Positions 1 to 64,000 of a stretch of 64,000 bases of DNA are shown here, in pieces (the stretch's first letter is position 1; each line of letters begins with the position of its first letter). The stretch lies in the NCBI GenBank assembly GCA_002238825.1, contig MPNC01000001.1, positions 186,001 to 250,000 of the forward strand, written 5' to 3'. Below the pieces are notes generated by a model, which was given only the letters and a program-made list of their open reading frames with translations, ran no database searches and was not told the DNA's origin. The stretch is from SAR202 cluster bacterium bin87 (lineage in GTDB: Bacteria; Chloroflexota; Dehalococcoidia; Lucifugimonadales; UBA3495). Made by a program: the position numbers and the translations under genes.

Positions 1-76
1 CAGGAGGACCGCCCATCGGCGCGGTTGGCGCCGCATTGGCGGGTGGATTTGCGGGTGCGGATTCTGGGGTAGTCAT
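1..76 (-). CDS. rpsR: 30S ribosomal protein S18, 5' end only (partial)
   Basis: An ATG at 76 on the minus strand follows a strong Shine-Dalgarno (GGAGG) and opens a frame that runs off the window edge. Only 25 residues are visible: a Pro/Ala/Thr-rich stretch beginning MTTPESAPANPP. No S18 core is in view, so the name rests on context: rpsF-ssb-rpsR is a widespread operon order and this frame starts 43 bp after the ssb stop. The N-terminal low-complexity extension resembles in composition the C-terminal tail of S6 in the same operon. The Shine-Dalgarno lies inside a short GGAG/CTCC inverted repeat. Another small gene cannot be excluded. Confidence 0.6.
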   Translation of the reverse strand, partial: MTTPESAPANPPANAAPTAPMGGPP

Positions 77-119
77 TGTTGGAGGTTCCTCCGGATGTCT
101 GGGATTGGGATGCCGCGAA

Positions 120-620
120 TCAGAAGGGAAGGTCGTCAACGTCCATCGGGTCAGGAGCGCTGCCGGCTCCCGAGCCGGCCCCGCGGCGGTCGTCGTATCC
201 GCCACGCTGGTCGCTGTACCCGCCGGTATCGCCACGATCACCGTAGCTGCGGTCTTGCTGGCCGCCGTAGTCTCCATATCCGCCGTCTGATTGTTCGTCA
301 CGACGCCCTAGGAATTGAACTTCGGTGACATTCACATCTAACGAAAATCCAGGCGTCCCATCTCTTCGGTCATATTGCCGGGAGCGCAGGCGCCCTTCCA
401 CATAGACCTGTCTACCCCGTGCGAGGTATTGGTTACAGGTGTCCGCAAGGCGACCGAAGGCCGTACAGTTGAACCACTCGGTTTCTTCACGTTGCTCGCC
501 CGCCGCAGTGGTGTACCGACGGCTGCTCGCGACGCTAAAGCTCGTCATTGGTTGACCCGAAGGCGAATACCTCATCTCAGGATCCCGGCCCAGGTTGCCG
601 ATAATGATGATCTTGTTCAC
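120..620 (-). CDS. ssb: single-stranded DNA-binding protein
   Basis: 166 aa. Binds single-stranded DNA during replication, recombination and repair. Residues 1-108 are a bacterial SSB OB fold: it begins MNKIIIIGNLGRDPEMRY and contains EWFNCTAFGRLAD and GRQVYVEGRLRSRQY. A flexible linker rich in Gly, Tyr, Asp and Arg follows (about 110-155). The acidic tip ends DDLPF, the docking peptide for partner proteins of the replisome and repair machinery. Length and layout are normal for the family. It starts 6 bp after the rpsF stop and is followed by the presumed rpsR, so it is probably co-transcribed from the rpsF promoter. Confidence 0.97.
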   Translation of the reverse strand: MNKIIIIGNLGRDPEMRYSPSGQPMTSFSVASSRRYTTAAGEQREETEWFNCTAFGRLADTCNQYLARGRQVYVEGRLRSRQYDRRDGTPGFSLDVNVTEVQFLGRRDEQSDGGYGDYGGQQDRSYGDRGDTGGYSDQRGGYDDRRGAGSGAGSAPDPMDVDDLPF

Positions 621-626
621 GGCAAT

Positions 627-1481
627 TTACGCCTCTGCGTCGCCATCGGTTTCGGTGGGAGGCTCGGGTGCGGGCGCCGGTTCTGTCGCCGTCGACTCGG
701 CGCTGGCAGTGGGTTCGGCCGCAGCGGTGGGCTCGGGTGCGGGCGCCGGTTCTGTCGCCGTTGGCTCGGCGCTGGCAGTGGGTTCGGCTGCGGCGGGAGG
801 CTCGGGTGCGGGCGCCGGTTCCGTTGCCGTTGGCTCGGCGCTGGCGGTGGGTTCGGCCGCAGCGGCGGGCTCGGGAGCCGTGGGAGCGTCGGCGGTGCTT
901 TCCGGCGCAGGAGTGGGTTCAGCCGACTCCGGGGCGGACACTGGAGCGGAAGCCGGCGTCGCCGTGGGCGCGTCAGTGCCGGGAGCGGCTGGGGCGGCTG
1001 TTCCGGGAGCCGGGGCCGCAGGTGCGCCGGCGGCCGGCGGAGGACCACCACCCTGCCGGCGGTCGCCGAACCCTCCGGGCGCGTCCGGTATCGGTCCGCC
1101 GCCGTCCTGGCGTCGGCCCCGTCCGGGCGGGATGTACCGCGACGGAGCGGTAAGCGGTCCCGGGGGTGGCTTGTCGGGCAACGGGCCGTCGCAATTCAGG
1201 ATCAGCGACCGCAGCACCTGCTCGTCCAGCCTCAGGTAATTTTCCAGATCGCGGTTGAAGGAACTGTCCACCGTGAAGGTGCTCAAATAATACGATCCCT
1301 CCAGGAAATTGTAGTTTCCTTTGCGGATCGGATAAGCCAACCGGCGGGTGCCCCAGACCTGCTCGGCGGTGATTTCGCCGTCCCGGTTGACGATGTACGA
1401 TTTGATCTCGTCCCATTTCGCCGATGCTTCGTCTTGATTCAGCATCGGGCTCAATATTGTTACCAGTTCGTAATGACGCAA
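627..1481 (-). CDS. rpsF: 30S ribosomal protein S6 with a long repetitive C-terminal extension
   Basis: 284 aa from a TTG at 1481. That start is preceded by AGGAG and gives the canonical S6 beginning (LRHYELVTILSP); upstream in-frame codons add only non-homologous residues. Residues 1-100 are the S6 ferredoxin-like fold, with the WGTRRLAYPI segment. The following ~180 residues are low complexity (Pro, Ala, Glu, Thr), including three full and one partial copy of a 23-residue (69-bp) repeat encoded at about 662-900. Typical S6 is 95-130 aa, so the tail is unusual. S6 binds the 30S platform next to S18. First gene of rpsF-ssb-rpsR, behind a good sigma-70-type promoter. Confidence 0.93.
   Translation of the reverse strand: MRHYELVTILSPMLNQDEASAKWDEIKSYIVNRDGEITAEQVWGTRRLAYPIRKGNYNFLEGSYYLSTFTVDSSFNRDLENYLRLDEQVLRSLILNCDGPLPDKPPPGPLTAPSRYIPPGRGRRQDGGGPIPDAPGGFGDRRQGGGPPPAAGAPAAPAPGTAAPAAPGTDAPTATPASAPVSAPESAEPTPAPESTADAPTAPEPAAAAEPTASAEPTATEPAPAPEPPAAAEPTASAEPTATEPAPAPEPTAAAEPTASAESTATEPAPAPEPPTETDGDAEA
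662..900 (-). repeat. 69-bp tandem repeat within rpsF
   Basis: Units begin at 662, 731 and 800, with a partial fourth at 869, all exactly 69 bp apart. They encode 23-residue Ala/Pro/Glu/Thr repeats in the S6 tail. Units differ by a few substitutions, many synonymous, which suggests the frame is maintained. Confidence 0.9.
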
Positions 1482-1517
1482 GTTCGAATCTCCTGAATTG
1501 GTGAAAGCGCAACGGTG

Positions 1518-1546
1518 ATTATAGCATTCGGCGCCACGAGTGTCAG
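1518..1546 (-). promoter_or_regulatory. promoter of the rpsF operon
   Basis: On the minus strand, CTGACA (1541-1546) and a perfect TATAAT (1518-1523) are separated by 17 bp. Transcription would start near 1511, giving a ~30-nt leader before the rpsF TTG at 1481. Confidence 0.75.
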
Positions 1547-1623
1547 CACGGCCCGCGCGCGAAAAGCCCGAATACCCGATGGGATAAGCATTCGCGGTTC
1601 CTGCAGACCCTGTTGCTGGCATA

Positions 1624-1687
1624 GTTGTTCCGGGGTTTCGTTTTCCCGGGGCATTTTTGTTCCGGGGCATCATTGTCCCGGGGCTGC
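1624..1687. repeat. four tandem copies of a 16-bp unit
   Basis: Four contiguous 16-bp units (1624, 1640, 1656, 1672) share the core GTTCCGGGG/GTCCCGGGG followed by CAT in most copies. They lie between the 3' end of the Alpha-E gene and the rpsF promoter, about 80-140 bp upstream of the latter. The rest of 1547-1743 holds no convincing gene. Confidence 0.8.
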
Positions 1688-1743
1688 GTTCGTTCGGCCA
1701 GAGCGTCGCTTGTCGGTTCTCCGAGAAATTCGCGAATCATGGG

Positions 1744-2763
1744 CTAGTAGTCGAAGTAAACCACGCTCACGAGGCTATGCAATTGCCGGCTCAGATCCGC
1801 GATACTGACCAGCAGTCGCAGTTTGTCACTGGAGTCCGGCCACTCGTACAGAACCAGCGACCTCAACCTGCCGGCCATTCGGTTCGCCGCTGCGCTGGAT
1901 TCGCGGTCAGGTCCCGAACCGATGGCGGCCAGCTCCTGTGCCACGGTATCCAGCGCCCGGCGCATCGAGTCGGGAAGCAATGGATCGGTCACCAACAGGT
2001 CGAGGGCGACTCCCGGGCTGATTTCCACACCGGACACGCGCGTGTACGCATCCTGGGCTCGGTAAATCCGGAGCAGCGTGGTCCAGTCAGACTCGGTGTG
2101 TTCGGCGGCTCCTTCGTCCTCCTCGAGTTGCGTCAGGAGCAGGCTGCTCGCCAGCTGGGACCGTTCAATGAAACGCCCCAACTGCATGAAATGCCATCCC
2201 TCGTCGCGATACATGGTGGCCGCCGCCACTCCCATGAAGGTTTCGATGTCTTCAGCCGTTTCCGTGTAGAAACCCTCCGGTGATGCCAGCCATATGTCCA
2301 GCATTCTGATCCGCTGGAGTTTCAGGTAGGTAAGGTTCAGCGACCGCCACATTTCCGCGTTGATGCAATGACGCATCTGTCGCGCGTTCTCCCGTCCCGA
2401 CGCAAAGCAACTCCACATCGAGCTCGGATTGGCGCGCTCGAACGTGAGATCGTCGGCCAGCGTGAAGGAATCCGCCAGGGTGTAATCGTCGCTGATCCGC
2501 CGCTGCGCCTGCACTTGCCCCGACGGGCCCTCCGCCCGCTGGAACTGCGGCGCGGTCCCCCCGTGCGACGGCGCCAATTCCAGCCCCCCTCCCGGCGGTT
2601 CACGGTCCAGGCTCCGATAGATCCGTCGCCAGCCTGAGTAAATTTCGCCGGTCGGCCGGTCGACCAGGGCCTCCGCCTGCAACTGCAACATCCGGCTCAG
2701 GTGGTCCGCCCGTTCCAGGTATCGGCCCATCCAGTACAGTCCCCGCGCGCTTCTTGCCAGCAA
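1744..2763 (-). CDS. Alpha-E domain protein (DUF403)
   Basis: 339 aa, matching the usual ~310-340 aa of the family. It begins MLARSARGLYWMGRYLERADHLSRML, the signature N-terminus of Alpha-E proteins, and is predicted almost wholly alpha-helical. No biochemical activity is established. Alpha-E proteins are typically encoded beside a circularly permuted ATP-grasp enzyme, often with a transglutaminase-like protease, and are thought to be part of a peptide-modification system. Here the ATP-grasp gene lies immediately upstream with a 5-bp gap, so the two are clearly an operon. No transglutaminase gene is nearby, so only the two-gene core is present. Confidence 0.9.
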   Translation of the reverse strand: MLARSARGLYWMGRYLERADHLSRMLQLQAEALVDRPTGEIYSGWRRIYRSLDREPPGGGLELAPSHGGTAPQFQRAEGPSGQVQAQRRISDDYTLADSFTLADDLTFERANPSSMWSCFASGRENARQMRHCINAEMWRSLNLTYLKLQRIRMLDIWLASPEGFYTETAEDIETFMGVAAATMYRDEGWHFMQLGRFIERSQLASSLLLTQLEEDEGAAEHTESDWTTLLRIYRAQDAYTRVSGVEISPGVALDLLVTDPLLPDSMRRALDTVAQELAAIGSGPDRESSAAANRMAGRLRSLVLYEWPDSSDKLRLLVSIADLSRQLHSLVSVVYFDY

Positions 2764-2768
2764 CTTGG

Positions 2769-4214
2769 TTAGCCCTCCAGCACCCAGACGTCCTTGCCGC
2801 CACCGCCCTGGCTGGAATTGACTACCAGGCTGCCCCGGCGCAGGGCCACCCTGCAGAAGGCCCCCGGAACCATCCGAGTGGTCTGCCCATGCAGGACGAA
2901 CGGTCGCAGGTCGACGTGGCGCGGTTCGAATTTGCCGCCAATCAGGCAGGGCGAGCGCGACAATGCCAGTGTCGGCTGCGCAATGAAGTCGTCGGGGTTT
3001 GCCCGTACCTGTTCCGCGTATTCCGTCCGTTCCTCGGGCGTGGCGTGGGGGCCCACCAGCATTCCATATCCGCCGGATTCGCCAACCTTTTTCACCACCA
3101 GATTGTCCAGATTGTCCAGCGTGTACTCCAGCTCTTGCGGGCGGCGGCAGAGGTAGGTCTCAACGTTTTGCAGCAACGGCTCTTCGCCCAGGTAGTACCG
3201 GACGAAGTCCGGCACGTAGGCGTAAATGCTCTTGTCGTCGGCGACCCCTGTTCCCGGCGCGTTGGCCAGGGCCACGTTGCCCCGCAGGTATGCGTCCATC
3301 AGGCCCGGCACGCCCAGTACCGAGTCCGGCCGAAAAACCGTCGGGTCAATAAAATCGTCATCGACGCGGCGGTAAATGACGTCAACCTTCTGCAGTCCCG
3401 TCGTCGTCCGCATGTGGACGAAACCATCGGAGACCACCAGGTCACGGCCCTCAACCAGCTCTGCGCCCAGCTCGCCGGCCAGGAACATGTGCTCGTAGAA
3501 GGCGGAGTTGTACACTCCCGGCGTCAGCAGGGCGATGGTCGGATTAGTTTGTCCTCCGGGCGCCAGCTCCCGCAGGGTGTCCAGTAGCAGCCGGCCGTAG
3601 TTTTCCACTTCCAGCACGCGCGAAGCCCGATACAGCCGGCGCAAACTCGCCTTCACCGCCTTGCGGTTCGCGATCATGTAGGACACTCCCGAGGGCACCC
3701 GCAGGTTGTCCTCCAGTACCCGATACCCGTCGTTGGTGCGCACCAGATCTGTTCCGCAGACCGCTACCCACGTGCCTTGGGGCGGTGTGAAACCCCGCAT
3801 CTCCATCCGGTATTGCGGGCAACCCATAACCATGTCCGCCGGGATCACCCCGTCCCGCGTTACCCGCGATTCGCCGTAAACGTCCTGCAAAAACAGGTTC
3901 AGTGCTTTCAGGCGCTGCGTCAGGCCTGCTTCCAACCCCCGCCACTCCGCCTCGGCGATCAACCGCGGCACACAGTCGATGGGAATGATGCGCTCGTCGG
4001 CTTCATCATCGCCGTATACAGTGAAGGTAATGCCCTCGTTGGAGAACGACCGCGTCACCCTTTCCTGGATGGCGGTCAATTCCTCGGGAGAAAGGTCGGT
4101 TAGAGTACGCTCCAGTCCCTTCCAGTCGTCCCTCGTCCTCCCGTCCGCGTGAAACATCTCGTCGAAGAAGTTCGCGTCGATGCTGTAGTCTCGGAACCGA
4201 TCTGCTGTAGTCAC
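2769..4214 (-). CDS. circularly permuted ATP-grasp protein (DUF404/DUF407)
   Basis: 481 aa from a GTG at 4214, preceded by AGAGG with 5-bp spacing. A TTG at 4265 would add 17 residues but has a poorer ribosome site. The protein matches the COG2308 type: DYSIDANFFDEMFHADG near the N-terminus, then GTDLVRTNDGYRVLEDN and the C-terminal VVKKVGESGGYGMLVGP and RHVDLRPFVL segments carrying ATP-grasp nucleotide and Mg ligands. Such enzymes are predicted to form an amide bond using ATP, with the substrate unknown. It is the first gene of an operon with the Alpha-E gene. Confidence 0.88.
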   Translation of the reverse strand: MTTADRFRDYSIDANFFDEMFHADGRTRDDWKGLERTLTDLSPEELTAIQERVTRSFSNEGITFTVYGDDEADERIIPIDCVPRLIAEAEWRGLEAGLTQRLKALNLFLQDVYGESRVTRDGVIPADMVMGCPQYRMEMRGFTPPQGTWVAVCGTDLVRTNDGYRVLEDNLRVPSGVSYMIANRKAVKASLRRLYRASRVLEVENYGRLLLDTLRELAPGGQTNPTIALLTPGVYNSAFYEHMFLAGELGAELVEGRDLVVSDGFVHMRTTTGLQKVDVIYRRVDDDFIDPTVFRPDSVLGVPGLMDAYLRGNVALANAPGTGVADDKSIYAYVPDFVRYYLGEEPLLQNVETYLCRRPQELEYTLDNLDNLVVKKVGESGGYGMLVGPHATPEERTEYAEQVRANPDDFIAQPTLALSRSPCLIGGKFEPRHVDLRPFVLHGQTTRMVPGAFCRVALRRGSLVVNSSQGGGGKDVWVLEG

Positions 4215-4519
4215 ACGCGCCTCTGGCCTGCTCGGACATCTGGATACGCTAGTGGGCCGAACCAACCGGGCCGTCCCCGAGTCACCAGCCTAGCAAATCG
4301 CCGCACGTCCGCACAACTCAATCCCGTCGCCGGGCACGCGCGCTGCCAGGCTATGCTCCGGCTGCACGGATCGAACTTCAGGATCGAACTTCGCGGTTCC
4401 ACATTCCGCCGGGCACACGGCCTGCCTCACCATATCTCCGGCGGAACCACCGGAGGCGCCGACCAAATCATCGCTGCTGTCAGCGGGACGGTCGCGCTGC
4501 GACACCGGCCGGCGGGCGT
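4215..4519. other. intergenic region without a recognised gene
   Basis: About 300 bp between the LLM gene stop and the ATP-grasp start, both on the minus strand. It should contain the promoter of the ATP-grasp/Alpha-E pair, but no clear hexamers were identified. A direct repeat of GGATCGAACTTC occurs near 4367-4392. Short open frames here have no ribosome site or recognisable sequence. Confidence 0.5.
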
Positions 4520-5569
4520 TCACGCCGCGGCCAACGCCGGTATCACGTGATTCCCGAATGCCTGCACTTCGGCTTCCGGCGGCGCAAAGGTCAGGCATGG
4601 CATCAGGTACAGCTGGTTGACCCCGTGCTGCGCCATCTCCTGGATGCGAGTGGTGCAATACTCCGGCGTTCCGATGAGACCCAGGGCATCACACAATTGA
4701 CCGTTGACCTCGTCGTCCACAAATTGGGTCAACTCGATTGCCTCTTCCCAGTTTGGCGCGTGGCCCAAGTCGGGATAAACGTCGCGGACCGCCTGCGGCA
4801 CCTCGTAGTCCGGGATGTCCAGCCCGGAGTAGGGCAACCAGTTGGGACCGCCCCACAATAGCGCCCAATGCGCCGCCACGGGGCGTGCCAGCCGACGCGC
4901 CTCCTCGGTGGAATCGGACACGCACGTGCGCACCGCAAACATCACGTCCAGATCGTCCAGGTTCCGGCCGCTGCGTTTGGCCCCGATTTCCAGGTGTTCC
5001 AAAGCCTTCCCAACGATGCCCGGAGTGTATCCCACCAGCACCAGCGCCCCGTCGGCCACCTCGCCGGCCAGTTCCAGCGAACGTGGACCCGATGCCGCCA
5101 TCAGCACCGGGACACCGTGGCCGCCGTCGCTGCCCGCAAAGTCAAGCCGATTCGTCATGCCGTCGTATTCCACCGACTCGCCCGCCAGCAGCGCTTTCAC
5201 CTCCAGGATGCAGCGGCGCATCTGCCGCAGGGTCGCCGGCCGTCGCCCGATGGTGCTCGCCGACGTGTACCCGGTCCCGATGATGAACTTGGTGCGGCCG
5301 GGGGCGAGTTCGGCCACCGTCTGCGCCGCGCCCGCCAGCACCGACGGAATGCGTCCAAAGGGGTTGGTGACCGCCGGGAACAATCGCAGATTGCTGGTGG
5401 CGTTGGCGGCCATTCCCATGGTCACAAAGGTGTCGCGGCAGATCATCTGGCTGTCCAGGATCCCCGCGCCGTCAAACCCGGCGTCCTCGATTTGACGTAT
5501 CATTTTCAACAGGTCCGGCATTGGCGATGTGCCGGGCACGCGCATTGAAATCTTGATGGACTCGGCCAT
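4520..5569 (-). CDS. LLM-class flavin-dependent oxidoreductase
   Basis: 349 aa. ATG at 5569 with GGAGG 8 bp upstream. The bacterial luciferase-like TIM barrel is evident: ISMRVPGTSPMPDLLKMIRQ, FDGAGILDSQM, NLRLFPAVTNPFGRIPSVLA, and RTKFIIGTGYTSASTIGR, which corresponds to the cofactor-binding phosphate segment. Related enzymes use FMN or F420; the oligopeptide stretch resembles methylene-tetrahydromethanopterin-reductase-like members, and the cofactor cannot be assigned from sequence alone. FMN monooxygenases of this class are abundant in SAR202-type Chloroflexota, where they are thought to oxidise recalcitrant organics. Monocistronic, divergent from the cupin gene at 5788. Confidence 0.88.
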   Translation of the reverse strand: MAESIKISMRVPGTSPMPDLLKMIRQIEDAGFDGAGILDSQMICRDTFVTMGMAANATSNLRLFPAVTNPFGRIPSVLAGAAQTVAELAPGRTKFIIGTGYTSASTIGRRPATLRQMRRCILEVKALLAGESVEYDGMTNRLDFAGSDGGHGVPVLMAASGPRSLELAGEVADGALVLVGYTPGIVGKALEHLEIGAKRSGRNLDDLDVMFAVRTCVSDSTEEARRLARPVAAHWALLWGGPNWLPYSGLDIPDYEVPQAVRDVYPDLGHAPNWEEAIELTQFVDDEVNGQLCDALGLIGTPEYCTTRIQEMAQHGVNQLYLMPCLTFAPPEAEVQAFGNHVIPALAAA

Positions 5570-5787
5570 ACGGGTTCCCTCCGTCCAACATGGGTTCATT
5601 AAAATCGGTCGCGGTAGTATAGCAGCGCGGTCGACCAGCCTTCCGCTGCCGGTTGCGGGCACCGGAGCAGCGCTCGTCACTGGATCCGCGCGCCGAATGA
5701 TCCGCGCGCCGAATTTGTGCGTGTGTTGCCACCGGCAGCCCGGCACAGATACACTGCGTTCACCGACGCAGGAGAGGGAGAGTCAAA

Positions 5788-6375
5788 ATGGTCGCGGTTC
5801 GATACGCTTTGGAAGACTTTGTTCAGGACATGGAGGATCTGCTCGTTTCCCAGCCCACCGACGAGAAGATCTTCGACAAGGGTTCGGCTTGCCTGTCGCG
5901 CCTCATCGCCAATCCTGACGCAATTCCCGAACGGTTCCGCCAGCCCGCCGGATCCGGAGCTCGCTCCAACCACGGGTCCTGGCTGCTCCACCACAGTCCA
6001 GACAGTGGCCTGCTGGTAACGGCCGTCGTGTGGGGCCCCGGCGACCACGCCGCGCCACATGACCATCGCACCTGGGGAATGATCGGCGTGATGGACAATG
6101 CCCTCACCGAGACCCGATTCCGGCGTGTCGACGACCGGGACCGCGAAGACTGGGCTCGGTTGGAGCGCGACCGATCCGCCGTGGTGAAGCCGGGCGAAAT
6201 CAGCCTGTTGATCCCGGAAGTCGATGAAATCCACCAGATGGACAACTTTACGGATCGCCCCACCGTTGAAGTCCACGTTTACGGTCAGGACCTCCGCGGC
6301 CTGGAGCGCGTTCGTTACAACCTTGAAACCGGCGCCATCCGTCAGATGATGACCGAAAAGTACGATAACTGCTGA
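5788..6375 (+). CDS. cysteine dioxygenase-like cupin protein
   Basis: 195 aa. ATG at 5788 behind AGGAGAGGGAGAG. It has the cupin iron-binding pattern of thiol dioxygenases: GDHAAPHDHRTWG with His91 and His93, and a third ligand candidate His149 in DEIHQMDN; His163 (EVHVYG) is also conserved in relatives. Cysteine dioxygenase converts cysteine to cysteine sulfinate with O2 and Fe(II); prokaryotic members also oxidise other small thiols, so the substrate is open. Located before a multi-rhodanese protein and a sulfite-oxidase-like enzyme, which supports a role in thiol-sulfur oxidation. Cytoplasmic; no signal peptide. Confidence 0.8.
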   Translation: MVAVRYALEDFVQDMEDLLVSQPTDEKIFDKGSACLSRLIANPDAIPERFRQPAGSGARSNHGSWLLHHSPDSGLLVTAVVWGPGDHAAPHDHRTWGMIGVMDNALTETRFRRVDDRDREDWARLERDRSAVVKPGEISLLIPEVDEIHQMDNFTDRPTVEVHVYGQDLRGLERVRYNLETGAIRQMMTEKYDNC

Positions 6376-6650
6376 ACCCGCAGGTTTCCGGGAGGCGTCG
6401 ATCCGTCCCGCGCGTGTATACTGGCGCCATAACTGGCGCGCACTGATAGCGACTTACACGTTGGACCGACCGCCGGGTATGGCTTTCGGAGCCGCGAGAA
6501 TAGATCATCCGGAACACTGGATATCTTCGTATAATTGATCAACGGATCGCGGACCGCATTGACCACACAGTTGGCGCCTTTGTTTGCGTCGCTGTCTGGC
6601 AACCATTTTTGATTCGGAACCACATCGACCTGGACGACGGAGATGCGCTG
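6376..6650. promoter_or_regulatory. intergenic region with a possible promoter of the rhodanese gene
   Basis: A perfect TATAAT lies at 6530-6535, about 115 bp before the rhodanese start; no good -35 hexamer is seen 16-18 bp upstream. Nothing else is recognisable in these 275 bp. Confidence 0.35.
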
Positions 6651-8267
6651 ATGGCTAAGTCGTATAGTCCTGAACAACTCAACGAACTGTTCAGCGACAC
6701 TATCCCCTTTGCCCTGATTGACGTTCGGGAACCCGGTGAGTACAACTCCAGCCACATACCGGGAAGCAGCCTGATGCCCCGCAGGAGGTTGGAGTTCGAC
6801 CTCCACGACGCCGTGCCCCACGCCGGCTCGCTGATCGTGCTGTGCGACGATGACGGGCGCCGGGTGTCCTGCGCTGCCGCGACGGTCGAGGCGATGGGCT
6901 TCAACAACGTCGGCTGGCTGGACGGCGGCATCAACCGCTGGATGAGTTTGGACTATCCCACTGAATGGGGGGTCAACGTTCCCAGCAAGGACTTCGGCGA
7001 AAAGGTCGAAGTCGTCCACCATGTGCCGGAAATCGATGCCATCGAGCTGCGAGCGCGCATGGATCGCGGCGAGAAAATGGTGATCCTGGACACGCGAACG
7101 CCGGAGGAATACCGCCGCTTTTGCATACCCGGCGGTCGCAGCGTACCCGGTGGCGAGTTGGCCCTTCGTATCACTGACATTACCGCGGACCTCGATCCGG
7201 ATACCACGGTGGTGGTGAATTGTGCCGGTCGCACGCGCAGCATCATTGGAACCCGGATCCTGCAGCGCATGGGCCTGGACCGCAACATCGTTGGTCTCAA
7301 AAACGGCACCTCCGGTTGGGTGTTGGCCGGCTACGACCTGGAATCCGGTGCTACCCGGGACCGGTTGCCCGGCGTATCCGAAGAAGGCCGCGCCGCGGCG
7401 GAAGCCTATGCCGAACGATGCGCCGCGGAAGATGGCGTGCGCTTTCTGGACGTTGCCGGTCTGGACGCCATGGCCGACCGGAGCGTGACCGAGAGCATCT
7501 ACTTCATTGACGTTCGCACCTCCGAGGAATATGACCGGGGCCGCATTCCGGGCTTTCGCTGGTTCCCCGGCGGGCAATGTGTTCAGCGCAGCGACGATGT
7601 TGCCGTGGTAAAGAACGCTCCGTTGGTGTTTTGCTGTGACGGCAAGGCCAGGGCTACCCTGACCGCATCCTGGTTCCGTCAACTCGGGCACGAAGAGGTA
7701 TACGCCGTCGATGGCGGTACTCAAGCCTGGGCCGACGCCGGCCGGCCGCTGGAATCCGGCATGAGCCTCGGCGCATTGAACGACGGTTCCATCGCCGGAG
7801 AAATCGAGTCGGAACTGTTGGTCGAGGCGCGTCGGGCCGTTCCCACAGTTTCGGCCAAGACCCTGGACCAGAACCCTCCCGACGTCATCATCTTCGTCGA
7901 CACCAGCCAGGATTTCGCGCGCGCTCATGTGCCGGGATCGCGCTGGGTCCCGCGCGGATGGCTGGAATGGCAGATCACGGACCATGTACGGAGCAACGAC
8001 GCCAACATCGTTGTTACCTGCGTCGATGGACGTCAGTCCCTGCTGGCGGCGGCGACCCTCCGCCAGATCGGCTACTCCAACGCCAGGGCTCTGGCCGGCG
8101 GTGTCACGTCATGGCAGGCTGCCCGTCTCCCGGTCGAGGAAGGGTTGAGCGGCGTCACCCGCACGCCGTCCGACATCGTCTTCAGCGGTCCCGACCGCAC
8201 CTATGCCGACATGCAGAACTACCTGCGCTGGGAGACCGCCCTCGGCGAAAAGTACGTCTCAGGTTAG
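6651..8267 (+). CDS. four-domain rhodanese-like sulfurtransferase
   Basis: 538 aa from ATG 6651 (GGAG 8 bp upstream); an ATG at 6609 would add 14 residues without a ribosome site. Four consecutive rhodanese domains are visible. Each has a D-V/T-R-x-x-x-E-Y-type or degenerate opening (DVREPGEY, DTRTPEEY, DVRTSEEY, DTSQDF) followed by an H/R-I/V-P-G motif, then a catalytic loop with a cysteine: Cys65, Cys191 (CAGRTRS, the most canonical), Cys329 (CDGKAR) and Cys457 (CVDGRQ). Rhodaneses carry persulfide sulfur between donors and acceptors. All four loop cysteines are kept, so multiple active sites are plausible. Its neighbours are a thiol-dioxygenase-like cupin and a sulfite-oxidase-like enzyme. 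Confidence 0.92.
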   Translation: MAKSYSPEQLNELFSDTIPFALIDVREPGEYNSSHIPGSSLMPRRRLEFDLHDAVPHAGSLIVLCDDDGRRVSCAAATVEAMGFNNVGWLDGGINRWMSLDYPTEWGVNVPSKDFGEKVEVVHHVPEIDAIELRARMDRGEKMVILDTRTPEEYRRFCIPGGRSVPGGELALRITDITADLDPDTTVVVNCAGRTRSIIGTRILQRMGLDRNIVGLKNGTSGWVLAGYDLESGATRDRLPGVSEEGRAAAEAYAERCAAEDGVRFLDVAGLDAMADRSVTESIYFIDVRTSEEYDRGRIPGFRWFPGGQCVQRSDDVAVVKNAPLVFCCDGKARATLTASWFRQLGHEEVYAVDGGTQAWADAGRPLESGMSLGALNDGSIAGEIESELLVEARRAVPTVSAKTLDQNPPDVIIFVDTSQDFARAHVPGSRWVPRGWLEWQITDHVRSNDANIVVTCVDGRQSLLAAATLRQIGYSNARALAGGVTSWQAARLPVEEGLSGVTRTPSDIVFSGPDRTYADMQNYLRWETALGEKYVSG

Positions 8268-8336
8268 TCGCGCCATCGTCGGGCGTCCCGGTGGCCGAAC
8301 CCGGCGGCGGGCTGACCGCGAGGCGAAGAGATGCGA

Positions 8337-8594
8337 TTAGCGACCTGGCCGGCCGGATGTGTCGACCAGGTCGCCTTCTTCCGGGTTGGGCTCGACGCGC
8401 AGCGTTTGCACGATGCGGTTGTACGCGGATTCCGACTCGTGCGTGCGGCCTACGTGATCGGTCGCCGCATCCTCGGCGCGCCGCCGGTCGTCGAATATGT
8501 CGTACCATTCGCACTCCGCGCAGTCCACGCGCCACTCGGTTCGCCCGGTGGGGATCTGCTCGGTTATTTCGACGATGATGTGCAGCGTGGTCAC
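8337..8594 (-). CDS. small zinc-finger-like protein of unknown function
   Basis: 85 aa. A GTG at 8594 is preceded by an excellent AGGAGG with 5-bp spacing, which decides the start; longer upstream frames lack support. The middle of the protein contains two cysteines spaced C-x2-C (DCAECEWYDIF) followed 18 residues later by H-x4-H (DHVGRTHES). This is a C2H2-type metal-binding pattern, so a small zinc-binding domain is likely. Sequence otherwise unrecognised. It lies between the rhodanese and sulfite-oxidase-like genes but on the opposite strand, so it is not part of their operon. Confidence 0.6.
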   Translation of the reverse strand: MTTLHIIVEITEQIPTGRTEWRVDCAECEWYDIFDDRRRAEDAATDHVGRTHESESAYNRIVQTLRVEPNPEEGDLVDTSGRPGR

Positions 8595-8914
8595 TGGATC
8601 CTCCTGGGGCTCCGGCCTGGTTCGACTTCCGGAGATTGTTCCCGTGGCTGCGCTTGGTGTCAAATCGCCCGAACTCCTGCCAGCGGGAAACGTACGCTCT
8701 GGTGCATGCAGCAACTCGGGCGCGCGGGTCATTGACCGTGCTGGATTGTGCCGCCGCGCCAAGCGGCGCTCGCCCGGACAACCAGTCTGCGGCGCGCCGC
8801 AAAAAGCCTCCGCATAATGATTCGGCCTGCACTTGTCGGCGCGCCGCCGGCATGGGAAACTGATACATTGCCGCACCCATGGGTCGGCCATCCAACCTTG
8901 GAGACGCACACCGA

Positions 8915-10120
8915 ATGACTACGCAGCAGAACCCCCCGGAGAATCAGGCCGGCGACGCCGCGCGGCCGGACTTTTTGCAAATGGACGGCGCCCAGTCTTC
9001 GGATGACGCCGACAAGACCGACTCCTGGTACGGCTGGCCCCACAAGAAGGTTGAACCCGTTACCCTTCCTCGTCCAGACGGCAAAACCGAGCGCGTCCGC
9101 ACGCCGGTCATGGATCTGGAGGGTCTGATCACGCCCACCGAGTTGCACTACGTGGTGCAGCATTTCGGCGTTCCCGACCCGATGACTGTTCGCGACTGGT
9201 CGCTGTCCGTGGACGGAGAGGTCAAAAAGCCCCTTCGCCTCAACTACGACGATGTTCGCCGGTTCCCTTCCCGCTCGGTGCGTACTGTCATGGAGTGCTC
9301 CGGCAGCGACGCCACATATTTCGAATACTTCAAGGGCGAGGGTCCGCGTCCGTCCCGCACGCAGGAGCGCATGATCCTTTCCGGCAGCGAGTGGACCGGC
9401 GTGCCCCTGGCAGCAATTCTCAACGAGGCGGGCCTGACCGGCCGCGCCACCCATATCCGCGCCGAGGGCTGGGATGAAGGCGTGCCCGCCACCGCCGCAG
9501 AAGGCACCGAGCCGTTCTTCTATGACAAGGGCCTCCCCATGCAGAAGGCTCTCCATCCCGACACCATCCTCGCCTATGCGCAGAACGGGCAGATTCTGGA
9601 GCACCTGCATGGAGCGCCCATCCGTCTCCTGGTGCCCGGCTGGTCCGGCAACTGGTCCGTCAAGTGGCTGCGCCGGTTGGAAGTCCTCGATCACGAGCCC
9701 GATTGCTGGTACCACTACAATTTCTACTACTATGGCGATTCGGCCGATGATCCCAACAAGGAGCTGATCACCACCATCGGCGTGAAGTCGCTGGTATCCC
9801 AGCCCAACGACGACACGTCCAACCTGCCCGCCGGCAAGCACGTCGTGCGTGGCTACGCCTGGAGCGGCGGTGGCGCCATCACTCAGGTGGACGTCAGCGT
9901 CGACGGCGGCAAGTCCTGGCAGCCGGCTCGCCTCGAGGAACCCGCGGAACGCTGGATGTGGCGCCGCTGGTCCTGGGTCTGGGATGCGGCTCCCGGACAG
10001 TACAACGTCATGTCACGCGCCACCGACAGCGTCGGGCAAGTACAGTCCCACGAACCGCGCTACAACAACATGCGAAAGAACTTCAGCGCCATCGTGGGGT
10101 ATGAGATCACGGTCGATTAG
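8915..10120 (+). CDS. sulfite oxidase-like molybdopterin oxidoreductase
   Basis: 401 aa from ATG 8915. The sulfite-oxidase/SoxC molybdopterin domain is clear: WSLSVDGEVKKPLRLNYDD, then the Mo-ligand cysteine Cys128 in RTVMECSGSDA, and HLHGAPIRLLVPGWSGNWSV followed by KWLRRLEV, the conserved pterin-binding segment. The C-terminal ~120 residues form the Ig-like dimerisation domain (YAWSGGGAITQVDVSVDGG). No Tat signal or heme domain is seen, so it is predicted cytosolic or exported with a partner. It likely oxidises sulfite, sulfane sulfur or a related substrate. MoeA, needed to load molybdenum into the cofactor, is encoded at 44.8-46.2 kb. Confidence 0.88.
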   Translation: MTTQQNPPENQAGDAARPDFLQMDGAQSSDDADKTDSWYGWPHKKVEPVTLPRPDGKTERVRTPVMDLEGLITPTELHYVVQHFGVPDPMTVRDWSLSVDGEVKKPLRLNYDDVRRFPSRSVRTVMECSGSDATYFEYFKGEGPRPSRTQERMILSGSEWTGVPLAAILNEAGLTGRATHIRAEGWDEGVPATAAEGTEPFFYDKGLPMQKALHPDTILAYAQNGQILEHLHGAPIRLLVPGWSGNWSVKWLRRLEVLDHEPDCWYHYNFYYYGDSADDPNKELITTIGVKSLVSQPNDDTSNLPAGKHVVRGYAWSGGGAITQVDVSVDGGKSWQPARLEEPAERWMWRRWSWVWDAAPGQYNVMSRATDSVGQVQSHEPRYNNMRKNFSAIVGYEITVD

Positions 10121-10125
10121 ACAGC

Positions 10126-10812
10126 ATGACCACGGCCGCCAAACCCTCTCGCCAATCCGAAGCGGCAGCCGAGATTGGACTGCCGCTGTCGGCGCCACTG
10201 CGCATCAATCTGTCGGCGCTGGGTATAGACTCGCTTGCGCCGGATTTCGCCGAGCGGTTTTTCTGCATGGCCTGCGAAAACGAGCCCTACGAGTTTGAAT
10301 GCAACGCTCAGGGAGAATTAATCGTTATGCCTCCAGCCGGTTGGGAGAGCAACATCGGCGAGAACGAGACCAACGTTCCATTGGCTTTATGGCGAAGGGA
10401 AAACGGCGGGTATGCGGCCTCTCAGAACGTGCTTTACCAACTGCCCAGCGGCGCTATGTACATGCCCGATGCCGCTTGGATCACCCAGGAAAGGTTTGAC
10501 GCTCTCCGCTCTGGCGAGTACCGGAGCACAATCCCCGGCGCTCCCGATTTCGTCGTCGAAGTCCGCTCCCGCACCGACAGAGTCGATGCCGGTCTGTCCA
10601 AGATGCAGGAGTGGATGGACGGCGGGGCCCGGCTCGGCTGGTACATCGACCCCTACGGGCGGCGCGCCTACGTCTATCGCACTGGTCGGGAGGTTGAGGT
10701 ACTTGACGATCCCGAAACCCTGTCCGGCGAAGACGTGCTGGCGGGTTTCCTGTTTGAGGTGAAGAGGCTTGTGTTCGACCGCTACGCCGAACTCACGGGC
10801 CACGGAGAATAA
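10126..10812 (+). CDS. Uma2 family endonuclease-like protein
   Basis: 228 aa. Matches the DUF820/Uma2 fold, a PD-(D/E)xK nuclease relative: QGELIVMPP, LPSGAMYMPDAAWI and APDFVVEVRSRTD, with the acidic residues Asp (PDAAW), Asp (PDFV) and Glu (VEVRS) forming the predicted metal site, followed by KMQEWMDGGARLGWYIDP. Biological role is not established. A paralogue with the same motifs lies at 60352-61032. It begins 5 bp after the sulfite-oxidase-like gene and ends just before the acyl-CoA dehydrogenase, but is unlikely to share their function; these genes are often scattered in many copies. Confidence 0.88.
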   Translation: MTTAAKPSRQSEAAAEIGLPLSAPLRINLSALGIDSLAPDFAERFFCMACENEPYEFECNAQGELIVMPPAGWESNIGENETNVPLALWRRENGGYAASQNVLYQLPSGAMYMPDAAWITQERFDALRSGEYRSTIPGAPDFVVEVRSRTDRVDAGLSKMQEWMDGGARLGWYIDPYGRRAYVYRTGREVEVLDDPETLSGEDVLAGFLFEVKRLVFDRYAELTGHGE

Positions 10813-10816
10813 CCGT

Positions 10817-11971
10817 ATGACCACAATCGCTTCCATCCTGGAACAGGCTCCCGTCGTGGCCGCCGAGTGGGCCGAAGAACGAGCCGATCGCCAGCAGCGC
10901 ACCAAGGGCGACCCCGCCGACTATGCGCGCCTGGGCCAGATCGGCGTGCCTCTGTTGGCGGTACCCACCGACCTGGGTGGCACCTGGGAGAGTCTCGAAC
11001 AGTCCGCACGTCCCATCTGCTCAATGCTGAGACAGCTCGCGGTGGGCGATCCGTCCATCACGCTGGCCAGCGCCATGCATCACCTCGTGTTGTCATCGTG
11101 GCGCCTGCCCACGGTTCCCGAGCCCTTCACCGCCGGTTGGGTCAAGCAGCGCAACGCGGTTTTCGACAGCGTTCACAGCGGCTGCTGGTGGGGCACCATC
11201 GTCAGCGAGCCGGGCTCAGGCGGAGACACATCCCGTACCGCCAGCGTTTGCGAGCCCGACGGAGAAAGCGACTTCGGCTATCGTATCTCCGGCCAGAAAC
11301 ATTTCGGCAGCGGCTCGGGCCTGACGTCGTTCATGACCACCCGGGCCCTGGCGGCCGGGGATGCGGTTCCCGACCTGTTCTTCATGGAGGTGCGAAACCA
11401 TCCCTGGGATGGCTCCACCGGCTTGAAGCTCACTGCGGAATGGCGCGGACATGGCATGAAGTCCACCAACAGTCACGCTTTCGAGTTTGCCAACTTCCCC
11501 GCGACGAGAGTCGCGTGGCCCAACCACCAAGCTGAGCTCATGGGGGCCAACGGCGGCCTCGGCGCCGCTGCTTTTACGTCGGTGATCGTCGGCGTGGTGG
11601 ATGCGGCAATGGACCACGTGCGACCGCGGATGAAGAACGGCATGGCGTCCGATCCGGGGCTGCGCGCGTTCCAGCAGGTCGAATGGGCCCACGCCGAGCA
11701 GGAGGCCTGGTTAATTGGGCAGGCATGGGAGGGCGCCATCCGCTGCCTGGAGACCAACACCGGCCGCCGGGAACTCCTGCTGGCCAAGGAGAGTGTGGCC
11801 CGCCTCGCGGAGGACTGCCTCGGACGTCTGTGCAAGCTATCCGGTGGCAGCGCCTACACCCGTTACTCGCCTCTGTCCGTGTGGTACGACGACGTGCGCG
11901 CTTTGGGCTACCTGCGTCCGCCCTGGGCCCTGGCGTGGGATCAGGTTTTCCAGCAGAGCCTGGCCGAATAA
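10817..11971 (+). CDS. acyl-CoA dehydrogenase family protein
   Basis: 384 aa. ATG at 10817 after CACGGAGAATAACCGT. The fold is that of acyl-CoA dehydrogenase/monooxygenase flavoproteins: N-terminal helical domain with YARLGQIGVPLLAVPTDLGG, a middle beta domain with TIVSEPGSGGDTSRTAS and ISGQKHFGSGSG (FAD/substrate contacts), and a C-terminal four-helix domain. The usual catalytic glutamate cannot be assigned confidently; the set resembles the DszC/hydroxylase-like branch that includes sulfur- or nitrogen-compound monooxygenases, so dehydrogenation is not certain. Substrate unknown. Confidence 0.8.
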   Translation: MTTIASILEQAPVVAAEWAEERADRQQRTKGDPADYARLGQIGVPLLAVPTDLGGTWESLEQSARPICSMLRQLAVGDPSITLASAMHHLVLSSWRLPTVPEPFTAGWVKQRNAVFDSVHSGCWWGTIVSEPGSGGDTSRTASVCEPDGESDFGYRISGQKHFGSGSGLTSFMTTRALAAGDAVPDLFFMEVRNHPWDGSTGLKLTAEWRGHGMKSTNSHAFEFANFPATRVAWPNHQAELMGANGGLGAAAFTSVIVGVVDAAMDHVRPRMKNGMASDPGLRAFQQVEWAHAEQEAWLIGQAWEGAIRCLETNTGRRELLLAKESVARLAEDCLGRLCKLSGGSAYTRYSPLSVWYDDVRALGYLRPPWALAWDQVFQQSLAE

Positions 11972-12032
11972 TCCGGCAACTGCGGAATTCGCAATTGGCA
12001 TGGTGGCCGCCAGAGGAGTAAAATGCCGGCCC

Positions 12033-12323
12033 ATGGTCGGGTACGCCAGGCGGAACATCGCCATGTTGACCTCCATCGGCGCGATGGTGGCCACCATCTT
12101 GTTGATCATCTTTCTGGGCGCGTGGGCGGTTTCGGCCGCCGGCGATGCGGATCTCTCCAGCTTCGCTAACACTGCCACCGCCGGATTTGCCGGGACCACT
12201 TACGAGCCCGGCTCGATGCCCGCCGTTTCTGACGCCGATTCTGTCCCTCGTTTGGCTTCGGCGACCCCAGTCTCCGAGACCTGGTGGGGCAAATCGTTCC
12301 TGGTCGCGTGCCCGCTGCACTGA
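12033..12323 (+). CDS. putative small single-pass membrane protein
   Basis: 96 aa if started at ATG 12033, about 15 bp after an AGAGGAG. The N-terminus is basic (VGYARRN) and followed by one strong hydrophobic helix at about residues 13-35 (MVATILLIIFLGAWAVSAAG), then a Ser/Ala/Thr-rich polar tail. An ATG at 12023 has better ribosome-site spacing but reads a frame without sense. No family recognised. The layout recalls the small protein at 17503-17799. It precedes the MFS gene by 27 bp. Confidence 0.4.
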   Translation: MVGYARRNIAMLTSIGAMVATILLIIFLGAWAVSAAGDADLSSFANTATAGFAGTTYEPGSMPAVSDADSVPRLASATPVSETWWGKSFLVACPLH

Positions 12324-12350
12324 CCTGCTGATTATAGGAGATCACTCCGA

Positions 12351-13802
12351 ATGGCTTCCCTTTACGGCCTCCGCCGACCCACCAGACGGTTTCACTATGC
12401 GTGGGTAATCCTGGGCATCCTTGCCGTGGTGCAGATTTTCGGCCAGTCGATTTCCATGTCGGCTGGCATCATGATTCCAGAGCTCCGTGAGCCCCTGGCC
12501 GAAGGCGGGAAGTTTGGATGGCCGGTAGGCCTGATCGGAGCTGCTCTGGCCGGATATTACCTGGTGGGCTCGCTCACGTCGCCGTACAGCGGCCGCCTTG
12601 GCGACACTTTGGGCGCGCGAAAGTTGCTCGTTGCCGGAGGGATCCTGTTCGGCACGAGCATGATCCTGATCGGGTTCATCACCCACATCTGGCAGTTCTT
12701 CATCGTTTACAGCGTGATGCTTGCGCTGACCTCTTCCATCACGATCGTCCCGTTGATGGCCGCCGTAAACCCCTGGTTCAAGCGCCGGCTCGGGTTGGGG
12801 ATCGGCTTGATGTGGGCGGCCGGCGGATTGGGCGCGGCGCTATTGGCTCCGGTCTATTCCATCTTGCTGGAGCAGTTCGGCTGGACCACCACCTTCGTCT
12901 GCATCGGCGCGGTCGGCGGCGGGATCACGCTGCTGCTGGTGCCTTTCTTCCGCAATCAGCCGGCAGAGAAAGGGCTGCTCGCCTATGGGGCCAGCCCGCA
13001 TGACAAACCTGCCAAGGTCTTCAGCCAGGAAGCCGCCAAGGTCAGGCTCCAGATCTTCCAGAAGCAGATGCGTCACACCCGCGCCTTCTGGAACCTGCCG
13101 GTAATCCATGGATTGGGCTGCGCCGGCCACGGCATCGTCCTGATCTACGTGATTGACTATGCCGTCAAAGAGGGAGTGCTGTTCACCACAGCTGCGATTA
13201 TCCTCACGCTGATTCAGATATTCAGCATCGCCGGCCGTTTCGCCGTGCCCATCATCACCGAACGGATCGGCGGTAAACCGATCATGGCTACCGCTCTGGC
13301 AATCCAGGCTCTATCCGTCGGGCTTCTGTTACTGCCCTCGGGCATCCTGGGATACACCGCGAATGTTGCTTTGCCCTTCATGGGGTCGTTTGAAATTCCG
13401 TTGGCATTCTTCCTCTTTGGAATGGTGTTCGGTCTGGGTTTCGGTGGGGAGATGTCCGCTTACCCGGTGGTCAACCGCCAGTACTACGGGACCGGCCCCG
13501 TCGGCTCGGTATACGGTATGCAGATCTCCGGGGCCATGATGGGCCACTGCATATCCACCGTGGCGGCCGGCTTCATCATCCAGTTCCTGAGCTTTGGACA
13601 CGCCTTCCTGCTGTCCATGGCCTTCAGCGGCCTGGGCGTGATCATCATCATGACTTTGGAAACCACCAAGCGCGAGTTGATCCCCAACTGGGAAGACCAG
13701 TTGCCCGCGGAAGCCCGCACCGCTCCACCACCGACCATGGTGCCCCCCGCAGCGGCGGCCACCGGCGTCGCTTTCGGCAGTGCCGGCGGCGACGGCAACT
13801 AG
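12351..13802 (+). CDS. MFS transporter, oxalate/formate antiporter-like
   Basis: 483 aa with about 12 predicted transmembrane segments. ATG at 12351 behind TAGGAGATCACTCCGA. Begins in the cytoplasm, RRPTRRFHYAWVILGILAVVQ, then the MFS motif A-like loop YSGRLGDTLGARKLLVAGG between helices 2 and 3 and a central cytoplasmic loop of about 60 residues. The N-terminal HYAWVI pattern and the long helix 4-5 region fit the OFA (oxalate:formate antiporter) subfamily, which moves monocarboxylates and dicarboxylates. The substrate here is unknown. The C-terminus is Pro/Ala-rich. Confidence 0.82.
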   Translation: MASLYGLRRPTRRFHYAWVILGILAVVQIFGQSISMSAGIMIPELREPLAEGGKFGWPVGLIGAALAGYYLVGSLTSPYSGRLGDTLGARKLLVAGGILFGTSMILIGFITHIWQFFIVYSVMLALTSSITIVPLMAAVNPWFKRRLGLGIGLMWAAGGLGAALLAPVYSILLEQFGWTTTFVCIGAVGGGITLLLVPFFRNQPAEKGLLAYGASPHDKPAKVFSQEAAKVRLQIFQKQMRHTRAFWNLPVIHGLGCAGHGIVLIYVIDYAVKEGVLFTTAAIILTLIQIFSIAGRFAVPIITERIGGKPIMATALAIQALSVGLLLLPSGILGYTANVALPFMGSFEIPLAFFLFGMVFGLGFGGEMSAYPVVNRQYYGTGPVGSVYGMQISGAMMGHCISTVAAGFIIQFLSFGHAFLLSMAFSGLGVIIIMTLETTKRELIPNWEDQLPAEARTAPPPTMVPPAAAATGVAFGSAGGDGN

Positions 13803-13823
13803 CACGACGCGCCGGCGCTTCCG

Positions 13824-14222
13824 ATGACCACCGACCTGGCGTTCCTGTGCGACTCCGCCCTGGAGGACCGGGGAAAGTTGCACGCCCTCGGCGTGGGCAT
13901 CGACGGGGTATCCGGCGGTTCGCTGCCGATGACACACCCCCGCTTCGTAGTCGTGTGCGTCATGCGCTATTCCGTGGTGGAAGCCGGCGACAAGCGCATG
14001 GTGATCCGTTTGCTCACTCCCGACGCCCGGGATGCCGTCCCGGCCATCGAGCAGGCCATCACCCTCCCCGTGCGCGACGGCGTTGTGGACGCCACCGCCA
14101 GGATCATCGCCGAGGTCAACGGGGTCACTTTCAACCAGGGTGGGCCCCACGCCTTTCACGTTGCCATCGACGGCGCGGAAGTGGCCCGGCTGCCCATCAA
14201 CGTCAGCGTGCGCGGTTCCTGA
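13824..14222 (+). CDS. DUF6941-like protein of unknown function
   Basis: 132 aa. The opening LAFLCDSALEDRGKLHALGVGID resembles DUF6941 proteins, which begin with a similar 'subject ... GKL ... LGGG' strand and hairpin. Mostly beta, no membrane segment or catalytic motif seen. The ATG at 13824 is 21 bp after the MFS stop; the next gene starts 13 bp after its end, so it may sit in an operon with the ITPase-like gene. Function unknown. Confidence 0.6.
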   Translation: MTTDLAFLCDSALEDRGKLHALGVGIDGVSGGSLPMTHPRFVVVCVMRYSVVEAGDKRMVIRLLTPDARDAVPAIEQAITLPVRDGVVDATARIIAEVNGVTFNQGGPHAFHVAIDGAEVARLPINVSVRGS

Positions 14223-14235
14223 TCGCGGGTCAACA

Positions 14236-14895
14236 GTGTCCCTTCCCGCAATCCTGCTGGCCACCGGCAACCCCGACAAGCAGCGCATGCTCGGCTGGCT
14301 CCTGGAGGGGACCCAGTTGCGCGCTGTGTCGCCCTCCGAATTGGGCGTGACCGCCGATCCCGAGGAGGATGGCGACACCCACGAAGCCATCGCCCGCGCC
14401 AAGGCGGAGACATGGTCGCAGGTGGCCGGTATGCCGGCCATCGCCAGTGACGGCGGACTCGTGGTTCCGGTATTGGGGGCAAACTGGGAGAGCCGGCACA
14501 CCCACCGGTTCGCCGGGCCCGCTGCCGACGACGCGGAACGCCAGCGCCGTCTCATGGAGATGATGCAACCGTTCTCTGGCGACCAGCGTGACGCGGCTTT
14601 CGTTGAAGCCCTGGCCATCGCCGATGGCGGAAAGACGGTCGCGTCGTGGGAAATCTCCGGCGCCACCGGTCGCATCGTGGACTCGTTGATGCAGCGGGGC
14701 AACGATACCGGCGGCAACGGCTTCTGGGTATTTCCCCTGTGGTACTTCGCTGAGTTCGGTAGAACCTACGAACGGCTGACGGAAACCGAACGAGCCGAAT
14801 TGGGTGACCACTGGCAGACCCTGCGAACTCGGGTTCACGAGTTCATTCCCGGATGGTTGGCCGGCCTCTCCGATCCATCAAATGGGCTACAATAA
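14236..14895 (+). CDS. divergent non-canonical purine NTP pyrophosphatase (RdgB/HAM1 family)
   Basis: 219 aa from GTG 14236. Opens with PAILLATGNPDKQRML, the characteristic HAM1 strand-loop (LATGNxxK), then AIARAKAETWSQVAGMPAIASDGGLVV, where the D in ASDGGL matches the metal-binding aspartate. A C-terminal tail with GRTYERLTETER replaces the usual compact end. The family hydrolyses ITP, XTP and dITP to clean nucleotide pools. Sequence is more divergent than housekeeping RdgB, so a different NTP cannot be excluded. Confidence 0.75.
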   Translation: MSLPAILLATGNPDKQRMLGWLLEGTQLRAVSPSELGVTADPEEDGDTHEAIARAKAETWSQVAGMPAIASDGGLVVPVLGANWESRHTHRFAGPAADDAERQRRLMEMMQPFSGDQRDAAFVEALAIADGGKTVASWEISGATGRIVDSLMQRGNDTGGNGFWVFPLWYFAEFGRTYERLTETERAELGDHWQTLRTRVHEFIPGWLAGLSDPSNGLQ

Positions 14896-14928
14896 TCCAG
14901 CCACAGTTTATCGCCCACGGAGCCTCCT

Positions 14929-15873
14929 TTGACCACCCTGCACGAATCACTCGCACCCGAATCAGTGGAAGATGTCCAGAGTCTGCTGCGGGATCAGGCG
15001 TACATAACCGACCGCGGATTGGCCATCGCCATTTTCCTGGCGTTGAAATTGCGCCGGCCGCTTTTCCTGGAAGGCGAAGCCGGAGTCGGCAAGACCGAAA
15101 TCGCGCGCGCGCTGGCCTCCGGCCTGGGCACCGACCTGATCCGCTTGCAGTGCTACGAGGGTCTTGACATCAACCACGCGGTCTACGAGTGGAACCACAC
15201 CCGTCAATTGCTGGAAATCCGCTTGATGGAGGCCCGTCGCGAGGCCGCGGGTGATGACGCCGCAGACGTCGACCTGTTCAGCCCTCAGTTCCTGATCAAG
15301 CGCCCGCTGCTGGAGGCAATCGACCCGAGCCGGGATCGCGCCCCGGTGCTCCTGATCGACGAGCTCGACCGTTCCGACGAGGAATTTGAGGGGTTCCTCC
15401 TGGAGCTCCTCGCCGACTACCAGATCACGATTCCGGAACTGGGCACCTTTCACGCCGCGTTCCCGCCGGTCGTCGTGGTGACCTCCAATCGTACCCGCGA
15501 GGTCCACGATGCGCTGAAGCGGCGCTGCCTCTACTACTGGGTCGATTACCCGGACTACCAGAAGGAACTCCAAATCGTCACCGCGCGTCTGCCCGATGCG
15601 CCCCGCCAGTTGGCTCAGCAGGTCACCGGGTTCATCCAGGAACTCCGCGAAACCGAGCTTTACAAAATCCCCGGGGTCTCCGAGACGCTGGATTGGACTT
15701 CTGCGCTGATGGCATTGAACATGCGCGAACTCGAGCCCGAGGTCATCGACGACACCCTGGGCATCATGCTCAAGTATCAGGACGATATCGAAGCCGTGCG
15801 CGGCGAGCCGGCCCGGGCTCTCCTCGAGCGGTCACGCAACCGTGGCCCCCGGCGCGGCGGACGGAGAGGTTAG
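14929..15873 (+). CDS. MoxR-like AAA ATPase
   Basis: 314 aa from a TTG at 14929, with GGAG 5 bp upstream. AAA+ core: Walker A GEAGVGKTE (near residue 48), Walker B VLLIDELDRSDEEF, and sensor/arginine region VVTSNRTREVHDALKRRCLYYWVDYP. MoxR ATPases act as chaperones that assemble or metallate enzyme complexes, usually with a VWA-domain partner. No VWA gene is adjacent; the next gene, starting one base after the stop, is an FAD-dependent oxidoreductase. CoxD-like or NorQ-like members also fit this length. Confidence 0.88.
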   Translation: MTTLHESLAPESVEDVQSLLRDQAYITDRGLAIAIFLALKLRRPLFLEGEAGVGKTEIARALASGLGTDLIRLQCYEGLDINHAVYEWNHTRQLLEIRLMEARREAAGDDAADVDLFSPQFLIKRPLLEAIDPSRDRAPVLLIDELDRSDEEFEGFLLELLADYQITIPELGTFHAAFPPVVVVTSNRTREVHDALKRRCLYYWVDYPDYQKELQIVTARLPDAPRQLAQQVTGFIQELRETELYKIPGVSETLDWTSALMALNMRELEPEVIDDTLGIMLKYQDDIEAVRGEPARALLERSRNRGPRRGGRRG

Positions 15874-15874
15874 C

Positions 15875-17047
15875 ATGGACGCCCAACACGTCGTGGTCAT
15901 CGGCGCCGGCATCGTCGGCGCGTCCATCGGTTGGCGGCTCGCCTCCCGGGGCGCCCGCGTTACCATTGTTGATCAGGGTGAGCCCGGCAGCGGCGCCTCC
16001 AGCCACAGCTTCGCGTGGATCAACGCTGGCGCAAAGGAACCGGTCGGCTATCACAACCTCAACCGCCGCTCGCTGGAGATGTGGTCCCGGTTGGCTGACG
16101 CCCTCGGCCAGGACATGGGTTTGCGCTGGGGCGGCAAGGTGTCCTGGGAAGCCGACGCCGACGCTGCTCAGGCACTCCTCTCCCGAGTGCAACAACTGCA
16201 GGCGTGGGGCTATCCCACCCGCCAGGTCTCGCGCGCAGAACTTCAGGAGCTGGAACCGTCCCTGAGCATCGGCCCTTTAGCCGCCGCCGAGTACAGCGAG
16301 AACGAGGGCCAGGTCGAACCGCAGATGGTCGTCGACGCTTGCCTCAACCGGTTGCGTGAATTCGAAGCCTCCATCCTTTCCGGAGTGGAAGTGATCGGAT
16401 TGAGCAAGGACTCGCGGGCCCGCGTTGATTCGGTTCGGACCACCGGTGGCGATTTCGATGCGGACGTGGTCGTCGTCGCTGCCGGCGCCTCCACCACCGC
16501 CGTGGCCGCCATGGCCGGAGTGAACGTGCCTCAAGCCGAGAGCCCCGGTGTGGTTATCCGAACTTCCCCCATGCCGCGTCTGCTGCACAACGTGCCCGTG
16601 GTGTACGCGCCTCCGTTGGAAGACGGTCGCCGCGAGATCCATATGAGGCAATGCCCTGACGGTCGACTGATGATCGGAGAGGGTGATCAGGAGAGCCTTG
16701 CAGAGGACGACAGCCAGGCTCATGCCGATGATCTTTTGGCCCGCGCCTGTCAGCACCTGCCCGGATTGGCAGGTGCCGAAGCCGTTCCCGTTCCCGTGGG
16801 CTGGCGGCCCATGCCCCTTGATGGCTACCCGGTGATGGGGTTTGCCCCCGAAGCCCCTAACGTATATGTTGCCCTGACCCACAGCGGGGTCACACTGTGT
16901 CCGGTCTTGAGTCAACTGGCCGCGCTGGAGATCTGCGAAGGCGCGCGAGCCGACGCCGTACTCGGACCTTACCGCCCCGAGCGGTTCGCCGACGTGACGC
17001 CGGAGGCTGCGGCGCAAATGGCACACCCTCGCGCCCGGCACCGTTAG
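15875..17047 (+). CDS. FAD-dependent oxidoreductase, DadA/glycine oxidase-like
   Basis: 390 aa. ATG at 15875 behind GGAGAGGTTAGC, one base after the moxR stop, so translation is probably coupled. The N-terminus has the dinucleotide-binding Rossmann motif VVVIGAGIVGASIGWRLASRG, with Asp at the end of the second strand (TIVDQGEPGSGASSHSF). The C-terminal PVGWRPMPLDGYPVMGFAPE and ALTHSGVTLCP segments match D-amino-acid/sarcosine oxidase relatives. Likely oxidises an amine or amino acid. Substrate unknown. Confidence 0.85.
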   Translation: MDAQHVVVIGAGIVGASIGWRLASRGARVTIVDQGEPGSGASSHSFAWINAGAKEPVGYHNLNRRSLEMWSRLADALGQDMGLRWGGKVSWEADADAAQALLSRVQQLQAWGYPTRQVSRAELQELEPSLSIGPLAAAEYSENEGQVEPQMVVDACLNRLREFEASILSGVEVIGLSKDSRARVDSVRTTGGDFDADVVVVAAGASTTAVAAMAGVNVPQAESPGVVIRTSPMPRLLHNVPVVYAPPLEDGRREIHMRQCPDGRLMIGEGDQESLAEDDSQAHADDLLARACQHLPGLAGAEAVPVPVGWRPMPLDGYPVMGFAPEAPNVYVALTHSGVTLCPVLSQLAALEICEGARADAVLGPYRPERFADVTPEAAAQMAHPRARHR

Positions 17048-17502
17048 CCTGCCAGCGCTTTTTCTTCGGGGCTCCCCGCTGGACCCGGGCCGGTTCGCTG
17101 TCGCGATTGAGGATTCCGCCGCGCGGCGCAACCCCCGCAACCTGCATATTGACGGTTGCGATTCCGGACAAATTATGGGGCCAACGAACGCAATGTTCGC
17201 TGACCCCGACTTCGGCTTATACGCCGAATGATTGTACCGATGGTGGCGTCATAAGACGCCGCAGACGTTGGGTCCGACGCGGAGTTATTGTCTCCGTCGA
17301 TATAGTCGTCGCCTCGGTCCGTTCAACCCTTCGCCTTCAAGCCCACAGGCATAGTCTGGACTTGATCGGCGTCAGCCCGGTCGGGCCTGGCAAAGCCTCA
17401 GCTCCGGCCGGGGTGGTCGGGTTGTCGTGAGTGGGTCGTAACGCATGCCTCCTGACGGGTCGGTTAGCCTCTCGGTAATTGCGATGCAGCGACCGGATGT
17501 GG
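17048..17502. other. gene-poor region with a row of hairpins
   Basis: No convincing gene. Perfect or near-perfect inverted repeats follow one another: 17177-17206 (terminator-like, minus), 17211-17228 (TTCGGC/GCCGAA), 17245-17260 (GGCGTC/GACGCC) and about 17274-17299. Read on the minus strand they form the 3' end of the transcript of the small protein gene at 17503-17799. Confidence 0.6.
17177..17206 (-). terminator. probable minus-strand intrinsic terminator
   Basis: On the minus strand GGGGTCAGCGAAC and GTTCGTTGGCCCC pair over 13 positions around a 5-nt loop; two pairs are G-U in minus-strand RNA but would be mismatches in plus-strand RNA. This argues for transcription in the minus direction. 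The following ATAATTTG is a weak T-rich tail. Confidence 0.55.
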
Positions 17503-17799
17503 CTACTGCGCTCCCACGTGTATGAGTGTGGCCGCCGGGATACTTCCTGCGTCCTGGCCGTACTGGTTGGCGCCGATGATGGGACTCCCGATCACGGAGG
17601 ATGTCTCCGAGTAGATTCCTGCCGCCGGCTCCGCCGACCAGACTTGCGTCGCGCCATAGGGCGTTTGGTCCGCCGAAGCCATCATCAAGCCCATCATCGC
17701 GGCCAGGGCGACGCCGGCCAAAGCCGATATCCACAGCCCCTTCCGTTTCGCGCTGCCCTGAGTCCCTGGTCTGACCTTGTGCTTGTTCGCCGCAAACAT
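17503..17799 (-). CDS. small exported or membrane-anchored protein of unknown function
   Basis: 98 aa. ATG at 17799 with a full AGGAGG 5 bp upstream. The protein has a basic head (NKHKVRP, KRKG), one hydrophobic helix at about residues 22-41 (GLWISALAGVALAAMMGLMM), then a 55-residue neutral tail rich in Gly, Ala, Ser and Thr with no cysteine. It would be a type II anchored or secreted protein. No known family. Upstream, on the same strand, is the repeat-type promoter at 18114-18177 and a predicted terminated RNA; downstream is the 17177-17206 hairpin. The 39-aa protein at 18889-19008 has a similar head and helix. Confidence 0.6.
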   Translation of the reverse strand: MFAANKHKVRPGTQGSAKRKGLWISALAGVALAAMMGLMMASADQTPYGATQVWSAEPAAGIYSETSSVIGSPIIGANQYGQDAGSIPAATLIHVGAQ

Positions 17800-18038
17800 G
17801 ATTGCCTCCTCGATCTCTTATGTGGTCTTTCAGCTTTGCTTCCCGTAGAGATTGTTATGTATCGCGCATGGACGCTGCGGCAATTTTCCGGCTTTGTCGC
17901 CAGCTTGCTCGTTGCCCCTGAGCCTCTGTGGCATTTCGCATCAAATATCTGAGAGTGAGGCCTTTCAGTAAATGTTTCCATGGTCGGCAACGGGACCGGC
18001 AATTTTGGTTGTACTGATCCCCTGGTATCGCTGTCTCG

Positions 18039-18107
18039 AAAAAAGGACGGGGCCAGGCGATACCACACTCACCCACCTGACTAAACCCTTGCCTCATCCC
18101 CGTCCAT
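18039..18107 (-). ncRNA. predicted ~70-nt structured RNA or attenuator
   Basis: Minus strand. A transcript from the -10 at 18114-18119 would start near 18107. Two bases in, GGACGGGG (18098-18105) pairs with CCCCGTCC (18045-18052), and six T follow (18039-18044): an intrinsic terminator that encloses the entire RNA. Inside, an AGGC/GCCT pairing is possible. It could be an independent small RNA or a leader terminator controlling the 98-aa gene about 240 bp further on. No match to a known riboswitch was recognised. Confidence 0.5.
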
Positions 18108-18113
18108 GAATGG

Positions 18114-18177
18114 ATGTTAGCGTCCGTTTGTGAAAACCAAGTGAAAACCGAGCGTGAATATATGAACATAACGTGAA
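18114..18177 (-). promoter_or_regulatory. direct-repeat regulatory array A and promoter
   Basis: Minus strand. TTCAC-type repeats begin at 18177 (TTCAC), 18166 (TTCAT), 18145 (TTCAC) and 18134 (TTCAC): two pairs at 11-bp spacing set 21 bp apart. The proximal pair reads TTTTCACTTGGTTTTCAC. A -10 (TAACAT, 18114-18119) lies 10 bp downstream and no -35 is present. This geometry is typical of PhoB/OmpR-type response-regulator activation, by inference. Confidence 0.6.
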
Positions 18178-18184
18178 TATCTCA

Positions 18185-18604
18185 TCACCGATTGCCGGCT
18201 GTGCCGGCCAGTCGTGCTGAATTGGTGAGTAGCTCCCGGTAGACATAAGTGATGGATTCAGCAGACCGGTAACCACCACCGGCTGTCCGGCGGCGCATCA
18301 AGCGTCGCCCATATCGTTGTATCCAGCGTAAGGCTGCAACCCCGGTGGCGGGATAAGCGACGACCTGATGTTGGTCGAAGGGTCGTCTTTCGCGTCCCCG
18401 CAAAAAAGGGTTCGGGGGTGACCGGTGAAGCCCGCGGATCGTCCCAGCGGCCCGACGGTGATCGTGGCGCTCTCCGGCGTGACGAATCCCCGTCGCCTCA
18501 GCAGCGCCGACAAAGCAATGCTGTCTGGCCCGCTCCATGCTTGGCAACGCTCCGGCTTCCTCGACCGAGGATTCCCGTGCTCACAGGATCTTCCGCCACT
18601 GACA
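18185..18604. other. intergenic region without a convincing gene
   Basis: About 420 bp. Overlapping open frames on both strands (for example 18298-18513 minus and 18425-18724 plus) lack good ribosome sites, codon pattern or recognisable sequence. A GC-rich stem with an AAAAAA/TTTTTT loop lies near 18395-18420. Confidence 0.4.
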
Positions 18605-18646
18605 GAAAAATGGAGGGGCCAGCGAGCGTTATCACCCGCTGGCCCC
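18605..18646 (-). terminator. intrinsic terminator of small-gene unit B
   Basis: GGGGCCAGCG (18615-18624) and CGCTGGCCCC (18637-18646) form a perfect 10-bp stem with a 12-nt loop. On the minus strand it is followed by TCCATTTTTC, a T tract. It ends the unit that begins at the 19109-19114 promoter. Confidence 0.7.
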
Positions 18647-18888
18647 GATTGCGGCGCGCCTATGCGTATTTTTGTTTATGCCGGCTCCATCGCTATGTGC
18701 TCCGGAGCGCTTGGGTTTTGCTGATGTTGCTGCGCTTATTCACGCAAGTCGCTGGCGTTTGGTAGGCCTTGATCCTGGCGCGTTATGGCGCCATCAGTGC
18801 CACCGGGTGTGTTGTGTCCGATCCGATTTGGACCTGTGCCACCGCTATGTTGCGATGTCCCTCCTGGTGTCGCGCCGCGGCGTTGTTA

Positions 18889-19008
18889 TCACCGCGAAAT
18901 GATCGTCAGCGCCGGCCCCAGGATGGCCACGGGCAGCGCGCCCATCACCGCGACCAGCGCCGATTCCCTCCACATGAGCCTGCCGGTTTTATTTTTTGGT
19001 GCAACCAT
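18889..19008 (-). CDS. 39-aa membrane peptide
   Basis: ATG at 19008, preceded by AAGGGGTG about 11 bp upstream. The product begins MVAPKNKTGRLMWRES and continues with one hydrophobic helix (ALVAVMGALPVAILGPALTII) ending ISR. It is too short for ordinary gene callers. Its basic head, then Trp and an Ala/Val/Leu/Met helix resembles the start of the 98-aa protein at 17503-17799; the latter's tail is absent here. Expressed, if at all, from the 19109-19172 repeat promoter through a structured leader. Another AGGAGG occurs downstream at 18858-18863 without a convincing frame. Confidence 0.45.
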   Translation of the reverse strand: MVAPKNKTGRLMWRESALVAVMGALPVAILGPALTIISR

Positions 19009-19039
19009 TATGCGGTCTTCACCCCTTTTTGGATTTTGC

Positions 19040-19102
19040 GCGAACGAACGGGGAGGCTCTGCCTTTTAGTGTCGCCACCCCCGTGTGGCCTCGTTCGCAT
19101 CT
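19040..19102 (-). ncRNA. structured leader RNA of unit B
   Basis: Minus strand. From a start near 19102, GCGAACGA (19091-19098) pairs with TCGTTCGC (19040-19047). Between them lie GCCAC/GTGGC and AGGC/GCCT hairpins. There is no T tract, so unlike unit A this stem should not terminate; the 39-aa frame starts about 30 nt later. Confidence 0.4.
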
Positions 19103-19108
19103 GTGTAC

Positions 19109-19172
19109 AGATTAGCAAGCGAGTGTGAAAACAGAGTGAAAAGGAACCCCGCGATCGTGAACAAATTGTGAA
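19109..19172 (-). promoter_or_regulatory. direct-repeat regulatory array B and promoter
   Basis: Minus strand. TTCAC repeats begin at 19172, 19161, 19140 and 19129: the same 11-21-11 bp spacing as array A. The proximal pair reads TTTTCACTCTGTTTTCAC. The -10 (TAATCT, 19109-19114) is again 10 bp after the last repeat. Confidence 0.6.
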
Positions 19173-19408
19173 AATGTTTCAAATTTGTTACATGCTTGGA
19201 TGACGCTTGGCAACCCTGCGGTCCAACCGCTTGCCATCGGGTGCGGGCCCCGAAACCCCGCGGTGATCTGCCATGCCGCGCCGCCCCGATCGCCCGGGCG
19301 ACCCCGCCGCCGGCCAGCGGTTCGCTTGCCCAAAAAAGTCTCCCGGCGTAGAATGGCGCAACTTCATCCGGGAACCCCAATTGCGCATTCTATTTAGGAG
19401 AATCTGTC
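19173..19408. other. intergenic region between array B and the CoA-transferase gene
   Basis: About 235 bp separating minus-strand unit B from the plus-strand CoA-transferase gene. The promoter of the latter should be here but no clear hexamers were found. No gene seen. Confidence 0.4.
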
Positions 19409-20623
19409 ATGCCGGAAGCTAAAGGCCCTCTGGACGGGATACGCGTCATCGACCTCGGTCGGCACCAGGCCGGCCCCCGTTGCGCCCAGGTATTGGCCCG
19501 TCTGGGCGCCGAAGTCATCAAGGTGGAACGACTTGGAGGCGAGGAAACCCGCTACCACGCGCCCTGGGTTCGCAAACAGTCTGCCTACTGGGTGCAATAC
19601 AACAGCGGCAAGAAGAGCCTTAGCATCGACCTCCGTAAAGAAGAAGGCAAAGAGGTCCTGCGCAAGTTGGTGGAAGTCTCTGACGTTCTATTGCAGAACT
19701 TCCGCCCCGGCACCATTGACACCATGGGCTTTGGCTACGACGTACTCTACGAGCTGAACCCGCGCATAATCATGGTCAACGTCTCGGCCTACGGCCAGTT
19801 CGGCCCCTACCGCGAGCAGATCGGCTACGACCCCATCGGCCAGACCATGTCCGGAATTGCCATGGTCACCGGCGAAGAGGGGATGCCGCCGATCCGCGCC
19901 GGCGTGCCCATCATTGACCGCACCACCGCGCTCCACGCCGCCATCGGCACCCTCGCGGCGCTGCACGAGCGGGAGAGTTCCGGCGTGGGCCAGACCATCG
20001 ACGCCTGCCTCGCCGACACCGGCTACAGCTACACCGAAATCCCCATCACCGCTTACCACGGCGCTGGCATCGAGCCCCGCCGCGGCGAGTCGGCTGCCCC
20101 GCCCTCGGGCACCTACCCCTGCAAGGACGGCTGGGTCCTCATTTCGGCCGGCGACCAGCACCACTGGCACCGCGTCTGTAACGCCCTCGGCAGGCCCGAA
20201 TGGCTCGAAGCCCCCCGGTTCCCCCCCCGCCACGAGCGCGGGGCCAACGGCGAGCTGGTCAACCAGGCCATGCGCGACCTGATGGCCGACATGACCATGC
20301 GCGAGGCCATCGCCCACTTCACCCACCACGACGTGGTCGCGGCTCCGGTCAACACCATCGCCCAGGCGGCCGCCGATCCCCATCCGTGGGAGCGCCGCGC
20401 CATGGTCGAGGTCGACGACTTCTTGGCCGGCACCATCGCCGTGTCGGGCGACTTCTGGCACTTCAGCCGCACGCCCGCCGTGGTCGGCACCACTCCCCAG
20501 GTGGGCGAGCACAACGAAGACGTGCTGACCGGAATTCTCGACTACACCGAGGACCAGGTCCAGGCCATGTACGAGGCCAACGTCATCGGCACCTTCCACC
20601 ACTACGACGAAGTGCCTGGCTAA
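19409..20623 (+). CDS. CaiB/BaiF family CoA-transferase
   Basis: 404 aa, the usual length for class III CoA-transferases. ATG 19409 behind TTAGGAGAATCTGTC. Family features: IRVIDLGRHQAGPRCAQVLARLGAEVIKVE, LSIDLRKEEGKEVLRKLVEVSDVLLQNFRPG, and the catalytic aspartate in PIIDRTTALHAAIGTLAAL (about residue 170), with SGTYPCKDGWVLISAGDQHHW in the C-terminal part. These enzymes move CoA between carboxylic acids via an enzyme-bound mixed anhydride and thioester. Substrate not predictable. One of three in the window; this one is followed by a terminator and BrnTA. Confidence 0.93.
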   Translation: MPEAKGPLDGIRVIDLGRHQAGPRCAQVLARLGAEVIKVERLGGEETRYHAPWVRKQSAYWVQYNSGKKSLSIDLRKEEGKEVLRKLVEVSDVLLQNFRPGTIDTMGFGYDVLYELNPRIIMVNVSAYGQFGPYREQIGYDPIGQTMSGIAMVTGEEGMPPIRAGVPIIDRTTALHAAIGTLAALHERESSGVGQTIDACLADTGYSYTEIPITAYHGAGIEPRRGESAAPPSGTYPCKDGWVLISAGDQHHWHRVCNALGRPEWLEAPRFPPRHERGANGELVNQAMRDLMADMTMREAIAHFTHHDVVAAPVNTIAQAAADPHPWERRAMVEVDDFLAGTIAVSGDFWHFSRTPAVVGTTPQVGEHNEDVLTGILDYTEDQVQAMYEANVIGTFHHYDEVPG

Positions 20624-20647
20624 CCCGTCTGCACATCAGCGCACCCA

Positions 20648-20677
20648 CAGGGGCGAAGAATCCTTCGCCCCTGTTTT
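20648..20677 (+). terminator. intrinsic terminator, GGGGCGAA-type palindrome
   Basis: CAGGGGCGAAG and CTTCGCCCCTG form an 11-bp stem with a 4-nt loop (AATC), followed by TTTT. It ends the CoA-transferase transcript. The stem core matches that of the palindrome at 42797-42826. Confidence 0.8.
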
Positions 20678-20701
20678 GGATGACGGGGCTACCGCGTTAG
20701 A

Positions 20702-20962
20702 ATGAATGCGCAATTTGAGTGGGATGAGACCAAACGCCGGATCAACTTGGATCAACACCAACTGGACTTCGCAGACGTGCATGGATTCGGTTGGGATGAG
20801 GCCAGAGTTGAGCCTAGCGACCGACATGAGGAATCACGGTGGGTCGCGTATGGTAACTTCGATGACCAGTTGCACGCTGTTGTGTTCACGATGCGAGGCG
20901 ACGTGATACGCATCATCAGCTTCCGGAGGGCCCGGCCCAGAGAGGTAGCCAAATATGGATAG
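20702..20962 (+). CDS. brnT: BrnT family toxin
   Basis: 86 aa, matching the ~90 aa BrnT family. It has the FEWDETKRRINLDQHQLDFADV opening, the central DRHEESRWVAYGNFD segment and the C-terminal RIISFRRARPREVAKY. BrnT is a RelE-fold ribonuclease that inhibits translation and is neutralised by BrnA. The gene overlaps brnA by 8 bp, the standard toxin-first arrangement. The signature residues are present, so it is probably functional. Confidence 0.9.
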   Translation: MNAQFEWDETKRRINLDQHQLDFADVHGFGWDEARVEPSDRHEESRWVAYGNFDDQLHAVVFTMRGDVIRIISFRRARPREVAKYG

Positions 20963-21365
20963 CTTCTATCAGCCCAATGGGCTTTCGCCCGAAGAGTGGG
21001 CCGCCCTGCCTCCTTACGAGAAGGTTGCCAACCTTACATATGTAGAGGTCCAGGCGTTGTACGGGGAAGAAATCGCCATCAACGTCGGCATCGCCAAGGA
21101 TCCGGATGCGCCCATCCTGACCGAAGCGGAGATGGCCCGGGCTCGTCCCATGGCAGAGGTTTTCCCTGAGTTCGTGGAGGCGCATCGTGCCGGCAGGATC
21201 AAAATGCCGCCCCGTCCGCCTGTAACCAAAATCAGGGAAGAAATCGTCCTGGATAGCGACATCGTGAACTTCTTCGCCCACCTTGATCCCCACTGGCAGA
21301 AGGGCCGCCTCAACGACTTCCTTCGGGTGGTCATATTCAAGCACCACCCGGACGGGACCCCGTAG
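20955..21365 (+). CDS. brnA: BrnA-like antitoxin
   Basis: 136 aa, longer than typical BrnA (80-110 aa). The C-terminal ~45 residues match BrnA: KIREEIVLDSDIVNFFAHLD followed by HWQKGRLNDFLRVVI, the ribbon-helix-helix-like DNA-binding and dimerisation part. The N-terminal 80 residues are an unrecognised extension that may be specific to this copy. Overlaps brnT by 8 bp. BrnA binds BrnT and represses the operon. Confidence 0.82.
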   Translation: MDSFYQPNGLSPEEWAALPPYEKVANLTYVEVQALYGEEIAINVGIAKDPDAPILTEAEMARARPMAEVFPEFVEAHRAGRIKMPPRPPVTKIREEIVLDSDIVNFFAHLDPHWQKGRLNDFLRVVIFKHHPDGTP

Positions 21366-21438
21366 GTTAACTGCCGATCCCGGCCGGTTCCTTGTGGCAT
21401 AATACCCAGACCCATCACCCTACGGAGGTACCTCCCCC

Positions 21439-22620
21439 ATGGTTGACCTCAGGCGCGCCGCCGCCATCGTGGGCATCCACGAGCACGTCACCCGCTACGC
21501 TCCCGACAAGAGCGAACTCCAGATCCAGGGCGAGAGCGTCATAAAAGCCCTCGCCGACGCCGGCCTCACCAAGGACGATGTCGACGGCCTTTTCACCGCG
21601 TCCAGCAGCGCCCGCAACAGCGGCATGAACCTGGCCGACTACCTCAATATGTACCCCAGCTACGTCGATAACACCACCGTCGGCGGCGGGTCATTTGAAT
21701 TCCACCTTTCCCACGCCCTAACCGCCATCGCGGCGGGCCGCATCAACGTGGCAGTCATCACCTACAGCAGCCTCGCCCGTTCCGGCGGCGTGTCCGTGGG
21801 AACCGGCGGCGTCGGCCGTTTCGGGCACCCCGTCCTCGAGCCGTCCCCCGACAGCTTCGAGGAACTCTACGGTATGACCACCGTCGGTCTCTACGCGATG
21901 ATCGCCAGGCGGCACATGCACCTCTACGGCACCACCGCCGAGCAACTGGCCGAGGTCTCCGTGGCCATGCGCCACCACGCCTCGATGAACCCTGAGGCCC
22001 TGTTCCGCGATCCCATCACCGTCGAGGATGTGGTTGGTTCCCGCGTCATCTCCGACCCGCTCCACCTCATGGATTGCTGCATCATCACCGACGGCGGCGG
22101 AGCCGTGGTCGTGGCCTCACCCGAAGTCGCCCGCAACTGCCGCCGCACTCCGGTGTGGGTTCTGGGAACCGGCGAGGCCATCGCGCACCAGGGCGCCGGC
22201 AAGCGCGACCTGATGTACATCGCCGCCCACCAGAGTTCCCCGCGAGCCTTCGAGATGGCCGGCGTGACCCACGACGACATCGACATGGCCATGGTCTATG
22301 ACTCCTTCACCATCACCGTGGTTGAGACCCTCGAGGACCTGGGCTTCTGCAAGAAGGGCGAGGGTGGAGAATTTGTCAGCGGCGGCCGACTCAAGGTTGG
22401 GGGCGGGTTGCCCATCAACACCGACGGCGGCGGCCTCTCTTCCAACCACCCGGGGATGCGCGGTCTTTTCCTGCTCCTCGAAGCCACTCGCCAGCTACGT
22501 CACCAGTTTGACGGCACCGGACGCCAGGTTCCCAACTGCCAGCTTGCCCTGGCCCACGGAACCGGCGGCGCCCTGGGCTCCCGCCACAGCGGCGGAACCG
22601 TCATCCTGGCCCGCGACTGA
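21439..22620 (+). CDS. thiolase-like protein (SCP-x type) lacking the usual nucleophilic cysteine
   Basis: 393 aa; ATG 21439 after GGAGG. The thiolase fold is evident, with RRAAAIVGIHEHVTRYA, ASSSARNSGMNLADYL, GGGSFEFHLSHALTAIAAGRIN and the C-terminal NTDGGGLSSNHPG and ALAHGTGGALG loops. At the position of the acyl-accepting cysteine in true thiolases (C-x-S in the loop before helix) this protein has Gly-Ser, a property of the SCP-x/DUF35-partnered branch. His in AHGTGG is retained. These pair with DUF35 proteins, as here, and are thought to act on acyl-CoA C-C bonds; related aldolases cleave beta-hydroxy acyl-CoA side chains. Confidence 0.85.
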   Translation: MVDLRRAAAIVGIHEHVTRYAPDKSELQIQGESVIKALADAGLTKDDVDGLFTASSSARNSGMNLADYLNMYPSYVDNTTVGGGSFEFHLSHALTAIAAGRINVAVITYSSLARSGGVSVGTGGVGRFGHPVLEPSPDSFEELYGMTTVGLYAMIARRHMHLYGTTAEQLAEVSVAMRHHASMNPEALFRDPITVEDVVGSRVISDPLHLMDCCIITDGGGAVVVASPEVARNCRRTPVWVLGTGEAIAHQGAGKRDLMYIAAHQSSPRAFEMAGVTHDDIDMAMVYDSFTITVVETLEDLGFCKKGEGGEFVSGGRLKVGGGLPINTDGGGLSSNHPGMRGLFLLLEATRQLRHQFDGTGRQVPNCQLALAHGTGGALGSRHSGGTVILARD

Positions 22621-22626
22621 CCGGTC

Positions 22627-22646
22627 GTTCCTGCGCAAGCAGGAAC
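22627..22646. repeat. REP-like palindrome
   Basis: GTTCCTGC and GCAGGAAC flank a GCAA tetraloop in the 51-bp gap between the thiolase-like and DUF35 genes. It resembles short repeated extragenic palindromes seen in many genomes. Confidence 0.55.
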
Positions 22647-22671
22647 CCATGCAACTTTGCAAGGAACCACC

Positions 22672-23085
22672 ATGACAACTGCTTGGAACAAACCGCTTCC
22701 CACCGTCGCCGGCGAGACTAAGGCCTTCTGGGATTCCTGCCGCCGTGGCCAACTGGTAATCCAGGTCTGCGAAGACTGCGGCGAATACCAATGGTATCCC
22801 CGCGGCATCTGCGCCAACTGCTGGGGCGAAAACGTCCGTTGGGTTCAGTCCAGCGGGCGCGGCACGGTGTGGACCTACACCGTGACCTACCAGAACCGCA
22901 CTCCCGGTTTCGCAGAGATGGTCCCCTACGTCCTCGCTCTCGTGGAGTTGGAAGAGGGTGTCCGCATGTTCACCAACATCATTGACTGCAACCCCCGGGA
23001 CGTGCATATAGGCATGCCCGTGGAGGTCACCTTCCAGACCGCCACGCCGCAAATCACCATCCCCTACTTCAAGCCGGCCGGCTGA
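22672..23085 (+). CDS. Zn-ribbon OB-fold protein (DUF35)
   Basis: 137 aa. ATG 22672 after AAGGA. Residues 15-50 hold an N-terminal helix and a rubredoxin-like zinc ribbon, CEDCGEYQWYPRGICANCWG with paired C-x2-C motifs. The remainder is the OB-fold domain, GRGTVWTYTVTYQN and GMPVEVTF. DUF35 proteins bind thiolase-like partners, forming acyl-CoA acetyltransferase/aldolase complexes. Its location directly after the thiolase-like gene supports a two-subunit enzyme. Confidence 0.92.
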   Translation: MTTAWNKPLPTVAGETKAFWDSCRRGQLVIQVCEDCGEYQWYPRGICANCWGENVRWVQSSGRGTVWTYTVTYQNRTPGFAEMVPYVLALVELEEGVRMFTNIIDCNPRDVHIGMPVEVTFQTATPQITIPYFKPAG

Positions 23086-23107
23086 TCCCGGTTGGCTCCG
23101 TTCTTAG

Positions 23108-23143
23108 AGCCCCGCTGGCGTTACGGCCCGGCGGGGCTATTTT
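23108..23143 (+). terminator. intrinsic terminator after the DUF35 gene
   Basis: AGCCCCGC (23108-23115) and GCGGGGCT (23131-23138) form an 8-bp stem, followed by ATTTTG. Ends the thiolase-like/DUF35 transcript. Confidence 0.75.
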
Positions 23144-23295
23144 GCGCGCCGGCTCGCCCTTGGCCCGGCCCATGTCGTCCCTGGCAGGTCGCGGCGGGAG
23201 CGAGGCCGGCGGGCCGAAACCGTTGACTACAATTCACCGGTCAACCCTGCTAGACTGACTTGGCATATTTGAACGATGGAGTTGGCGGCCGCACC

Positions 23296-24000
23296 ATGAC
23301 AACTACACCGCAGCAGTTATATCAGCTGCAAGAATTGGACCATCGTATCGACGGTATCGACGCCGAACGCAACCGCATCGAACAGCGGCTCGCCGCCGGG
23401 GTTAACCGGCCGGATCTGACCAGCGAAGCGGAGCATCACTCGGCCCGCGCGGTTGCCGTCAGCGCCAACGCCCAGTCTCGGCGCGAAGACGGGGAACGGA
23501 TCCGTGAACGCCTGACCGGACTGGAATCCCGACTCTACGGTGGCAATGCTTCCCGCCGTGACCTGTCCGCCATCCAGCGGGAAGTCGACTCGTCCAAATA
23601 TCAGCTGGACCAACTTGACGAGCTGTTGCTGGAACTCGAGGAGGAGCAGCGCACCCACGAGGAGGCTGCCGTCGCCGCCCGTGACCAAATGCAGACCGCC
23701 GAAGTCGAATGGCAGAACGTCATCGAAACCCTCGGCAACCGGCTGACCGAGTTGGAAGGCGACCGTAAAGCCGCATCCGGACAGCGGCAGGACATGGCCG
23801 TTACCTTTCCCCAGGCCGACCTGCAACGCTACGAACGGTTGCGCCGCAACAAGGCCGGCACCGCCGTCGCCCTGGTGGACAACGGCCGCGTTTGCCTGGC
23901 TTGCCGCATGGCCCTTACCAGCAATGTCATCCGCCAGTTGCGTGACAAATCCAAGCAGGTTCCGTGCAGCACCTGCGGCCGGATCCTGTTTCAACCGTAA
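23296..24000 (+). CDS. C4 zinc-ribbon coiled-coil protein
   Basis: 234 aa from ATG 23296; a start further upstream is possible because the ribosome site is unclear. A long antiparallel coiled coil fills about residues 5-180 (heptads with LEEEQRTHEEAAVAARDQM, QRYERLRRN). The C-terminal ~40 residues hold a C4 zinc ribbon, VCLACRMALTSN and VPCSTCGRILF. The layout matches the HP0958/CdsZ-type family, reported to bind RNA or flagellar and secretion partners in some bacteria. No such partners are nearby. Confidence 0.85.
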   Translation: MTTTPQQLYQLQELDHRIDGIDAERNRIEQRLAAGVNRPDLTSEAEHHSARAVAVSANAQSRREDGERIRERLTGLESRLYGGNASRRDLSAIQREVDSSKYQLDQLDELLLELEEEQRTHEEAAVAARDQMQTAEVEWQNVIETLGNRLTELEGDRKAASGQRQDMAVTFPQADLQRYERLRRNKAGTAVALVDNGRVCLACRMALTSNVIRQLRDKSKQVPCSTCGRILFQP

Positions 24001-24064
24001 ACCGCTCGAACCCGGCAGGCAAACCGCGGCCGGACCCAACCATTCCAGCAGGGAGAGGTGACCG

Positions 24065-24841
24065 ATGAAACCGTTGCGCGTTGCCATGCTTCACCTGGCG
24101 CCCGAACTGGCCGACGTCTCGCACAACCGGTCCCTGGCCGAGCAGGGCCTGGCCCGCGCCGCCGCCATGGGCGCCCAGTGGGTGATTACCCCGGAATTGT
24201 TCGTCACCGGCTACAAGTTCGCCGAGATGATCGGCACGGACTGGATCCTCCCTCAACCCGATGACTGGATGCAGGCCTTCTGTGGCCAGGTTCGCGAGCA
24301 CGGCGTAACGGTCTTCCTGTCCCATCCCGAGCGGGACCCCGATGCCGGATTGATGTACAACACGGTTTTCGTCATCGGCCCCGACGGTTCCATCCTCGGA
24401 CGCCATCGCAAGGTCAAAGCGTTGCGCGGCCCGGAATCCTGGTCGTCCGCCGGCGCTGACATTGTCCCCATCGACTGTGACGGAACCGCCGTAGGCGTGA
24501 TGATCTGCGCCGATGCCTACCGCAATGACGTCGCGGGCATCCTGAAAGATCGGGGCGCTGAGATCCTCGTTTCGCCGGCCTCATGGGGCCCCGGCGACTG
24601 CGGCCCTCTCGGAGAATGGGAGCAGCGCACCCTCGACACCGGTCTGCCGATCATGGTCTGCAACCGCTCGGGCTGGGAGGCCGATGACCTCGACTTCAAC
24701 GAGGCCGTGAGCGTGGTCGCCGTCAACGGCGAGCGAGCGCTTCAGGCGTTCTGCGGCGAAGAGTCCGCCGTCCTCGTGTTCGACTGGGACCTGGACAGCA
24801 TGGCGCCGTTGTCAACTGAGTATGAAACTGTTTGGATCTGA
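24065..24841 (+). CDS. carbon-nitrogen hydrolase (nitrilase superfamily)
   Basis: 258 aa. ATG 24065 behind GGGAGAGGTGACCG. The Glu-Lys-Cys catalytic triad is visible: Glu in WVITPELFVTGYKF, Lys in LGRHRKVKAL and Cys in VGVMICADAYRND. Such enzymes hydrolyse amide or nitrile bonds, releasing ammonia or an amine; the short length and motifs favour an amidase. Substrate unknown. It lies just upstream of a DUF1538/P-II operon, but in a separate unit. Confidence 0.9.
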   Translation: MKPLRVAMLHLAPELADVSHNRSLAEQGLARAAAMGAQWVITPELFVTGYKFAEMIGTDWILPQPDDWMQAFCGQVREHGVTVFLSHPERDPDAGLMYNTVFVIGPDGSILGRHRKVKALRGPESWSSAGADIVPIDCDGTAVGVMICADAYRNDVAGILKDRGAEILVSPASWGPGDCGPLGEWEQRTLDTGLPIMVCNRSGWEADDLDFNEAVSVVAVNGERALQAFCGEESAVLVFDWDLDSMAPLSTEYETVWI

Positions 24842-24917
24842 GATGACCTGCGCCAGAGGCCGACCCACGAGGCGTCGTGGCGGCTTCGACGCTGCCCGGT
24901 AGACCCCAAGACCTGGG

Positions 24918-25676
24918 ATGAAGAACGCCGGTGTGCTCCTGCTTACGGTCGTGTTGCGGAGCATCGGCCCGTTGCGTGACCTGGCGCCCATCGTCATCGT
25001 CATCGCCTTCTTCCAGATCGTTGTTTTGCGGCAGCCTTTTCCCAATCTCGGGAACGTCGTCGCCGGGTTGATCTGCGTTTATGTCGGACTGACGCTATTC
25101 ATCAGGGGTTTGGAAAGCGGCCTCTTCCCGTTGGGCGAAGCATTGGCCGAGGGGTTCGCGAACCGCGGCAGCCTTACGGCCCTCCTGGCGTTCGCCTTTT
25201 GCCTCGGTTTCGCTACCACCGTGGCCGAACCGGCGCTGATTGCCATCCTCGCCGAGGCTGCAGAGGTGGCGTCGCAAGCCGGCGCAATTGCGGACAATGA
25301 CCGGGCCCGTAGCTCCTACGCCCTGGCGCTGCGCCTGGTAGTTGCCGTGTCAGTGGGAGTGGCCATCGTCCTCGGTGTGTTCCGTATCCTGAAGGGCTGG
25401 CCCATTCACTATTTGATTATCGGCGGTTACGTGCTGGTGACCGCGCTGACTGCCTTCGCGCCGGATGACATAATCGGCGTGGCCTACGATTCCGGAGGTG
25501 TTACCACCAGCACTATCACCGTGCCTCTGGTCACCGCGTTGGGTGTGGGGTTGGCGGCGTCGATACGAGGTCGCAACCCCATGATCGACGGTTTCGGACT
25601 AATCGCCCTGGCCAGCCTGACTCCCATGATCTGTGTGCTTGCCTACGGAATGGTAATCCAATGGCTGAATTCCTGA
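24918..25676 (+). CDS. DUF1538 membrane protein, first half
   Basis: 252 aa with about six hydrophobic segments. Contains the DUF1538 signatures [17 protein letters not shown] and [20 protein letters not shown], the latter near the end of the repeat unit. DUF1538 proteins often carry two such units in one chain; here each is its own gene, and this one overlaps the next by 16 bp. The family is predicted to be a transporter, commonly encoded beside P-II regulators. Substrate unknown. Start at ATG 24918 is tentative. Confidence 0.85.
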
Positions 25677-26485
25677 ACACGCTGGGCGCGACCGTTTGGT
25701 CAACCGTATTCGACGTGGCCCCCATCGTGGTCGTCCTGGTCCTGTTCCAAGTCGTTGTGCTGCGTCGTCGCCTGCCGAATCTGCGCCGGACGGCGATCGG
25801 GTTGGTGTACGTCCTGTTGGGGCTGGCCCTGTTTCTGGTCGGACTGGAAGAGGCGCTGTTCCCAATCGGCGAGACCATGGCGCGCCAGCTAACCTCCCCG
25901 GCTGCCACCGGTGTCGCGGATCTGGCTGCCGGAGTTGACTGGCGGGATTATCTGCTGGTTTACGCTTTCGGCGCGGCCATCGGCTTTGCCACCACGGTGG
26001 CTGAACCGTCGCTCATGGCCGTGGCAATCAAGGCTGAGGAAGTTTCGGGAGGCACTATTCGCGCGTGGGGCCTGCGGATCGCCGTGGCCGTGGGAGTAGC
26101 GATCGGCGTCTCGTTGGGCTGCTTCCGCATCGTCACCGGCACGCCCCTGCCCTGGTACATCATCGCCGCCTACGTAGTCGTCATATTGCAGACCTTGCGC
26201 TCCGCGCGAACGATCATACCCCTGGCCTACGATAGCGGCGGTGTCACCACGTCAACCGTTACGGTGCCCGTGGTCGCCGCCCTGGGCCTGGGCCTGGCCA
26301 GCAGCATCCCCGGACGGAGTCCGCTCATTGACGGCTTCGGCCTGATCGCATTCGCCAGCGTTTTTCCTATAATGACCGTCTTGGGTTATGCTATGGTTGC
26401 GTCCTGGTGGAGGCGTCAGAACGCCGTTGCAAATTCCGGGGGGGCCGATCATGAGGATGAAGTTGATAGTCGCCTTGGTCAATGA
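25661..26485 (+). CDS. DUF1538 membrane protein, second half
   Basis: 274 aa. It repeats the signatures of its upstream partner: [20 protein letters not shown] and [20 protein letters not shown]. About six membrane segments are predicted. The start overlaps the end of the previous DUF1538 gene by 16 bp, and its end overlaps the P-II gene start by 35 bp. The tight overlap implies coupled translation and a heteromeric membrane complex. Confidence 0.85.
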
Positions 26486-26801
26486 CGACAACACGGAAGC
26501 GGTGGTTGACGCCGCGCGCTCCGGCGGCGCCACCGGAGCCACGATTGTCACCGGGGCGCGAGGTGAGGGTGTTCGCCCGGGAAAGACCTTTTTCGGGCTG
26601 GGCCTGGAATCCAAGCGCGATCTCGCCCTGTTCCTGGTGGTGGAAACCCGCGCCCGCGACATCCTGGAGCGCATCCGGGACGCCGGACGTTTCGATACCC
26701 AGCACGGCGCGGGTATCGCGTTTCAGCTGGATATTGAGGATACCGTCGGGCTGGTGAGCCAGTTGCCCACCATACGCGAAGAGTTGGAATCCGACCTGTG
26801 A
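26451..26801 (+). CDS. P-II family signalling protein
   Basis: 116 aa. ATG 26451 overlaps the end of the DUF1538 gene. The ferredoxin-like fold is clear: [26 protein letters not shown], then GARGEGVRPGKTFFG, and VETRARDILERI with the C-terminal strand. The T-loop has Phe-Phe (KTFFG) where GlnB/GlnK carry the Tyr that is uridylylated, so covalent control by GlnD is unlikely; ligand binding may regulate the DUF1538 pair. P-II proteins normally bind ATP/ADP and 2-oxoglutarate and gate membrane transporters. Confidence 0.85.
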   Translation: MRMKLIVALVNDDNTEAVVDAARSGGATGATIVTGARGEGVRPGKTFFGLGLESKRDLALFLVVETRARDILERIRDAGRFDTQHGAGIAFQLDIEDTVGLVSQLPTIREELESDL

Positions 26802-27202
26802 GCGCGCAGCGGATGATCAAAGTCGGCGACGTCATGGCTGTGGAGTTCCCACGCATCGATGGTCTGGCTACCGTCGCCGAAGCCATGTCGTTGATGAGAC
26901 GGCACGGTGTGGACGCCTTGGTAGTCAACCGGCGCGACCATTCCGACGAGGCCGGACTGTTGCTTCTGTCCGACATCGCCGGCGAGGTCATTGGCCGCAA
27001 CCGCGCGCCCGAACGCGTGAACGTGTACGAAATTATGAAGAAGCCCGCGTTGACCTTGCCGGCGGACATGCTGGCGCGGTACGCGGTGCGTTTGCTGACG
27101 CAGTTCCAGGTTTCTCATGCCGTCGTCGTGGACCCCGACCGCAACCCGGTCGGATTGGTCACCGTGCGCAACTTGGTATTGGGACCTGAGCCGGCGGCGT
27201 AG
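26798..27202 (+). CDS. CBS-domain protein
   Basis: 134 aa from a GTG at 26798, sharing 4 bases with the P-II stop. Two CBS motifs are visible: KVGDVMAVEFPRIDGLATVAEAMSLM and MKKPALTLPADMLARYAVRLL, the second followed by VSHAVVVDPDRNPVGLVTV. Bateman modules bind adenine nucleotides. As last gene of the DUF1538-DUF1538-PII-CBS operon it is a plausible nucleotide sensor for the transporter. Confidence 0.88.
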   Translation: MSAQRMIKVGDVMAVEFPRIDGLATVAEAMSLMRRHGVDALVVNRRDHSDEAGLLLLSDIAGEVIGRNRAPERVNVYEIMKKPALTLPADMLARYAVRLLTQFQVSHAVVVDPDRNPVGLVTVRNLVLGPEPAA

Positions 27203-27250
27203 TCGAAAACCTAGTCCGGCGACAGCCGGCGATTTACTGGAGCACATCAC

Positions 27251-28888
27251 ATGGACCCCATCAACCTTGTGGCCGAACGCCTGGGCCTGGAGCAGCAACA
27301 CCTGATTCCCTTCGGCAACACCAAGGCCAAGGTGAGCCTTGACGCGATTCGGGAGAACGGCCCGCGCGGCAAGCTCGTAGTCGTAACCGGCATCACGCCC
27401 ACCCCGGCCGGCGAAGGCAAAACCACGACTTCCATCGGCCTGACCGACGGGCTCGGCCGGTTGGGCCACAAGACCGTGGTCAACCTTCGCGAGCCGGCCC
27501 TGGGCCCCATCTTCGGCATCAAGGGCGGTGGAACCGGCGGCGGCAAGGCCCGGGTCGTTCCCGAGGACGAGATCAACATCCACTTCACCGGCGACGCCCA
27601 CGCCGTAGGGTCCACTCACAACCTGTTGGCGGCCCTGGTCGAGAACGCGGTGTACCGCAACCAGGCCCGCGACATGGCTCCTGAAGGCGTTACCTGGTCC
27701 CGCGTGACCGACGCGTCCGACCGCGCCCTCCGGCAGATAACCACCGGCCTGGGCGGCAACGCCAACAGCCCGCTCCGTGAGACCCGGTTCGACTTCGTGA
27801 CCGCTTCCGAAATCATGGCGATCCTCGCCCTGGCGTCCGATCTCGATGATCTGCGCGCCCGGATTTCCCGCATCGTTGTGGGGACCAGCCGCGGCGGAGA
27901 CCCAGTGTCGGTCGGCGACCTCGGGCTGACCGGCCCGCTCATGGCCGTCATGCGTCACACCATCATGCCCAACCTGGTACAGACCATGGAGGGCATGCCC
28001 GCCATCGTCCATTCGGGCCCCTTCGGCAACATTGCCCACGGCTGCAGTTCCATCATCGCCGACCGCCTGGCTCTGGGATACGCCGACATAATCATCACCG
28101 AGGCCGGTTTTGCCTCGGACTTGGGCTTCGAAAAATTCATGCACATCAAGACCCGCAACAGCGGCCTGCCAATCGCCGCCGCCGTCCTGGTGTCCTCGGT
28201 TCGCGCCATGCGGTGGCACGGCGGCGCGTTGCGGCGCAACCTGTCCCAACCCGACCTCGAGGCCATGAAGGTTGGCGCGGCCAACATGGTGCATCACATC
28301 AACATCGTGCGCAGCTTTGGCTTGCCCGTCGTGGTCGCTCTGAACCGCTTCGAGGGCGACAGCGTCGAGGAGTTGCAGGCCGCCGCCGAAATCGCCGAGC
28401 AGGCCGGCGCCTACGCCACCGCCGAATACTCCGGCTTCGCTGATGGCGGTGAGGGAGGAATGGCCCTGGGCGAGGCCGTCGCTCGCGCTGCCAACGATCC
28501 TTCGGTCGCGCCGGATACGATCGATTATGCCTATGACCTCGACGATTCCATTGAGGACAAGGTGCTAGCTCTAGCCAGGCGGGTCTACGGAGCCGAGCGA
28601 GTCACGTGGACGCCCGACGCCCGGCGTCGCGCTCGTTTCTTCGCCACCCAGGGTTGGGACAAGTTGCCCATCTGCATGGCCAAGACCCACCTGTCCATCT
28701 CCCACGACCCCACTCTCAAGGGGAGCCCATCGGGTTACGCCTTCCCGGTGTCCGATATCCGCGCTTCCGTTGGCGCCGGGTTCCTCTACACCCTGGCGGG
28801 CCGCATCGAGACCCTGCCCGGCCTGCCCACCCGTCCCCGCGCCGTCGACATGGATGTCGACTCCGACGGCGAGATCGTGAACCTGTAG
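27251..28888 (+). CDS. fhs: formate-tetrahydrofolate ligase
   Basis: 545 aa. ATG 27251 with GGAG 8 bp upstream. Catalyses ATP-dependent formation of 10-formyl-THF from formate, feeding the C1 pool. P-loop TPAGEGKTTTSIGL near residues 51-64, then NLREPALGPIFGIKGG and PEDEINIHFTGDAHAV, and ITEAGFASDLGFEKFMHIK, all family hallmarks. Length is close to the usual 555-560 aa. The terminator at 28990-29015 follows. Confidence 0.97.
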   Translation: MDPINLVAERLGLEQQHLIPFGNTKAKVSLDAIRENGPRGKLVVVTGITPTPAGEGKTTTSIGLTDGLGRLGHKTVVNLREPALGPIFGIKGGGTGGGKARVVPEDEINIHFTGDAHAVGSTHNLLAALVENAVYRNQARDMAPEGVTWSRVTDASDRALRQITTGLGGNANSPLRETRFDFVTASEIMAILALASDLDDLRARISRIVVGTSRGGDPVSVGDLGLTGPLMAVMRHTIMPNLVQTMEGMPAIVHSGPFGNIAHGCSSIIADRLALGYADIIITEAGFASDLGFEKFMHIKTRNSGLPIAAAVLVSSVRAMRWHGGALRRNLSQPDLEAMKVGAANMVHHINIVRSFGLPVVVALNRFEGDSVEELQAAAEIAEQAGAYATAEYSGFADGGEGGMALGEAVARAANDPSVAPDTIDYAYDLDDSIEDKVLALARRVYGAERVTWTPDARRRARFFATQGWDKLPICMAKTHLSISHDPTLKGSPSGYAFPVSDIRASVGAGFLYTLAGRIETLPGLPTRPRAVDMDVDSDGEIVNL

Positions 28889-28989
28889 CAACCAATGCCC
28901 GGCATCCTAGAGTCTTGGACAAAATCATCCGATTTTCCCGCAAATCCTGTTCATCCATGCCAAATTGAACCGGGTTGGATACAACGTTG

Positions 28990-29020
28990 GCCGGGCGCGG
29001 CAACACTCGCCCGGCTTTAC
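28990..29020 (+). terminator. terminator downstream of fhs
   Basis: GCCGGGCG (28990-28997) and CGCCCGGC (29008-29015) form an 8-bp stem, followed by TTTAC. The tail overlaps the -35 of the next promoter. Confidence 0.6.
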
Positions 29021-29045
29021 ACGCCCGGAACCGCAAGAATATAAT
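29016..29045 (+). promoter_or_regulatory. promoter of def-cca
   Basis: TTTACA (29016-29021) and a perfect TATAAT (29040-29045) are 18 bp apart. The start near 29052 gives a ~60-nt leader to def. Confidence 0.65.
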
Positions 29046-29112
29046 CCGCGAAACGTTTACGAATTTCGCAACGCCAACGGCGGCAATGTCCGCCTGACCC
29101 AGGGGTGCCACC

Positions 29113-29748
29113 GTGACCGTGCTCCAGATGCGCGTATTTCCCGATCCTATCCTGCGCCAGCGGTGCCGCAAGGTCACGCAGTTCGACGCTAAACTGGCGC
29201 AACTCGCGGCCGACATGGAAGAGACCATGAACACCCATCACGGCGTTGGTCTGGCCGCCAACCAGGTCGGCGTGTTGCAGCGCATGTTCGTCGTGAAAAT
29301 GGAGGATTGGGAGGAAGCGCTGGTCCTGGTCAACCCGGAGATCATCCGCCGTGAGGGCCTGCGCGAAGTCGAGGAAGGCTGTCTCAGCCTGCCCGGCTAT
29401 CGTGGCATGGTCAACCGCGCCGAGCGCATCCGTGTCCGCTACCAGGACCTCACCGGCAAGCAGCAGCGCCTCAAGGCCGAGTGCATGCTGGCACAGGCTG
29501 TGGAACACGAGACCGACCACCTCAATGGCATCCTGTACATCGACCACCTCATCGCCCACGATCAACTCTTCCGCATCCACGTCACGGAAGATGGCGATGT
29601 GGAATACCTTCCCACCGGCGAACCCGACGCCGCCGAACTCGAAGCCGCGGCCAATCGCATGAACAGCCGGAACGTGGTTCCTCAGTTCGACCCCAGCAAC
29701 GGTCGGCCCGCCACGCGTCAGACCGACGACGCCACCGTCGCCGACTAG
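29113..29748 (+). CDS. def: peptide deformylase
   Basis: 211 aa; GTG 29113 preceded by AGGGGTG. Removes the N-formyl group from nascent proteins. The three metal-binding and catalytic motifs are present: GVGLAANQVG, EGCLSLPG (Cys ligand) and QAVEHETDHLNG (HExxDH, His ligands and catalytic Glu). Standard enzymes are ~170 aa; the extra ~45 C-terminal residues are polar and predicted flexible. cca starts one base after the stop. Confidence 0.96.
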   Translation: MTVLQMRVFPDPILRQRCRKVTQFDAKLAQLAADMEETMNTHHGVGLAANQVGVLQRMFVVKMEDWEEALVLVNPEIIRREGLREVEEGCLSLPGYRGMVNRAERIRVRYQDLTGKQQRLKAECMLAQAVEHETDHLNGILYIDHLIAHDQLFRIHVTEDGDVEYLPTGEPDAAELEAAANRMNSRNVVPQFDPSNGRPATRQTDDATVAD

Positions 29749-29749
29749 C

Positions 29750-31222
29750 ATGGACTCCGCCAGCCTGATCACCCGGCTGGCCGGGCTCTTCGACGCCCAG
29801 ATCAACACGCCTGCCTGGCTCGTGGGGGGTGCTGTTCGCGACGCCCTGTTGGGCCGCGAAGTTCAGGACATCGACCTCGCTGTTACCGGAGATGCCCAAC
29901 CTGTGGGCCATGCCGTCGCCGAGCATCTCGGCGCAACCGCAGTGCCCCTGCCTGAGTGGAATATCGTCAGGGTCGCGCTGCCCGGCCTCGCCGAAAACGT
30001 ACGTCCTTTCCTGATCGACATTTCCGGTTTTGGCGGGACCATCGAGGACGATCTTCGGTCACGGGATTTCACCGTCGACGCCATGGGCATCCCCATCGCC
30101 TGCTGGGACTCTGATGAGCGGTTCGACGCCATAATCGATCCCCTCAGCGGCCGGGCCGATCTGGCCCGCCGGGTCCTGCGCGCCGGCAGCGATGGCGTTT
30201 TCGACGCCGATCCGGGTCGTATGCTACGCGCCGTTCGCCTCGCTCAGCAGGTGGGGCTCCGCATGGAGCCGGATACCGCCCGCCTTATCCGTCGCGACGC
30301 TCGACTCCTGCACCGCGTGTCCCCCGAGCGCGTCCGCGATGAGTTCATGGCCATCCTCGCCGCCGATGGCGCCCGCCCGCAGTTGGAAGTCCTGGATCGC
30401 CTGGACCTCCTCTGCCGCGTTATCCCGGAACTGGAGGCTGCCAAGCACTGCCAGCAGCCCCGGTCGCACCACTACTGGGACGTTTGGGGTCATCTGCTCC
30501 ACTGCGTCGAGTACGCCGAGGAGGTTACGGCCGGCCACCGCAACAACGCGATCTACACCATGGCGCCCTGGACGGCGAAGGGGGACTCCTACTTCGCCGA
30601 GATCATCGGCGACGGACACACCCGTCGGACCGTGCTCAAGCTGGCGGCGTTGCTGCATGATATCGCCAAGCCCCAGACCCGTGCCGCTGACGCCGACGGT
30701 CGCGTCCGCTTCCTTGGTCACAGCGAACAGGGATCGGAGATCGTGCAACGCCGACTGTCCTCGCTCCGGCTGTCCCGTCGGATCACGGATCTGGTGTCTG
30801 AGATGGTGCTCCACCACCTGCGGCCCAGCCAACTCCGCCACGGGTCTGCCATGCCCTCGCCACGGGCGATTTTCAGGTACTACCGCGACGTCGGCGATGC
30901 CTCGGTGGACACGCTTTACCTCGCCATGGCCGACGTGCTGGCCGCCCGTGGACCCGACCTGGCCCCGGAACGCTGGGCCAACTATGCTAGAATGGTTGCC
31001 GCTGTTCTCGAAGCCGGGGCTGAACAACCCGGAAATCGTAATGGCAACCCACCCTTGATCAATGGCCACGACCTGATGGACTCTCTTGACCTGCCTCCCG
31101 GCCCCCGCATCGGCTCCTTGCTCGAGCGCTTGCGTGAGGCCGAAGCAGTCGGTGAAATCTCCAGCCGGGAGGACGCCATGGAACTGGCCGCCAGGCTGGT
31201 CAACCAGGGTGACCAATCGTAA
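29750..31222 (+). CDS. CCA tRNA nucleotidyltransferase / poly(A) polymerase family
   Basis: 490 aa. Adds or repairs the 3' CCA of tRNA, or adds A in some lineages. Class II nucleotidyltransferase head: WLVGGAVRDALLG and DIDLAV with the catalytic D-x-D; the neck repeat RMLRAVRLAQQVGLRM; then an HD domain (LKLAALLHDIAKP and SEQGSEIVQRRL). The HD domain gives phosphatase or phosphodiesterase activity in homologues. Whether it adds CCA or A alone cannot be decided here. Overlapping context with def suggests an operon. Confidence 0.88.
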   Translation: MDSASLITRLAGLFDAQINTPAWLVGGAVRDALLGREVQDIDLAVTGDAQPVGHAVAEHLGATAVPLPEWNIVRVALPGLAENVRPFLIDISGFGGTIEDDLRSRDFTVDAMGIPIACWDSDERFDAIIDPLSGRADLARRVLRAGSDGVFDADPGRMLRAVRLAQQVGLRMEPDTARLIRRDARLLHRVSPERVRDEFMAILAADGARPQLEVLDRLDLLCRVIPELEAAKHCQQPRSHHYWDVWGHLLHCVEYAEEVTAGHRNNAIYTMAPWTAKGDSYFAEIIGDGHTRRTVLKLAALLHDIAKPQTRAADADGRVRFLGHSEQGSEIVQRRLSSLRLSRRITDLVSEMVLHHLRPSQLRHGSAMPSPRAIFRYYRDVGDASVDTLYLAMADVLAARGPDLAPERWANYARMVAAVLEAGAEQPGNRNGNPPLINGHDLMDSLDLPPGPRIGSLLERLREAEAVGEISSREDAMELAARLVNQGDQS

Positions 31223-31395
31223 TTTCCGTTGGCCGCGACTCTGTCGGATCAATGCACATAATCCCATTTGTCTTTTTGATTCGCGCCAGGGGCGCCCTGG
31301 GCTATCCGCAAAGATGGCGGCCACATAACTGGGTCGAACCCGATTGGCGCAGCGATGCGCTATGAATAGCAGATTAGAGGCCTGGAATAGGTAGC

Positions 31396-33228
31396 ATGCG
31401 ACGACGCACCGTTTTACTTACGATTTTCATTCTGGCGGTGTTGGCCGTTTCGGCCGTCTCGCTTGCTATGCCGGAAATCCATGTGGCCATACCCGGTGTA
31501 GGCCGTATCGACCGAGCTGACACCGGCCCGCTGGGCCTCAAGCTCGGTCTGGATCTCCAGGGCGGCGCTCATCTCGTCTACCAGGCAGACACCGGAACCG
31601 TCCTGTCGGTCACCTTTCCCGGCGATGCATCGGCTGACACATCAGCCGTAGAGGAAGCCCTCGCTGCCGTCGACTACCAGGGTGATGTGAGCCAGTCCGC
31701 AGATGGCCTGACGTTCCGGATCTCCGGCGAGTTTCTTGGCCCGGAACGCCGTGCAGCGGTCATTCAGGCGCTAACCGACGCCATCGCCGAACCCGTCGAA
31801 TTCATTACCGACGACACGCCACCCCCCACCGAAGAGCAGATGGAAGGCGTGCTCGGTATCATCAGTAATCGCGTCAACCTCTACGGAACCGAGGAACCGA
31901 TCGTCCAGCGTTTCGGCGACGACCGGATCATCGTCCAGCTTCCCGGCGCCAGCGGCTCCGTTGTGTCTGTGGAGTTTACCCAAGATGCCGACGTAGCCAA
32001 GCTCGGCAGTGTCATCGCCGACCAGGGTTTCGGAAACGACGTGGAGAGCCGCGGCGACAATCGGTTCCGCATCTCCACTGAGACCACACTGGACGAATCG
32101 GAACGCCAGGCCCTGCGCAGCACCCTGGAAGCCGAGGTCGGCGCCGTCGTCGACTATCAGGTGACAGGCAGCGTCGATGATGCCAAGCGGCTCATTGGCG
32201 AGACGGCCCAGCTTGAGTTCCTCCGCCGCAAATGCGCGGGACCTCTCGCCGCCGCCGGAGGCGTCTGTCTGCAGCCGCACACCGACAGTAGCGTCGGCCT
32301 CACCGGCGACGACTTGGATGATGCCTTCGTCAGCACCGACGAGATCGGCAAGTGGGTCGTCAACATCCAGTTCGACGATCGCGGCGCTGAGTTGTTTGGC
32401 CAAATGACCGGCGAGATCAACACCCAGAGCAACCCGCAGACCGATGAGGTCATCGCCGTGTTCCTCGACGGTGACGAGCTGATCGCGCCCGTCGCCCGCG
32501 CTCACATCCGCGATGGGCGCAGCCAGATCTCCGGCGACTTCAACCGCGAAACCGCTCGGACGCTGGCCATCCAGTTCAAGTCCGGTAGTCTCCCGGTTCC
32601 CTTGAACCTCATCCAGGAATCCGGCGTCGACTCGATACTGGGCAAGGAATCCTTGGAACTCAGCCTCAAGGCCGGTCTGGTCGGTCTGGGCCTGGTCCTG
32701 GTATTCGTCATCGCCTACTACCGCGCCGCCGGCGTGGTCGCAGCCGTCGCCCTGGTCTACTACGCTATCGTCACGCTGGCGATCTTCAAGTTGGTGCCCA
32801 TCACCCTGACCCTGCCGCACATCGGCGGCTTCATCCTGTCCATCGGTCTGGCCGTCGACGCCAACATCCTGATCTTTGAGCGCATCAAGGAAGAAATCCG
32901 TCTGGGCCGTTCGCTGGGTTCGGCGATGGACGTGGGATTCAACCGCGCCTGGCCCGCCATTCGGGACGGCAACGTCAGCACGCTGATCACCTGCGTCGTG
33001 CTGCTCTGGTTCGGCAACCGCCTGGGTGGCGGCCTCGTGAACGGCTTTGCCCTGACCCTGCTGGTAGGTGTGCTCGTCAGCATGTTCACTGCGGTGCTGG
33101 TGAGCCGCAACCTGCTCCAGGCGCTGCAGGCCATGGGTCTGGGACGTGCCGCCAACCTGTTCACCCCCGAAAAGATCCAGCCCCGATCCACGGGGCAGCG
33201 CCCTCAATCGGCCCAGGGGGGCCAATAA
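31396..33228 (+). CDS. secD: protein translocase subunit SecD
   Basis: 610 aa. With SecF drives late steps of protein export by proton motive force. N-terminal membrane helix, LGLKLGLDLQGGAHLVYQ (SecD signature), a long periplasmic P1 domain with IISNRVNLYGTEEPIVQRFGD, and five C-terminal membrane segments with the DANILIFERIKEE motif. Full length for the family. It begins after a 173-bp gap from cca that holds no gene; secF follows after 3 bp. Confidence 0.97.
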   Translation: MRRRTVLLTIFILAVLAVSAVSLAMPEIHVAIPGVGRIDRADTGPLGLKLGLDLQGGAHLVYQADTGTVLSVTFPGDASADTSAVEEALAAVDYQGDVSQSADGLTFRISGEFLGPERRAAVIQALTDAIAEPVEFITDDTPPPTEEQMEGVLGIISNRVNLYGTEEPIVQRFGDDRIIVQLPGASGSVVSVEFTQDADVAKLGSVIADQGFGNDVESRGDNRFRISTETTLDESERQALRSTLEAEVGAVVDYQVTGSVDDAKRLIGETAQLEFLRRKCAGPLAAAGGVCLQPHTDSSVGLTGDDLDDAFVSTDEIGKWVVNIQFDDRGAELFGQMTGEINTQSNPQTDEVIAVFLDGDELIAPVARAHIRDGRSQISGDFNRETARTLAIQFKSGSLPVPLNLIQESGVDSILGKESLELSLKAGLVGLGLVLVFVIAYYRAAGVVAAVALVYYAIVTLAIFKLVPITLTLPHIGGFILSIGLAVDANILIFERIKEEIRLGRSLGSAMDVGFNRAWPAIRDGNVSTLITCVVLLWFGNRLGGGLVNGFALTLLVGVLVSMFTAVLVSRNLLQALQAMGLGRAANLFTPEKIQPRSTGQRPQSAQGGQ

Positions 33229-33231
33229 CGA

Positions 33232-34188
33232 ATGTTCAATATCGTCGGCAAACGCGGCTGGTACTTTGTCCTTTCGGCCCTGGTGATCATACCCGGCCTG
33301 CTATCCATGATCGCTCCTCCCGGTTGGGCGGCCGGCGGCTCCGGACTCCGGCCCGGCATTGACTTTTCCAGCGGTTCCGTTCTTACCGTCGCGTTTGTGG
33401 AGCCCGCCAACCCGGACGCTGTTCGCAATGTGATGTCCGGCGTCGGCCATCCCCAGGCCCTGGTCCAATCGGTGGGTGAAACCTCCGTCCTGATCCGTAC
33501 CCGGGTGCTGGAAGAAGCGTCGGGCAACATAGCATCGGAGCGTCAACGCATCGAGGAAGCGCTGGAAGCCCAGGTGGGCTTGATCGACGCGTCCGGCGTC
33601 GATACCGTGTCGCCCATCATCGCTCAGGAGACCGTGCGCAACACCTTCCTTGCGCTCCTCGTGGCCTCCGTCTTCATCCTGATTTACATCTGGTACGCCT
33701 TCCGCCGCGTTCCCCGGGCGTATCGCTATGGTGTGGCCGCGGTGGTGACCCTCATTCACGACACCGTGATCGTCCTCGGCGTGTTCTCCATCCTTGGCCG
33801 GCTTCTGGGCATGGAGGTCAACGCCATGTTCATCGTCGGCATCCTCACCGTCGCCGGATACTCGGTCAACGACACCATCGTGGTGTTTGACCGCATCCGG
33901 GAGAATACCATTCGGGTTCCCGACCGCAGCCTGGAAGATACCGTGAACCTCAGCATCATTGAGAGCGTGGGGCGATCGGTCAACACCAGCTTCACCACCT
34001 TGCTGGTGCTGGTGGCCATGCTGCTCATCGGTGGCGAATCGATCCGTGAACTGCTGCTGGTGGTGGCGATCGGTGTGGTGGTCGGAACCTACAGCTCCAT
34101 CTTCATCGCTGCCCAGTTCCTGGTCATCTGGGATCGCCGCGAGTTCGGCCGCGTCTTTACCCTTGGCCGCCGCGAAGCCAACGCCTGA
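33232..34188 (+). CDS. secF: protein translocase subunit SecF
   Basis: 318 aa. First membrane helix, then GIDFSSGSVLTV (SecF signature), periplasmic region, and five further helices including TVAGYSVNDTIVVFDRIREN. Length is normal for SecF. The ATG at 33232 lies 3 bp after secD, giving a secD-secF pair in the standard order. The gene ends 2 bp before the convergent alcohol-dehydrogenase-like gene. Confidence 0.97.
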   Translation: MFNIVGKRGWYFVLSALVIIPGLLSMIAPPGWAAGGSGLRPGIDFSSGSVLTVAFVEPANPDAVRNVMSGVGHPQALVQSVGETSVLIRTRVLEEASGNIASERQRIEEALEAQVGLIDASGVDTVSPIIAQETVRNTFLALLVASVFILIYIWYAFRRVPRAYRYGVAAVVTLIHDTVIVLGVFSILGRLLGMEVNAMFIVGILTVAGYSVNDTIVVFDRIRENTIRVPDRSLEDTVNLSIIESVGRSVNTSFTTLLVLVAMLLIGGESIRELLLVVAIGVVVGTYSSIFIAAQFLVIWDRREFGRVFTLGRREANA

Positions 34189-34189
34189 T

Positions 34190-35272
34190 TCAGGAGGGAC
34201 GGTTTGGCGCCAGCGCCACCCGTCCCAACGGCACCCGCTCGCGTACCATCCGCACCGCCTCCTCCGCGCCCTGTTGGGTGAAGGGCAAGACGCCCGCGAC
34301 CACCGGCTGCAACTCGCCCGTTGCGGCCATGGCGACGCAACGCTCCAGTGTCCGCCGTGATACGCCGGATACCCCGTGCAGCCGCAGATCCCGGAAAATC
34401 ACCTCGGCGAGCCGCACCGGCGTCGGTTCCCCGGTCACGTCCCCGAGCAGCACCACGCGACCGTATTGCCCTAGGCATCGCAGAACGTCGGGCCACAGCG
34501 GCGGGCCCACCGTATCGATAACCGCGTCCGCGCCAGCATCCTCCGTGAACGCCAGCGCTATCTCCGCCAGATCCGGCCCGTCGCCATACTCGACCACCAC
34601 TGATGCCCCGAGTTGTTCCAGACCGGACGTCTTATCCGGGGATGTCGTCACGGCGATCACCTGTGCCCCTCTGGACGCCGCCAGTCGCACCGCGTGGCTG
34701 CCCAATCCGCCTCCCGCTCCCGTTATCACCACCGTGTCGCCTTCCGCGACCTCGGCAGTGTCAATGCCCGACAGTGCGACCCCGGCCGGGCAGGCCAGCA
34801 GCGCCGCACGCTCCGGCGCAACTCCGGTCGGGACGGCCACCAGCGCCGTTTCCGGCAGCGCCACGTACTCCGCGAAACCACCGTCCCGCCCGTGTCCAAT
34901 CCCGACGCCGTTGACGCACCGGTGCTCCCGGCCGGCGCGGCACCGCGCGCAGTTGCCGCAAGCCGCAGTCAGCAGGCTGACCACCCGGTCTTCCTCTTGA
35001 AAATCCGTGGCGCCTGCACCCAACGCGACCACCGTGCCGGCTATTTCGTGTCCCAGGACGACGCCCGGCGTGACCCCTCTCCGCAACGTTCCAGTCATCA
35101 CCAGGTAGTCGTGATGGCAGAACCCGCACGCCTCCACCCGCAGCAGCGCCTCGCCGGGCCCCGGGGCGGGAACGTCGCGCTCCACCATCGCCAGCGTGGG
35201 CGGATCACCGGCCTCCACCAACGACAACGCGGACATGGTTTTAGGAACCCGTGAAAGCATCATCGCGGTCAT
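34190..35272 (-). CDS. zinc-dependent alcohol dehydrogenase-like oxidoreductase
   Basis: 360 aa from ATG 35272; nearby in-frame ATGs (35263, 35236) are also possible. MDR family: EACGFCHHDYLVMTG (catalytic Cys), GVVLGHEIAGTVVALG (GHE), a structural zinc lobe CGNCARCRAGREHRC and the Rossmann motif VITGAGGGLGSHAVRLAASRG. Catalytic and structural zinc sites are both complete. Likely oxidises an alcohol or reduces an aldehyde with NAD(P). Divergent from nfo. Confidence 0.9.
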   Translation of the reverse strand: MTAMMLSRVPKTMSALSLVEAGDPPTLAMVERDVPAPGPGEALLRVEACGFCHHDYLVMTGTLRRGVTPGVVLGHEIAGTVVALGAGATDFQEEDRVVSLLTAACGNCARCRAGREHRCVNGVGIGHGRDGGFAEYVALPETALVAVPTGVAPERAALLACPAGVALSGIDTAEVAEGDTVVITGAGGGLGSHAVRLAASRGAQVIAVTTSPDKTSGLEQLGASVVVEYGDGPDLAEIALAFTEDAGADAVIDTVGPPLWPDVLRCLGQYGRVVLLGDVTGEPTPVRLAEVIFRDLRLHGVSGVSRRTLERCVAMAATGELQPVVAGVLPFTQQGAEEAVRMVRERVPLGRVALAPNRPS

Positions 35273-35355
35273 GGTAAAGCAAGGCTCGTTTCTGCGATAC
35301 TGTGGCCCGCGTTTATCTCGCCGGCGCCCGCTGGCCAACTAACGAGGCGATCAGG

Positions 35356-36216
35356 ATGATAATTGGCGCTCACGTCTCCGCCGCCGGCGGCATTGGCAAC
35401 GCCGTGGATCGCGCCGTCGATATCGGCGCCGAAGCCGTCCAGATATTCGGATCTTCGACCCGGTCCTGGCGTTTCAAAGCCCTCACCGATGCCCAGGCGG
35501 ACGCCTTCCGCGAAAAGAACGCCGAGGCCGGACTGGCGCCGCCCTTCCTCCACGCCATCTACCTGATCAACCTCGGCAACGCTAACCCGGAAAACGTCGA
35601 CAAATCCGTGACCTCGTTGGTCCAGTACATGCAACTGGCCGACCAGATCGGCGCCGGCGGGGTCATCTTCCATCCGGGAAGCCATGGCGGCGCCGGATAC
35701 GACGGCGTTTTCCAGCAGGTCGTGGACAGCATTCATCGCGTCCTGGACCAGTCCCCTGAGGGTCCGCTGCTGTGCCTGGAGAATATGGCCGGCATGGGCC
35801 AGCACATCGGCGCCAGGTTCAGCGAATTGGGCGACGTCATGCGCACCGTGGACAGTTCCCGCCTCGGCATCTGCCTGGACACGCAACACGCCTTCGCCGC
35901 CGGATATGACCTCACCAACCCTGAGGGCGTCGCCGGCATGATCGACGAATTCGACCGCGACATCGGCCTGGACCGCCTCAGCGCCGTCCACGCCAACGAC
36001 TCCAAGCGTCCCTGCGGTTCCGGGGTGGACCGGCACGACAACATTGGCGAGGGCCTGATTGGCGAGGAGGGCTTCACCAATATCATGTCCCATCCCGCCT
36101 TCGCCGAGGTGCCCTTCTTCCTCGAGGTTCCCGGGTACGACAAGGACAATCGCGGCCCCGATAAGCCCAACGTCGACATTCTCAAGGAGATCCGTGCCCG
36201 CGTGTCCGCTGGCTGA
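35356..36216 (+). CDS. nfo: deoxyribonuclease IV (endonuclease IV)
   Basis: 286 aa; ATG 35356 preceded by GAGGCGATCAGG. Cleaves DNA at abasic sites in base-excision repair. TIM barrel with the trinuclear zinc ligands in place: GAHVSAAGGI, IFHPGSHGGA, LENMAGMGQHIG, GICLDTQHAFAAGYD, VHANDSK, DRHDNIGEG and LEVPGYDKDN. Full family length. Part of a run of closely spaced plus-strand genes with the metallopeptidase gene and pgpA. Confidence 0.96.
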   Translation: MIIGAHVSAAGGIGNAVDRAVDIGAEAVQIFGSSTRSWRFKALTDAQADAFREKNAEAGLAPPFLHAIYLINLGNANPENVDKSVTSLVQYMQLADQIGAGGVIFHPGSHGGAGYDGVFQQVVDSIHRVLDQSPEGPLLCLENMAGMGQHIGARFSELGDVMRTVDSSRLGICLDTQHAFAAGYDLTNPEGVAGMIDEFDRDIGLDRLSAVHANDSKRPCGSGVDRHDNIGEGLIGEEGFTNIMSHPAFAEVPFFLEVPGYDKDNRGPDKPNVDILKEIRARVSAG

Positions 36217-36230
36217 CGGTACCTGATTCA

Positions 36231-36605
36231 ATGAGCCCCGACGAGTTTGAAGGCCTGGTCCAGCAGGCCTACTGGGAGTTGCCCGAAAACTTCCGCGCAT
36301 CCCTGGAGAACGTCGACATCCTCGTCGAGGACCTTCCGGGGCCCGAAGCCGCCGACTCCGAAGACCTGTCCGACCACGATCACGGCGACAATATCCTCGG
36401 CCTTTACGTTGGTGTCCCTCTCATCGACCGCTACGCCGCCGATCCCATGATGCCCGACCGCATTTACATTTATCGGCTGCCCATTCTCGACATCTGCGAC
36501 ACTCGCCACGACGTCGTCCGCGAAGTGCGCACGACGCTACTGCACGAAATCGGCCACTACCTGGGCCTCAGTGAGCATGATCTGGACCGGCTGGGCTACG
36601 CCTGA
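36231..36605 (+). CDS. metallopeptidase family protein (zincin-like)
   Basis: 124 aa. Contains LHEIGHYLGLSEHDL near the C-terminus, an HEIGH zincin motif with a downstream acidic region, and an upstream LYVGVPL strand, matching the small DUF1025/zincin-like family. Predicted zinc peptidase with unknown substrate; experimentally uncharacterised. It begins 14 bp after nfo and ends 10 bp before pgpA. Confidence 0.82.
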   Translation: MSPDEFEGLVQQAYWELPENFRASLENVDILVEDLPGPEAADSEDLSDHDHGDNILGLYVGVPLIDRYAADPMMPDRIYIYRLPILDICDTRHDVVREVRTTLLHEIGHYLGLSEHDLDRLGYA

Positions 36606-36615
36606 TATCCGGCAA

Positions 36616-37164
36616 ATGTCCTGGGGGAACCGCCTGGCCTGGCTGATCGGCAGCGGATTTGGCAGCGGGCTGTCACCCCTGGCTCCGGGCACCGCCGGCG
36701 CCGCTGCGGCTGCTGGCCTGTATTGCGTCCTGATGGTCCTGCTCGATCTGGCCTGGCCTTCGTCCATCGCTCCCCGGCTGATCGTCCTGGCGGCCATGAT
36801 CATCGGCGGTACCGTCGTCGGCGTCTGGGCCACGGGCCGCATGTCCACCGAATCCAACCCCGACCCCGGCTCAGCGGTCTGGGACGAGTTCGTCGGCATG
36901 TGGATTTCGTTGATCCCAACCGCCTGGGCGACCTGGCACCTGCCTTCGATCATGGTTCCGCCCTGGTGGCCCATCTGGTGGGTGGCGCTGTGCTTTTTCG
37001 CCTTCCGCGCTTTCGACACCCTCAAGCCCTGGCCCTGCCGGGGCCTGGAAGATCTCCACGGCGGCTGGGGGATTATGCTGGACGACATAGCGGCCGGCGT
37101 CTGGGCCCTCGTCGTCTCTACCGTGCTCTACTTTGCCATCATGGCGGCGATGGTCTACCTCTAG
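36616..37164 (+). CDS. pgpA: phosphatidylglycerophosphatase A
   Basis: 182 aa; ATG 36616. Dephosphorylates phosphatidylglycerophosphate to phosphatidylglycerol in the membrane. Signatures: GSGLSPLAPGTAGA, DEFVGMW, FRAFDTLKPWP and GGWGIMLDDIAAG with acidic residues. Four hydrophobic segments predicted. It ends convergent with ybeY, overlapping by 4 bp. Confidence 0.92.
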   Translation: MSWGNRLAWLIGSGFGSGLSPLAPGTAGAAAAAGLYCVLMVLLDLAWPSSIAPRLIVLAAMIIGGTVVGVWATGRMSTESNPDPGSAVWDEFVGMWISLIPTAWATWHLPSIMVPPWWPIWWVALCFFAFRAFDTLKPWPCRGLEDLHGGWGIMLDDIAAGVWALVVSTVLYFAIMAAMVYL

Positions 37165-37709
37165 CCGGCGGTCTGGTCCCCCGGGACCGGGAACAGGCCC
37201 GACAGCGCCGTTCTCTCCAGCGCCTGCATCGCCTCCCGCTCCTCGTCGTCATAGTGGTCGTGGCCCAGCAGGTGCAGCGTCCCGTGCACGATCAGCAGCG
37301 CCAGCTCCCGCTGTAGCGGTGTCCCCTGCTCCTCCGCCTGGCGCGCGGCCTGAGGAATAGAAACGATGATCTCCCCCAACGGCGGCGGCTCGCCATCCGG
37401 CAGCGGCCATCCCGGAGGCGCGTCTTCACCCGAGGTCGGCGCTTCGTCATCCCCTTCCCAATGACCCCAATGCTCGAAGGAAAACGACAGCACGTCCGTG
37501 GTTCGGTCCACTCCCCGGTGATCCCGGTTCAACCGTCGCACCGTCTCGTCATCGGTCAGCAGCAGGCTGATTTGCCCGTGCGTATCCGCCGGCAGAGATC
37601 CGGCCAGGCCGTGCCGGACCGCGGTCTCCAACCATTCGGCATCTTCAAGTTCAGCCCAACGTTCGGGAACGTCGGTTTGCACCGTTACCACAATATCGGG
37701 GAGCAACAT
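37161..37709 (-). CDS. ybeY: rRNA maturation RNase YbeY
   Basis: 182 aa with start at ATG 37709, chosen because GGAG lies 6 bp upstream; other in-frame ATGs occur 5-9 codons earlier. Zinc endonuclease in 16S rRNA maturation and ribosome quality control. Motif HGTLHLLGHDHYDDEE (H-x3-H-x5-H) holds the zinc ligands; VDRTTDVLSFSF precedes an insertion of ~25 residues rich in Asp, Glu, Pro and Gly that is unusual for YbeY. Convergent with pgpA. Confidence 0.94.
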   Translation of the reverse strand: MLLPDIVVTVQTDVPERWAELEDAEWLETAVRHGLAGSLPADTHGQISLLLTDDETVRRLNRDHRGVDRTTDVLSFSFEHWGHWEGDDEAPTSGEDAPPGWPLPDGEPPPLGEIIVSIPQAARQAEEQGTPLQRELALLIVHGTLHLLGHDHYDDEEREAMQALERTALSGLFPVPGDQTAG

Positions 37710-37787
37710 GTCCATCTCCATAAAAATCATCGATCCAATGTCCCCGTGATACAATTGCTGGCATAGCTTCGGACGCAGGACGATGCA

Positions 37788-38261
37788 ATGAGCGATGAGC
37801 AGTTTACCCCTAACTCTGACCCCGGCGATGATCGTTGGGCTGACTATGCCCTGCCGGAAGAGGGAGTCGCCGACCTCGCCGACCGGTTGGTGGAGTTTCT
37901 ACCGGAAAACGAAGAAAACGATCCTCCGCTCATCATCGGCCAGGTGCTGGACGACTTCATTGACCAGTCCGGCGCCATGCCCGAAAATCTGCGCGAGGAA
38001 GACGCCCACGCTGTGATCTGCCAGATGCAGATGGCGGTCACCCTGGCTTACCAGTTGGGCCGGCTGGAGTCGCGCTCCCCGGAAATGGTGCGCCGGTTCA
38101 TCCTCGAGGCCATCGAAAAGTGGGAGGCGAAACCGCTTTCCGATTCGCTCGATTTCGTTGAAACCGATTTCCGAAAGCCCAAGGAACTGGTGCTGCCCCG
38201 CTTGCGTCGCTGGTGGCAGGAAAACCTCGCTGCCGAAGACTATTACTGGGACGAAGACTGA
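37788..38261 (+). CDS. conserved hypothetical acidic protein
   Basis: 157 aa, strongly acidic. It begins MSDEQFTPNSDPG and is largely helical after residue 25 (ADLADRLVEFLPENEEND, AVICQMQMAVTLAYQLG). No signal peptide, membrane segment or catalytic motif seen. ATG 37788 has AGGA 7 bp upstream. Divergent from ybeY and not obviously linked to neighbours. No family recognised. Confidence 0.6.
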   Translation: MSDEQFTPNSDPGDDRWADYALPEEGVADLADRLVEFLPENEENDPPLIIGQVLDDFIDQSGAMPENLREEDAHAVICQMQMAVTLAYQLGRLESRSPEMVRRFILEAIEKWEAKPLSDSLDFVETDFRKPKELVLPRLRRWWQENLAAEDYYWDED

Positions 38262-38368
38262 CTCCCGGTCAGCAAGTTTCCGGGGCGCAATTCGTGCTTC
38301 GCGCGCTCCGCCCGCTCCGCCCGTCCACCGGCCCTCGCGTTGAACGTTGATTGGAGGGAACCAATCCG

Positions 38369-39547
38369 ATGACCACCGCCACTTATGACCTGGTGCTGTC
38401 GGGCGGCAACCTGCTGGACCCGGCCCAGGGGATCAACGACGAACCCCGCGACATCGCCTTCAAGGACGGCAAGGTCGCCGCAGTAGCTGGTCACATTGAC
38501 CCGGCCTCCGCCGCTCAGGCCATCGACGCCAGCGGCAAGTTGATTACCCCCGGCCTCATCGACCTCCACGGCCATTTCTACCACGGCGGAAACGGCAGCG
38601 CCGTCCACGCCGACCAGACCTGTCTGGGCAGCGGAGTGACCACCGGCGTCGATGCGGGTTCTGCCGGTTTCCTCAACTACGGCGCCATGCGCGACTACGT
38701 ATTTCCGGCGCACCGCACCCGGCTGCTCGCCTTCCTGCACATCGGAGCCGTCGGGTTGGCGGCCAATCGTGTGCTTGGCGGCGGCCTGCACGACATGCGC
38801 ATCATTGACGTGGAGCAGACCGTTCAGGCCATCAAGGAGAACCCGGATTTCGTCTTTGGGGTCAAGGTCCGGATGCATTATGACGCCGTGGCCCGGTGGA
38901 ATGCCCACGAGGCCATGGCCCGGGCCCGCAAAGCCGCCAGTGAGGCCGGGGTTCGCCTCATGGTGCATGTCAGCGGCACACCCATCCCCCTGCCCGACGT
39001 GCTTGAGCACCTCGGTCCCGGTGACATCTCCACCCACGCCTTCAACGGCTTCCCGGAGAACATGCTGGACAACTCCGGCAAGATTCGCCCGGAGGTCCGG
39101 GCCGCCGCTGACCGTGGCGTTGTCATGGACGTTGGACACGCCGGGATCCACTGCGACGTCGAGGTCGTGAAAGCGGCCATGGACCAGGGCGTCATCCCTG
39201 ACACTATCAGCACCGACGTGCACATCGCGCCGGCCGGCCGCATCGTCTACCTGATGAACGATCTGGTCAGCAAGTTCCATGCCTTGGGCATGCCTCTGGC
39301 CGACGCCATAACCGCGAGCACCAGCCGGCCCGCCGAGATCCTGGGGCTGCAGGACAGCATCGGTTCCCTGGCCGTCGGCATGGAAGGCGACGCGGCGGTT
39401 TGGGAGAAGCGTCAGGGAAGATTCGTTTGGCACGACATGGCCGGTCACAACGTCGATGGGGCGCTCCGACTGGACACCTTCGCCACCATCAAGGGAGGCG
39501 TCACCGCCTGGCGCGAGGGTCGCCTCTTGCAGATGGGCGAGTGCTAG
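38369..39547 (+). CDS. amidohydrolase / deacetylase family metallohydrolase
   Basis: 392 aa; ATG 38369 behind GGAGGGAACCAATCCG. Metal-dependent TIM-barrel hydrolase: DLHGHFYHGG (HxH near residue 64), FGVKVRMHYD (candidate carboxylated Lys), MVHVSG, VGHAG and STDVHIA with the C-terminal Asp. Contains SGGNLLDPAQG and the KDGKVAAV segment typical of dihydroorotase-like enzymes, but the pattern is closer to the amidohydrolase/deacetylase subfamily. Substrate unknown; may hydrolyse an acylated amine or a cyclic amide. Monocistronic. Confidence 0.85.
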   Translation: MTTATYDLVLSGGNLLDPAQGINDEPRDIAFKDGKVAAVAGHIDPASAAQAIDASGKLITPGLIDLHGHFYHGGNGSAVHADQTCLGSGVTTGVDAGSAGFLNYGAMRDYVFPAHRTRLLAFLHIGAVGLAANRVLGGGLHDMRIIDVEQTVQAIKENPDFVFGVKVRMHYDAVARWNAHEAMARARKAASEAGVRLMVHVSGTPIPLPDVLEHLGPGDISTHAFNGFPENMLDNSGKIRPEVRAAADRGVVMDVGHAGIHCDVEVVKAAMDQGVIPDTISTDVHIAPAGRIVYLMNDLVSKFHALGMPLADAITASTSRPAEILGLQDSIGSLAVGMEGDAAVWEKRQGRFVWHDMAGHNVDGALRLDTFATIKGGVTAWREGRLLQMGEC

Positions 39548-39720
39548 GGTCACACTGCATTCTGAGGTGGCCGTACCGCCGTTAGGTCGTGCGCTCCGCC
39601 TATTTGCGAGCCGAACCCTGCGGAGTGGCGTACCCACGGCGCACAAACCTGTGTTTGGGGCGAGGTACTGGCATCCCGGCAGCAGTCCGTGATGCTCTCA
39701 AAGCGGTACCCACTCTCTCC

Positions 39721-39749
39721 TTGACGCTGCGATACCCGACTGATACGGT
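39721..39749 (+). promoter_or_regulatory. possible promoter of the PAC2 gene
   Basis: TTGACG (39721-39726) and TACGGT (39744-39749) are 17 bp apart, just upstream of the PAC2 start at 39761; GAGG follows as ribosome site. The remaining 170 bp of this intergenic stretch show no gene. Confidence 0.4.
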
Positions 39750-39760
39750 GAGGACACGTT

Positions 39761-40654
39761 ATGCGCATTGGTGAATTTGACATCGCGGAACCACTGCCGG
39801 AGTTGCACGAGCCCCACATGCTGGCCGTGCTCCGCCCGTGGATCGACGTCGGAAACGTGGGTAGCCTGTCCCTTGGCAGGATTGAGCGGCACCTGCGCAG
39901 CCAGGAACTCGGTCGCCTCCACCGCCCCGGCCGCTATTACGATTTCACCCGCTACCGCCCGCGCTCCTATCTCGTCAACGGCCGCCGGGAAGTCACCATC
40001 CCCAACACCATCATCCGCTATGCGAACCCGGAAGATGGGCCGCACTTGCTCACCGCCCACCTGCTGGAGCCGCACCTGTACGGCGAGGACTACTCCGACG
40101 CGCTCCTGGAGATCATCAACCACTTCGGTGTGAAGCAGTATTCCCTCATCGGTGGCATGTACGACATGGTTCCCCACACCCGCCCGCTGGTGGTTTCCGG
40201 CCTGGGCACCGGGGACAATGTGGAACGCGACTACCAGATCGCCAACGCTCGCGCCAGCAGTTACGAGGGTCCCACAACCATCACCTACACCGTCAGCCAA
40301 ACGGCGGCTCAGGTGGGAGTGGAGACCCGCGCCTTCGTCGTGCACCTACCCCAGTACCTGACCCTGGACGACGATCACCAGGGGGCGGCCCGCATGATGG
40401 ACCTGCTGTGCCGCCTGTACAACCTTCCCGACTACATCGCGCAGACCGAACGCGGCCAGAAGCAGTACGACGAACTCACTCCCAACGACGGGCAGATCCC
40501 CACCGGCGACACCCTCACTCGCATCGAAGAGATGTACGACAGCGAGTACGGGGGCGACGAGCCGACCGAGCCGACCACGCCGCTGCCGTCCAGCATCGAA
40601 GAATTCCTCCAGGGTCTGGGCGCGGATCTCGGCGACGACGAGGAGAACCGATAG
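39761..40654 (+). CDS. PAC2 family protein
   Basis: 297 aa. The PAC2 (proteasome assembly chaperone 2 / ATP-grasp-like) fold is suggested by LAVLRPWIDVGNVGSLSLGRIE, EVTIPNTIIRYANP and VKQYSLIGGMYDMVPHTRP. The protein ends in an acidic tail. Bacterial PAC2 proteins have no established function. ATG 39761 after GAGGACACGTT. The M20 peptidase gene follows after 31 bp. Confidence 0.8.
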   Translation: MRIGEFDIAEPLPELHEPHMLAVLRPWIDVGNVGSLSLGRIERHLRSQELGRLHRPGRYYDFTRYRPRSYLVNGRREVTIPNTIIRYANPEDGPHLLTAHLLEPHLYGEDYSDALLEIINHFGVKQYSLIGGMYDMVPHTRPLVVSGLGTGDNVERDYQIANARASSYEGPTTITYTVSQTAAQVGVETRAFVVHLPQYLTLDDDHQGAARMMDLLCRLYNLPDYIAQTERGQKQYDELTPNDGQIPTGDTLTRIEEMYDSEYGGDEPTEPTTPLPSSIEEFLQGLGADLGDDEENR

Positions 40655-40685
40655 CCCCTTCCACTGTGTCGGGGCTGTTTGACCA

Positions 40686-42017
40686 ATGGTTGCCGCATCG
40701 GGTTCCACCGGCGTCCGAACGCCTGTAGCGGAGCTCCTCCAGAAGCTCATCCGTTTCGACACCACCAACCCGCCCGGGAACGAAACCGGCTGCGCCGCCT
40801 ATTGTCGGGACGTGCTCGCCGACGCTGGCATTCCTGGTGAGCTCTTGGGCGACGATACCGACCGCCTCAATGTCATCAATCGTCTGCCCGGTCGCGGCGA
40901 CGCTCCGCCGCTGCTCCTGTACGGCCACATCGACGTGGTTCCCACTGCCGCGCAGCCCTGGGACGTCCCGCCCTTCGAGGGTCGCCTGCAGGACGATTAC
41001 GTCTGGGGCCGCGGCGCGTTGGACATGAAAGGTGGCGTCGCCATGATGATGGACGCCATGATTCGCGCTCACCAGGAGGGCGCCAGCCTCCCCGGCGACG
41101 TGATCCTCGCGCTGGTCAGCGATGAAGAAGCCGGCGGCAACACCGGAGCCGCCTGGCTGACCCGAACCCACCCCGAGATGTTCGACGGTGTCTGCTACGC
41201 CATCGGCGAGTTTGGCGGCTTCAGCAAGACCTATCGGGGCCGCAAGTTCTATATGGTCCAGGTCGCCGAGAAGCAGGGTTGCCGCGTCCAGGCCGTCGCC
41301 CGTGGCCCCGGCGGACACGGCTCGCTCGTGCACCACGACACTGCGCCCACCCGCATGTCCCAGTTCCTGGTCAAGCTCGACCGCACGCCGTTGCCCTTCC
41401 ACGTCCATCCGGTCACCCGCATGATGATCGAGGCCATGGCCGGCCGGTTGCCCCTGGCCGACGGAACGTTTTTGCGCTTGCTTTTAAACCCGGCGTTCAC
41501 CGGACGCATGCTGCGTCGCATGGGAACCGTGGGCCGCGAGATGGAGCCCCTGTTCCGGCACACGGCCAACGCCACGGTGATCGCCGGCGGCGAAAAGACC
41601 AATGTTATTCCCAGCGAGGTGACTGTCACCCTCGATTGCCGGATGCTCCCCGGCTACGACGCCGAGGACCTGCTCGGCGAATTGCAGCACATCGCCGGCC
41701 CCGACATCGAGCTCCAGGCCATCCGTTTCGAGCCCAAGCCCTGGGTCCTGAACATGGGTCTCTTTGACACGCTCTCCGACATCATTCAGGAACATGATCC
41801 CCAGGGAGTCTCCGTTCCCATGCTCATGCCGGCCGGAACCGATGGCCGCCATTTTGCGACGCTGGGCATCCAGACCTATGGCTGGATGCCCATGAACCTG
41901 CCCGCCGACTTTGACTTTCTCAAGACCATCCACGCCGCCAACGAGCGGGTGCCTGTCTCCGCGCTGGAGTTCGGATCCGAAGCCTTGTTCCAGTTGCTGC
42001 AACGTTTCCACGACTGA
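40686..42017 (+). CDS. M20 family metallopeptidase
   Basis: 443 aa. Zinc hydrolase of peptides or acylated amino acids. Conserved motifs: LLYGHIDVVP (first metal ligand His), GRGALDMKGGVAMMM (bridging Asp), ALVSDEEAGG (catalytic Glu and Glu ligand) and MPAGTDGRHFATLG near the C-terminus, with the lid dimerisation domain between. No signal peptide. Typical of ArgE/DapE/carboxypeptidase G2-like enzymes; substrate uncertain. Confidence 0.9.
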   Translation: MVAASGSTGVRTPVAELLQKLIRFDTTNPPGNETGCAAYCRDVLADAGIPGELLGDDTDRLNVINRLPGRGDAPPLLLYGHIDVVPTAAQPWDVPPFEGRLQDDYVWGRGALDMKGGVAMMMDAMIRAHQEGASLPGDVILALVSDEEAGGNTGAAWLTRTHPEMFDGVCYAIGEFGGFSKTYRGRKFYMVQVAEKQGCRVQAVARGPGGHGSLVHHDTAPTRMSQFLVKLDRTPLPFHVHPVTRMMIEAMAGRLPLADGTFLRLLLNPAFTGRMLRRMGTVGREMEPLFRHTANATVIAGGEKTNVIPSEVTVTLDCRMLPGYDAEDLLGELQHIAGPDIELQAIRFEPKPWVLNMGLFDTLSDIIQEHDPQGVSVPMLMPAGTDGRHFATLGIQTYGWMPMNLPADFDFLKTIHAANERVPVSALEFGSEALFQLLQRFHD

Positions 42018-42019
42018 CC

Positions 42020-42811
42020 GTGAGCGCCCCGTGGCTGATCTGCGGGCTTTGCGTCGTGGCGGCTTTGGCGATCATCGCCTGCGCGGTTGACCCGACTTCC
42101 CCTAGCCCCGCCGCACCGTCCATCTCCGCCACTTCCACCGGTCCATCCACGCCTCAGGTGGCTCCCACGATCGCGGCTCAACCCACTGCCACAGCCAGCT
42201 TCGCGCCCACGCCTGCGGCGACCATCTCGGCGGCGGCGCCGCTGGCAACTCGCGCACCCACAATGGTCGCATCCACACGCACCCCCGGCTCACCGGTCAC
42301 GGCCATTGCCCCGCTAGTGTCGGCGCCGACCCCAGCTCTGATCCGGCTGCGCGATAACCTGGATGACCCCCTGGGTTATTGCATCGACGTACGTGGGTTC
42401 GGCGGCGGCATCCGACTGGACGCCGACCTGCAGGCCCATAGCTGCAAGTCCAGCTCAGCGGATGACCAATCTTTCACCATCGTGGGCGGTCCCCCAGGCG
42501 GGAACATTCTTCTGGTCCAGTACAACGTCTGCCTGGCCGTAGTTGATCCGGAACCGGGCGCATCCATCTTTCTACGCCCGTGTGGAGAAGAATCGGTGTC
42601 CCGGGATTTTGAGTGGCTTGCCGATGGGCGGCTTCGTTTGCTCGTGGACACGGATGATTTGCATTCCCGGTTGTGTGTCGGCGTAGCAGATGGCAATGGC
42701 GAGCCGGTCGGAGGCCGCAACCACCTGCGCCGCGATCTGCTTCTGCTTGATTGCCAGGAGGCGGACCCGGCGCTCGTCAGGTGGGACATGAAAAATAGTA
42801 GGGGCGAATGA
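42020..42811 (+). CDS. predicted lipoprotein with Pro/Thr/Ser-rich linker and beta-trefoil-like domain
   Basis: 263 aa from GTG 42020, 2 bp after the M20 stop. N-terminal hydrophobic stretch with lipobox (ALAIIAC, Cys21), then about 85 residues rich in Pro, Thr, Ser and Ala. The C-terminal ~150 residues contain four Cys and Trp/Asp-Gly repeats (GYCIDVRG, NVCLAVVDP, RLCVGVADG) resembling the ricin B-type beta-trefoil, so carbohydrate binding is possible. Extracellular, anchored. The stop lies in a 30-bp palindrome. Confidence 0.6.
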   Translation: MSAPWLICGLCVVAALAIIACAVDPTSPSPAAPSISATSTGPSTPQVAPTIAAQPTATASFAPTPAATISAAAPLATRAPTMVASTRTPGSPVTAIAPLVSAPTPALIRLRDNLDDPLGYCIDVRGFGGGIRLDADLQAHSCKSSSADDQSFTIVGGPPGGNILLVQYNVCLAVVDPEPGASIFLRPCGEESVSRDFEWLADGRLRLLVDTDDLHSRLCVGVADGNGEPVGGRNHLRRDLLLLDCQEADPALVRWDMKNSRGE

Positions 42812-42826
42812 TCATTCGCCCCTACT
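42797..42826. terminator. 30-bp perfect palindrome acting as terminator between convergent genes
   Basis: AGTAGGGGCGAATGA is followed directly by its reverse complement. It overlaps the stop of the lipoprotein gene. On the minus strand it is followed by ATTTTTCATG, so it should terminate infC-rpmI-rplT; the plus-strand tail is less T-rich. The core GGGGCGAA/TTCGCCCC matches the terminator at 20648-20677. Confidence 0.75.
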
Positions 42827-42852
42827 CATTGGTCCAGCGTCGCGCGATCGGG

Positions 42853-43218
42853 TTACACGGTTGTTGCCGCTGCTCCCTTGGAGACTTCAATTAGCCGCTC
42901 AAAGGCGTCGGGATCCCGAACCGCCATGTCCGCGAGCATCTTGCGGTCAATCTCGATGCCAGCCACGTTAAGGCCGTGCATGAACTGGCTGTAGGTCATG
43001 TCGTGCTGTCGGCAGGCCGCCCCAATCCGGATGATCCACAGTCGCCGGAATTCGCCCTTGCGCTGCCGGCGGTGGCGGTACGCGTGGCTCCACGCGTGCA
43101 TCACCGCTTCTTTGGCCCACTTGTAGTTACGACCCGAGGACGCCTGGTAACCCTTGGCGGCTTTGAGGATCTTCTTGTGTCGGGCGCGTTTGGTTACGCC
43201 CCTTTTGACTCTTGGCAC
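42853..43218 (-). CDS. rplT: 50S ribosomal protein L20
   Basis: 121 aa. Begins [24 protein letters not shown] and contains [21 protein letters not shown] and INAACRQH-type ([10 protein letters not shown]) segments. Early 50S assembly protein that can repress its own operon in bacteria with the infC-rpmI-rplT arrangement, as here. Normal length. Ends 26 bp before the palindrome terminator. Confidence 0.98.
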
Positions 43219-43236
43219 GGTTCAGGATTCTCCAGT

Positions 43237-43437
43237 CTATGCGTCGTAGGGTATCAGCCGGCTGAGACGCTTCACGTCCGCGTCTGCGAAGCCAACCTTC
43301 TGCGCGAATTTCCGCGTGACCTTCTTCGGCTTCTTTCGCCGGAGGTGACTGCTCATCCGCTTGCGGCGGAGCAGCTTGCCGGAGCCCGTCACGTGTATGC
43401 GGGCTTTGGCCCCTTTGTGGGTTTTCAGTTTGGGCAT
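43237..43437 (-). CDS. rpmI: 50S ribosomal protein L35
   Basis: 66 aa. Begins MPKLKTHKGAKARIHVTGSGKLLRRK and ends LSRLIPYDA, both standard. Normal length. Sits between infC (6 bp gap) and rplT (18 bp gap) in the usual order. Confidence 0.98.
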   Translation of the reverse strand: MPKLKTHKGAKARIHVTGSGKLLRRKRMSSHLRRKKPKKVTRKFAQKVGFADADVKRLSRLIPYDA

Positions 43438-43443
43438 GTGCGA

Positions 43444-43998
43444 TTATTCCGTAGCTACTGCTTCCTTCCGTTCGTTGCGAGCTGTGATCGTCGGGTTGGG
43501 TATCAGGACCATGGACATGGCCCGCCCTTCCATCGACGGTTGCTGTTCCAGCCGAATGTCGTCTTTCATCTCTTCAGCTACCCGCTTCAAGAGGGAAAGA
43601 CCGTTTTGCTGGTGCACCGCTTCACGTCCACGGAACCGCACCGTCAGCTTGACCTTGTCGCCGTTGCCAATGAACTGGCGCACCTTGCGGAGCTTGGCGT
43701 CGAAGTCGTGAGTGCCGATGTTGGGACGGAACCGAACTTCCTTCAGCTCGTTGCTTTTCTGGGATTTGCGGGTCTCGCGTTCCTTCTTGGACGTGAGGTA
43801 CCGGAGTTTTCCGTAGTCCAGCAGCCGTGCGACTGGGGGATCGGCGTTGGGCGCCACTTCCACCAGGTCAAGGTCATTCATCCGCGCCCTGGAGAGAGCG
43901 TCGGACACCGTCATCACGCCAAGCTGCTCGCCATCTTCTCCAATTACCCGTACCCGCGGGACGCGTATCTGTTCGTTGACCCTGTACTGCCTGGCTAT
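43444..43998 (-). CDS. infC: translation initiation factor IF-3, apparent ATA start
   Basis: 184 aa. Prevents premature 50S joining and monitors start codons. Contains RVNEQIRVPRVRVIG, LDLVEVAPNADPPVARLLDYGK and FRGREAVHQQNG, so both IF-3 domains are present. The strong AAGGAGG is followed after 7 bp by ATA (43996-43998), then ARQYRVNEQ. No ATG, GTG or TTG lies in frame between the ribosome site and a GTG-ATG some 29 codons in, which would delete the conserved N-terminus. Rare starts (AUU) are known for infC and underlie IF-3 autoregulation. Confidence 0.9.
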   Translation of the reverse strand: MARQYRVNEQIRVPRVRVIGEDGEQLGVMTVSDALSRARMNDLDLVEVAPNADPPVARLLDYGKLRYLTSKKERETRKSQKSNELKEVRFRPNIGTHDFDAKLRKVRQFIGNGDKVKLTVRFRGREAVHQQNGLSLLKRVAEEMKDDIRLEQQPSMEGRAMSMVLIPNPTITARNERKEAVATE

Positions 43999-44072
43999 GG
44001 CGTCACCTCCTTGGTGGTGCGTAACGTGCAAGGCTGGGACCGGAACCAGTCCCAACCGCTCATCATTGGACT

Positions 44073-44101
44073 ATTCTAGCGGCGGCCTACCGGGCAGTCA
44101 A
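44073..44101 (-). promoter_or_regulatory. promoter of infC-rpmI-rplT
   Basis: Minus strand: TTGACT (44096-44101) and TAGAAT (44073-44078) are 17 bp apart. Transcription should start near 44066, leaving a ~68-nt leader. Confidence 0.75.
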
Positions 44102-44196
44102 CGGTTCGAGAAACGGTTTAGGTCGACGCAGGTACGCGCCGCGGTATCTGTATTTCCAATTGCGAGCGCGGGTGGATGTTTGATCTCACACCGCAA

Positions 44197-44814
44197 TCAG
44201 TCCGGCTCCTGGTCCTCGTCGTCTTCAAACACGTCATCGTCCTCGTCGTCGAGGTCGTCCTCGCCGAACAGGTCTTCGTCCTCGTCGTCATCCGCGGCGA
44301 GCACTTCCAAAATCCTGCTCAACTGCTCAACTTCGTCGTCTCGGGACGCCGCCAGCATTCGGATGCCGTCGGGCGTTTCTTCGGGTTCGGGCTCTTCTAC
44401 CGGGATTGCCGCAAATCCGTAGAACACGTCGTTGTCCAGCACCCTGGCCAGGCCGCCCACGCTCAGCGTGATCGGGCGGATCGGCGACGACCATTTTTCG
44501 GTCAATTCGGCGTGCAACTCCGACAGCCGCATCGGCTCGCCTCCCTGCAGCAGCAGTGTGCGGAACACGATCTCCTGCAGGGGCATCGAAGACTGTATGA
44601 ACTCGGTGTCTCCGGCGCAATGCGTCCTGATCTCCTTTACCAGGTCGGACGCATCCGCGATTTCCGCCGTCATCTTGCCGAAGGACGGGCACGCGGTGCT
44701 GAGACGGGCCAGAAGCAACGGAATCGGAGACCGGTTCAGTTCCTCCAGCCGTTCCAGGCTGAACCGGTATTCAGGTCCTGCCGATTTGCTATTTCCCGTC
44801 ACGGTGGTCGTCAT
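44197..44814 (-). CDS. acidic-tailed protein with possible HARE-HTH-like segment
   Basis: 205 aa. Start ATG 44814 overlaps the moeA stop (ATGA), with AGAGG upstream. Residues ~80-140 (MPLQEIVFRTLLLQGGEPMRLSEL, then TLSVGGLARVLDNDVFYGF) resemble a HARE-type winged helix; the last ~30 residues are almost all Asp and Glu. The combination recalls RNA polymerase delta (RpoE), but similarity is too weak to name it. Cotranscribed with moeA. Function unknown. Confidence 0.55.
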   Translation of the reverse strand: MTTTVTGNSKSAGPEYRFSLERLEELNRSPIPLLLARLSTACPSFGKMTAEIADASDLVKEIRTHCAGDTEFIQSSMPLQEIVFRTLLLQGGEPMRLSELHAELTEKWSSPIRPITLSVGGLARVLDNDVFYGFAAIPVEEPEPEETPDGIRMLAASRDDEVEQLSRILEVLAADDDEDEDLFGEDDLDDEDDDVFEDDEDQEPD

Positions 44815-46241
44815 GCGTTAACCTCTTCATTCCAGTCCAGCATTATGATCTTTACGGCTTGCCCGGCGTTCTTCCGTTGCAGATCGGCCGGGCAGATCGC
44901 CAGTCCGTTGGCTTTGGACAGCGATGTCAGGATGTTGGATCCCTGGGGACCCGTCGGGGTGGCGTACCAGGTGCCGTCCCGCCGCTCAACCTCGACCCGC
45001 GCGTAAACCCGCCGCCCGTCGCTGTTGAAAATTGGCCCGGTCAGCACTCCTTCGACCTCTGGCCGCGCCAGCAGGCTCCGCCCCAACATTCGGCGCACGG
45101 CGGCTCGGCCGAACATTTCGAACGCCAGCAGCGCGCTCACCGGATTTCCCGGCAGGCCCAACAAAGGCAACGGCTCGCGTCCTTCGCGTTGGATCAGCCC
45201 GAAGGCCAGTGGCTTGGCCGGTCGCATCCGCACCGACCAGAAGTTCATGTCCCCCCGCTGCTCCAGCACGTCCTTCACCATGTCGTAGTCACCCTTGGAC
45301 ACGCCGGCCGACGTGACCAGCAGGTCCGCGTCCGACGCGTCGTCGATGCAACGGTGCAGGTCGTCCAGGTTGTCCCGAGCGATGCCGATCATCTTCGCCA
45401 CGCCGCCGGCTGCCCGAACGGCTGCCGCCACGCTGCTGCTGTTGCTGTCGTAGATGTGACCCGGCGCCAGTTGGTCGCCCACCGTGGTCAGCTCGTCGCC
45501 GGTAGACAGCACCGCTACTACCGGTCGCCGGATCACCCTGGCCGTGGCCAAACCCAACGAGGCCAGCACGCCGGCTTCCGCCGCCCGAATTACGGTGCCC
45601 GCAGGCAACACCAACTCCCCGGCTCGGACGTCTTCGCCGGCCGGCCGGACGTTGCTGCCCAATGGGAGGGCCTTGCGGATTTCGATTTCATCCAGTGGCG
45701 TGCCGGCACGCCGGCGGTCAATCTCGTCAGTTTCCTCAAAGGGAACCACGGTGTCCGCGCCGTCGGGTACCGGGGCCCCGGTCATGATTCGGATCGCCGT
45801 GCCCCCGGTGACTGTCTGATCCGAAACCTGCCCAGCCGCGACCGCTGAGATCACCGAAAGCGTCGGCGCTGTTTCGTTCGCGGACGCGATGTCCTCGTAC
45901 AACACCGCGTAGCCATCCATGGCGGAGTTGGCCAGTGGCGGCAGGTTCAGCGGGGAGGTGACATCCTCCGCCAGCGCCAGGCCCAGGCATTCCAGCACTG
46001 GCAGTTCCACCGCATCCAGGGGGCTGAAGTGGGAGATGATGCGGTCGAAGGCCTGCTCCACCTCCAGCATGTCCTCATGACCGTGGCCGTTGTCGTGACC
46101 CCGGTGGTGGCCGCCGTGCCCGTGATGCCCATGATCCCGGTGGCCTTGGTCGGAGCTACCATGATCATGGATGCTTTCGTGGTCCCCGTCGCCGTGGGCG
46201 TCGTGGACGTGCAGTTCTCGCGAGTTTGCGTGAGTAGTCAT
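44811..46241 (-). CDS. moeA: molybdopterin molybdenumtransferase MoeA with His-rich N-terminus
   Basis: 476 aa from ATG 46241. Inserts molybdate into adenylylated molybdopterin. Core motifs: NSAMDGYAV, AIRIMTGAPVPDGADTVV, GSNVRPAGEDV, VLSTGDEL, SAGVSKGDYD and LPGNPVSALLAFEMF. The first 55 residues hold 17 histidines (HGHHGHGGHH and similar), absent from ordinary MoeA; this may bind a metal ion such as Ni, Zn or Cu. The product is needed by the sulfite-oxidase-like enzyme at 8.9-10.1 kb. Overlaps the following gene by 4 bp. Confidence 0.93.
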   Translation of the reverse strand: MTTHANSRELHVHDAHGDGDHESIHDHGSSDQGHRDHGHHGHGGHHRGHDNGHGHEDMLEVEQAFDRIISHFSPLDAVELPVLECLGLALAEDVTSPLNLPPLANSAMDGYAVLYEDIASANETAPTLSVISAVAAGQVSDQTVTGGTAIRIMTGAPVPDGADTVVPFEETDEIDRRRAGTPLDEIEIRKALPLGSNVRPAGEDVRAGELVLPAGTVIRAAEAGVLASLGLATARVIRRPVVAVLSTGDELTTVGDQLAPGHIYDSNSSSVAAAVRAAGGVAKMIGIARDNLDDLHRCIDDASDADLLVTSAGVSKGDYDMVKDVLEQRGDMNFWSVRMRPAKPLAFGLIQREGREPLPLLGLPGNPVSALLAFEMFGRAAVRRMLGRSLLARPEVEGVLTGPIFNSDGRRVYARVEVERRDGTWYATPTGPQGSNILTSLSKANGLAICPADLQRKNAGQAVKIIMLDWNEEVNA

Positions 46242-46448
46242 GGCAATGGCGTCCGTGGCGGTGTGAAGAACGGCAAACAACAAACAATCGTACCACACTC
46301 GCCCCAGGGCACCGACCGCTTCTTCATGCGAAACCCCTCGAAGCCAGCGCCATCCCGGCGCGATGAGGAAACCAGGTTCCCGCCCCAGCGACCGGTTCGG
46401 CAGCCGTTCAATGGTCAAGGCTGACTACGTTGAATCGACTCTGGTAGG

Positions 46449-48869
46449 CTATTCCCGAACCGTTGCTCCGGCTTCCCGTTCCAGCGCCCTCGTCAGGCCG
46501 TTCACCGCCCGGTTCACGTCCTCGGCGGTCAATGTCCTGTCCGCGGCGCGGAACCGGATGCGGAATGCCAGCGATCGCGTGCCCTCCGGCAGGTTCTCCC
46601 CGGTGTACACGTCAAACAGCTCGGCGCGCTCCACCAGCCGTACCCTTTCGATGAGGCCCCGCACCCTGGCTGCCGGCACGTCAGTCGGCACCACCAGCGC
46701 CAGGTCGCGGTTTGCCGCGGGGAAACGTGACAGCGACTCAAACCGACCGGCGTCCGGTCCCGCCTGCAGCAGGTCATCCAGCCGTACTTCGAAATAGACG
46801 ACCGGATCCGTACCCAGGTCGAATGCTTCCCTGATGTCAGGATGCAATTCTCCGATCACGCCCACGCCTGCGCCCGGTCCGGCGACGGCCAGGATCCGTG
46901 CGCAGCGTCCCGGATGGAACATTGCCCCGTCGTATGACTCCAACGAGGTGGCTATCCCCACTCTCCCCAGCGCAGTAGCCAGAGTTCCCGACAGGTCGAA
47001 AAAGTCCAACGGTTCGCTGGAACTCAGCCAGTTGGCGTCGTGACGCGGTCCGGACATCACGCCGGCCGCAATCTCCTGTTCTATGGGCAGCCCCGTGGTC
47101 TGGGGGAGGAACGCCCTACCCAGTTCGAAGAGCCGGAACCCCCCGTCATTATGGCCCCGGTTGTAGGCCAGGGTGTTCAGAATGCTTGCCGCCAGGGTCG
47201 GCCGCATGATGTCCTGCTCGGTTGACATCGGGTTCGTCACTCTGAGCACCTGGGAATCTCCCGCCACTTCGCCGTTCACGCTCAGCCGGTCCAGGTCCTC
47301 CGCGCTGACCAGGGGGTAGCTGATCGTCTCCTCCATCCCCGCCGCTGACAACGCATCGCGCAAGCCGTCCTTCAACGCCGTCATTTCGTTGGGCCGATGA
47401 TAGGGAATCGGCGAAGACAGCATCGTGGTGGGCACTTCGTCGTACCCGATGATGCGGATCACTTCCTCGATCAGATCCTCTTCGATGGCGATGTCGCTGC
47501 GCCAGTATGGCGGGTCTGCCTCCAGGCTGTCCGGTGCGGTGCGTCGCGTGGTGATTCCCAAGCTTGCCAGGACCGTCTCGGCGCGGGCGATGTCCAGGTC
47601 CATCCCCAGCACCTGCCGCAATCGCGACACCGTAAGCGGCACCGCCGGAACCTCGGTCTCGGCTCCCGGGAACACGTCGATTATGCCGGCCGCGGCCTGC
47701 CCTCCTGACGTTTCCAGTATCAACTGCGTGGCGCGGCGCAGCGCGATGGGAGCCAGCTCCGGACGCAGCCCCTTCTCGAAGCGCAGGCTGGCCTCCGTCC
47801 GCAGGTTCAGGTCGGTTGACGTGCGCCGGTTGTTCAGCGGATGGAACGTCGCCGATTCCAGCAGCATGTTGGTGGTGTTGGCAGTGATCTCGCTGTTTGC
47901 GCCGCCCATCACGCCGCCGATACCAATCGCCTGCGCCGGGTCCGCAATCAGGAGGTTGTCGGGCGACAGCTTTCGGCTGACACCATCCAGGGTCGTGAAC
48001 TCCTCGCCATCGACCGCTCGCCGCACCACCACATGGTGATCGGCGACCGCGTCCAAGTCAAAGGCGTGCAACGGCTGGTTGAACTCCAGCATCACGTAGT
48101 TGGTCACGTCCACCACGTTGTTGATGGGTCGCAGACCGGCGCGATTTAGCCGTTCCTGCAGCCACTGTGGCGAGGGCCCGATGCTGATCCCGGTGATCAC
48201 GGATGCCGTGTAGCGTTGGCAGAGTTCCGGGTCTTCGATGGTGACCATCGCCAGCGTATCGACACCGATATCGGTCTCGGCGTATCCGATCTCAGGAACG
48301 CGCACCGGCTGACCGGTAATCGCTCCGATCTCCCGCGCCACGCCGAGGATGGACAGGCAGTCGCCCCGGTTGGGCGTCAGCTCCAACTCGAGGAAGGTGT
48401 CGCCCAGAACTTCATCCAGCGGCGCGCCCACGACCGCGTCATCCGGGAGAACGATTATCCCCTCGTGTTCGTCGCTGATCTCCAGTTCGGCTTCCGAGCA
48501 GATCATCCCTTCGGAAACGACCCCGCGTATCGTCGCCGGTTTGAGTTCTTCCCGACGCCCGCTGTGCATGTTCATCAGGGTGACGCCGGGGCGCGCGAAG
48601 CAAATCTTCTGTCCCGCGGCCACGTTGGGCGCCCCGCAGACTACTTCCAGCGCCGGCCCGTCTCCGGGATCAACCTCGCAAAGCGTCAGCGTGTCCGCGT
48701 TGGGATGTGGTCTGGTGGCGCGCACGTACCCGACCACGCAACCGCTCCAATCACCGCGCGTGAACACGTCGCCCACCTCAATGCCGCCCATGGTCAGCCG
48801 GTGGGCCAACTCATCAGGGTCGAGCGTGATGTCAACGTATTGGGAAAGCCATGAAAAAGGAATCAGCAT
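46449..48869 (-). CDS. pheT: phenylalanine-tRNA ligase beta subunit
   Basis: 806 aa, normal for bacteria. N-terminus MLIPFSWLSQYVDITLDPDEL; the EMAP-type tRNA-binding domain, B3/B4 editing region, B5, catalytic-like and C-terminal anticodon (FDX-ACB, ending in RFRAADRTLTAEDV) domains follow in order. With PheS forms the (alpha-beta)2 enzyme charging tRNA-Phe. No good Shine-Dalgarno lies before the start. Separated from pheS by a decayed toxin locus. Confidence 0.97.
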   Translation of the reverse strand: MLIPFSWLSQYVDITLDPDELAHRLTMGGIEVGDVFTRGDWSGCVVGYVRATRPHPNADTLTLCEVDPGDGPALEVVCGAPNVAAGQKICFARPGVTLMNMHSGRREELKPATIRGVVSEGMICSEAELEISDEHEGIIVLPDDAVVGAPLDEVLGDTFLELELTPNRGDCLSILGVAREIGAITGQPVRVPEIGYAETDIGVDTLAMVTIEDPELCQRYTASVITGISIGPSPQWLQERLNRAGLRPINNVVDVTNYVMLEFNQPLHAFDLDAVADHHVVVRRAVDGEEFTTLDGVSRKLSPDNLLIADPAQAIGIGGVMGGANSEITANTTNMLLESATFHPLNNRRTSTDLNLRTEASLRFEKGLRPELAPIALRRATQLILETSGGQAAAGIIDVFPGAETEVPAVPLTVSRLRQVLGMDLDIARAETVLASLGITTRRTAPDSLEADPPYWRSDIAIEEDLIEEVIRIIGYDEVPTTMLSSPIPYHRPNEMTALKDGLRDALSAAGMEETISYPLVSAEDLDRLSVNGEVAGDSQVLRVTNPMSTEQDIMRPTLAASILNTLAYNRGHNDGGFRLFELGRAFLPQTTGLPIEQEIAAGVMSGPRHDANWLSSSEPLDFFDLSGTLATALGRVGIATSLESYDGAMFHPGRCARILAVAGPGAGVGVIGELHPDIREAFDLGTDPVVYFEVRLDDLLQAGPDAGRFESLSRFPAANRDLALVVPTDVPAARVRGLIERVRLVERAELFDVYTGENLPEGTRSLAFRIRFRAADRTLTAEDVNRAVNGLTRALEREAGATVRE

Positions 48870-48918
48870 GATATCGTCAATCGGGTCCGATGCTCAGAAA
48901 TTCACGACCAAGCGTTTA

Positions 48919-49125
48919 CTAGGTTCCAGTAGGAGTGGATTTCACCGGCGGGTCGACCGGGCGGAAGGATTCAGGAAGAGGTTCGTCAAGAATATCTTCG
49001 AAGATCCGTTTCGCTGCGGCTTGTTCTCCTTTCGCCAGCATGGTTGTCGCCTCGTCGCGCAATTCGTCTCGCACAACTTGGCTGCGCTTGACCGCTTCTC
49101 GGGCAGTATCTATCCAATTTCCCAT
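48919..49125 (-). CDS. small protein in the antitoxin position
   Basis: 68 aa from ATG 49125: MGNWIDTAREAVKRSQVV, then helices rich in Arg and Glu and a proline-rich tail. Its start overlaps the last codons of the toxin pseudogene upstream. The position, size and gene order suggest the antitoxin partner, but no HTH or other antitoxin motif was recognised. It could also be an orphan remnant. Confidence 0.45.
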   Translation of the reverse strand: MGNWIDTAREAVKRSQVVRDELRDEATTMLAKGEQAAAKRIFEDILDEPLPESFRPVDPPVKSTPTGT

Positions 49126-49460
49126 TTTGGTCTCCCCGCACTTGCTATCCACTCGTCAAGATATTCCCGGGCCAAAGCGATGTCGGCCTGCTGCTCCCTG
49201 GTAGAACTCTTGCTGCCGGCGACCAACAATATAACCAATTCATCGCGGATTTGCGTGTATTACAGCCTTGGACCGAGTCCACGTCCGAGAAAACGTTTCT
49301 CCCAAAGGCGGCCTCAGAGGTTTCGCGTATCGCCGAATTTACCTTGTTCAAGCCGCGCTATGCCGGCGATCACTCGTGCCTGGCTGCGGTCGTCGAGCCG
49401 GTCGAAACTGCGGCGGAACAAGTTGCGGCCATTTGCATCGGTGTACTCCTCGATGATCAT
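49110..49460 (-). pseudogene. RelE/HigB-like toxin pseudogene with two in-frame stops
   Basis: One continuous frame of 117 codons from ATG 49460. It begins MIIEEYTDANGRNLFRRSFD and has DDRSQARVIAGIARLEQGKFGD, matching RelE/HigB-type addiction toxins. It is broken by TGA at 49314-49316 (codon 49) and TAA at 49260-49262 (codon 67). After them, in the same frame, come RDELVILLVAGSKSSTREQQ and ALAREYLDEWIAS, the C-terminal half of the family. Two different stop codons make readthrough unlikely. Lies between pheS and pheT. Confidence 0.8.
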
Positions 49461-49493
49461 GCTTCGTCGGACCAGTTGTTCCGGTCCATTGCT

Positions 49494-50543
49494 TTAAAAC
49501 TGCCGCAAAAACCTCACGTCGTTCCGGTAGAAATGCCGGATGTCGTCGATCCCGTACTTCAGCATCCCGATGCGTTCCGGCCCCATACCGAACGCGAACC
49601 CGGTGTAACGCTGCGGGTCGTACCCGACGCCCTCCAGCACTCTCGGGTGCACCATGCCCGCGCCCATGATCTCGATCCAGTCTTCGTCCCGGTTGATCGG
49701 CCGCCGGCCGGTGTCCGGATCCACAAAGTTCGAGATCGACATGTCCACGCCGGGCTCGACGAACGGGAAGTAGTCGCACCGGAACCGGATCTGCCGGTCC
49801 TCACCGAAGAGCCGCCGCGCGAACTCGTACAGCGTTCCCTTGAGGTCAGCAAAGGTGATCCCTTCCGCCACGGCCAGTCCCTCGACCTGGTAGAAGTGCC
49901 ATTCGTGGGTGGCGTCGGTCGCCTCGTAGCGATAGCACTTGCCTGGTACCACGACCCGTACCGGCGGGTCCTGGGCTTCCATGACTCGGGCTTGCATCGG
50001 GGATGTGTGCGTGCGCAGCAGCATGGGTTGCTGACCGTCTTCATTCACATAATCAACCCACAGCGAGTTCCACATGTCCCGCGCCGGGTGCCCTGCCGGG
50101 ATGTTGAGCATCTCGAAGTTGTAGTGGTCCAGCTCGACTTCCGGCCCCTCCACCACGCTGAACCCCATTGCCATAAAGGCCGTGCAGATCTCGCGCACTA
50201 TCTGGGTGGTCGGATGCAGCCGCCCGGTCACCACCGGTCTTCCCGGCAGCGTTACGTCCAGCGCGTCCTGCGATGCCAGAGCCGCTTGAGCTATCTCTCG
50301 GGTCCGACGTGCCAGCGCCTCTTCCAGGGCATTCTTGGCCTGGTTGGCCTCGGAGCCCACCTCGCGCCTTTGATCCGGTTCCAGTTGCGGCAGCGACCGC
50401 AGCAGTCCAGTGAGTTTCCCCCGTCGGCCCAGGTAGGCTACGCGCCACTCTTCAGCCCCGGCAGATTCGCCGATGCTGTTCAGCTCGTCGAGCGCGTCGC
50501 GGGTCAGTTGGTTGATGGATTCTACGGAAAGCGCGTCTGGCAT
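49494..50543 (-). CDS. pheS: phenylalanine-tRNA ligase alpha subunit
   Basis: 349 aa from ATG 50543 (AGGTG upstream); a GTG at 50555 would add four residues. Class II synthetase motifs: HPTTQIVREI, FEMLNIPAGHPARDMWNSLWVD, TSPMQARVM, YRYEATDATHEWHFYQVEGL and FAFGMGPERIGMLKYGIDDIR. N-terminal coiled coil contacts tRNA. Own promoter directly upstream, at 50588-50617. The pheST operon is interrupted downstream by the decayed toxin. Confidence 0.97.
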   Translation of the reverse strand: MPDALSVESINQLTRDALDELNSIGESAGAEEWRVAYLGRRGKLTGLLRSLPQLEPDQRREVGSEANQAKNALEEALARRTREIAQAALASQDALDVTLPGRPVVTGRLHPTTQIVREICTAFMAMGFSVVEGPEVELDHYNFEMLNIPAGHPARDMWNSLWVDYVNEDGQQPMLLRTHTSPMQARVMEAQDPPVRVVVPGKCYRYEATDATHEWHFYQVEGLAVAEGITFADLKGTLYEFARRLFGEDRQIRFRCDYFPFVEPGVDMSISNFVDPDTGRRPINRDEDWIEIMGAGMVHPRVLEGVGYDPQRYTGFAFGMGPERIGMLKYGIDDIRHFYRNDVRFLRQF

Positions 50544-50587
50544 GAGTGGGGACACCTGCGCTGGGCAAATACAAAGGGGCCGGCAAA

Positions 50588-50617
50588 ATTATAGGCAGCG
50601 CCGCCCGCGAGGGTCAA
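50588..50617 (-). promoter_or_regulatory. promoter of pheS
   Basis: Minus strand: TTGACC (50612-50617) and a perfect TATAAT (50588-50593) are 18 bp apart. The -35 overlaps the stop codon of the upstream esterase-like gene. Confidence 0.75.
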
Positions 50618-51510
50618 GAAATCTCCAGACCCAAACGCTCGGCCAGCCAAGCGCCACGCACCTGCGCGTGAACGTGCCCACCACCTTCCGCGCCGCCGTC
50701 GTAGACTCTGAACTCGCAATCCGGCAGCGCCTTCGCCAACTCGTCGGCGAACGCCAGTGGGCAAACACTCCGGTCGGACCGTCCCGCGCTCATCAGGACG
50801 GGACATCGCACGGCCGGCGCGGTGGACACCGGGTCGATTACCGACAGGACTGACTCAACTGCGGACTCGCTGCCGGAATTGGCTCGCAGGTAATCGCCCA
50901 ATTCCGCCAGCGGATAGCCCAGACCCGGCTCCAATGCTGCCGTATGTCCCAAAGCCAGCGGTGTGTCCGCCGCCACGGCCGATACCGCCGGTCGGCGGGC
51001 CGCTGTCGCCAAGGCCAGGGAGGCTCCAAGCCCTGCACCCGTGAGAGCCACGGGCCCAGACACGTTCGCCACGTGCTGCGCGTTCAACATGTCCACTGCC
51101 CGCAGCGCGTCCGCATAAGCTCCAAAGAGCGTGTACGTGTCGGCGCTGCCGATGCCATCCGTCAACAGCCCCGGATATCTGGCTCGCACCTGTCCGTCGC
51201 TCTTCCGTTGCCCCCGATGCGTCGCGTTCATCACCACGGCCCGCTCGCGCAGCGGAGTGTAGATGATGTCGTGAACGCTGGCGTAGTCCGGCATCCTTAG
51301 CAGCGCCGGAAAAGGACCGGCCCCATGCGGGACCGACAGCCAGGCGAACAAACGGTGCCCTCCGGCGCTCGTGTAGCGCATCTGAAACACGTCCCACTCC
51401 GGTTGCGAGTAGAACGCATCCCGTTCAATTTCGATGTCGGGATCGGTTTCGGCCAGTTGTGCCTCGATCCTTTCCCAGAAGGCGTCGGACGGCTGTCGTT
51501 CGGACGTCAT
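50614..51510 (-). CDS. alpha/beta hydrolase-fold protein (acetyl xylan esterase-like) with altered nucleophile
   Basis: 298 aa; ATG 51510 overlaps the upstream gene's stop (ATGA). The AXE1/cephalosporin-C deacetylase-type fold is clear (DVFQMRYTSAGGHRLFAWLSVP; RMPDYASVHD). The nucleophile elbow, normally G-x-S-x-G, reads TGAGLGAS here, with Gly at the Ser position; the Asp (GRSDRSVCP) and His (GGGHVHA) remain. The upstream paralogue retains the serine. A non-catalytic or regulatory protein, or a different chemistry, is possible. Confidence 0.75.
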   Translation of the reverse strand: MTSERQPSDAFWERIEAQLAETDPDIEIERDAFYSQPEWDVFQMRYTSAGGHRLFAWLSVPHGAGPFPALLRMPDYASVHDIIYTPLRERAVVMNATHRGQRKSDGQVRARYPGLLTDGIGSADTYTLFGAYADALRAVDMLNAQHVANVSGPVALTGAGLGASLALATAARRPAVSAVAADTPLALGHTAALEPGLGYPLAELGDYLRANSGSESAVESVLSVIDPVSTAPAVRCPVLMSAGRSDRSVCPLAFADELAKALPDCEFRVYDGGAEGGGHVHAQVRGAWLAERLGLEIS

Positions 51511-52454
51511 GTTGTGGCCGCCTGCGTATCGCCCACGCCGATGCGCTCTTCCAGCCACGCACGCTCCCGAGCCGGGTATTCGTGAGCGTTGCCGTGCCCC
51601 GACTCGGGAAACAACCACAACTCCCGCTCGCCGCCCAGTAGCCGGTACGCGGCGTAGCTGGTTTCCGGCGGGCAGACTTCGTCCTCCATGGCGATTCCCA
51701 CCACCATGGGGCACTTGATGCGCGGGGCGAAGTTCACCGCGTCGAAATAGCGCAGTGTGCCCAGCATCTGCGCGGTCTTTTCGGGATACGCCCGCTGGTA
51801 GCAAGAAAGCTCGTCGTACGGATAGCTGCGCAGCATCCGCATGGATTCCGGGTAGCAGCACAGGAACGGATACCCCGCGACCCCCGCCTTGATCTCCGGC
51901 CTCAGCGCTGAGGTGATCAGCGTTAAACCGCCGCCCTGGCTGCTGCCGCAACAGTAGATCCGCTCGGCATCGATCTCCGGCCGCGACAGCAGGAAATCGA
52001 CCCCACGCATACAGTCGGAAATCACGCCCTTGTAACTGTACGTGTCCCGGTGCTCAACACCGCTGGTCAGCAGGCCAGGGTACCCGGGATTGAACTCTCT
52101 GCTGCTGGGCAGTTTGCCCCGCACCGCAACCGATAGCACCGCGACGCCCTTGACGCCCCAATCCCGTCGCAGTGCCGGCTCCGATTTGTACCCCGGCAGG
52201 TGGAGGATCGCCGGGAACGGCCCATTCCCCTCGGCCGGCAGCGCGTACCAGGCGAATATCTCCAGCCCATCGAGGCTCCGATACGTCGCCTGGAAAACCC
52301 TCGACGAATCGGTGCTGCGCAGCGGGTCCGCCTCGCAGGTGGCGTCCAGCGGTACCTTGCGCAGATCCGCCTTCACCTCATCCCAAAAATCGTCAAAGTC
52401 GTCAGGACAGGTCACGTTGGTGACGAATGACTCCAAGTCCGCTTTTGTGGCCAT
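51507..52454 (-). CDS. acetyl xylan esterase-like alpha/beta hydrolase
   Basis: 315 aa; ATG 52454 with AAGGAG 8 bp upstream. AXE1 family: FQATYRSLDGLEIFAWYALP, SVAVRGKLPSSREFNPGYPG, nucleophile elbow CCGSSQGGGLTL, acid in MEDEVCPPET and histidine in ESGHGNAHEY: a complete Ser-Asp-His triad. Removes acetyl or other acyl groups from sugars or small esters. First gene of a two-gene operon with its Ser-less paralogue. Confidence 0.88.
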   Translation of the reverse strand: MATKADLESFVTNVTCPDDFDDFWDEVKADLRKVPLDATCEADPLRSTDSSRVFQATYRSLDGLEIFAWYALPAEGNGPFPAILHLPGYKSEPALRRDWGVKGVAVLSVAVRGKLPSSREFNPGYPGLLTSGVEHRDTYSYKGVISDCMRGVDFLLSRPEIDAERIYCCGSSQGGGLTLITSALRPEIKAGVAGYPFLCCYPESMRMLRSYPYDELSCYQRAYPEKTAQMLGTLRYFDAVNFAPRIKCPMVVGIAMEDEVCPPETSYAAYRLLGGERELWLFPESGHGNAHEYPARERAWLEERIGVGDTQAATT

Positions 52455-52690
52455 TTTCAAGGCTCCTTGCATCGCATCCGGCGGCCACATTATAGCCTCA
52501 CGCCGATCCCGACGAATACGACCTTTTTCCCGTGCAACCCGCCCGCTGTCCGTCTGAGATCCTAAATTCAGAGGTCCGCGCAGACAAGCGTCCGGGCGGT
52601 CACATTCGCCGCCAACAACATCATCCCAGTCAATCCGGTGCATCCATGCGATATTGCGCTTCCGTAGCCGTCGCGCAAAGTGCCCGGTGT

Positions 52691-52696
52691 TATAAT
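52691..52696 (+). promoter_or_regulatory. possible -10 element upstream of the dehydrogenase
   Basis: A TATAAT lies 52 bp before the dehydrogenase ATG (52748). No good -35 is seen. Confidence 0.35.
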
Positions 52697-52747
52697 TCCG
52701 CCACTTGCCGCCGTGCGAACATCGGCGCGTTTCAGGAGCAAATACCT

Positions 52748-53653
52748 ATGAAAGCTGGGTTTATCGGGGTTGGCAACATGGGCAACCCCATGGCCGCCAA
52801 CATGATCAAGGCTGGGCATCAGCTCACCGTCCACGACCTGCGCCGGGAATCTGCCATCAACCTGCTGGAAATGGGCGCCGAATGGTCCGATACCCCGGCC
52901 GGCTGCGTCAGCGGCAACGACGCCGTGTTCACCTCCCTGCCCGTGCCGCGGGACGTTGAAGCCGTAGTGATGGGCGAGAACGGCATCATGTCCGCCGCCG
53001 GCTCCGGCGACGTATACGTCGACCTGTCCACCAATTCACCGACAGTAATCCGCCGCATCCACGAGCAGTGCGCTGCCCGTGGCGTGACCGTGCTCGACGC
53101 CCCGGTGAGCGGCGGGGTGTACGGCGCGGCCGCCGGAACCCTTGCCGTCATGGTTGGTGGCGACGAAGACACCTACAACACCGTCAAGCCCATGCTGGAC
53201 GCCATCGGAGCCCACGTGGTCTATTGCGGCGAGATTGGCAACGGCATGGTGACCAAGATCTGCAACAACCTCCTGTCCATGGGAATAGGCGTGCTGATGT
53301 CAGAGGCCCTCACTCTGGGCGTCAAGGCTGGCGTCTCCCTGGAGACCCTCGCCGATGTCATTGCCAACAGCAGCGGCGGCAACCGGCGCCTCGTCGAAAA
53401 ATTCCCGCGCTACCTCTTCGCCGACAACTTTGAGCCAGGCTTTGCCACCGCCCTGGCCGCCAAGGACGTCCGTCTCGCCACCGACCTCGGGCGCGAGTAC
53501 GGAATCCCCATGGAACTTTCCAATCTGGTCGACCAGCGCCACGTCGAAGCCCTCTTCCGCGGCTGGGGCCCGGAGGACTCCGACGCGGTCGCCAAGCTCC
53601 AGGAGGAAAAGTCCGGCGTCCAACTCCGCTTCGGCAACATGGGCGACAACTGA
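52748..53653 (+). CDS. 3-hydroxyisobutyrate dehydrogenase-family NAD(P)-dependent oxidoreductase
   Basis: 301 aa; ATG 52748 behind CAGGAG. N-terminal Rossmann GFIGVGNMGNPMAANMIKAG, substrate-loop VYVDLSTNSPTVIRRI, VLDAPVSGGVYGAAAGTL and the catalytic lysine region GEIGNGMVTKICNNLL, matching the beta-hydroxyacid dehydrogenase family. The catalytic Lys is present in the usual (KICNN) position. Substrate could be 3-hydroxyisobutyrate, tartronate semialdehyde or related. Precedes two small uncharacterised genes. Confidence 0.9.
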   Translation: MKAGFIGVGNMGNPMAANMIKAGHQLTVHDLRRESAINLLEMGAEWSDTPAGCVSGNDAVFTSLPVPRDVEAVVMGENGIMSAAGSGDVYVDLSTNSPTVIRRIHEQCAARGVTVLDAPVSGGVYGAAAGTLAVMVGGDEDTYNTVKPMLDAIGAHVVYCGEIGNGMVTKICNNLLSMGIGVLMSEALTLGVKAGVSLETLADVIANSSGGNRRLVEKFPRYLFADNFEPGFATALAAKDVRLATDLGREYGIPMELSNLVDQRHVEALFRGWGPEDSDAVAKLQEEKSGVQLRFGNMGDN

Positions 53654-53690
53654 TTGATCGCGGACGGGTCAGCCATCCACGAGGCCACGC

Positions 53691-54029
53691 TTGTTCCGTT
53701 CGGCCCATCCTACCACCGGACAGCCGGCGTACACGACCCGCTACGTGTACGCCGACACCACACTGTCCACCCACGGTGGCAACGTTGGCAAGGTCAGCGT
53801 TACCAGCGAGGAGCACACCCGCCTCCAACAGATGGCCGAATACCTCGAAAGATGCTGTAATGATCTGAATGCCGCTGGATACGACGTCATCGCCATTACT
53901 CCCGTCATCAGCGGCCGTACCGCCTATACGCACTCGGAAACCACCGACATCCACTCCGGCCATGGATACAGCGTCACCGATGGTCTGATCATCACCGGCC
54001 GCCTGAAGCTTCCCGAGACCAACCCATGA
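53691..54029 (+). CDS. hypothetical protein
   Basis: 112 aa starting at a TTG with GAGG 6 bp upstream. The sequence contains SEEHTRLQQMAEYLERCCNDLNAAGYDVIAI, a predicted helix-strand pair, and is otherwise featureless. It overlaps the PaREP1-type gene start by 4 bp (ATGA), so the two are translationally coupled. No family recognised. Confidence 0.5.
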   Translation: MFRSAHPTTGQPAYTTRYVYADTTLSTHGGNVGKVSVTSEEHTRLQQMAEYLERCCNDLNAAGYDVIAITPVISGRTAYTHSETTDIHSGHGYSVTDGLIITGRLKLPETNP

Positions 54030-54439
54030 CACAGTCCTCTCCCATAGAACCTTTCAACGAGCCGGCAGCAGCTATCGCGGATTATCGTCAGCAGGCCCGC
54101 GAGTTCCTGACGAAAAGCCGTGAATACCTGGCCGACGACGACCTCCATCAGGCCTCTGAAAAAGGCTGGGGAGCGGCAGCCTGGATGGCGAAAGCCGTCG
54201 CCGAAGCCCAGGGCTGGCAGTACAAACGCCACGAAGAGTTTGCTGACGTCGTCAACCGCGCCTTGCGGTTGTCGGGTGACACCAGGCTGCGACAGCTGCG
54301 CGCCGAAGCCAATGAATTGCACGGCTATTTCTATACCAGGAAACGTTTCCTGGACCCGGACGACATTGCCGAAGGTCTCGACCGCATGGTCGTGCTCCTC
54401 GACATCCTCGAACCTCTAACTGAAAACGGCACACCCTAG
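54026..54439 (+). CDS. PaREP1/HEPN-like domain protein
   Basis: 137 aa, all-helical. Resembles PaREP1-type proteins, which are HEPN-fold relatives: YRQQAREFLTKSREYLADDDLHQASEKGWG followed by AAWMAKAVAEAQGW and HGYFYTRKRFL. HEPN proteins are often RNases or partners in toxin-antitoxin systems, but the R-x4-6-H catalytic motif cannot be confirmed. Encoded in overlap with the 53691 gene, a possible two-component module. Confidence 0.65.
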   Translation: MTQSSPIEPFNEPAAAIADYRQQAREFLTKSREYLADDDLHQASEKGWGAAAWMAKAVAEAQGWQYKRHEEFADVVNRALRLSGDTRLRQLRAEANELHGYFYTRKRFLDPDDIAEGLDRMVVLLDILEPLTENGTP

Positions 54440-54448
54440 GAGTCACAC

Positions 54449-55477
54449 ATGACCAGCAGCGCAGAACGTCACGTCGAAACCGCCGACACCATCGAGGCCA
54501 TCGAGGAATGCTTCCGCATGGGGTGGACCGACGGCCTTCCCGTCGTCCCGCCCGCCGACTATAAGGTCCGCGAGATGCTCTCCACAGCTGGCCTCACCGG
54601 CGAGGAGGAACTGCTCAACCTCGACATGCGCAGCCGTGTCATCACCTCCGAAAACGCCGCCGCCAACGCCGTCATGGCCGGCTGCGAGGCCGAGTACTTC
54701 CCCGTCCTCGTTACGGCTCTGCGCACCCTGGAAGAGGAGCGCAACTTCGTCAACATGGCAGCCTCCTCCACCAGTTCTCCCAGCATCCTCATGGTCCTCA
54801 ATGGCCCGATCCGCGAGGCGCTCGGCATCAACAGCCGTGACGGTCTGTTCGGACCCGGCTTCCGCGCCAACGCCAGCATCGGCCGCGCCGTCCGCCTGTG
54901 CTTCATGAACGGCTTCGACGCCTGGCCCGGCCAACTCGACCGCGGCACCCTGGGCACCCCGGCCAAGTACACCTTCTGTATCGCCGAAAACGAGGAGACC
55001 TCCCCCTGGGAGCCCCTGCACGTCAGTCGCGGCTTCGACGCCTCCGACAGCGTGGTCACCGTCGCCGTCGCCTACAACCCGGTCAGCGTCCCCAACAGCT
55101 ACGCCCATAACGGCCGCGCAATCCTGCTCGCCATCTGCGATGCCCTGCGCTCCGCCGCCCTGGCCCATCGTTACCCTGCCCAGTGGGTCATCGTCATTGG
55201 ACCCGAGCACGCCATCACCCTCCAGGGAGACGGCTGGACGCGACGCGACATCCAGGACTTCCTGATCGAAAACAGCGGCCGTTCCCGCGCCGAGTTGGTG
55301 CGCCTCGGCTCCAAGCAGGGCCCCGAGCAGCCGGGCGACGAGGAACTCATCATGCGCTGTGCCATCGACCCCAACGACATTCTGATCATGCATGGCGGCG
55401 GCACTGGCGGCCGCTACAGCGCGATCATCGACACCACCGGCTACCGCATCCGCACGCGCAAGATCGCAGCCAACTAG
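54449..55477 (+). CDS. UGSC-neighbourhood protein with GWTDGLPVVPP motif
   Basis: 342 aa; ATG 54449 behind AGGAG. Contains FRMGWTDGLPVVPP at residues 22-35, a motif I associate with proteins encoded near UGSC selenoproteins, then GLTGEEELLNLDMRSR, GLFGPGFRANASIGRA and DILIMHGGGTGGRYSAI. No canonical catalytic motif was recognised. The selenoprotein gene lies two genes downstream, and the DUF4058 gene begins one base after this stop. Function unknown. Confidence 0.6.
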   Translation: MTSSAERHVETADTIEAIEECFRMGWTDGLPVVPPADYKVREMLSTAGLTGEEELLNLDMRSRVITSENAAANAVMAGCEAEYFPVLVTALRTLEEERNFVNMAASSTSSPSILMVLNGPIREALGINSRDGLFGPGFRANASIGRAVRLCFMNGFDAWPGQLDRGTLGTPAKYTFCIAENEETSPWEPLHVSRGFDASDSVVTVAVAYNPVSVPNSYAHNGRAILLAICDALRSAALAHRYPAQWVIVIGPEHAITLQGDGWTRRDIQDFLIENSGRSRAELVRLGSKQGPEQPGDEELIMRCAIDPNDILIMHGGGTGGRYSAIIDTTGYRIRTRKIAAN

Positions 55478-55478
55478 C

Positions 55479-56297
55479 ATGACCACCCAGCTCCCTGAAA
55501 ACCCCTTTCCGGGCATGAACCCGTACCTGGAGCGCCCTGAGCTTTGGCACGGAGTACATACCTCTGTCATCGCCGGAATGCAGCGGTGGCTTGCTCCTCG
55601 ACTGCGCCCCGAATACATGGTGCGTATTGAGGAGAGGATGTACGTTTCGGAGGAGGTTGATGGAGACGTGCTCCGCCAAGCGCGCATGCCTGACGTGATG
55701 GTGCTGGACGACGGCGCCGCAGCGTCAGCGTCGGTAGCGGTTGTGGACGCCCCCCGAAGCAAAGACGCTATTCCAGTGCGGGTGCCGTACCAGGAGGAGC
55801 AACGGCAAAGGTACCTTGAGGTAATCCGAGTGAGCAACCGCGAAGTAGTCGCCGTGATCGAACTGCTTTCGCCCAGCAACAAGAGCAGCCCCGGTCGTGA
55901 GGCATACATTGCCAAGCGCAATCAAGTGTTCCACAGCATGTCTCATCTGGTCGAGATTGACTTGCTCCGCGCGGGCCCGCCGATGCCAGTGATTGGCGAT
56001 GTGCCGCCCAGCCATTATCGAATCCTCGTCACCAATGCTCGGAACACGGACGCCATCGCTGACTTGTACCCCTGCAGCATTCAGTCGCCCATGCCCCACT
56101 TCGTGATGCCCTTGGTGGAAGGCTCTGAAGGCATAGCGATAGACTTGAAACCCATCATCGACGAGGTGTACGTCCTCGGGTCCTACGACCGTGACATCGA
56201 CTACGACAATGACCCCAACCCGCCCTTCTCTGACGCTGACCGCGCCTGGATCGACCAACTCCTCCGCAGTCGGGGGTTACGCAAACCCGCACTTTGA
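55479..56297 (+). CDS. DUF4058 family protein
   Basis: 272 aa from ATG 55479, immediately after the 54449 gene's stop. Begins MTTQLPENPFPGMNPYLE, the family opening, with IELLSPSNKSSPGREAYIAKR and VEIDLLRAGPP further in, matching the Uma2-like PD-(D/E)xK nuclease-related family. Function unknown. It is probably a passenger inside the cluster rather than part of the redox pathway. Confidence 0.8.
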   Translation: MTTQLPENPFPGMNPYLERPELWHGVHTSVIAGMQRWLAPRLRPEYMVRIEERMYVSEEVDGDVLRQARMPDVMVLDDGAAASASVAVVDAPRSKDAIPVRVPYQEEQRQRYLEVIRVSNREVVAVIELLSPSNKSSPGREAYIAKRNQVFHSMSHLVEIDLLRAGPPMPVIGDVPPSHYRILVTNARNTDAIADLYPCSIQSPMPHFVMPLVEGSEGIAIDLKPIIDEVYVLGSYDRDIDYDNDPNPPFSDADRAWIDQLLRSRGLRKPAL

Positions 56298-56357
56298 CGG
56301 TACAATCCGCCCACATAGTTCGTTCCATCCACACGCCCGGATCCACGGAGGTCTCCC

Positions 56358-56918
56358 ATGACAACCGCCGAATCGAGCCGCCTCAGGCTCGTCAACCCCA
56401 AAGGCACCGAGTTGCCCCAGTCCGAATTCCGGATGAACGACCGCTCCTCCGGCCTTGCCGGCAAGCGCCTCGGCCTGATGGAAAACTCCAAGGCCAACGC
56501 CGACAAGCTCCTGATCGAGCTCGGCAACATTCTCAACGAGCGCCACGGCTTCGCTGAGATCAAGTTCTACGACAAGGGCCACGCCAGCCTGCCGGCCAAG
56601 CCGGATATGATCGACGAGATCTTGAGTGAGGTCGACTACCTCATCACCGGGGTCGGGGATTGAGGGTCCTGCAGCTCGTGCAGTGTGCACGACGGAATCG
56701 ACATGGAAAAGCGCGGCGTCCCCACCGCGGCCATCATCACCCACGTCTTTCTCAATACCGCCCAGGCCATGACCCGCATGATGGGTGTACCCGATTATCG
56801 CTACGTGGTCGCCCAGCATCCGCTGTCCAGTCTCACCGACGATCAGGTCAAGGCTCGCGCCGCCGAGATCGCCGACGAAGTGGAGTCCATCCTGACCGGC
56901 CAGCCCGTCGCCGCCTAG
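56358..56918 (+). CDS. UGSC family selenoprotein (in-frame TGA read as selenocysteine)
   Basis: 186 aa if TGA at 56661-56663 is decoded as Sec102. ATG 56358 behind CGGAGG. The 101 residues before TGA end in DYLITGVGD; the frame continues without a break as U-GSC-SSC-SVHDGIDMEKRGVPTAAI and runs to TAG at 56918. Sec-Gly-Ser-Cys is the motif that names the UGSC family of redox proteins, described from marine metagenomes. Both halves are needed for a complete domain, and a 7-bp stem with GTG loop follows TGA. Ordinary annotation would split it into two frames. Sec machinery genes are not in the window. Confidence 0.85.
56664..56692 (+). promoter_or_regulatory. SECIS-like hairpin of the UGSC gene
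   Basis: TCGTGCA (56676-56682), GTG loop (56683-56685) and TGCACGA (56686-56692) form a perfect 7-bp stem. The loop begins 20 nt after the TGA, within the range for bacterial SECIS elements, and contains G-U. An overlapping CTGCA/TGCAG stem is an alternative fold. Confidence 0.6.
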
Positions 56919-56943
56919 CCAACCGCGTTTCCGGGCCGCCGCC

Positions 56944-57342
56944 GTGGCGACTCCCGGCATATCGCAACCGTCTCGCCTGCCCATAGACCGGGCCATCCGG
57001 CCCGGTCTGGCAGGCGAGACTCAATTGACCGTCGCCGCTGAACACCTGGCTCCCCACACCCCCAAGTTCAGCACGCCGGCAATGGTCATGCTCATGGAGC
57101 AGGCCTCATATCAAGCGGTCCTGCGCCTGCTCCACCCGATCCAGACCGTGGTCGGCTACGAGGTCAACGTAAAACACCTGGCCCCGGCGGACGCCGGGGC
57201 CCTGGTCACCGCGCGCTCCGTTCTCACCGACGTGTCCGGCAACAAGCTCCGGTTCGAAGTGGAGGTACACCACGGCGATTTGTTGCTCGGGACCGCTGAA
57301 CATAAGATGGCAATCTTAACCCAGTCCCCAATCGGCAGTTGA
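56944..57342 (+). CDS. thioesterase (hotdog fold, FlK-like)
   Basis: 132 aa from GTG 56944. Hotdog acyl-CoA thioesterase resembling fluoroacetyl-CoA thioesterase relatives: TVAAEHLAPHTPKFSTPAMVMLMEQASYQAV, GYEVNVKHLAPADAGALVTARSVL and EVEVHHGDLLLGTAEHKMAIL. Glu and Thr/His residues of the active site are plausibly present. Cleaves a short acyl-CoA. Lies between the two selenoprotein genes and may act on acyl intermediates of the same cluster. Confidence 0.82.
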   Translation: MATPGISQPSRLPIDRAIRPGLAGETQLTVAAEHLAPHTPKFSTPAMVMLMEQASYQAVLRLLHPIQTVVGYEVNVKHLAPADAGALVTARSVLTDVSGNKLRFEVEVHHGDLLLGTAEHKMAILTQSPIGS

Positions 57343-57383
57343 TGGCTGGGGCATTGTCCCTTCAATCCCTATAGGAGGTCCTC

Positions 57384-57950
57384 ATGTCCTGGATCCGCGA
57401 AACCGACGCCGCGGTCCCTGCGGTGATCAGTTGCATGTCCATCAACCCCGACCTCATGGCGGCGGTGCAGAACCTCAACGCCAAGGCCACCTTCGGTTCC
57501 TCAGCGCTGACCCGGACCCAGGAAGAGGCCATTGCCACGGTGGTGTCCCTGGTCAACCGCTGCCGTTATTGAGCCGTCGCCCACGGAGGGTTCCTCCGTC
57601 AGCACTCCGGCGACCCCGAATACTCCAGCCACATCATCCACGACTACACCAGGGCCGATCTCGACCCGCAGACCCGAGCCATCCTCGACTACGCGGTAAA
57701 GCTCACCCTGACCCCGGCGCTCATGCACGAGTCTGACATCGACTCGCTGCGGTCAGTCGGTCTGACCGACGAGCAGATACTGTCCACCGTCGCCATCACC
57801 TGCGTGTTCAACTTCATGAATCGGTTGGCCGACGGCCTAGGCGTCGAAATCCCCGAGGGCCGCGAAGCCATCATGGGGCAATGGCTCTCGGACGCTGCCA
57901 AGCAGGCCCAGGACTGGCTCCTTTCGTCGCAGCCGGCCGCGGTGTCGTGA
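57384..57950 (+). CDS. AhpD/CMD-family peroxidase-related selenoprotein (CxxU)
   Basis: 188 aa if TGA at 57570-57572 is decoded as Sec63; ATG 57384 has a full AGGAGG. The frame before TGA has TRTQEEAIATVVSLVNRCRY, and after it U-AVAHGGFLRQHSGDPEYS, then LDYAVKLTLTPALMHESDID and AITCVFNFMNRLADGLGV. Homologues have NRCHYC-x3-H in this place, so TGA replaces the second Cys of CxxC (Cys60, Sec63, His67). Redox peroxidase or carboxymuconolactone-decarboxylase fold. An ACGGAGG-GTT-CCTCCGT hairpin follows TGA. Confidence 0.87.
57573..57599 (+). promoter_or_regulatory. SECIS-like hairpin of the AhpD-like gene
   Basis: ACGGAGG (57583-57589), GTT loop (57590-57592), CCTCCGT (57593-57599): a perfect 7-bp stem whose loop starts 18 nt after the TGA. 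Stem length, loop size and distance match the hairpin in the UGSC gene. Confidence 0.65.
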
Positions 57951-58002
57951 ACTTCGCCCGTGCCCCGCTTACTTGGGTCACAGAACTTGCCCAGCGTGGT
58001 TT

Positions 58003-58030
58003 GTCATTGCGAGCGAAGCGCGGCAATCTC
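58003..58030. repeat. REP-like element
   Basis: ATTGC and GCAAT flank GAGCGAAGCGCG in the intergenic gap before the SDR gene. It resembles the widespread GTCATTGCGAGxGAAGC... extragenic palindrome family. Confidence 0.6.
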
Positions 58031-58084
58031 GCAACCTGAACGACGCCGTCCCCCCTCAAACTAGCCAACCCATTCGGAGGCCCC

Positions 58085-58912
58085 ATGACACTCCTACCAT
58101 CCGGCCGTCCCCGTCTGCAGGATAAGGTTGCCATCGTCACTGGCGCCGGCTCGAGTGGCCCCGGTGTTGGCACCGGCAAGGCCGCGTCGATTCTGTTCGC
58201 CCGCGAAGGGGCTCGCGTCCTCCTTGTCGACCGCAACCTCCGGGCCGCCGAGGAAACCCTGGCCATCATCCACGAGGAGGGCGGCGAGGCTTCCGTGATT
58301 GCCGCCGACGTCACCTCCGCCGCCGACTGTGAGGCCATCGTCGATGCTGCGGTCGATCGCTACGGCGCGCTGCACGTGCTCTTCAACAACGTCGGCATAA
58401 CCGGACCCGGCACGCCCACCGACGTCGAAGAGTCCGTGTGGGACAACGTCCTCGACGTGAATCTCAAGAGCATGATGCTCACCACCAAGTACGCCGCCTC
58501 GAAGATGGTCGACGCTGGTGGCGGCAGCATCATCAACATGTCGTCCATCGCCGGCGTCCGTGCCGGCAGCGGCCTTGCCAGCATCCCCTACTCGGCTTCC
58601 AAGTCCGGCGTCATCGGCATGTCTGAGACCATGGCCGTCCACCTCGGGCGCGACAATATCCGCGTCAACGTCATAGCCCCCGGCCACATCTATACGCCCA
58701 TGGTGGCCGGCGCCATGGCTGAGGAAACCCGCGAGAACCGCCGGAAAGCCGGCCCACTCGGGATCGAGGGCAACGCTTGGGACATCGCCTACGCCGCCCT
58801 GTTCCTGGCCAGCGATGAGGCGCGATGGGTTTCCGGTGTCGTCCTGCCCGTTGACGCCGGCCTCCTCGCGGCCACTCCCCTCGCCATGTACAACCGCATC
58901 CGCGACGAATAA
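58085..58912 (+). CDS. SDR family oxidoreductase
   Basis: 275 aa; ATG 58085 behind CGGAGGCCCC. Rossmann VAIVTGAGSSGPGVGTGKAAS, NNVGITGPG, and the catalytic Ser-Tyr-Lys set in MSSIAGVRAGSG and PYSASKSGVIGMSE. The glycine-rich loop is longer than usual (TGAGSSGPGVGTG). C-terminal ...WVSGVVLPVDAGLLA resembles 3-oxoacyl-ACP reductase-like members. Substrate unknown. Followed by 190 bp of apparently empty sequence before a convergent gene. Confidence 0.92.
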   Translation: MTLLPSGRPRLQDKVAIVTGAGSSGPGVGTGKAASILFAREGARVLLVDRNLRAAEETLAIIHEEGGEASVIAADVTSAADCEAIVDAAVDRYGALHVLFNNVGITGPGTPTDVEESVWDNVLDVNLKSMMLTTKYAASKMVDAGGGSIINMSSIAGVRAGSGLASIPYSASKSGVIGMSETMAVHLGRDNIRVNVIAPGHIYTPMVAGAMAEETRENRRKAGPLGIEGNAWDIAYAALFLASDEARWVSGVVLPVDAGLLAATPLAMYNRIRDE

Positions 58913-59104
58913 TCGGTCTGCACGTCTCCGGCCACCGATCCATAACGAAGCGTCGGTTCCCGAGCCCCGCGGAGCCGCACTTTCAGACGCCGAAACTCCG
59001 GAAATAGCTGTCGGTGCGACCCAAACTCGCCGGTACGCTGCCTCAATACGCTGTAATAACGAGTAGGCGCCGGCAATCCCGTTGGGCCTGCAACAACCGC
59101 TGCG

Positions 59105-60346
59105 TCAGTAAATCACCCCTTCCGATTCCAACCGCTCGATCTCATCGTCCGGCATCCCCAGCAGTTGCCCGAACACGTACGCGTTGTCCTCGCCGATGTT
59201 GCTGTACTTGCTGAACGGTATGGGCGTTGCTGACATTTTCGCCGGTATCGACCACGAGACGCTTTCTCCCTCAGTCCACTCTGTCGCCTTCACCCCGCGT
59301 TGCGCTTCCCAGTACTGGGTGTCCTGGTAAAACTCCCGGGACTTCAGGTGCGCGTTTGCGTTCAGGTCCTGACCCTGCGACACCATCCCGGCGGGCACTC
59401 CCGCCGCTTGCAGCGTTTCCATCAGGGCCAGCGACTCGTGCTGCCGCGTCCACTCGGCGATCCCGGCGTCCAGCGCGTCTTCGTTGCGACGCCGGCCCAG
59501 CCGCGTCTCGTACTCCGCAGCCGACGCCCATTCCGGATCGCCCATCGCCCTGCGGAGGCGCGCCCATTGCTCGTCGTCCGACACCGCGATCGCGATGTAT
59601 CGGTCCTCCCCCGCACACGCGTACACGTTGTGCGGCACAGCCCAGGCGTCCCGGTTGCCCTGGCGCTGCGGCCCCCGTCCGTTCACCTGGTAGTCCAGCA
59701 GCGCCGGCCCGCCGGTGGCCACCCCTGACTTGAAAATCGACGACTCCAGTGTCGCCGTCTTCCCGGTCAGGTTGCGACGCATCAGCGCCGCGATGATACC
59801 CGCCGGCTGGAACACCCCGGTGTGGTAGTCCGAGTAGGAAGTGTTGACCACACCCGGTGGCTCATCCGGTAGCCCGGTCATCAACGAAACCCCGGACAGG
59901 TGCTGCACCAGTATCCCGAAGGACTTGTAGGTGTAATACGGCCCGTGTCCGCCCAGCCCCGTCTGCCACATGATGATCGCGTCCGGTCGCTGCTTTCGGA
60001 TTTCAGGGAAGTCGATCCCCCAGCGGTCCAGCACGTTCCGGCGGAAGTTGGTCATGAACACGTCGCTGATCCTGACCATCTCCAGCATCAGGTCCCGGCC
60101 CGCCTCGGTTCGCACGTCCAGCGTGATCCGGCGCTTCCCCCGCTGATACTCCGGCTGGCCGGCCCCTCTCGACCAGGCTGGGATGAACGACATTTCGTCC
60201 AGCACCTTGTTCGTCTCGACCTTAATGACCTCCGCTCCGAGAGAGCCCAGAATCCTCCCCGTCAGCGGCAGCGCCACGTAAGGGCCGAATTCCACCACCC
60301 GAATGCCCGCCAGCGCCGCCGGCGCCTCGGTATTAGCGCTGGTCAT
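59105..60346 (-). CDS. CaiB/BaiF family CoA-transferase
   Basis: 413 aa; ATG 60346 behind GAGGAG. IRVVEFGPYVALPLTGRILGSLGAEVIKVE, RITLDVRTEAGRDLMLEMVRISDVFMTNFR, and catalytic Asp candidate in NTSYSDYHTGVFQPAGIIAAL. C-terminal region has VYACAGEDRYIAIAVSDDEQW. Third gene of the minus-strand operon CoA-transferase-Uma2-CoA-transferase. It differs clearly in sequence from the two others. Confidence 0.92.
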   Translation of the reverse strand: MTSANTEAPAALAGIRVVEFGPYVALPLTGRILGSLGAEVIKVETNKVLDEMSFIPAWSRGAGQPEYQRGKRRITLDVRTEAGRDLMLEMVRISDVFMTNFRRNVLDRWGIDFPEIRKQRPDAIIMWQTGLGGHGPYYTYKSFGILVQHLSGVSLMTGLPDEPPGVVNTSYSDYHTGVFQPAGIIAALMRRNLTGKTATLESSIFKSGVATGGPALLDYQVNGRGPQRQGNRDAWAVPHNVYACAGEDRYIAIAVSDDEQWARLRRAMGDPEWASAAEYETRLGRRRNEDALDAGIAEWTRQHESLALMETLQAAGVPAGMVSQGQDLNANAHLKSREFYQDTQYWEAQRGVKATEWTEGESVSWSIPAKMSATPIPFSKYSNIGEDNAYVFGQLLGMPDDEIERLESEGVIY

Positions 60347-60351
60347 GGTTC

Positions 60352-61032
60352 CTACTCCTCGCTGTGCCGGTCAAAAATCAAGCGACGTACTTCAAAAATG
60401 AAACCCGGCAGAACATCCTCGCCGGAGAGGGTTTCGGGGTTTTCCAATACCTCAGGCCCATCCTGGCCGGCGCGATAGAGATATGCCAGGTGATTGCTTG
60501 GATCGATACCCCAGCCCAGTCGCGCACCGCCGTCCATCCATTCCTGCATCTTGGCCAGAAATGGTGGGAGACGGTCGGTGCGAGAACGGATTTCGACCAC
60601 GAAGTCGGGCGCGCCATTTATAGTTCCCCGCCGCTCAATGGTTGTCAGGTTGTCGTACCGTTCCTGTGCGATCCAGGCAGCATCGGGAATTCGCTGTGCC
60701 CCGCTGGGCAAATGGAACCCCACGGATGACGGATAACTCATGCCCCCGTTGATGCGCCGCCACACGTACAATTCACCAATTGCGTCGGCCTCGTCAGCGC
60801 TGCTTTCCGAACCGGGTGGCGGCATAATTATCAACTCTCCTTGCGCAGAATACTCAAACTGCCAAGGCGGGTTATCCGTGGCAAACTGGCACAGTCGTTC
60901 CCCGAAATCGGGAGCAAGATGATCCACCCCTAGCGCCGCCAGGTTGAGGCGAAGTTCTCCGCCCAAGGTCCAGTCTGCTGATTGCTCGGCAGCTTCCTCG
61001 ACGGACATCTCTGTCGGTTTGGTGGTGACCAT
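60352..61032 (-). CDS. Uma2 family endonuclease-like protein
   Basis: 226 aa; ATG 61032 behind GGGAGG. Same motifs as the paralogue at 10126-10812: LNLAALGVDHLAPDFGERL, QGELIIMPPPG, RIPDAAWIAQERYD, APDFVVEIRSRTD and MQEWMDGGARLGWGIDP, indicating recent shared ancestry within the genome. PD-(D/E)xK nuclease-like, role unknown. It sits between two CoA-transferase genes in one operon, 5 bp before the second. Confidence 0.88.
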   Translation of the reverse strand: MVTTKPTEMSVEEAAEQSADWTLGGELRLNLAALGVDHLAPDFGERLCQFATDNPPWQFEYSAQGELIIMPPPGSESSADEADAIGELYVWRRINGGMSYPSSVGFHLPSGAQRIPDAAWIAQERYDNLTTIERRGTINGAPDFVVEIRSRTDRLPPFLAKMQEWMDGGARLGWGIDPSNHLAYLYRAGQDGPEVLENPETLSGEDVLPGFIFEVRRLIFDRHSEE

Positions 61033-61060
61033 GACAAATCCTCCCGGAACGGGTAGTGGC

Positions 61061-62308
61061 CTAGATTATCCCATCGCCCCTGAGGGTCGCCAACTCGTCA
61101 GCGGTCATCCCCAACTCGCCCTGGTACACCGCCATGTTGTCCGCACCCAACGCTGGCGCCGGCCGGCGCCGCGCCGACACTTCCTCGCTATGGAATATCC
61201 CCAGCGGGTACTTGATCGTCCCGATAGACGCGTCCTCGTGCTCGATGTCATACCAGAAGCCCGACTCAGCCAGCTGCGGGTCCGCCAGCAGGTCCGCCAC
61301 CTCGTTCACCGGTAGGAACACCAGGTTCCGCCTCTGTCCTTCGTGGAAAAGCTCCTGCACCGTGAAGTTCTCGGCAAACTCCAGGAAGAGCGCGGTGATT
61401 ATGTCGATGTGCTCCGCCCGGTCCTGGTTCCCTCCCCGGTACGCCTCGTTGAGCACCTCGTCGTTCCCGGTCACCTCGTGGATCCATTCCGCCAGAGCGT
61501 CCCACTCCCGGGGCGTTATAACTCCGGCAGCGATCCAGCCGTCCTGGCACGGGTACGCTCCCAGCGGAATGACCAGCGTGGAGTTGGTGCCCACCCGCGT
61601 CACGTTCTGACCCAACTTCCGCCACAGCAGCGCCGGATGCGCGTCCGTGTAGTAGGTGATCAGCGCCTCCTGGGAGGATACGTCGATGTGCTGTCCCACG
61701 CCTCCGTCGGCGAAATCCCGGTAATAAAGCGCGGCCAGTATCCCAACCGCCGCGTACTGGGCCCCGGGATAGTGGCTGTGCTCGTTTCCCTGCCGCACCG
61801 GCGGCTCGTCCGGCTCCCCGGTGATCTGCATATACCCGCTGGCTGCCATCACCACCAGGTCGTCGCCCGCGTAATCCGCCCACTCTCCCGTGGACCCGAA
61901 CGGCGTCACCGACGCCAGCACCAACCCGGGGTTATCGCCGCGCAGGTCATCGTATCCGATCCCTCTGTCGGCCAGGTAATGCCGGTCGTAGCTCTCAATG
62001 ATCACGTCGGCGTCCGCGGCCAAGCGGCGGAACAGCCCGCGCCCCGTCTCGGTCTCCAGATCCAGCGTGATTGATCGCTTGTTCGTATTGTAGAAATAGA
62101 AGTCCAGGCTCTGCTCGGCGTCGGGTACGTCTCCAGGATACGGGCCCAGCGTCCGTGAAGGGTCTCCCGATGGCGGTTCTACCTTCACCACGTCCGCGCC
62201 GTAATCCGCCAACAAACGGCCGCAGAACGCCGCCCGACGGTCGGTCAGGTCCAGGATACGGTACGGGGGTATCAGGTGCTCGCCGGTGTATTCGTCGAAC
62301 CGAGGCAT
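61061..62308 (-). CDS. CaiB/BaiF family CoA-transferase
   Basis: 415 aa; ATG 62308 behind GGAGAATTACAGCCC. YRILDLTDRRAAFCGRLLADYGADVVKVEPPSGDPSR, the RSITLDLETETGRGLFRRLAADADVIIES segment, and EHSHYPGAQYAAVGILAALYYRDF, where the usual catalytic Asp position is occupied by His-Tyr-Pro-Gly residues, so the nucleophile needs checking. First gene of the operon. Divergent from the GH88-like gene. Confidence 0.9.
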   Translation of the reverse strand: MPRFDEYTGEHLIPPYRILDLTDRRAAFCGRLLADYGADVVKVEPPSGDPSRTLGPYPGDVPDAEQSLDFYFYNTNKRSITLDLETETGRGLFRRLAADADVIIESYDRHYLADRGIGYDDLRGDNPGLVLASVTPFGSTGEWADYAGDDLVVMAASGYMQITGEPDEPPVRQGNEHSHYPGAQYAAVGILAALYYRDFADGGVGQHIDVSSQEALITYYTDAHPALLWRKLGQNVTRVGTNSTLVIPLGAYPCQDGWIAAGVITPREWDALAEWIHEVTGNDEVLNEAYRGGNQDRAEHIDIITALFLEFAENFTVQELFHEGQRRNLVFLPVNEVADLLADPQLAESGFWYDIEHEDASIGTIKYPLGIFHSEEVSARRRPAPALGADNMAVYQGELGMTADELATLRGDGII

Positions 62309-62416
62309 GGGCTGTAATTCTCCGTGTCCGTGATGCCGAACCCTGAGGGCTGCGTCCCGTCAATTTATCGCCGGCCAATCGCGGTGTCAAAAGACAAACT
62401 GCGAATACACCGCCGC

Positions 62417-62422
62417 TATAAT
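62417..62422 (+). promoter_or_regulatory. -10 element upstream of the GH88-like gene
   Basis: A perfect TATAAT lies 37 bp before the ATG at 62459, in the divergent intergenic gap. No good -35 at 16-18 bp was found. Confidence 0.45.
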
Positions 62423-62458
62423 GTTCTCCGCCCACATTCTTGACCGTTGAGAGCGCCC

Positions 62459-64000
62459 ATGAGCACGATGCACCCCACCGATATCAATGCCGCACTGGTC
62501 AACCTGGTTCGCAAACGCAGCCCGGAACGCTGGCAAACCGTCCCCATCGGTCTCACACCGTTGTGGCGGCCGATGCTGGCTCTCGTTGACAATCGCACCC
62601 TGCCATTCTCCGATGAAGAACACCGCCCCACCGTCCTGCTGGTCGCTGGCCTGCGCGGCGAGACCATGGATACTCCGCGCATCCTCGTTGCGCTCGATCT
62701 GTTTGCGCGTTCGGCGGCCGCCGGATCCTCCGGTGTGGCCCTGAACGCCCTCGCCGCCAGCAATCCCGACGCCCTGGCCGGCGGCGACTGGGAACCCACG
62801 GCCGGAGATCCAACCGACCTTACCCAGGGTTTCCCGCCCGACGGCGGTTTCTACTCGGACGAAACGGGCCCGGAAAGCCGTTACCTGTGGCGATGGGTGT
62901 GCTACCAAGCCCCGGACCTGCTCGTCGAAGTGGCCCTTGCCGACGACTCCGAACGGCAACCGTTCTGGGAGGCCAATGCAGCCGCCGCGGGCAGTCCGGT
63001 CGCTTCCGCCATCGGAGCCTCGGCGGCTTCCGACAACGACTCACTGGTCGCCGCACTGGGGCGCTCGTCCGAAGACAGCCCCGGTGTCATCCCTGCCTTG
63101 CGCCTCACCACCCATTGGACCGGCCTTTCCGACTCCCTGCAAGCGTTGTGGCGTTTGACCAGCAAAGGAGCCAACGTATCGCCCTCTCCAGCCCGGCTCG
63201 CCCTCGATGCACGCCGCGACCGCTCTCCGATCGAGCTCGCGCGTATCCTGGCCGGACGCTACGGTCACGCCCTCGACCCGGTCAATTACACTCAGGGCGT
63301 CGGCATCAGCGGCCGCCTCCGCCTGGCCGCCCTCGATGACACTTTGGCAAATCCGACTGACGACATCGCCGAAATGATCGACCATGTCGCCGCTGATCCG
63401 CCGGGCTATCTGGCCGACGCCGGCGGCGCTGCCCTGGCCGGCGTTGTCTGGGCCGCCCGTTTGGCCGACTATACCGGCGACGAAAAATACCGCCGTCTCT
63501 TTTTCTACGCGGCAGATCGTTTCGTCGCCCGTGGCCCCGGCGAAGCGCCCGCCCCGTGCGACCCCGACTTCCGCGTCGAAGATATGTTCATGGCCGGCGC
63601 CATGCTCGGACGGGCCTACCGCATCAGCGGCGATACCAGGTACGCCGACCTCCTGGCGACGTTCCTGCTCGATGGTGGAGACGTCCAGGAGGCTAACGGC
63701 CTGTTCCGTCATGCCCGGTCTGCCCCGTTCTACTGGAGCCGCGGCAACGGTTTCGCGGCCCTTGGGTACGCGGAAACTCTCACCTATCTTCCGGACGATC
63801 ACCCGGCCCGCGAAACGCTCCTGCAGCGTCACCGCCGTCACTTGGACGCCCTACTGCGCGTCCAGCAGGCCTGGGGCACCTTCGGCGAGCTCGTCGATCT
63901 GCCCGGCGCCTGGGGCGAACTGACCTCGACCTCCATGATCGGTTACGCTCTCGCTCGCGGCCTCCGCCTCGGCTGGCTGCCTTCCAACGATGCCGCCGGC
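62459..64000 (+). CDS. glycoside hydrolase family 88/105-like protein, truncated by the window end
   Basis: At least 514 aa from ATG 62459; the stop lies beyond the window. The second half matches GH88/105 unsaturated glucuronyl/rhamnogalacturonyl hydrolases: VEDMFMAGAMLGRAYRISGD, FRHARSAPFYWSRGNGFAALGYAE, and FGELVDLPGAWGELTSTSMIGYALARGLRLGWL, with (Y/F)W-x-RGNG and E-x-TST-x-MI as in the family. The first ~250 residues, with TVLLVAGLRGETMDTPRI, are an additional unrecognised domain. Acts on uronic-acid oligosaccharides, by inference. No signal peptide visible. Confidence 0.75.
   Translation, partial: MSTMHPTDINAALVNLVRKRSPERWQTVPIGLTPLWRPMLALVDNRTLPFSDEEHRPTVLLVAGLRGETMDTPRILVALDLFARSAAAGSSGVALNALAASNPDALAGGDWEPTAGDPTDLTQGFPPDGGFYSDETGPESRYLWRWVCYQAPDLLVEVALADDSERQPFWEANAAAAGSPVASAIGASAASDNDSLVAALGRSSEDSPGVIPALRLTTHWTGLSDSLQALWRLTSKGANVSPSPARLALDARRDRSPIELARILAGRYGHALDPVNYTQGVGISGRLRLAALDDTLANPTDDIAEMIDHVAADPPGYLADAGGAALAGVVWAARLADYTGDEKYRRLFFYAADRFVARGPGEAPAPCDPDFRVEDMFMAGAMLGRAYRISGDTRYADLLATFLLDGGDVQEANGLFRHARSAPFYWSRGNGFAALGYAETLTYLPDDHPARETLLQRHRRHLDALLRVQQAWGTFGELVDLPGAWGELTSTSMIGYALARGLRLGWLPSNDAAG

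Follow-up and report, generated by a model that had tools for sequence, protein, structure and literature searches.

Selenoproteins of the "UGSC-containing" type were described by 2008, when a Global Ocean Sampling survey assigned them a likely thioredoxin fold (PMC2398784), and the family is catalogued in Pfam (PF24696) and NCBIfam (NF041046, "UGSC family (seleno)protein"). The UxxC motif of UGSC is also found in PrdB (PMC2398784), which is grouped with GrdB under PF07355. For D-proline reductase, it has been proposed that selenocysteine (Sec) attacks the substrate, that a selenoether forms, and that a cysteine of PrdB resolves it, and in glycine reduction electrons pass via thioredoxin reductase (TrxR), thioredoxin (Trx), GrdA, and GrdB (PMC3091704). 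A GrdB-like protein is used for C–F cleavage in Synergistota (PMC10838667), and UAG serves as a Sec codon in the bacterial family of Geodermatophilus, with UGSC proteins among the genes (PMC5330540).

The gene analyzed here lies in a stretch of 64,000 nucleotides (the window) from SAR202 cluster bacterium bin87 and is a further member of the UGSC family. It shares with that family the whole-domain match, the U-G-S-C motif, the SECIS hairpin, the existence of Sec and Cys forms, and fusions in some copies; nothing distinguishes it, and the genome holds eight such paralogues. The gene alone amounts to a routine annotation correction, and its surroundings weigh more. A first-pass annotation, made from the letters of the window, missed the catalogued family, the seven further copies, and two neighbors, a near-obligate partner gene 0.9 kb upstream and, 0.5 kb downstream, the start of another selenoprotein gene. 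No paper on SAR202 selenoproteins was found in the literature searched.

Reading frame and selenocysteine codon

The UGSC frame opens on the forward strand with ATG at 56358, preceded by a Shine-Dalgarno-like GGAGG (56347–56351, 6 nt 5′ of the ATG), and runs to TAG at 56916–56918, its sole interruption being the TGA at 56661–56663. This TGA corresponds to residue 102 of a 186-residue product and stands in the context GD-U-G-S-C, so the U/C-G-S-C active-site motif of the family is present. The read-through product matches PF24696 without a break over residues 11–180 (E 2.7e-57; 194.1 bits against a curated cut-off of 25; profile positions 2–171 of 172) and NF041046 with an E value of 1.8e-45 (154.6 bits, cut-off 125). 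The first-pass annotation had placed the TGA exactly at the U of the motif and had taken the frame on both sides for one continuous domain, which the profile alignments bear out. It had also foreseen that standard callers would report two fragments, the second with a false GTG start at 56685; a mechanical list of open reading frames (ORFs) ends the first fragment at 56663, and the next GTG in frame follows at 56685. Misannotation of this kind is found in the public record, where a Sec-type UGSC gene on a Paracoccus ferrooxidans plasmid (L199, 7399–9056 and 12371–14146) is entered as two hypothetical proteins; selB lies about 3 kb from the partner gene on this plasmid.

An open frame across a TGA, or a single hairpin, is weak evidence taken alone, and the 64-kb window holds 57 TGA-joined open stretches that extend for 80 codons or more both before and after the TGA. 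Chance is excluded because homology continues through the TGA, every scored relative has the same codon, and the hairpin stem covaries. Eight UGSC paralogues are present in the organism's genome (4.96 Mb in a 67-contig assembly, with a completeness rating of 100%), and in each the only TGA falls at a UG[SG]C motif. UGSC is present in 94 of 294 genomes of the class, with at least 11 copies in some, and each of the listed matches carries a single TGA. Among relatives from several phyla, 104 UGSC genes could be scored at the motif position, and all 104 have TGA; they come from class-search loci and from loci fetched with the neighboring partner protein as query, the latter chosen so as not to favor TGA. 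The near-identical gene of locus L041 keeps the TGA, which is also found in the Acidovorax and Paracoccus copies. Geodermatophilus ruber (L086) has TAG at this position, with the hairpin kept, and the codon follows the anticodon of its tRNA-Sec (CUA). Cys codons (TGC or TGT) stand at the Sec position on haloarchaeal plasmids and on plasmids of Roseovarius, Arthrobacter, Embleya, and Variovorax. Alignment with such Cys versions had been proposed in the first-pass annotation; single-ORF Cys forms span the position in Roseovarius, Arthrobacter, Natrinema, Halalkalicoccus, Halorientalis, and others, and the relatives have one protein, not two separate ones.

The hairpin (TCGTGCA-GTG-TGCACGA) is located at 56676–56692 on the forward strand, 12 nt past the TGA. 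The perfect 7-bp stem and GTG loop at SECIS distance that had been claimed for it are present, but the single-sequence fold of 50 nt was no better than that of shuffled sequence (z 0.0). Across 48 distinct UGSC sequences, 92.3% of stem cells are paired versus 77.6% when shuffled, compensatory (double) changes occur in 33 cells versus 7.7 expected, and shifting the 3′ side by 1 to 3 columns makes the signal collapse. The GU of the loop is nearly invariant, and in most Cys-type copies either the stem has decayed or this GU is gone. As judged from the alignment, the UGSC 3′ hairpin is conserved as a structure and covaries as a SECIS should. An Rfam scan of 56300–57000 yielded chance matches only.

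All four Sec genes that the first-pass annotation had suggested searching for (selA, selB, selC, and selD) are present in the organism's genome, namely those for SelA (544.5 bits), SelB (352.7 bits), tRNA-Sec (66.4 bits, anticodon UCA), and SelD (373 bits), the last itself with one TGA. In selD (L021, match 1501–2421; G000:C42:681408–682328), this TGA lies near the start, in the context CAG-U-AAK. Among the 294 class genomes, SelA was found in 84 of the 94 with UGSC versus 113 of the 200 without; several of the 10 UGSC genomes from which it is absent are incomplete assemblies or have weak UGSC matches. The proposed reading of the in-frame TGA as Sec has thus stood up, given the Sec genes, the TGA in all scored relatives, and the stem covariation, and the seemingly broken gene is almost certainly an intact selenoprotein gene, with Sec inserted at TGA 56661.

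Partner protein and gene neighborhood

On the same strand, a gene at 54449–55477 encodes a protein of 342 residues that has no match in Pfam or NCBIfam; likewise, no Pfam match was found among 84 members of this partner family. A homologue lies within about 1.5 kb of each of the eight UGSC genes in the genome, always on the same strand, and the numbers of copies are equal (eight and eight). One of these pairs is a single ORF, UGSC followed by the partner, with the TGA inside (L039, 7060–8832). Fused forms are also seen in Variovorax boronicumulans, Sporomusa, and Vibrio europaeus plasmids. In the fused relatives of Sporomusa termitida (L195, 7281–9005) and V. europaeus (L196, 7323–9008), Met replaces Sec or Cys, and the genes adjoin those for aconitase X and DUF126. 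In Halalkalicoccus and Halorientalis (L188, L191), a Cys-type UGSC gene sits between two partner genes. The partner may be "Unknown_1," a domain fused to UGSC in the 2008 survey (PMC2398784).

The partner was found in 88 of the 94 class genomes with UGSC and in none of the 200 without it (Fisher p ~1e-68, ignoring relatedness). About 10 of 80 partner loci have no UGSC gene in reach, and some contigs end there; no partner was found in viral contigs. Three motifs, TDGLPVVPP, NAVMAGC, and RANATIGRA, are invariant or nearly so. The AlphaFold model of the partner (pLDDT 92.5) shows a weak likeness to solved structures of cyclic-amide hydrolases, class I fumarase, and chorismate-mutase-like domains (best Z 7.0), and from these resemblances we claim no family. 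A relation to GrdE was considered and rejected (HHalign probability 0.1%).

Between the partner and UGSC genes lies a DUF4058 gene (55479–56297, forward strand; PF13267, E 5.6e-80), which is probably outside the module because the gene order differs at other paralogues. Two small adjacent genes, the second PaREP1/HEPN-like, occupy 53691–54439 on the forward strand, and similar small genes are found near a paralogue in L033 (3542–4308). Downstream of UGSC, a gene for an FlK-like hotdog thioesterase (56944–57342, forward strand; PF22636, E 2e-24) separates the two selenoprotein genes of the locus; it occurs near UGSC in only a few relatives, and its association with UGSC is uncertain. The second selenoprotein gene (57384–57950, forward strand, ending with TGA at 57948) encodes an AhpD-like, peroxidase-related protein (TIGR01926, E 6.2e-39, over the cut-off) with Sec in a CxxU motif. 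Its Sec codon (TGA 57570–57572) is conserved in L041 and is followed by a hairpin at 57583–57599 (7 bp, GTT loop); a standard caller would miss this gene. This neighbor resembles UGSC in having a single TGA and a hairpin, but the AhpD-like CxxU selenoproteins (TIGR01926/CMD family) form an unrelated family with Sec last (CxxU), whereas it comes first in UGSC (UxxC).

No conserved third gene was found near the UGSC–partner pairs, only scattered catabolic genes. Most UGSC neighbors are genes of oxidative catabolism, and those elsewhere include organic-acid transporters, CoA-transferases, luciferase-like monooxygenases, and amidohydrolases. Phosphosulfolactate synthase genes near the pair in Arthrobacter and Natrinema (L187, 4666–5454; L192, 5512–5979) are a possible hint at sulfonate chemistry. 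Genes of the Trx system adjoin several Cys-type pairs, in the order trxB-trxA-partner-UGSC in Arthrobacter and partner-UGSC-trxB in Roseovarius, and with trxB upstream of the pair in Variovorax sp. SRS16. TrxR-like proteins are also encoded near the pair in Haloterrigena, Variovorax boronicumulans, Halostagnicola, and Halosolutus, and the trxB/TrxR-like genes near the pair encode CxxC. Among Sec-type loci, TrxR is adjacent to the pair only in L084.

Predicted fold and comparison with GrdB

The AlphaFold2 model of UGSC, built from 72 sequences (pLDDT 88.7), is a five-stranded Rossmann-like sandwich with alternating strands and helices, in which Sec opens the helix that follows strand three. No thioredoxin-fold protein was noted among the top 50 rows of the structure search with this model, and the fold as predicted is Rossmann-like, not thioredoxin-like. 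The best structural match, a chain of the MCR activation complex (Z 11.0 over 130 residues), is not taken as kinship; Foldseek and VIA-align returned only common Rossmann-type folds, and kinship on that basis was rejected.

Before profile–profile comparison, the GrdB-family genes of the class were read through their TGA. HHalign then aligned UGSC with the Sec domain of GrdB, Sec on Sec, with a score of 42.2 and a probability of 85%; the control maxima were 19.3 for 60 column-shuffled profiles and 18.5 for six unrelated families. The probability for PrdB-like proteins was 17%. UGSC and GrdB/PrdB share the pattern U-G..., E..G.P, HP(L/I), as well as a second subunit (for UGSC, the putative role of the partner) and, in some genomes, a nearby thioredoxin system. 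Cys105, the third residue after Sec, is invariant in UGSC. Unlike GrdB, UGSC is without a long N-terminal part, its partner is not GrdE, and it sits among oxidative catabolism genes. The window UGSC protein has no match to PF07355 up to E 1, the PF07355 model stopping just before Sec. Matches to this model in L150–L165 end at the TGA, so that database searches probably overlook the Sec domain. Because there is no direct PF07355 match and the partner is not GrdE, UGSC is not counted as a GrdB/PrdB member; the profile comparison points to probable distant kinship with the Sec domain of GrdB, short of PF07355 membership.

Sequence searches of the PDB with UGSC, the partner, and GrdB gave no convincing relatives and no GrdB structure, and PF09338 (GrdE) has no match in the organism's genome. 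This genome, without GrdE, does encode a PrdB-like selenoprotein with a U-P-L-C motif (L201; G000:C9:298767–299180 onward, TGA 299181), whose frame runs on into a further domain.

Proposed mechanism and alternative readings

No description of links of UGSC to the partner, GrdB, or thioredoxin was found in the literature searched; we infer these links from sequence comparison. Based on the precedent of PrdB and glycine reductase, the invariant Cys, the TrxR genes, and the catabolic neighbors, UGSC and its partner may form a two-subunit, Trx-linked reductive enzyme for small organic substrates, a proposal to which we give almost an even chance. The insertion of Sec at TGA 56661 by SelB and Sec-tRNA(UCA), directed by the hairpin 12 nt downstream, is almost certain. 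In the proposed enzyme, UGSC would act as the nucleophile/redox subunit, while the 342-residue partner would bind the small organic substrate. Placed at the N terminus of a helix within a Rossmann domain of GrdB type, the Sec selenolate would attack the substrate, and a bond would be cleaved reductively. Cys105 would resolve the product, leaving a selenenyl-sulfide that Trx and TrxR would reduce again, and each paralogous pair would have its own substrate. Halo-acids may be among the substrates, one idea among several, since an FlK-like gene is next door and a GrdB-like protein cleaves C–F bonds in Synergistota. Taken jointly, Sec insertion and this mechanism form a reading that we consider reasonably probable. 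Several findings weigh against this joint reading: the PrdB-like match is at 17%, against 85% for GrdB, no GrdB structure came up in the PDB sequence search, the partner is unrelated to GrdE and has weak fold matches (best Z 7.0), TrxR is next to a Sec-type pair once (L084), the neighbors belong to oxidative catabolism, about 10 of 80 partner loci have no UGSC gene nearby, and 10 of 94 UGSC genomes have no SelA.

UGSC could instead be a general thiol/selenol oxidoreductase or a peroxide-defense protein, with the partner as a client or accessory. The UxxC motif and the likely thioredoxin fold assigned in 2008 (PMC2398784) would fit such a role, as would the AhpD-like selenoprotein gene nearby in the window and the peroxidase activity of GrdB reported in a title cited in PMC3091704. 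However, the predicted five-stranded Rossmann-like sandwich argues against it, the AhpD neighbor recurs in the locus of just one relative (L041), and eight paralogues, each with its own partner, fit substrate specificity better than general defense, so that we regard this role as unlikely. Less likely still, catalysis would fall to the partner, as a hydrolase or lyase, with UGSC serving only to keep it reduced or to supply a cofactor. In favor of this, invariant residues are more numerous in the partner than in UGSC, the Cys of the partner motif NAVMAGC is nearly invariant, the top Foldseek rows for the partner are barbiturase-type Toblerone folds, and it weakly resembles cyclic-amide hydrolases and class I fumarase; yet the structural resemblance is slight (Z no higher than 7.0, TM-scores near 0.2), and partners without the Cys still stand beside Sec-type UGSC (L051, L056, L078). 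Finally, TGA-spanning open frames are common in this GC-rich window (57) and the genome is a 67-contig assembly, but that the TGA is a true stop, whether in a pseudogene, through sequencing error, or between two separate proteins, is exceedingly improbable in view of the single TGA in all eight paralogues and in 104 of 104 scored genes from several phyla, including the near-identical L041, the conserved and covarying hairpin, and the single-ORF Cys homologues.

Returning to the two-subunit reductive enzyme, the fixed partner, the probable remote link to GrdB, and the link to TrxR make UGSC testable as such an enzyme, and the Cys-type copies on Roseovarius, Arthrobacter, and Variovorax plasmids would allow this without selenium machinery. 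Tentatively, and with somewhat less than even confidence, we suggest that UGSC and its partner may represent a new class of selenium-dependent, Trx-linked reductases, in which the nucleophilic Sec domain of glycine reductase would be combined with a different substrate subunit and would have been multiplied in Dehalococcoidia-type Chloroflexota against diverse small organic molecules.
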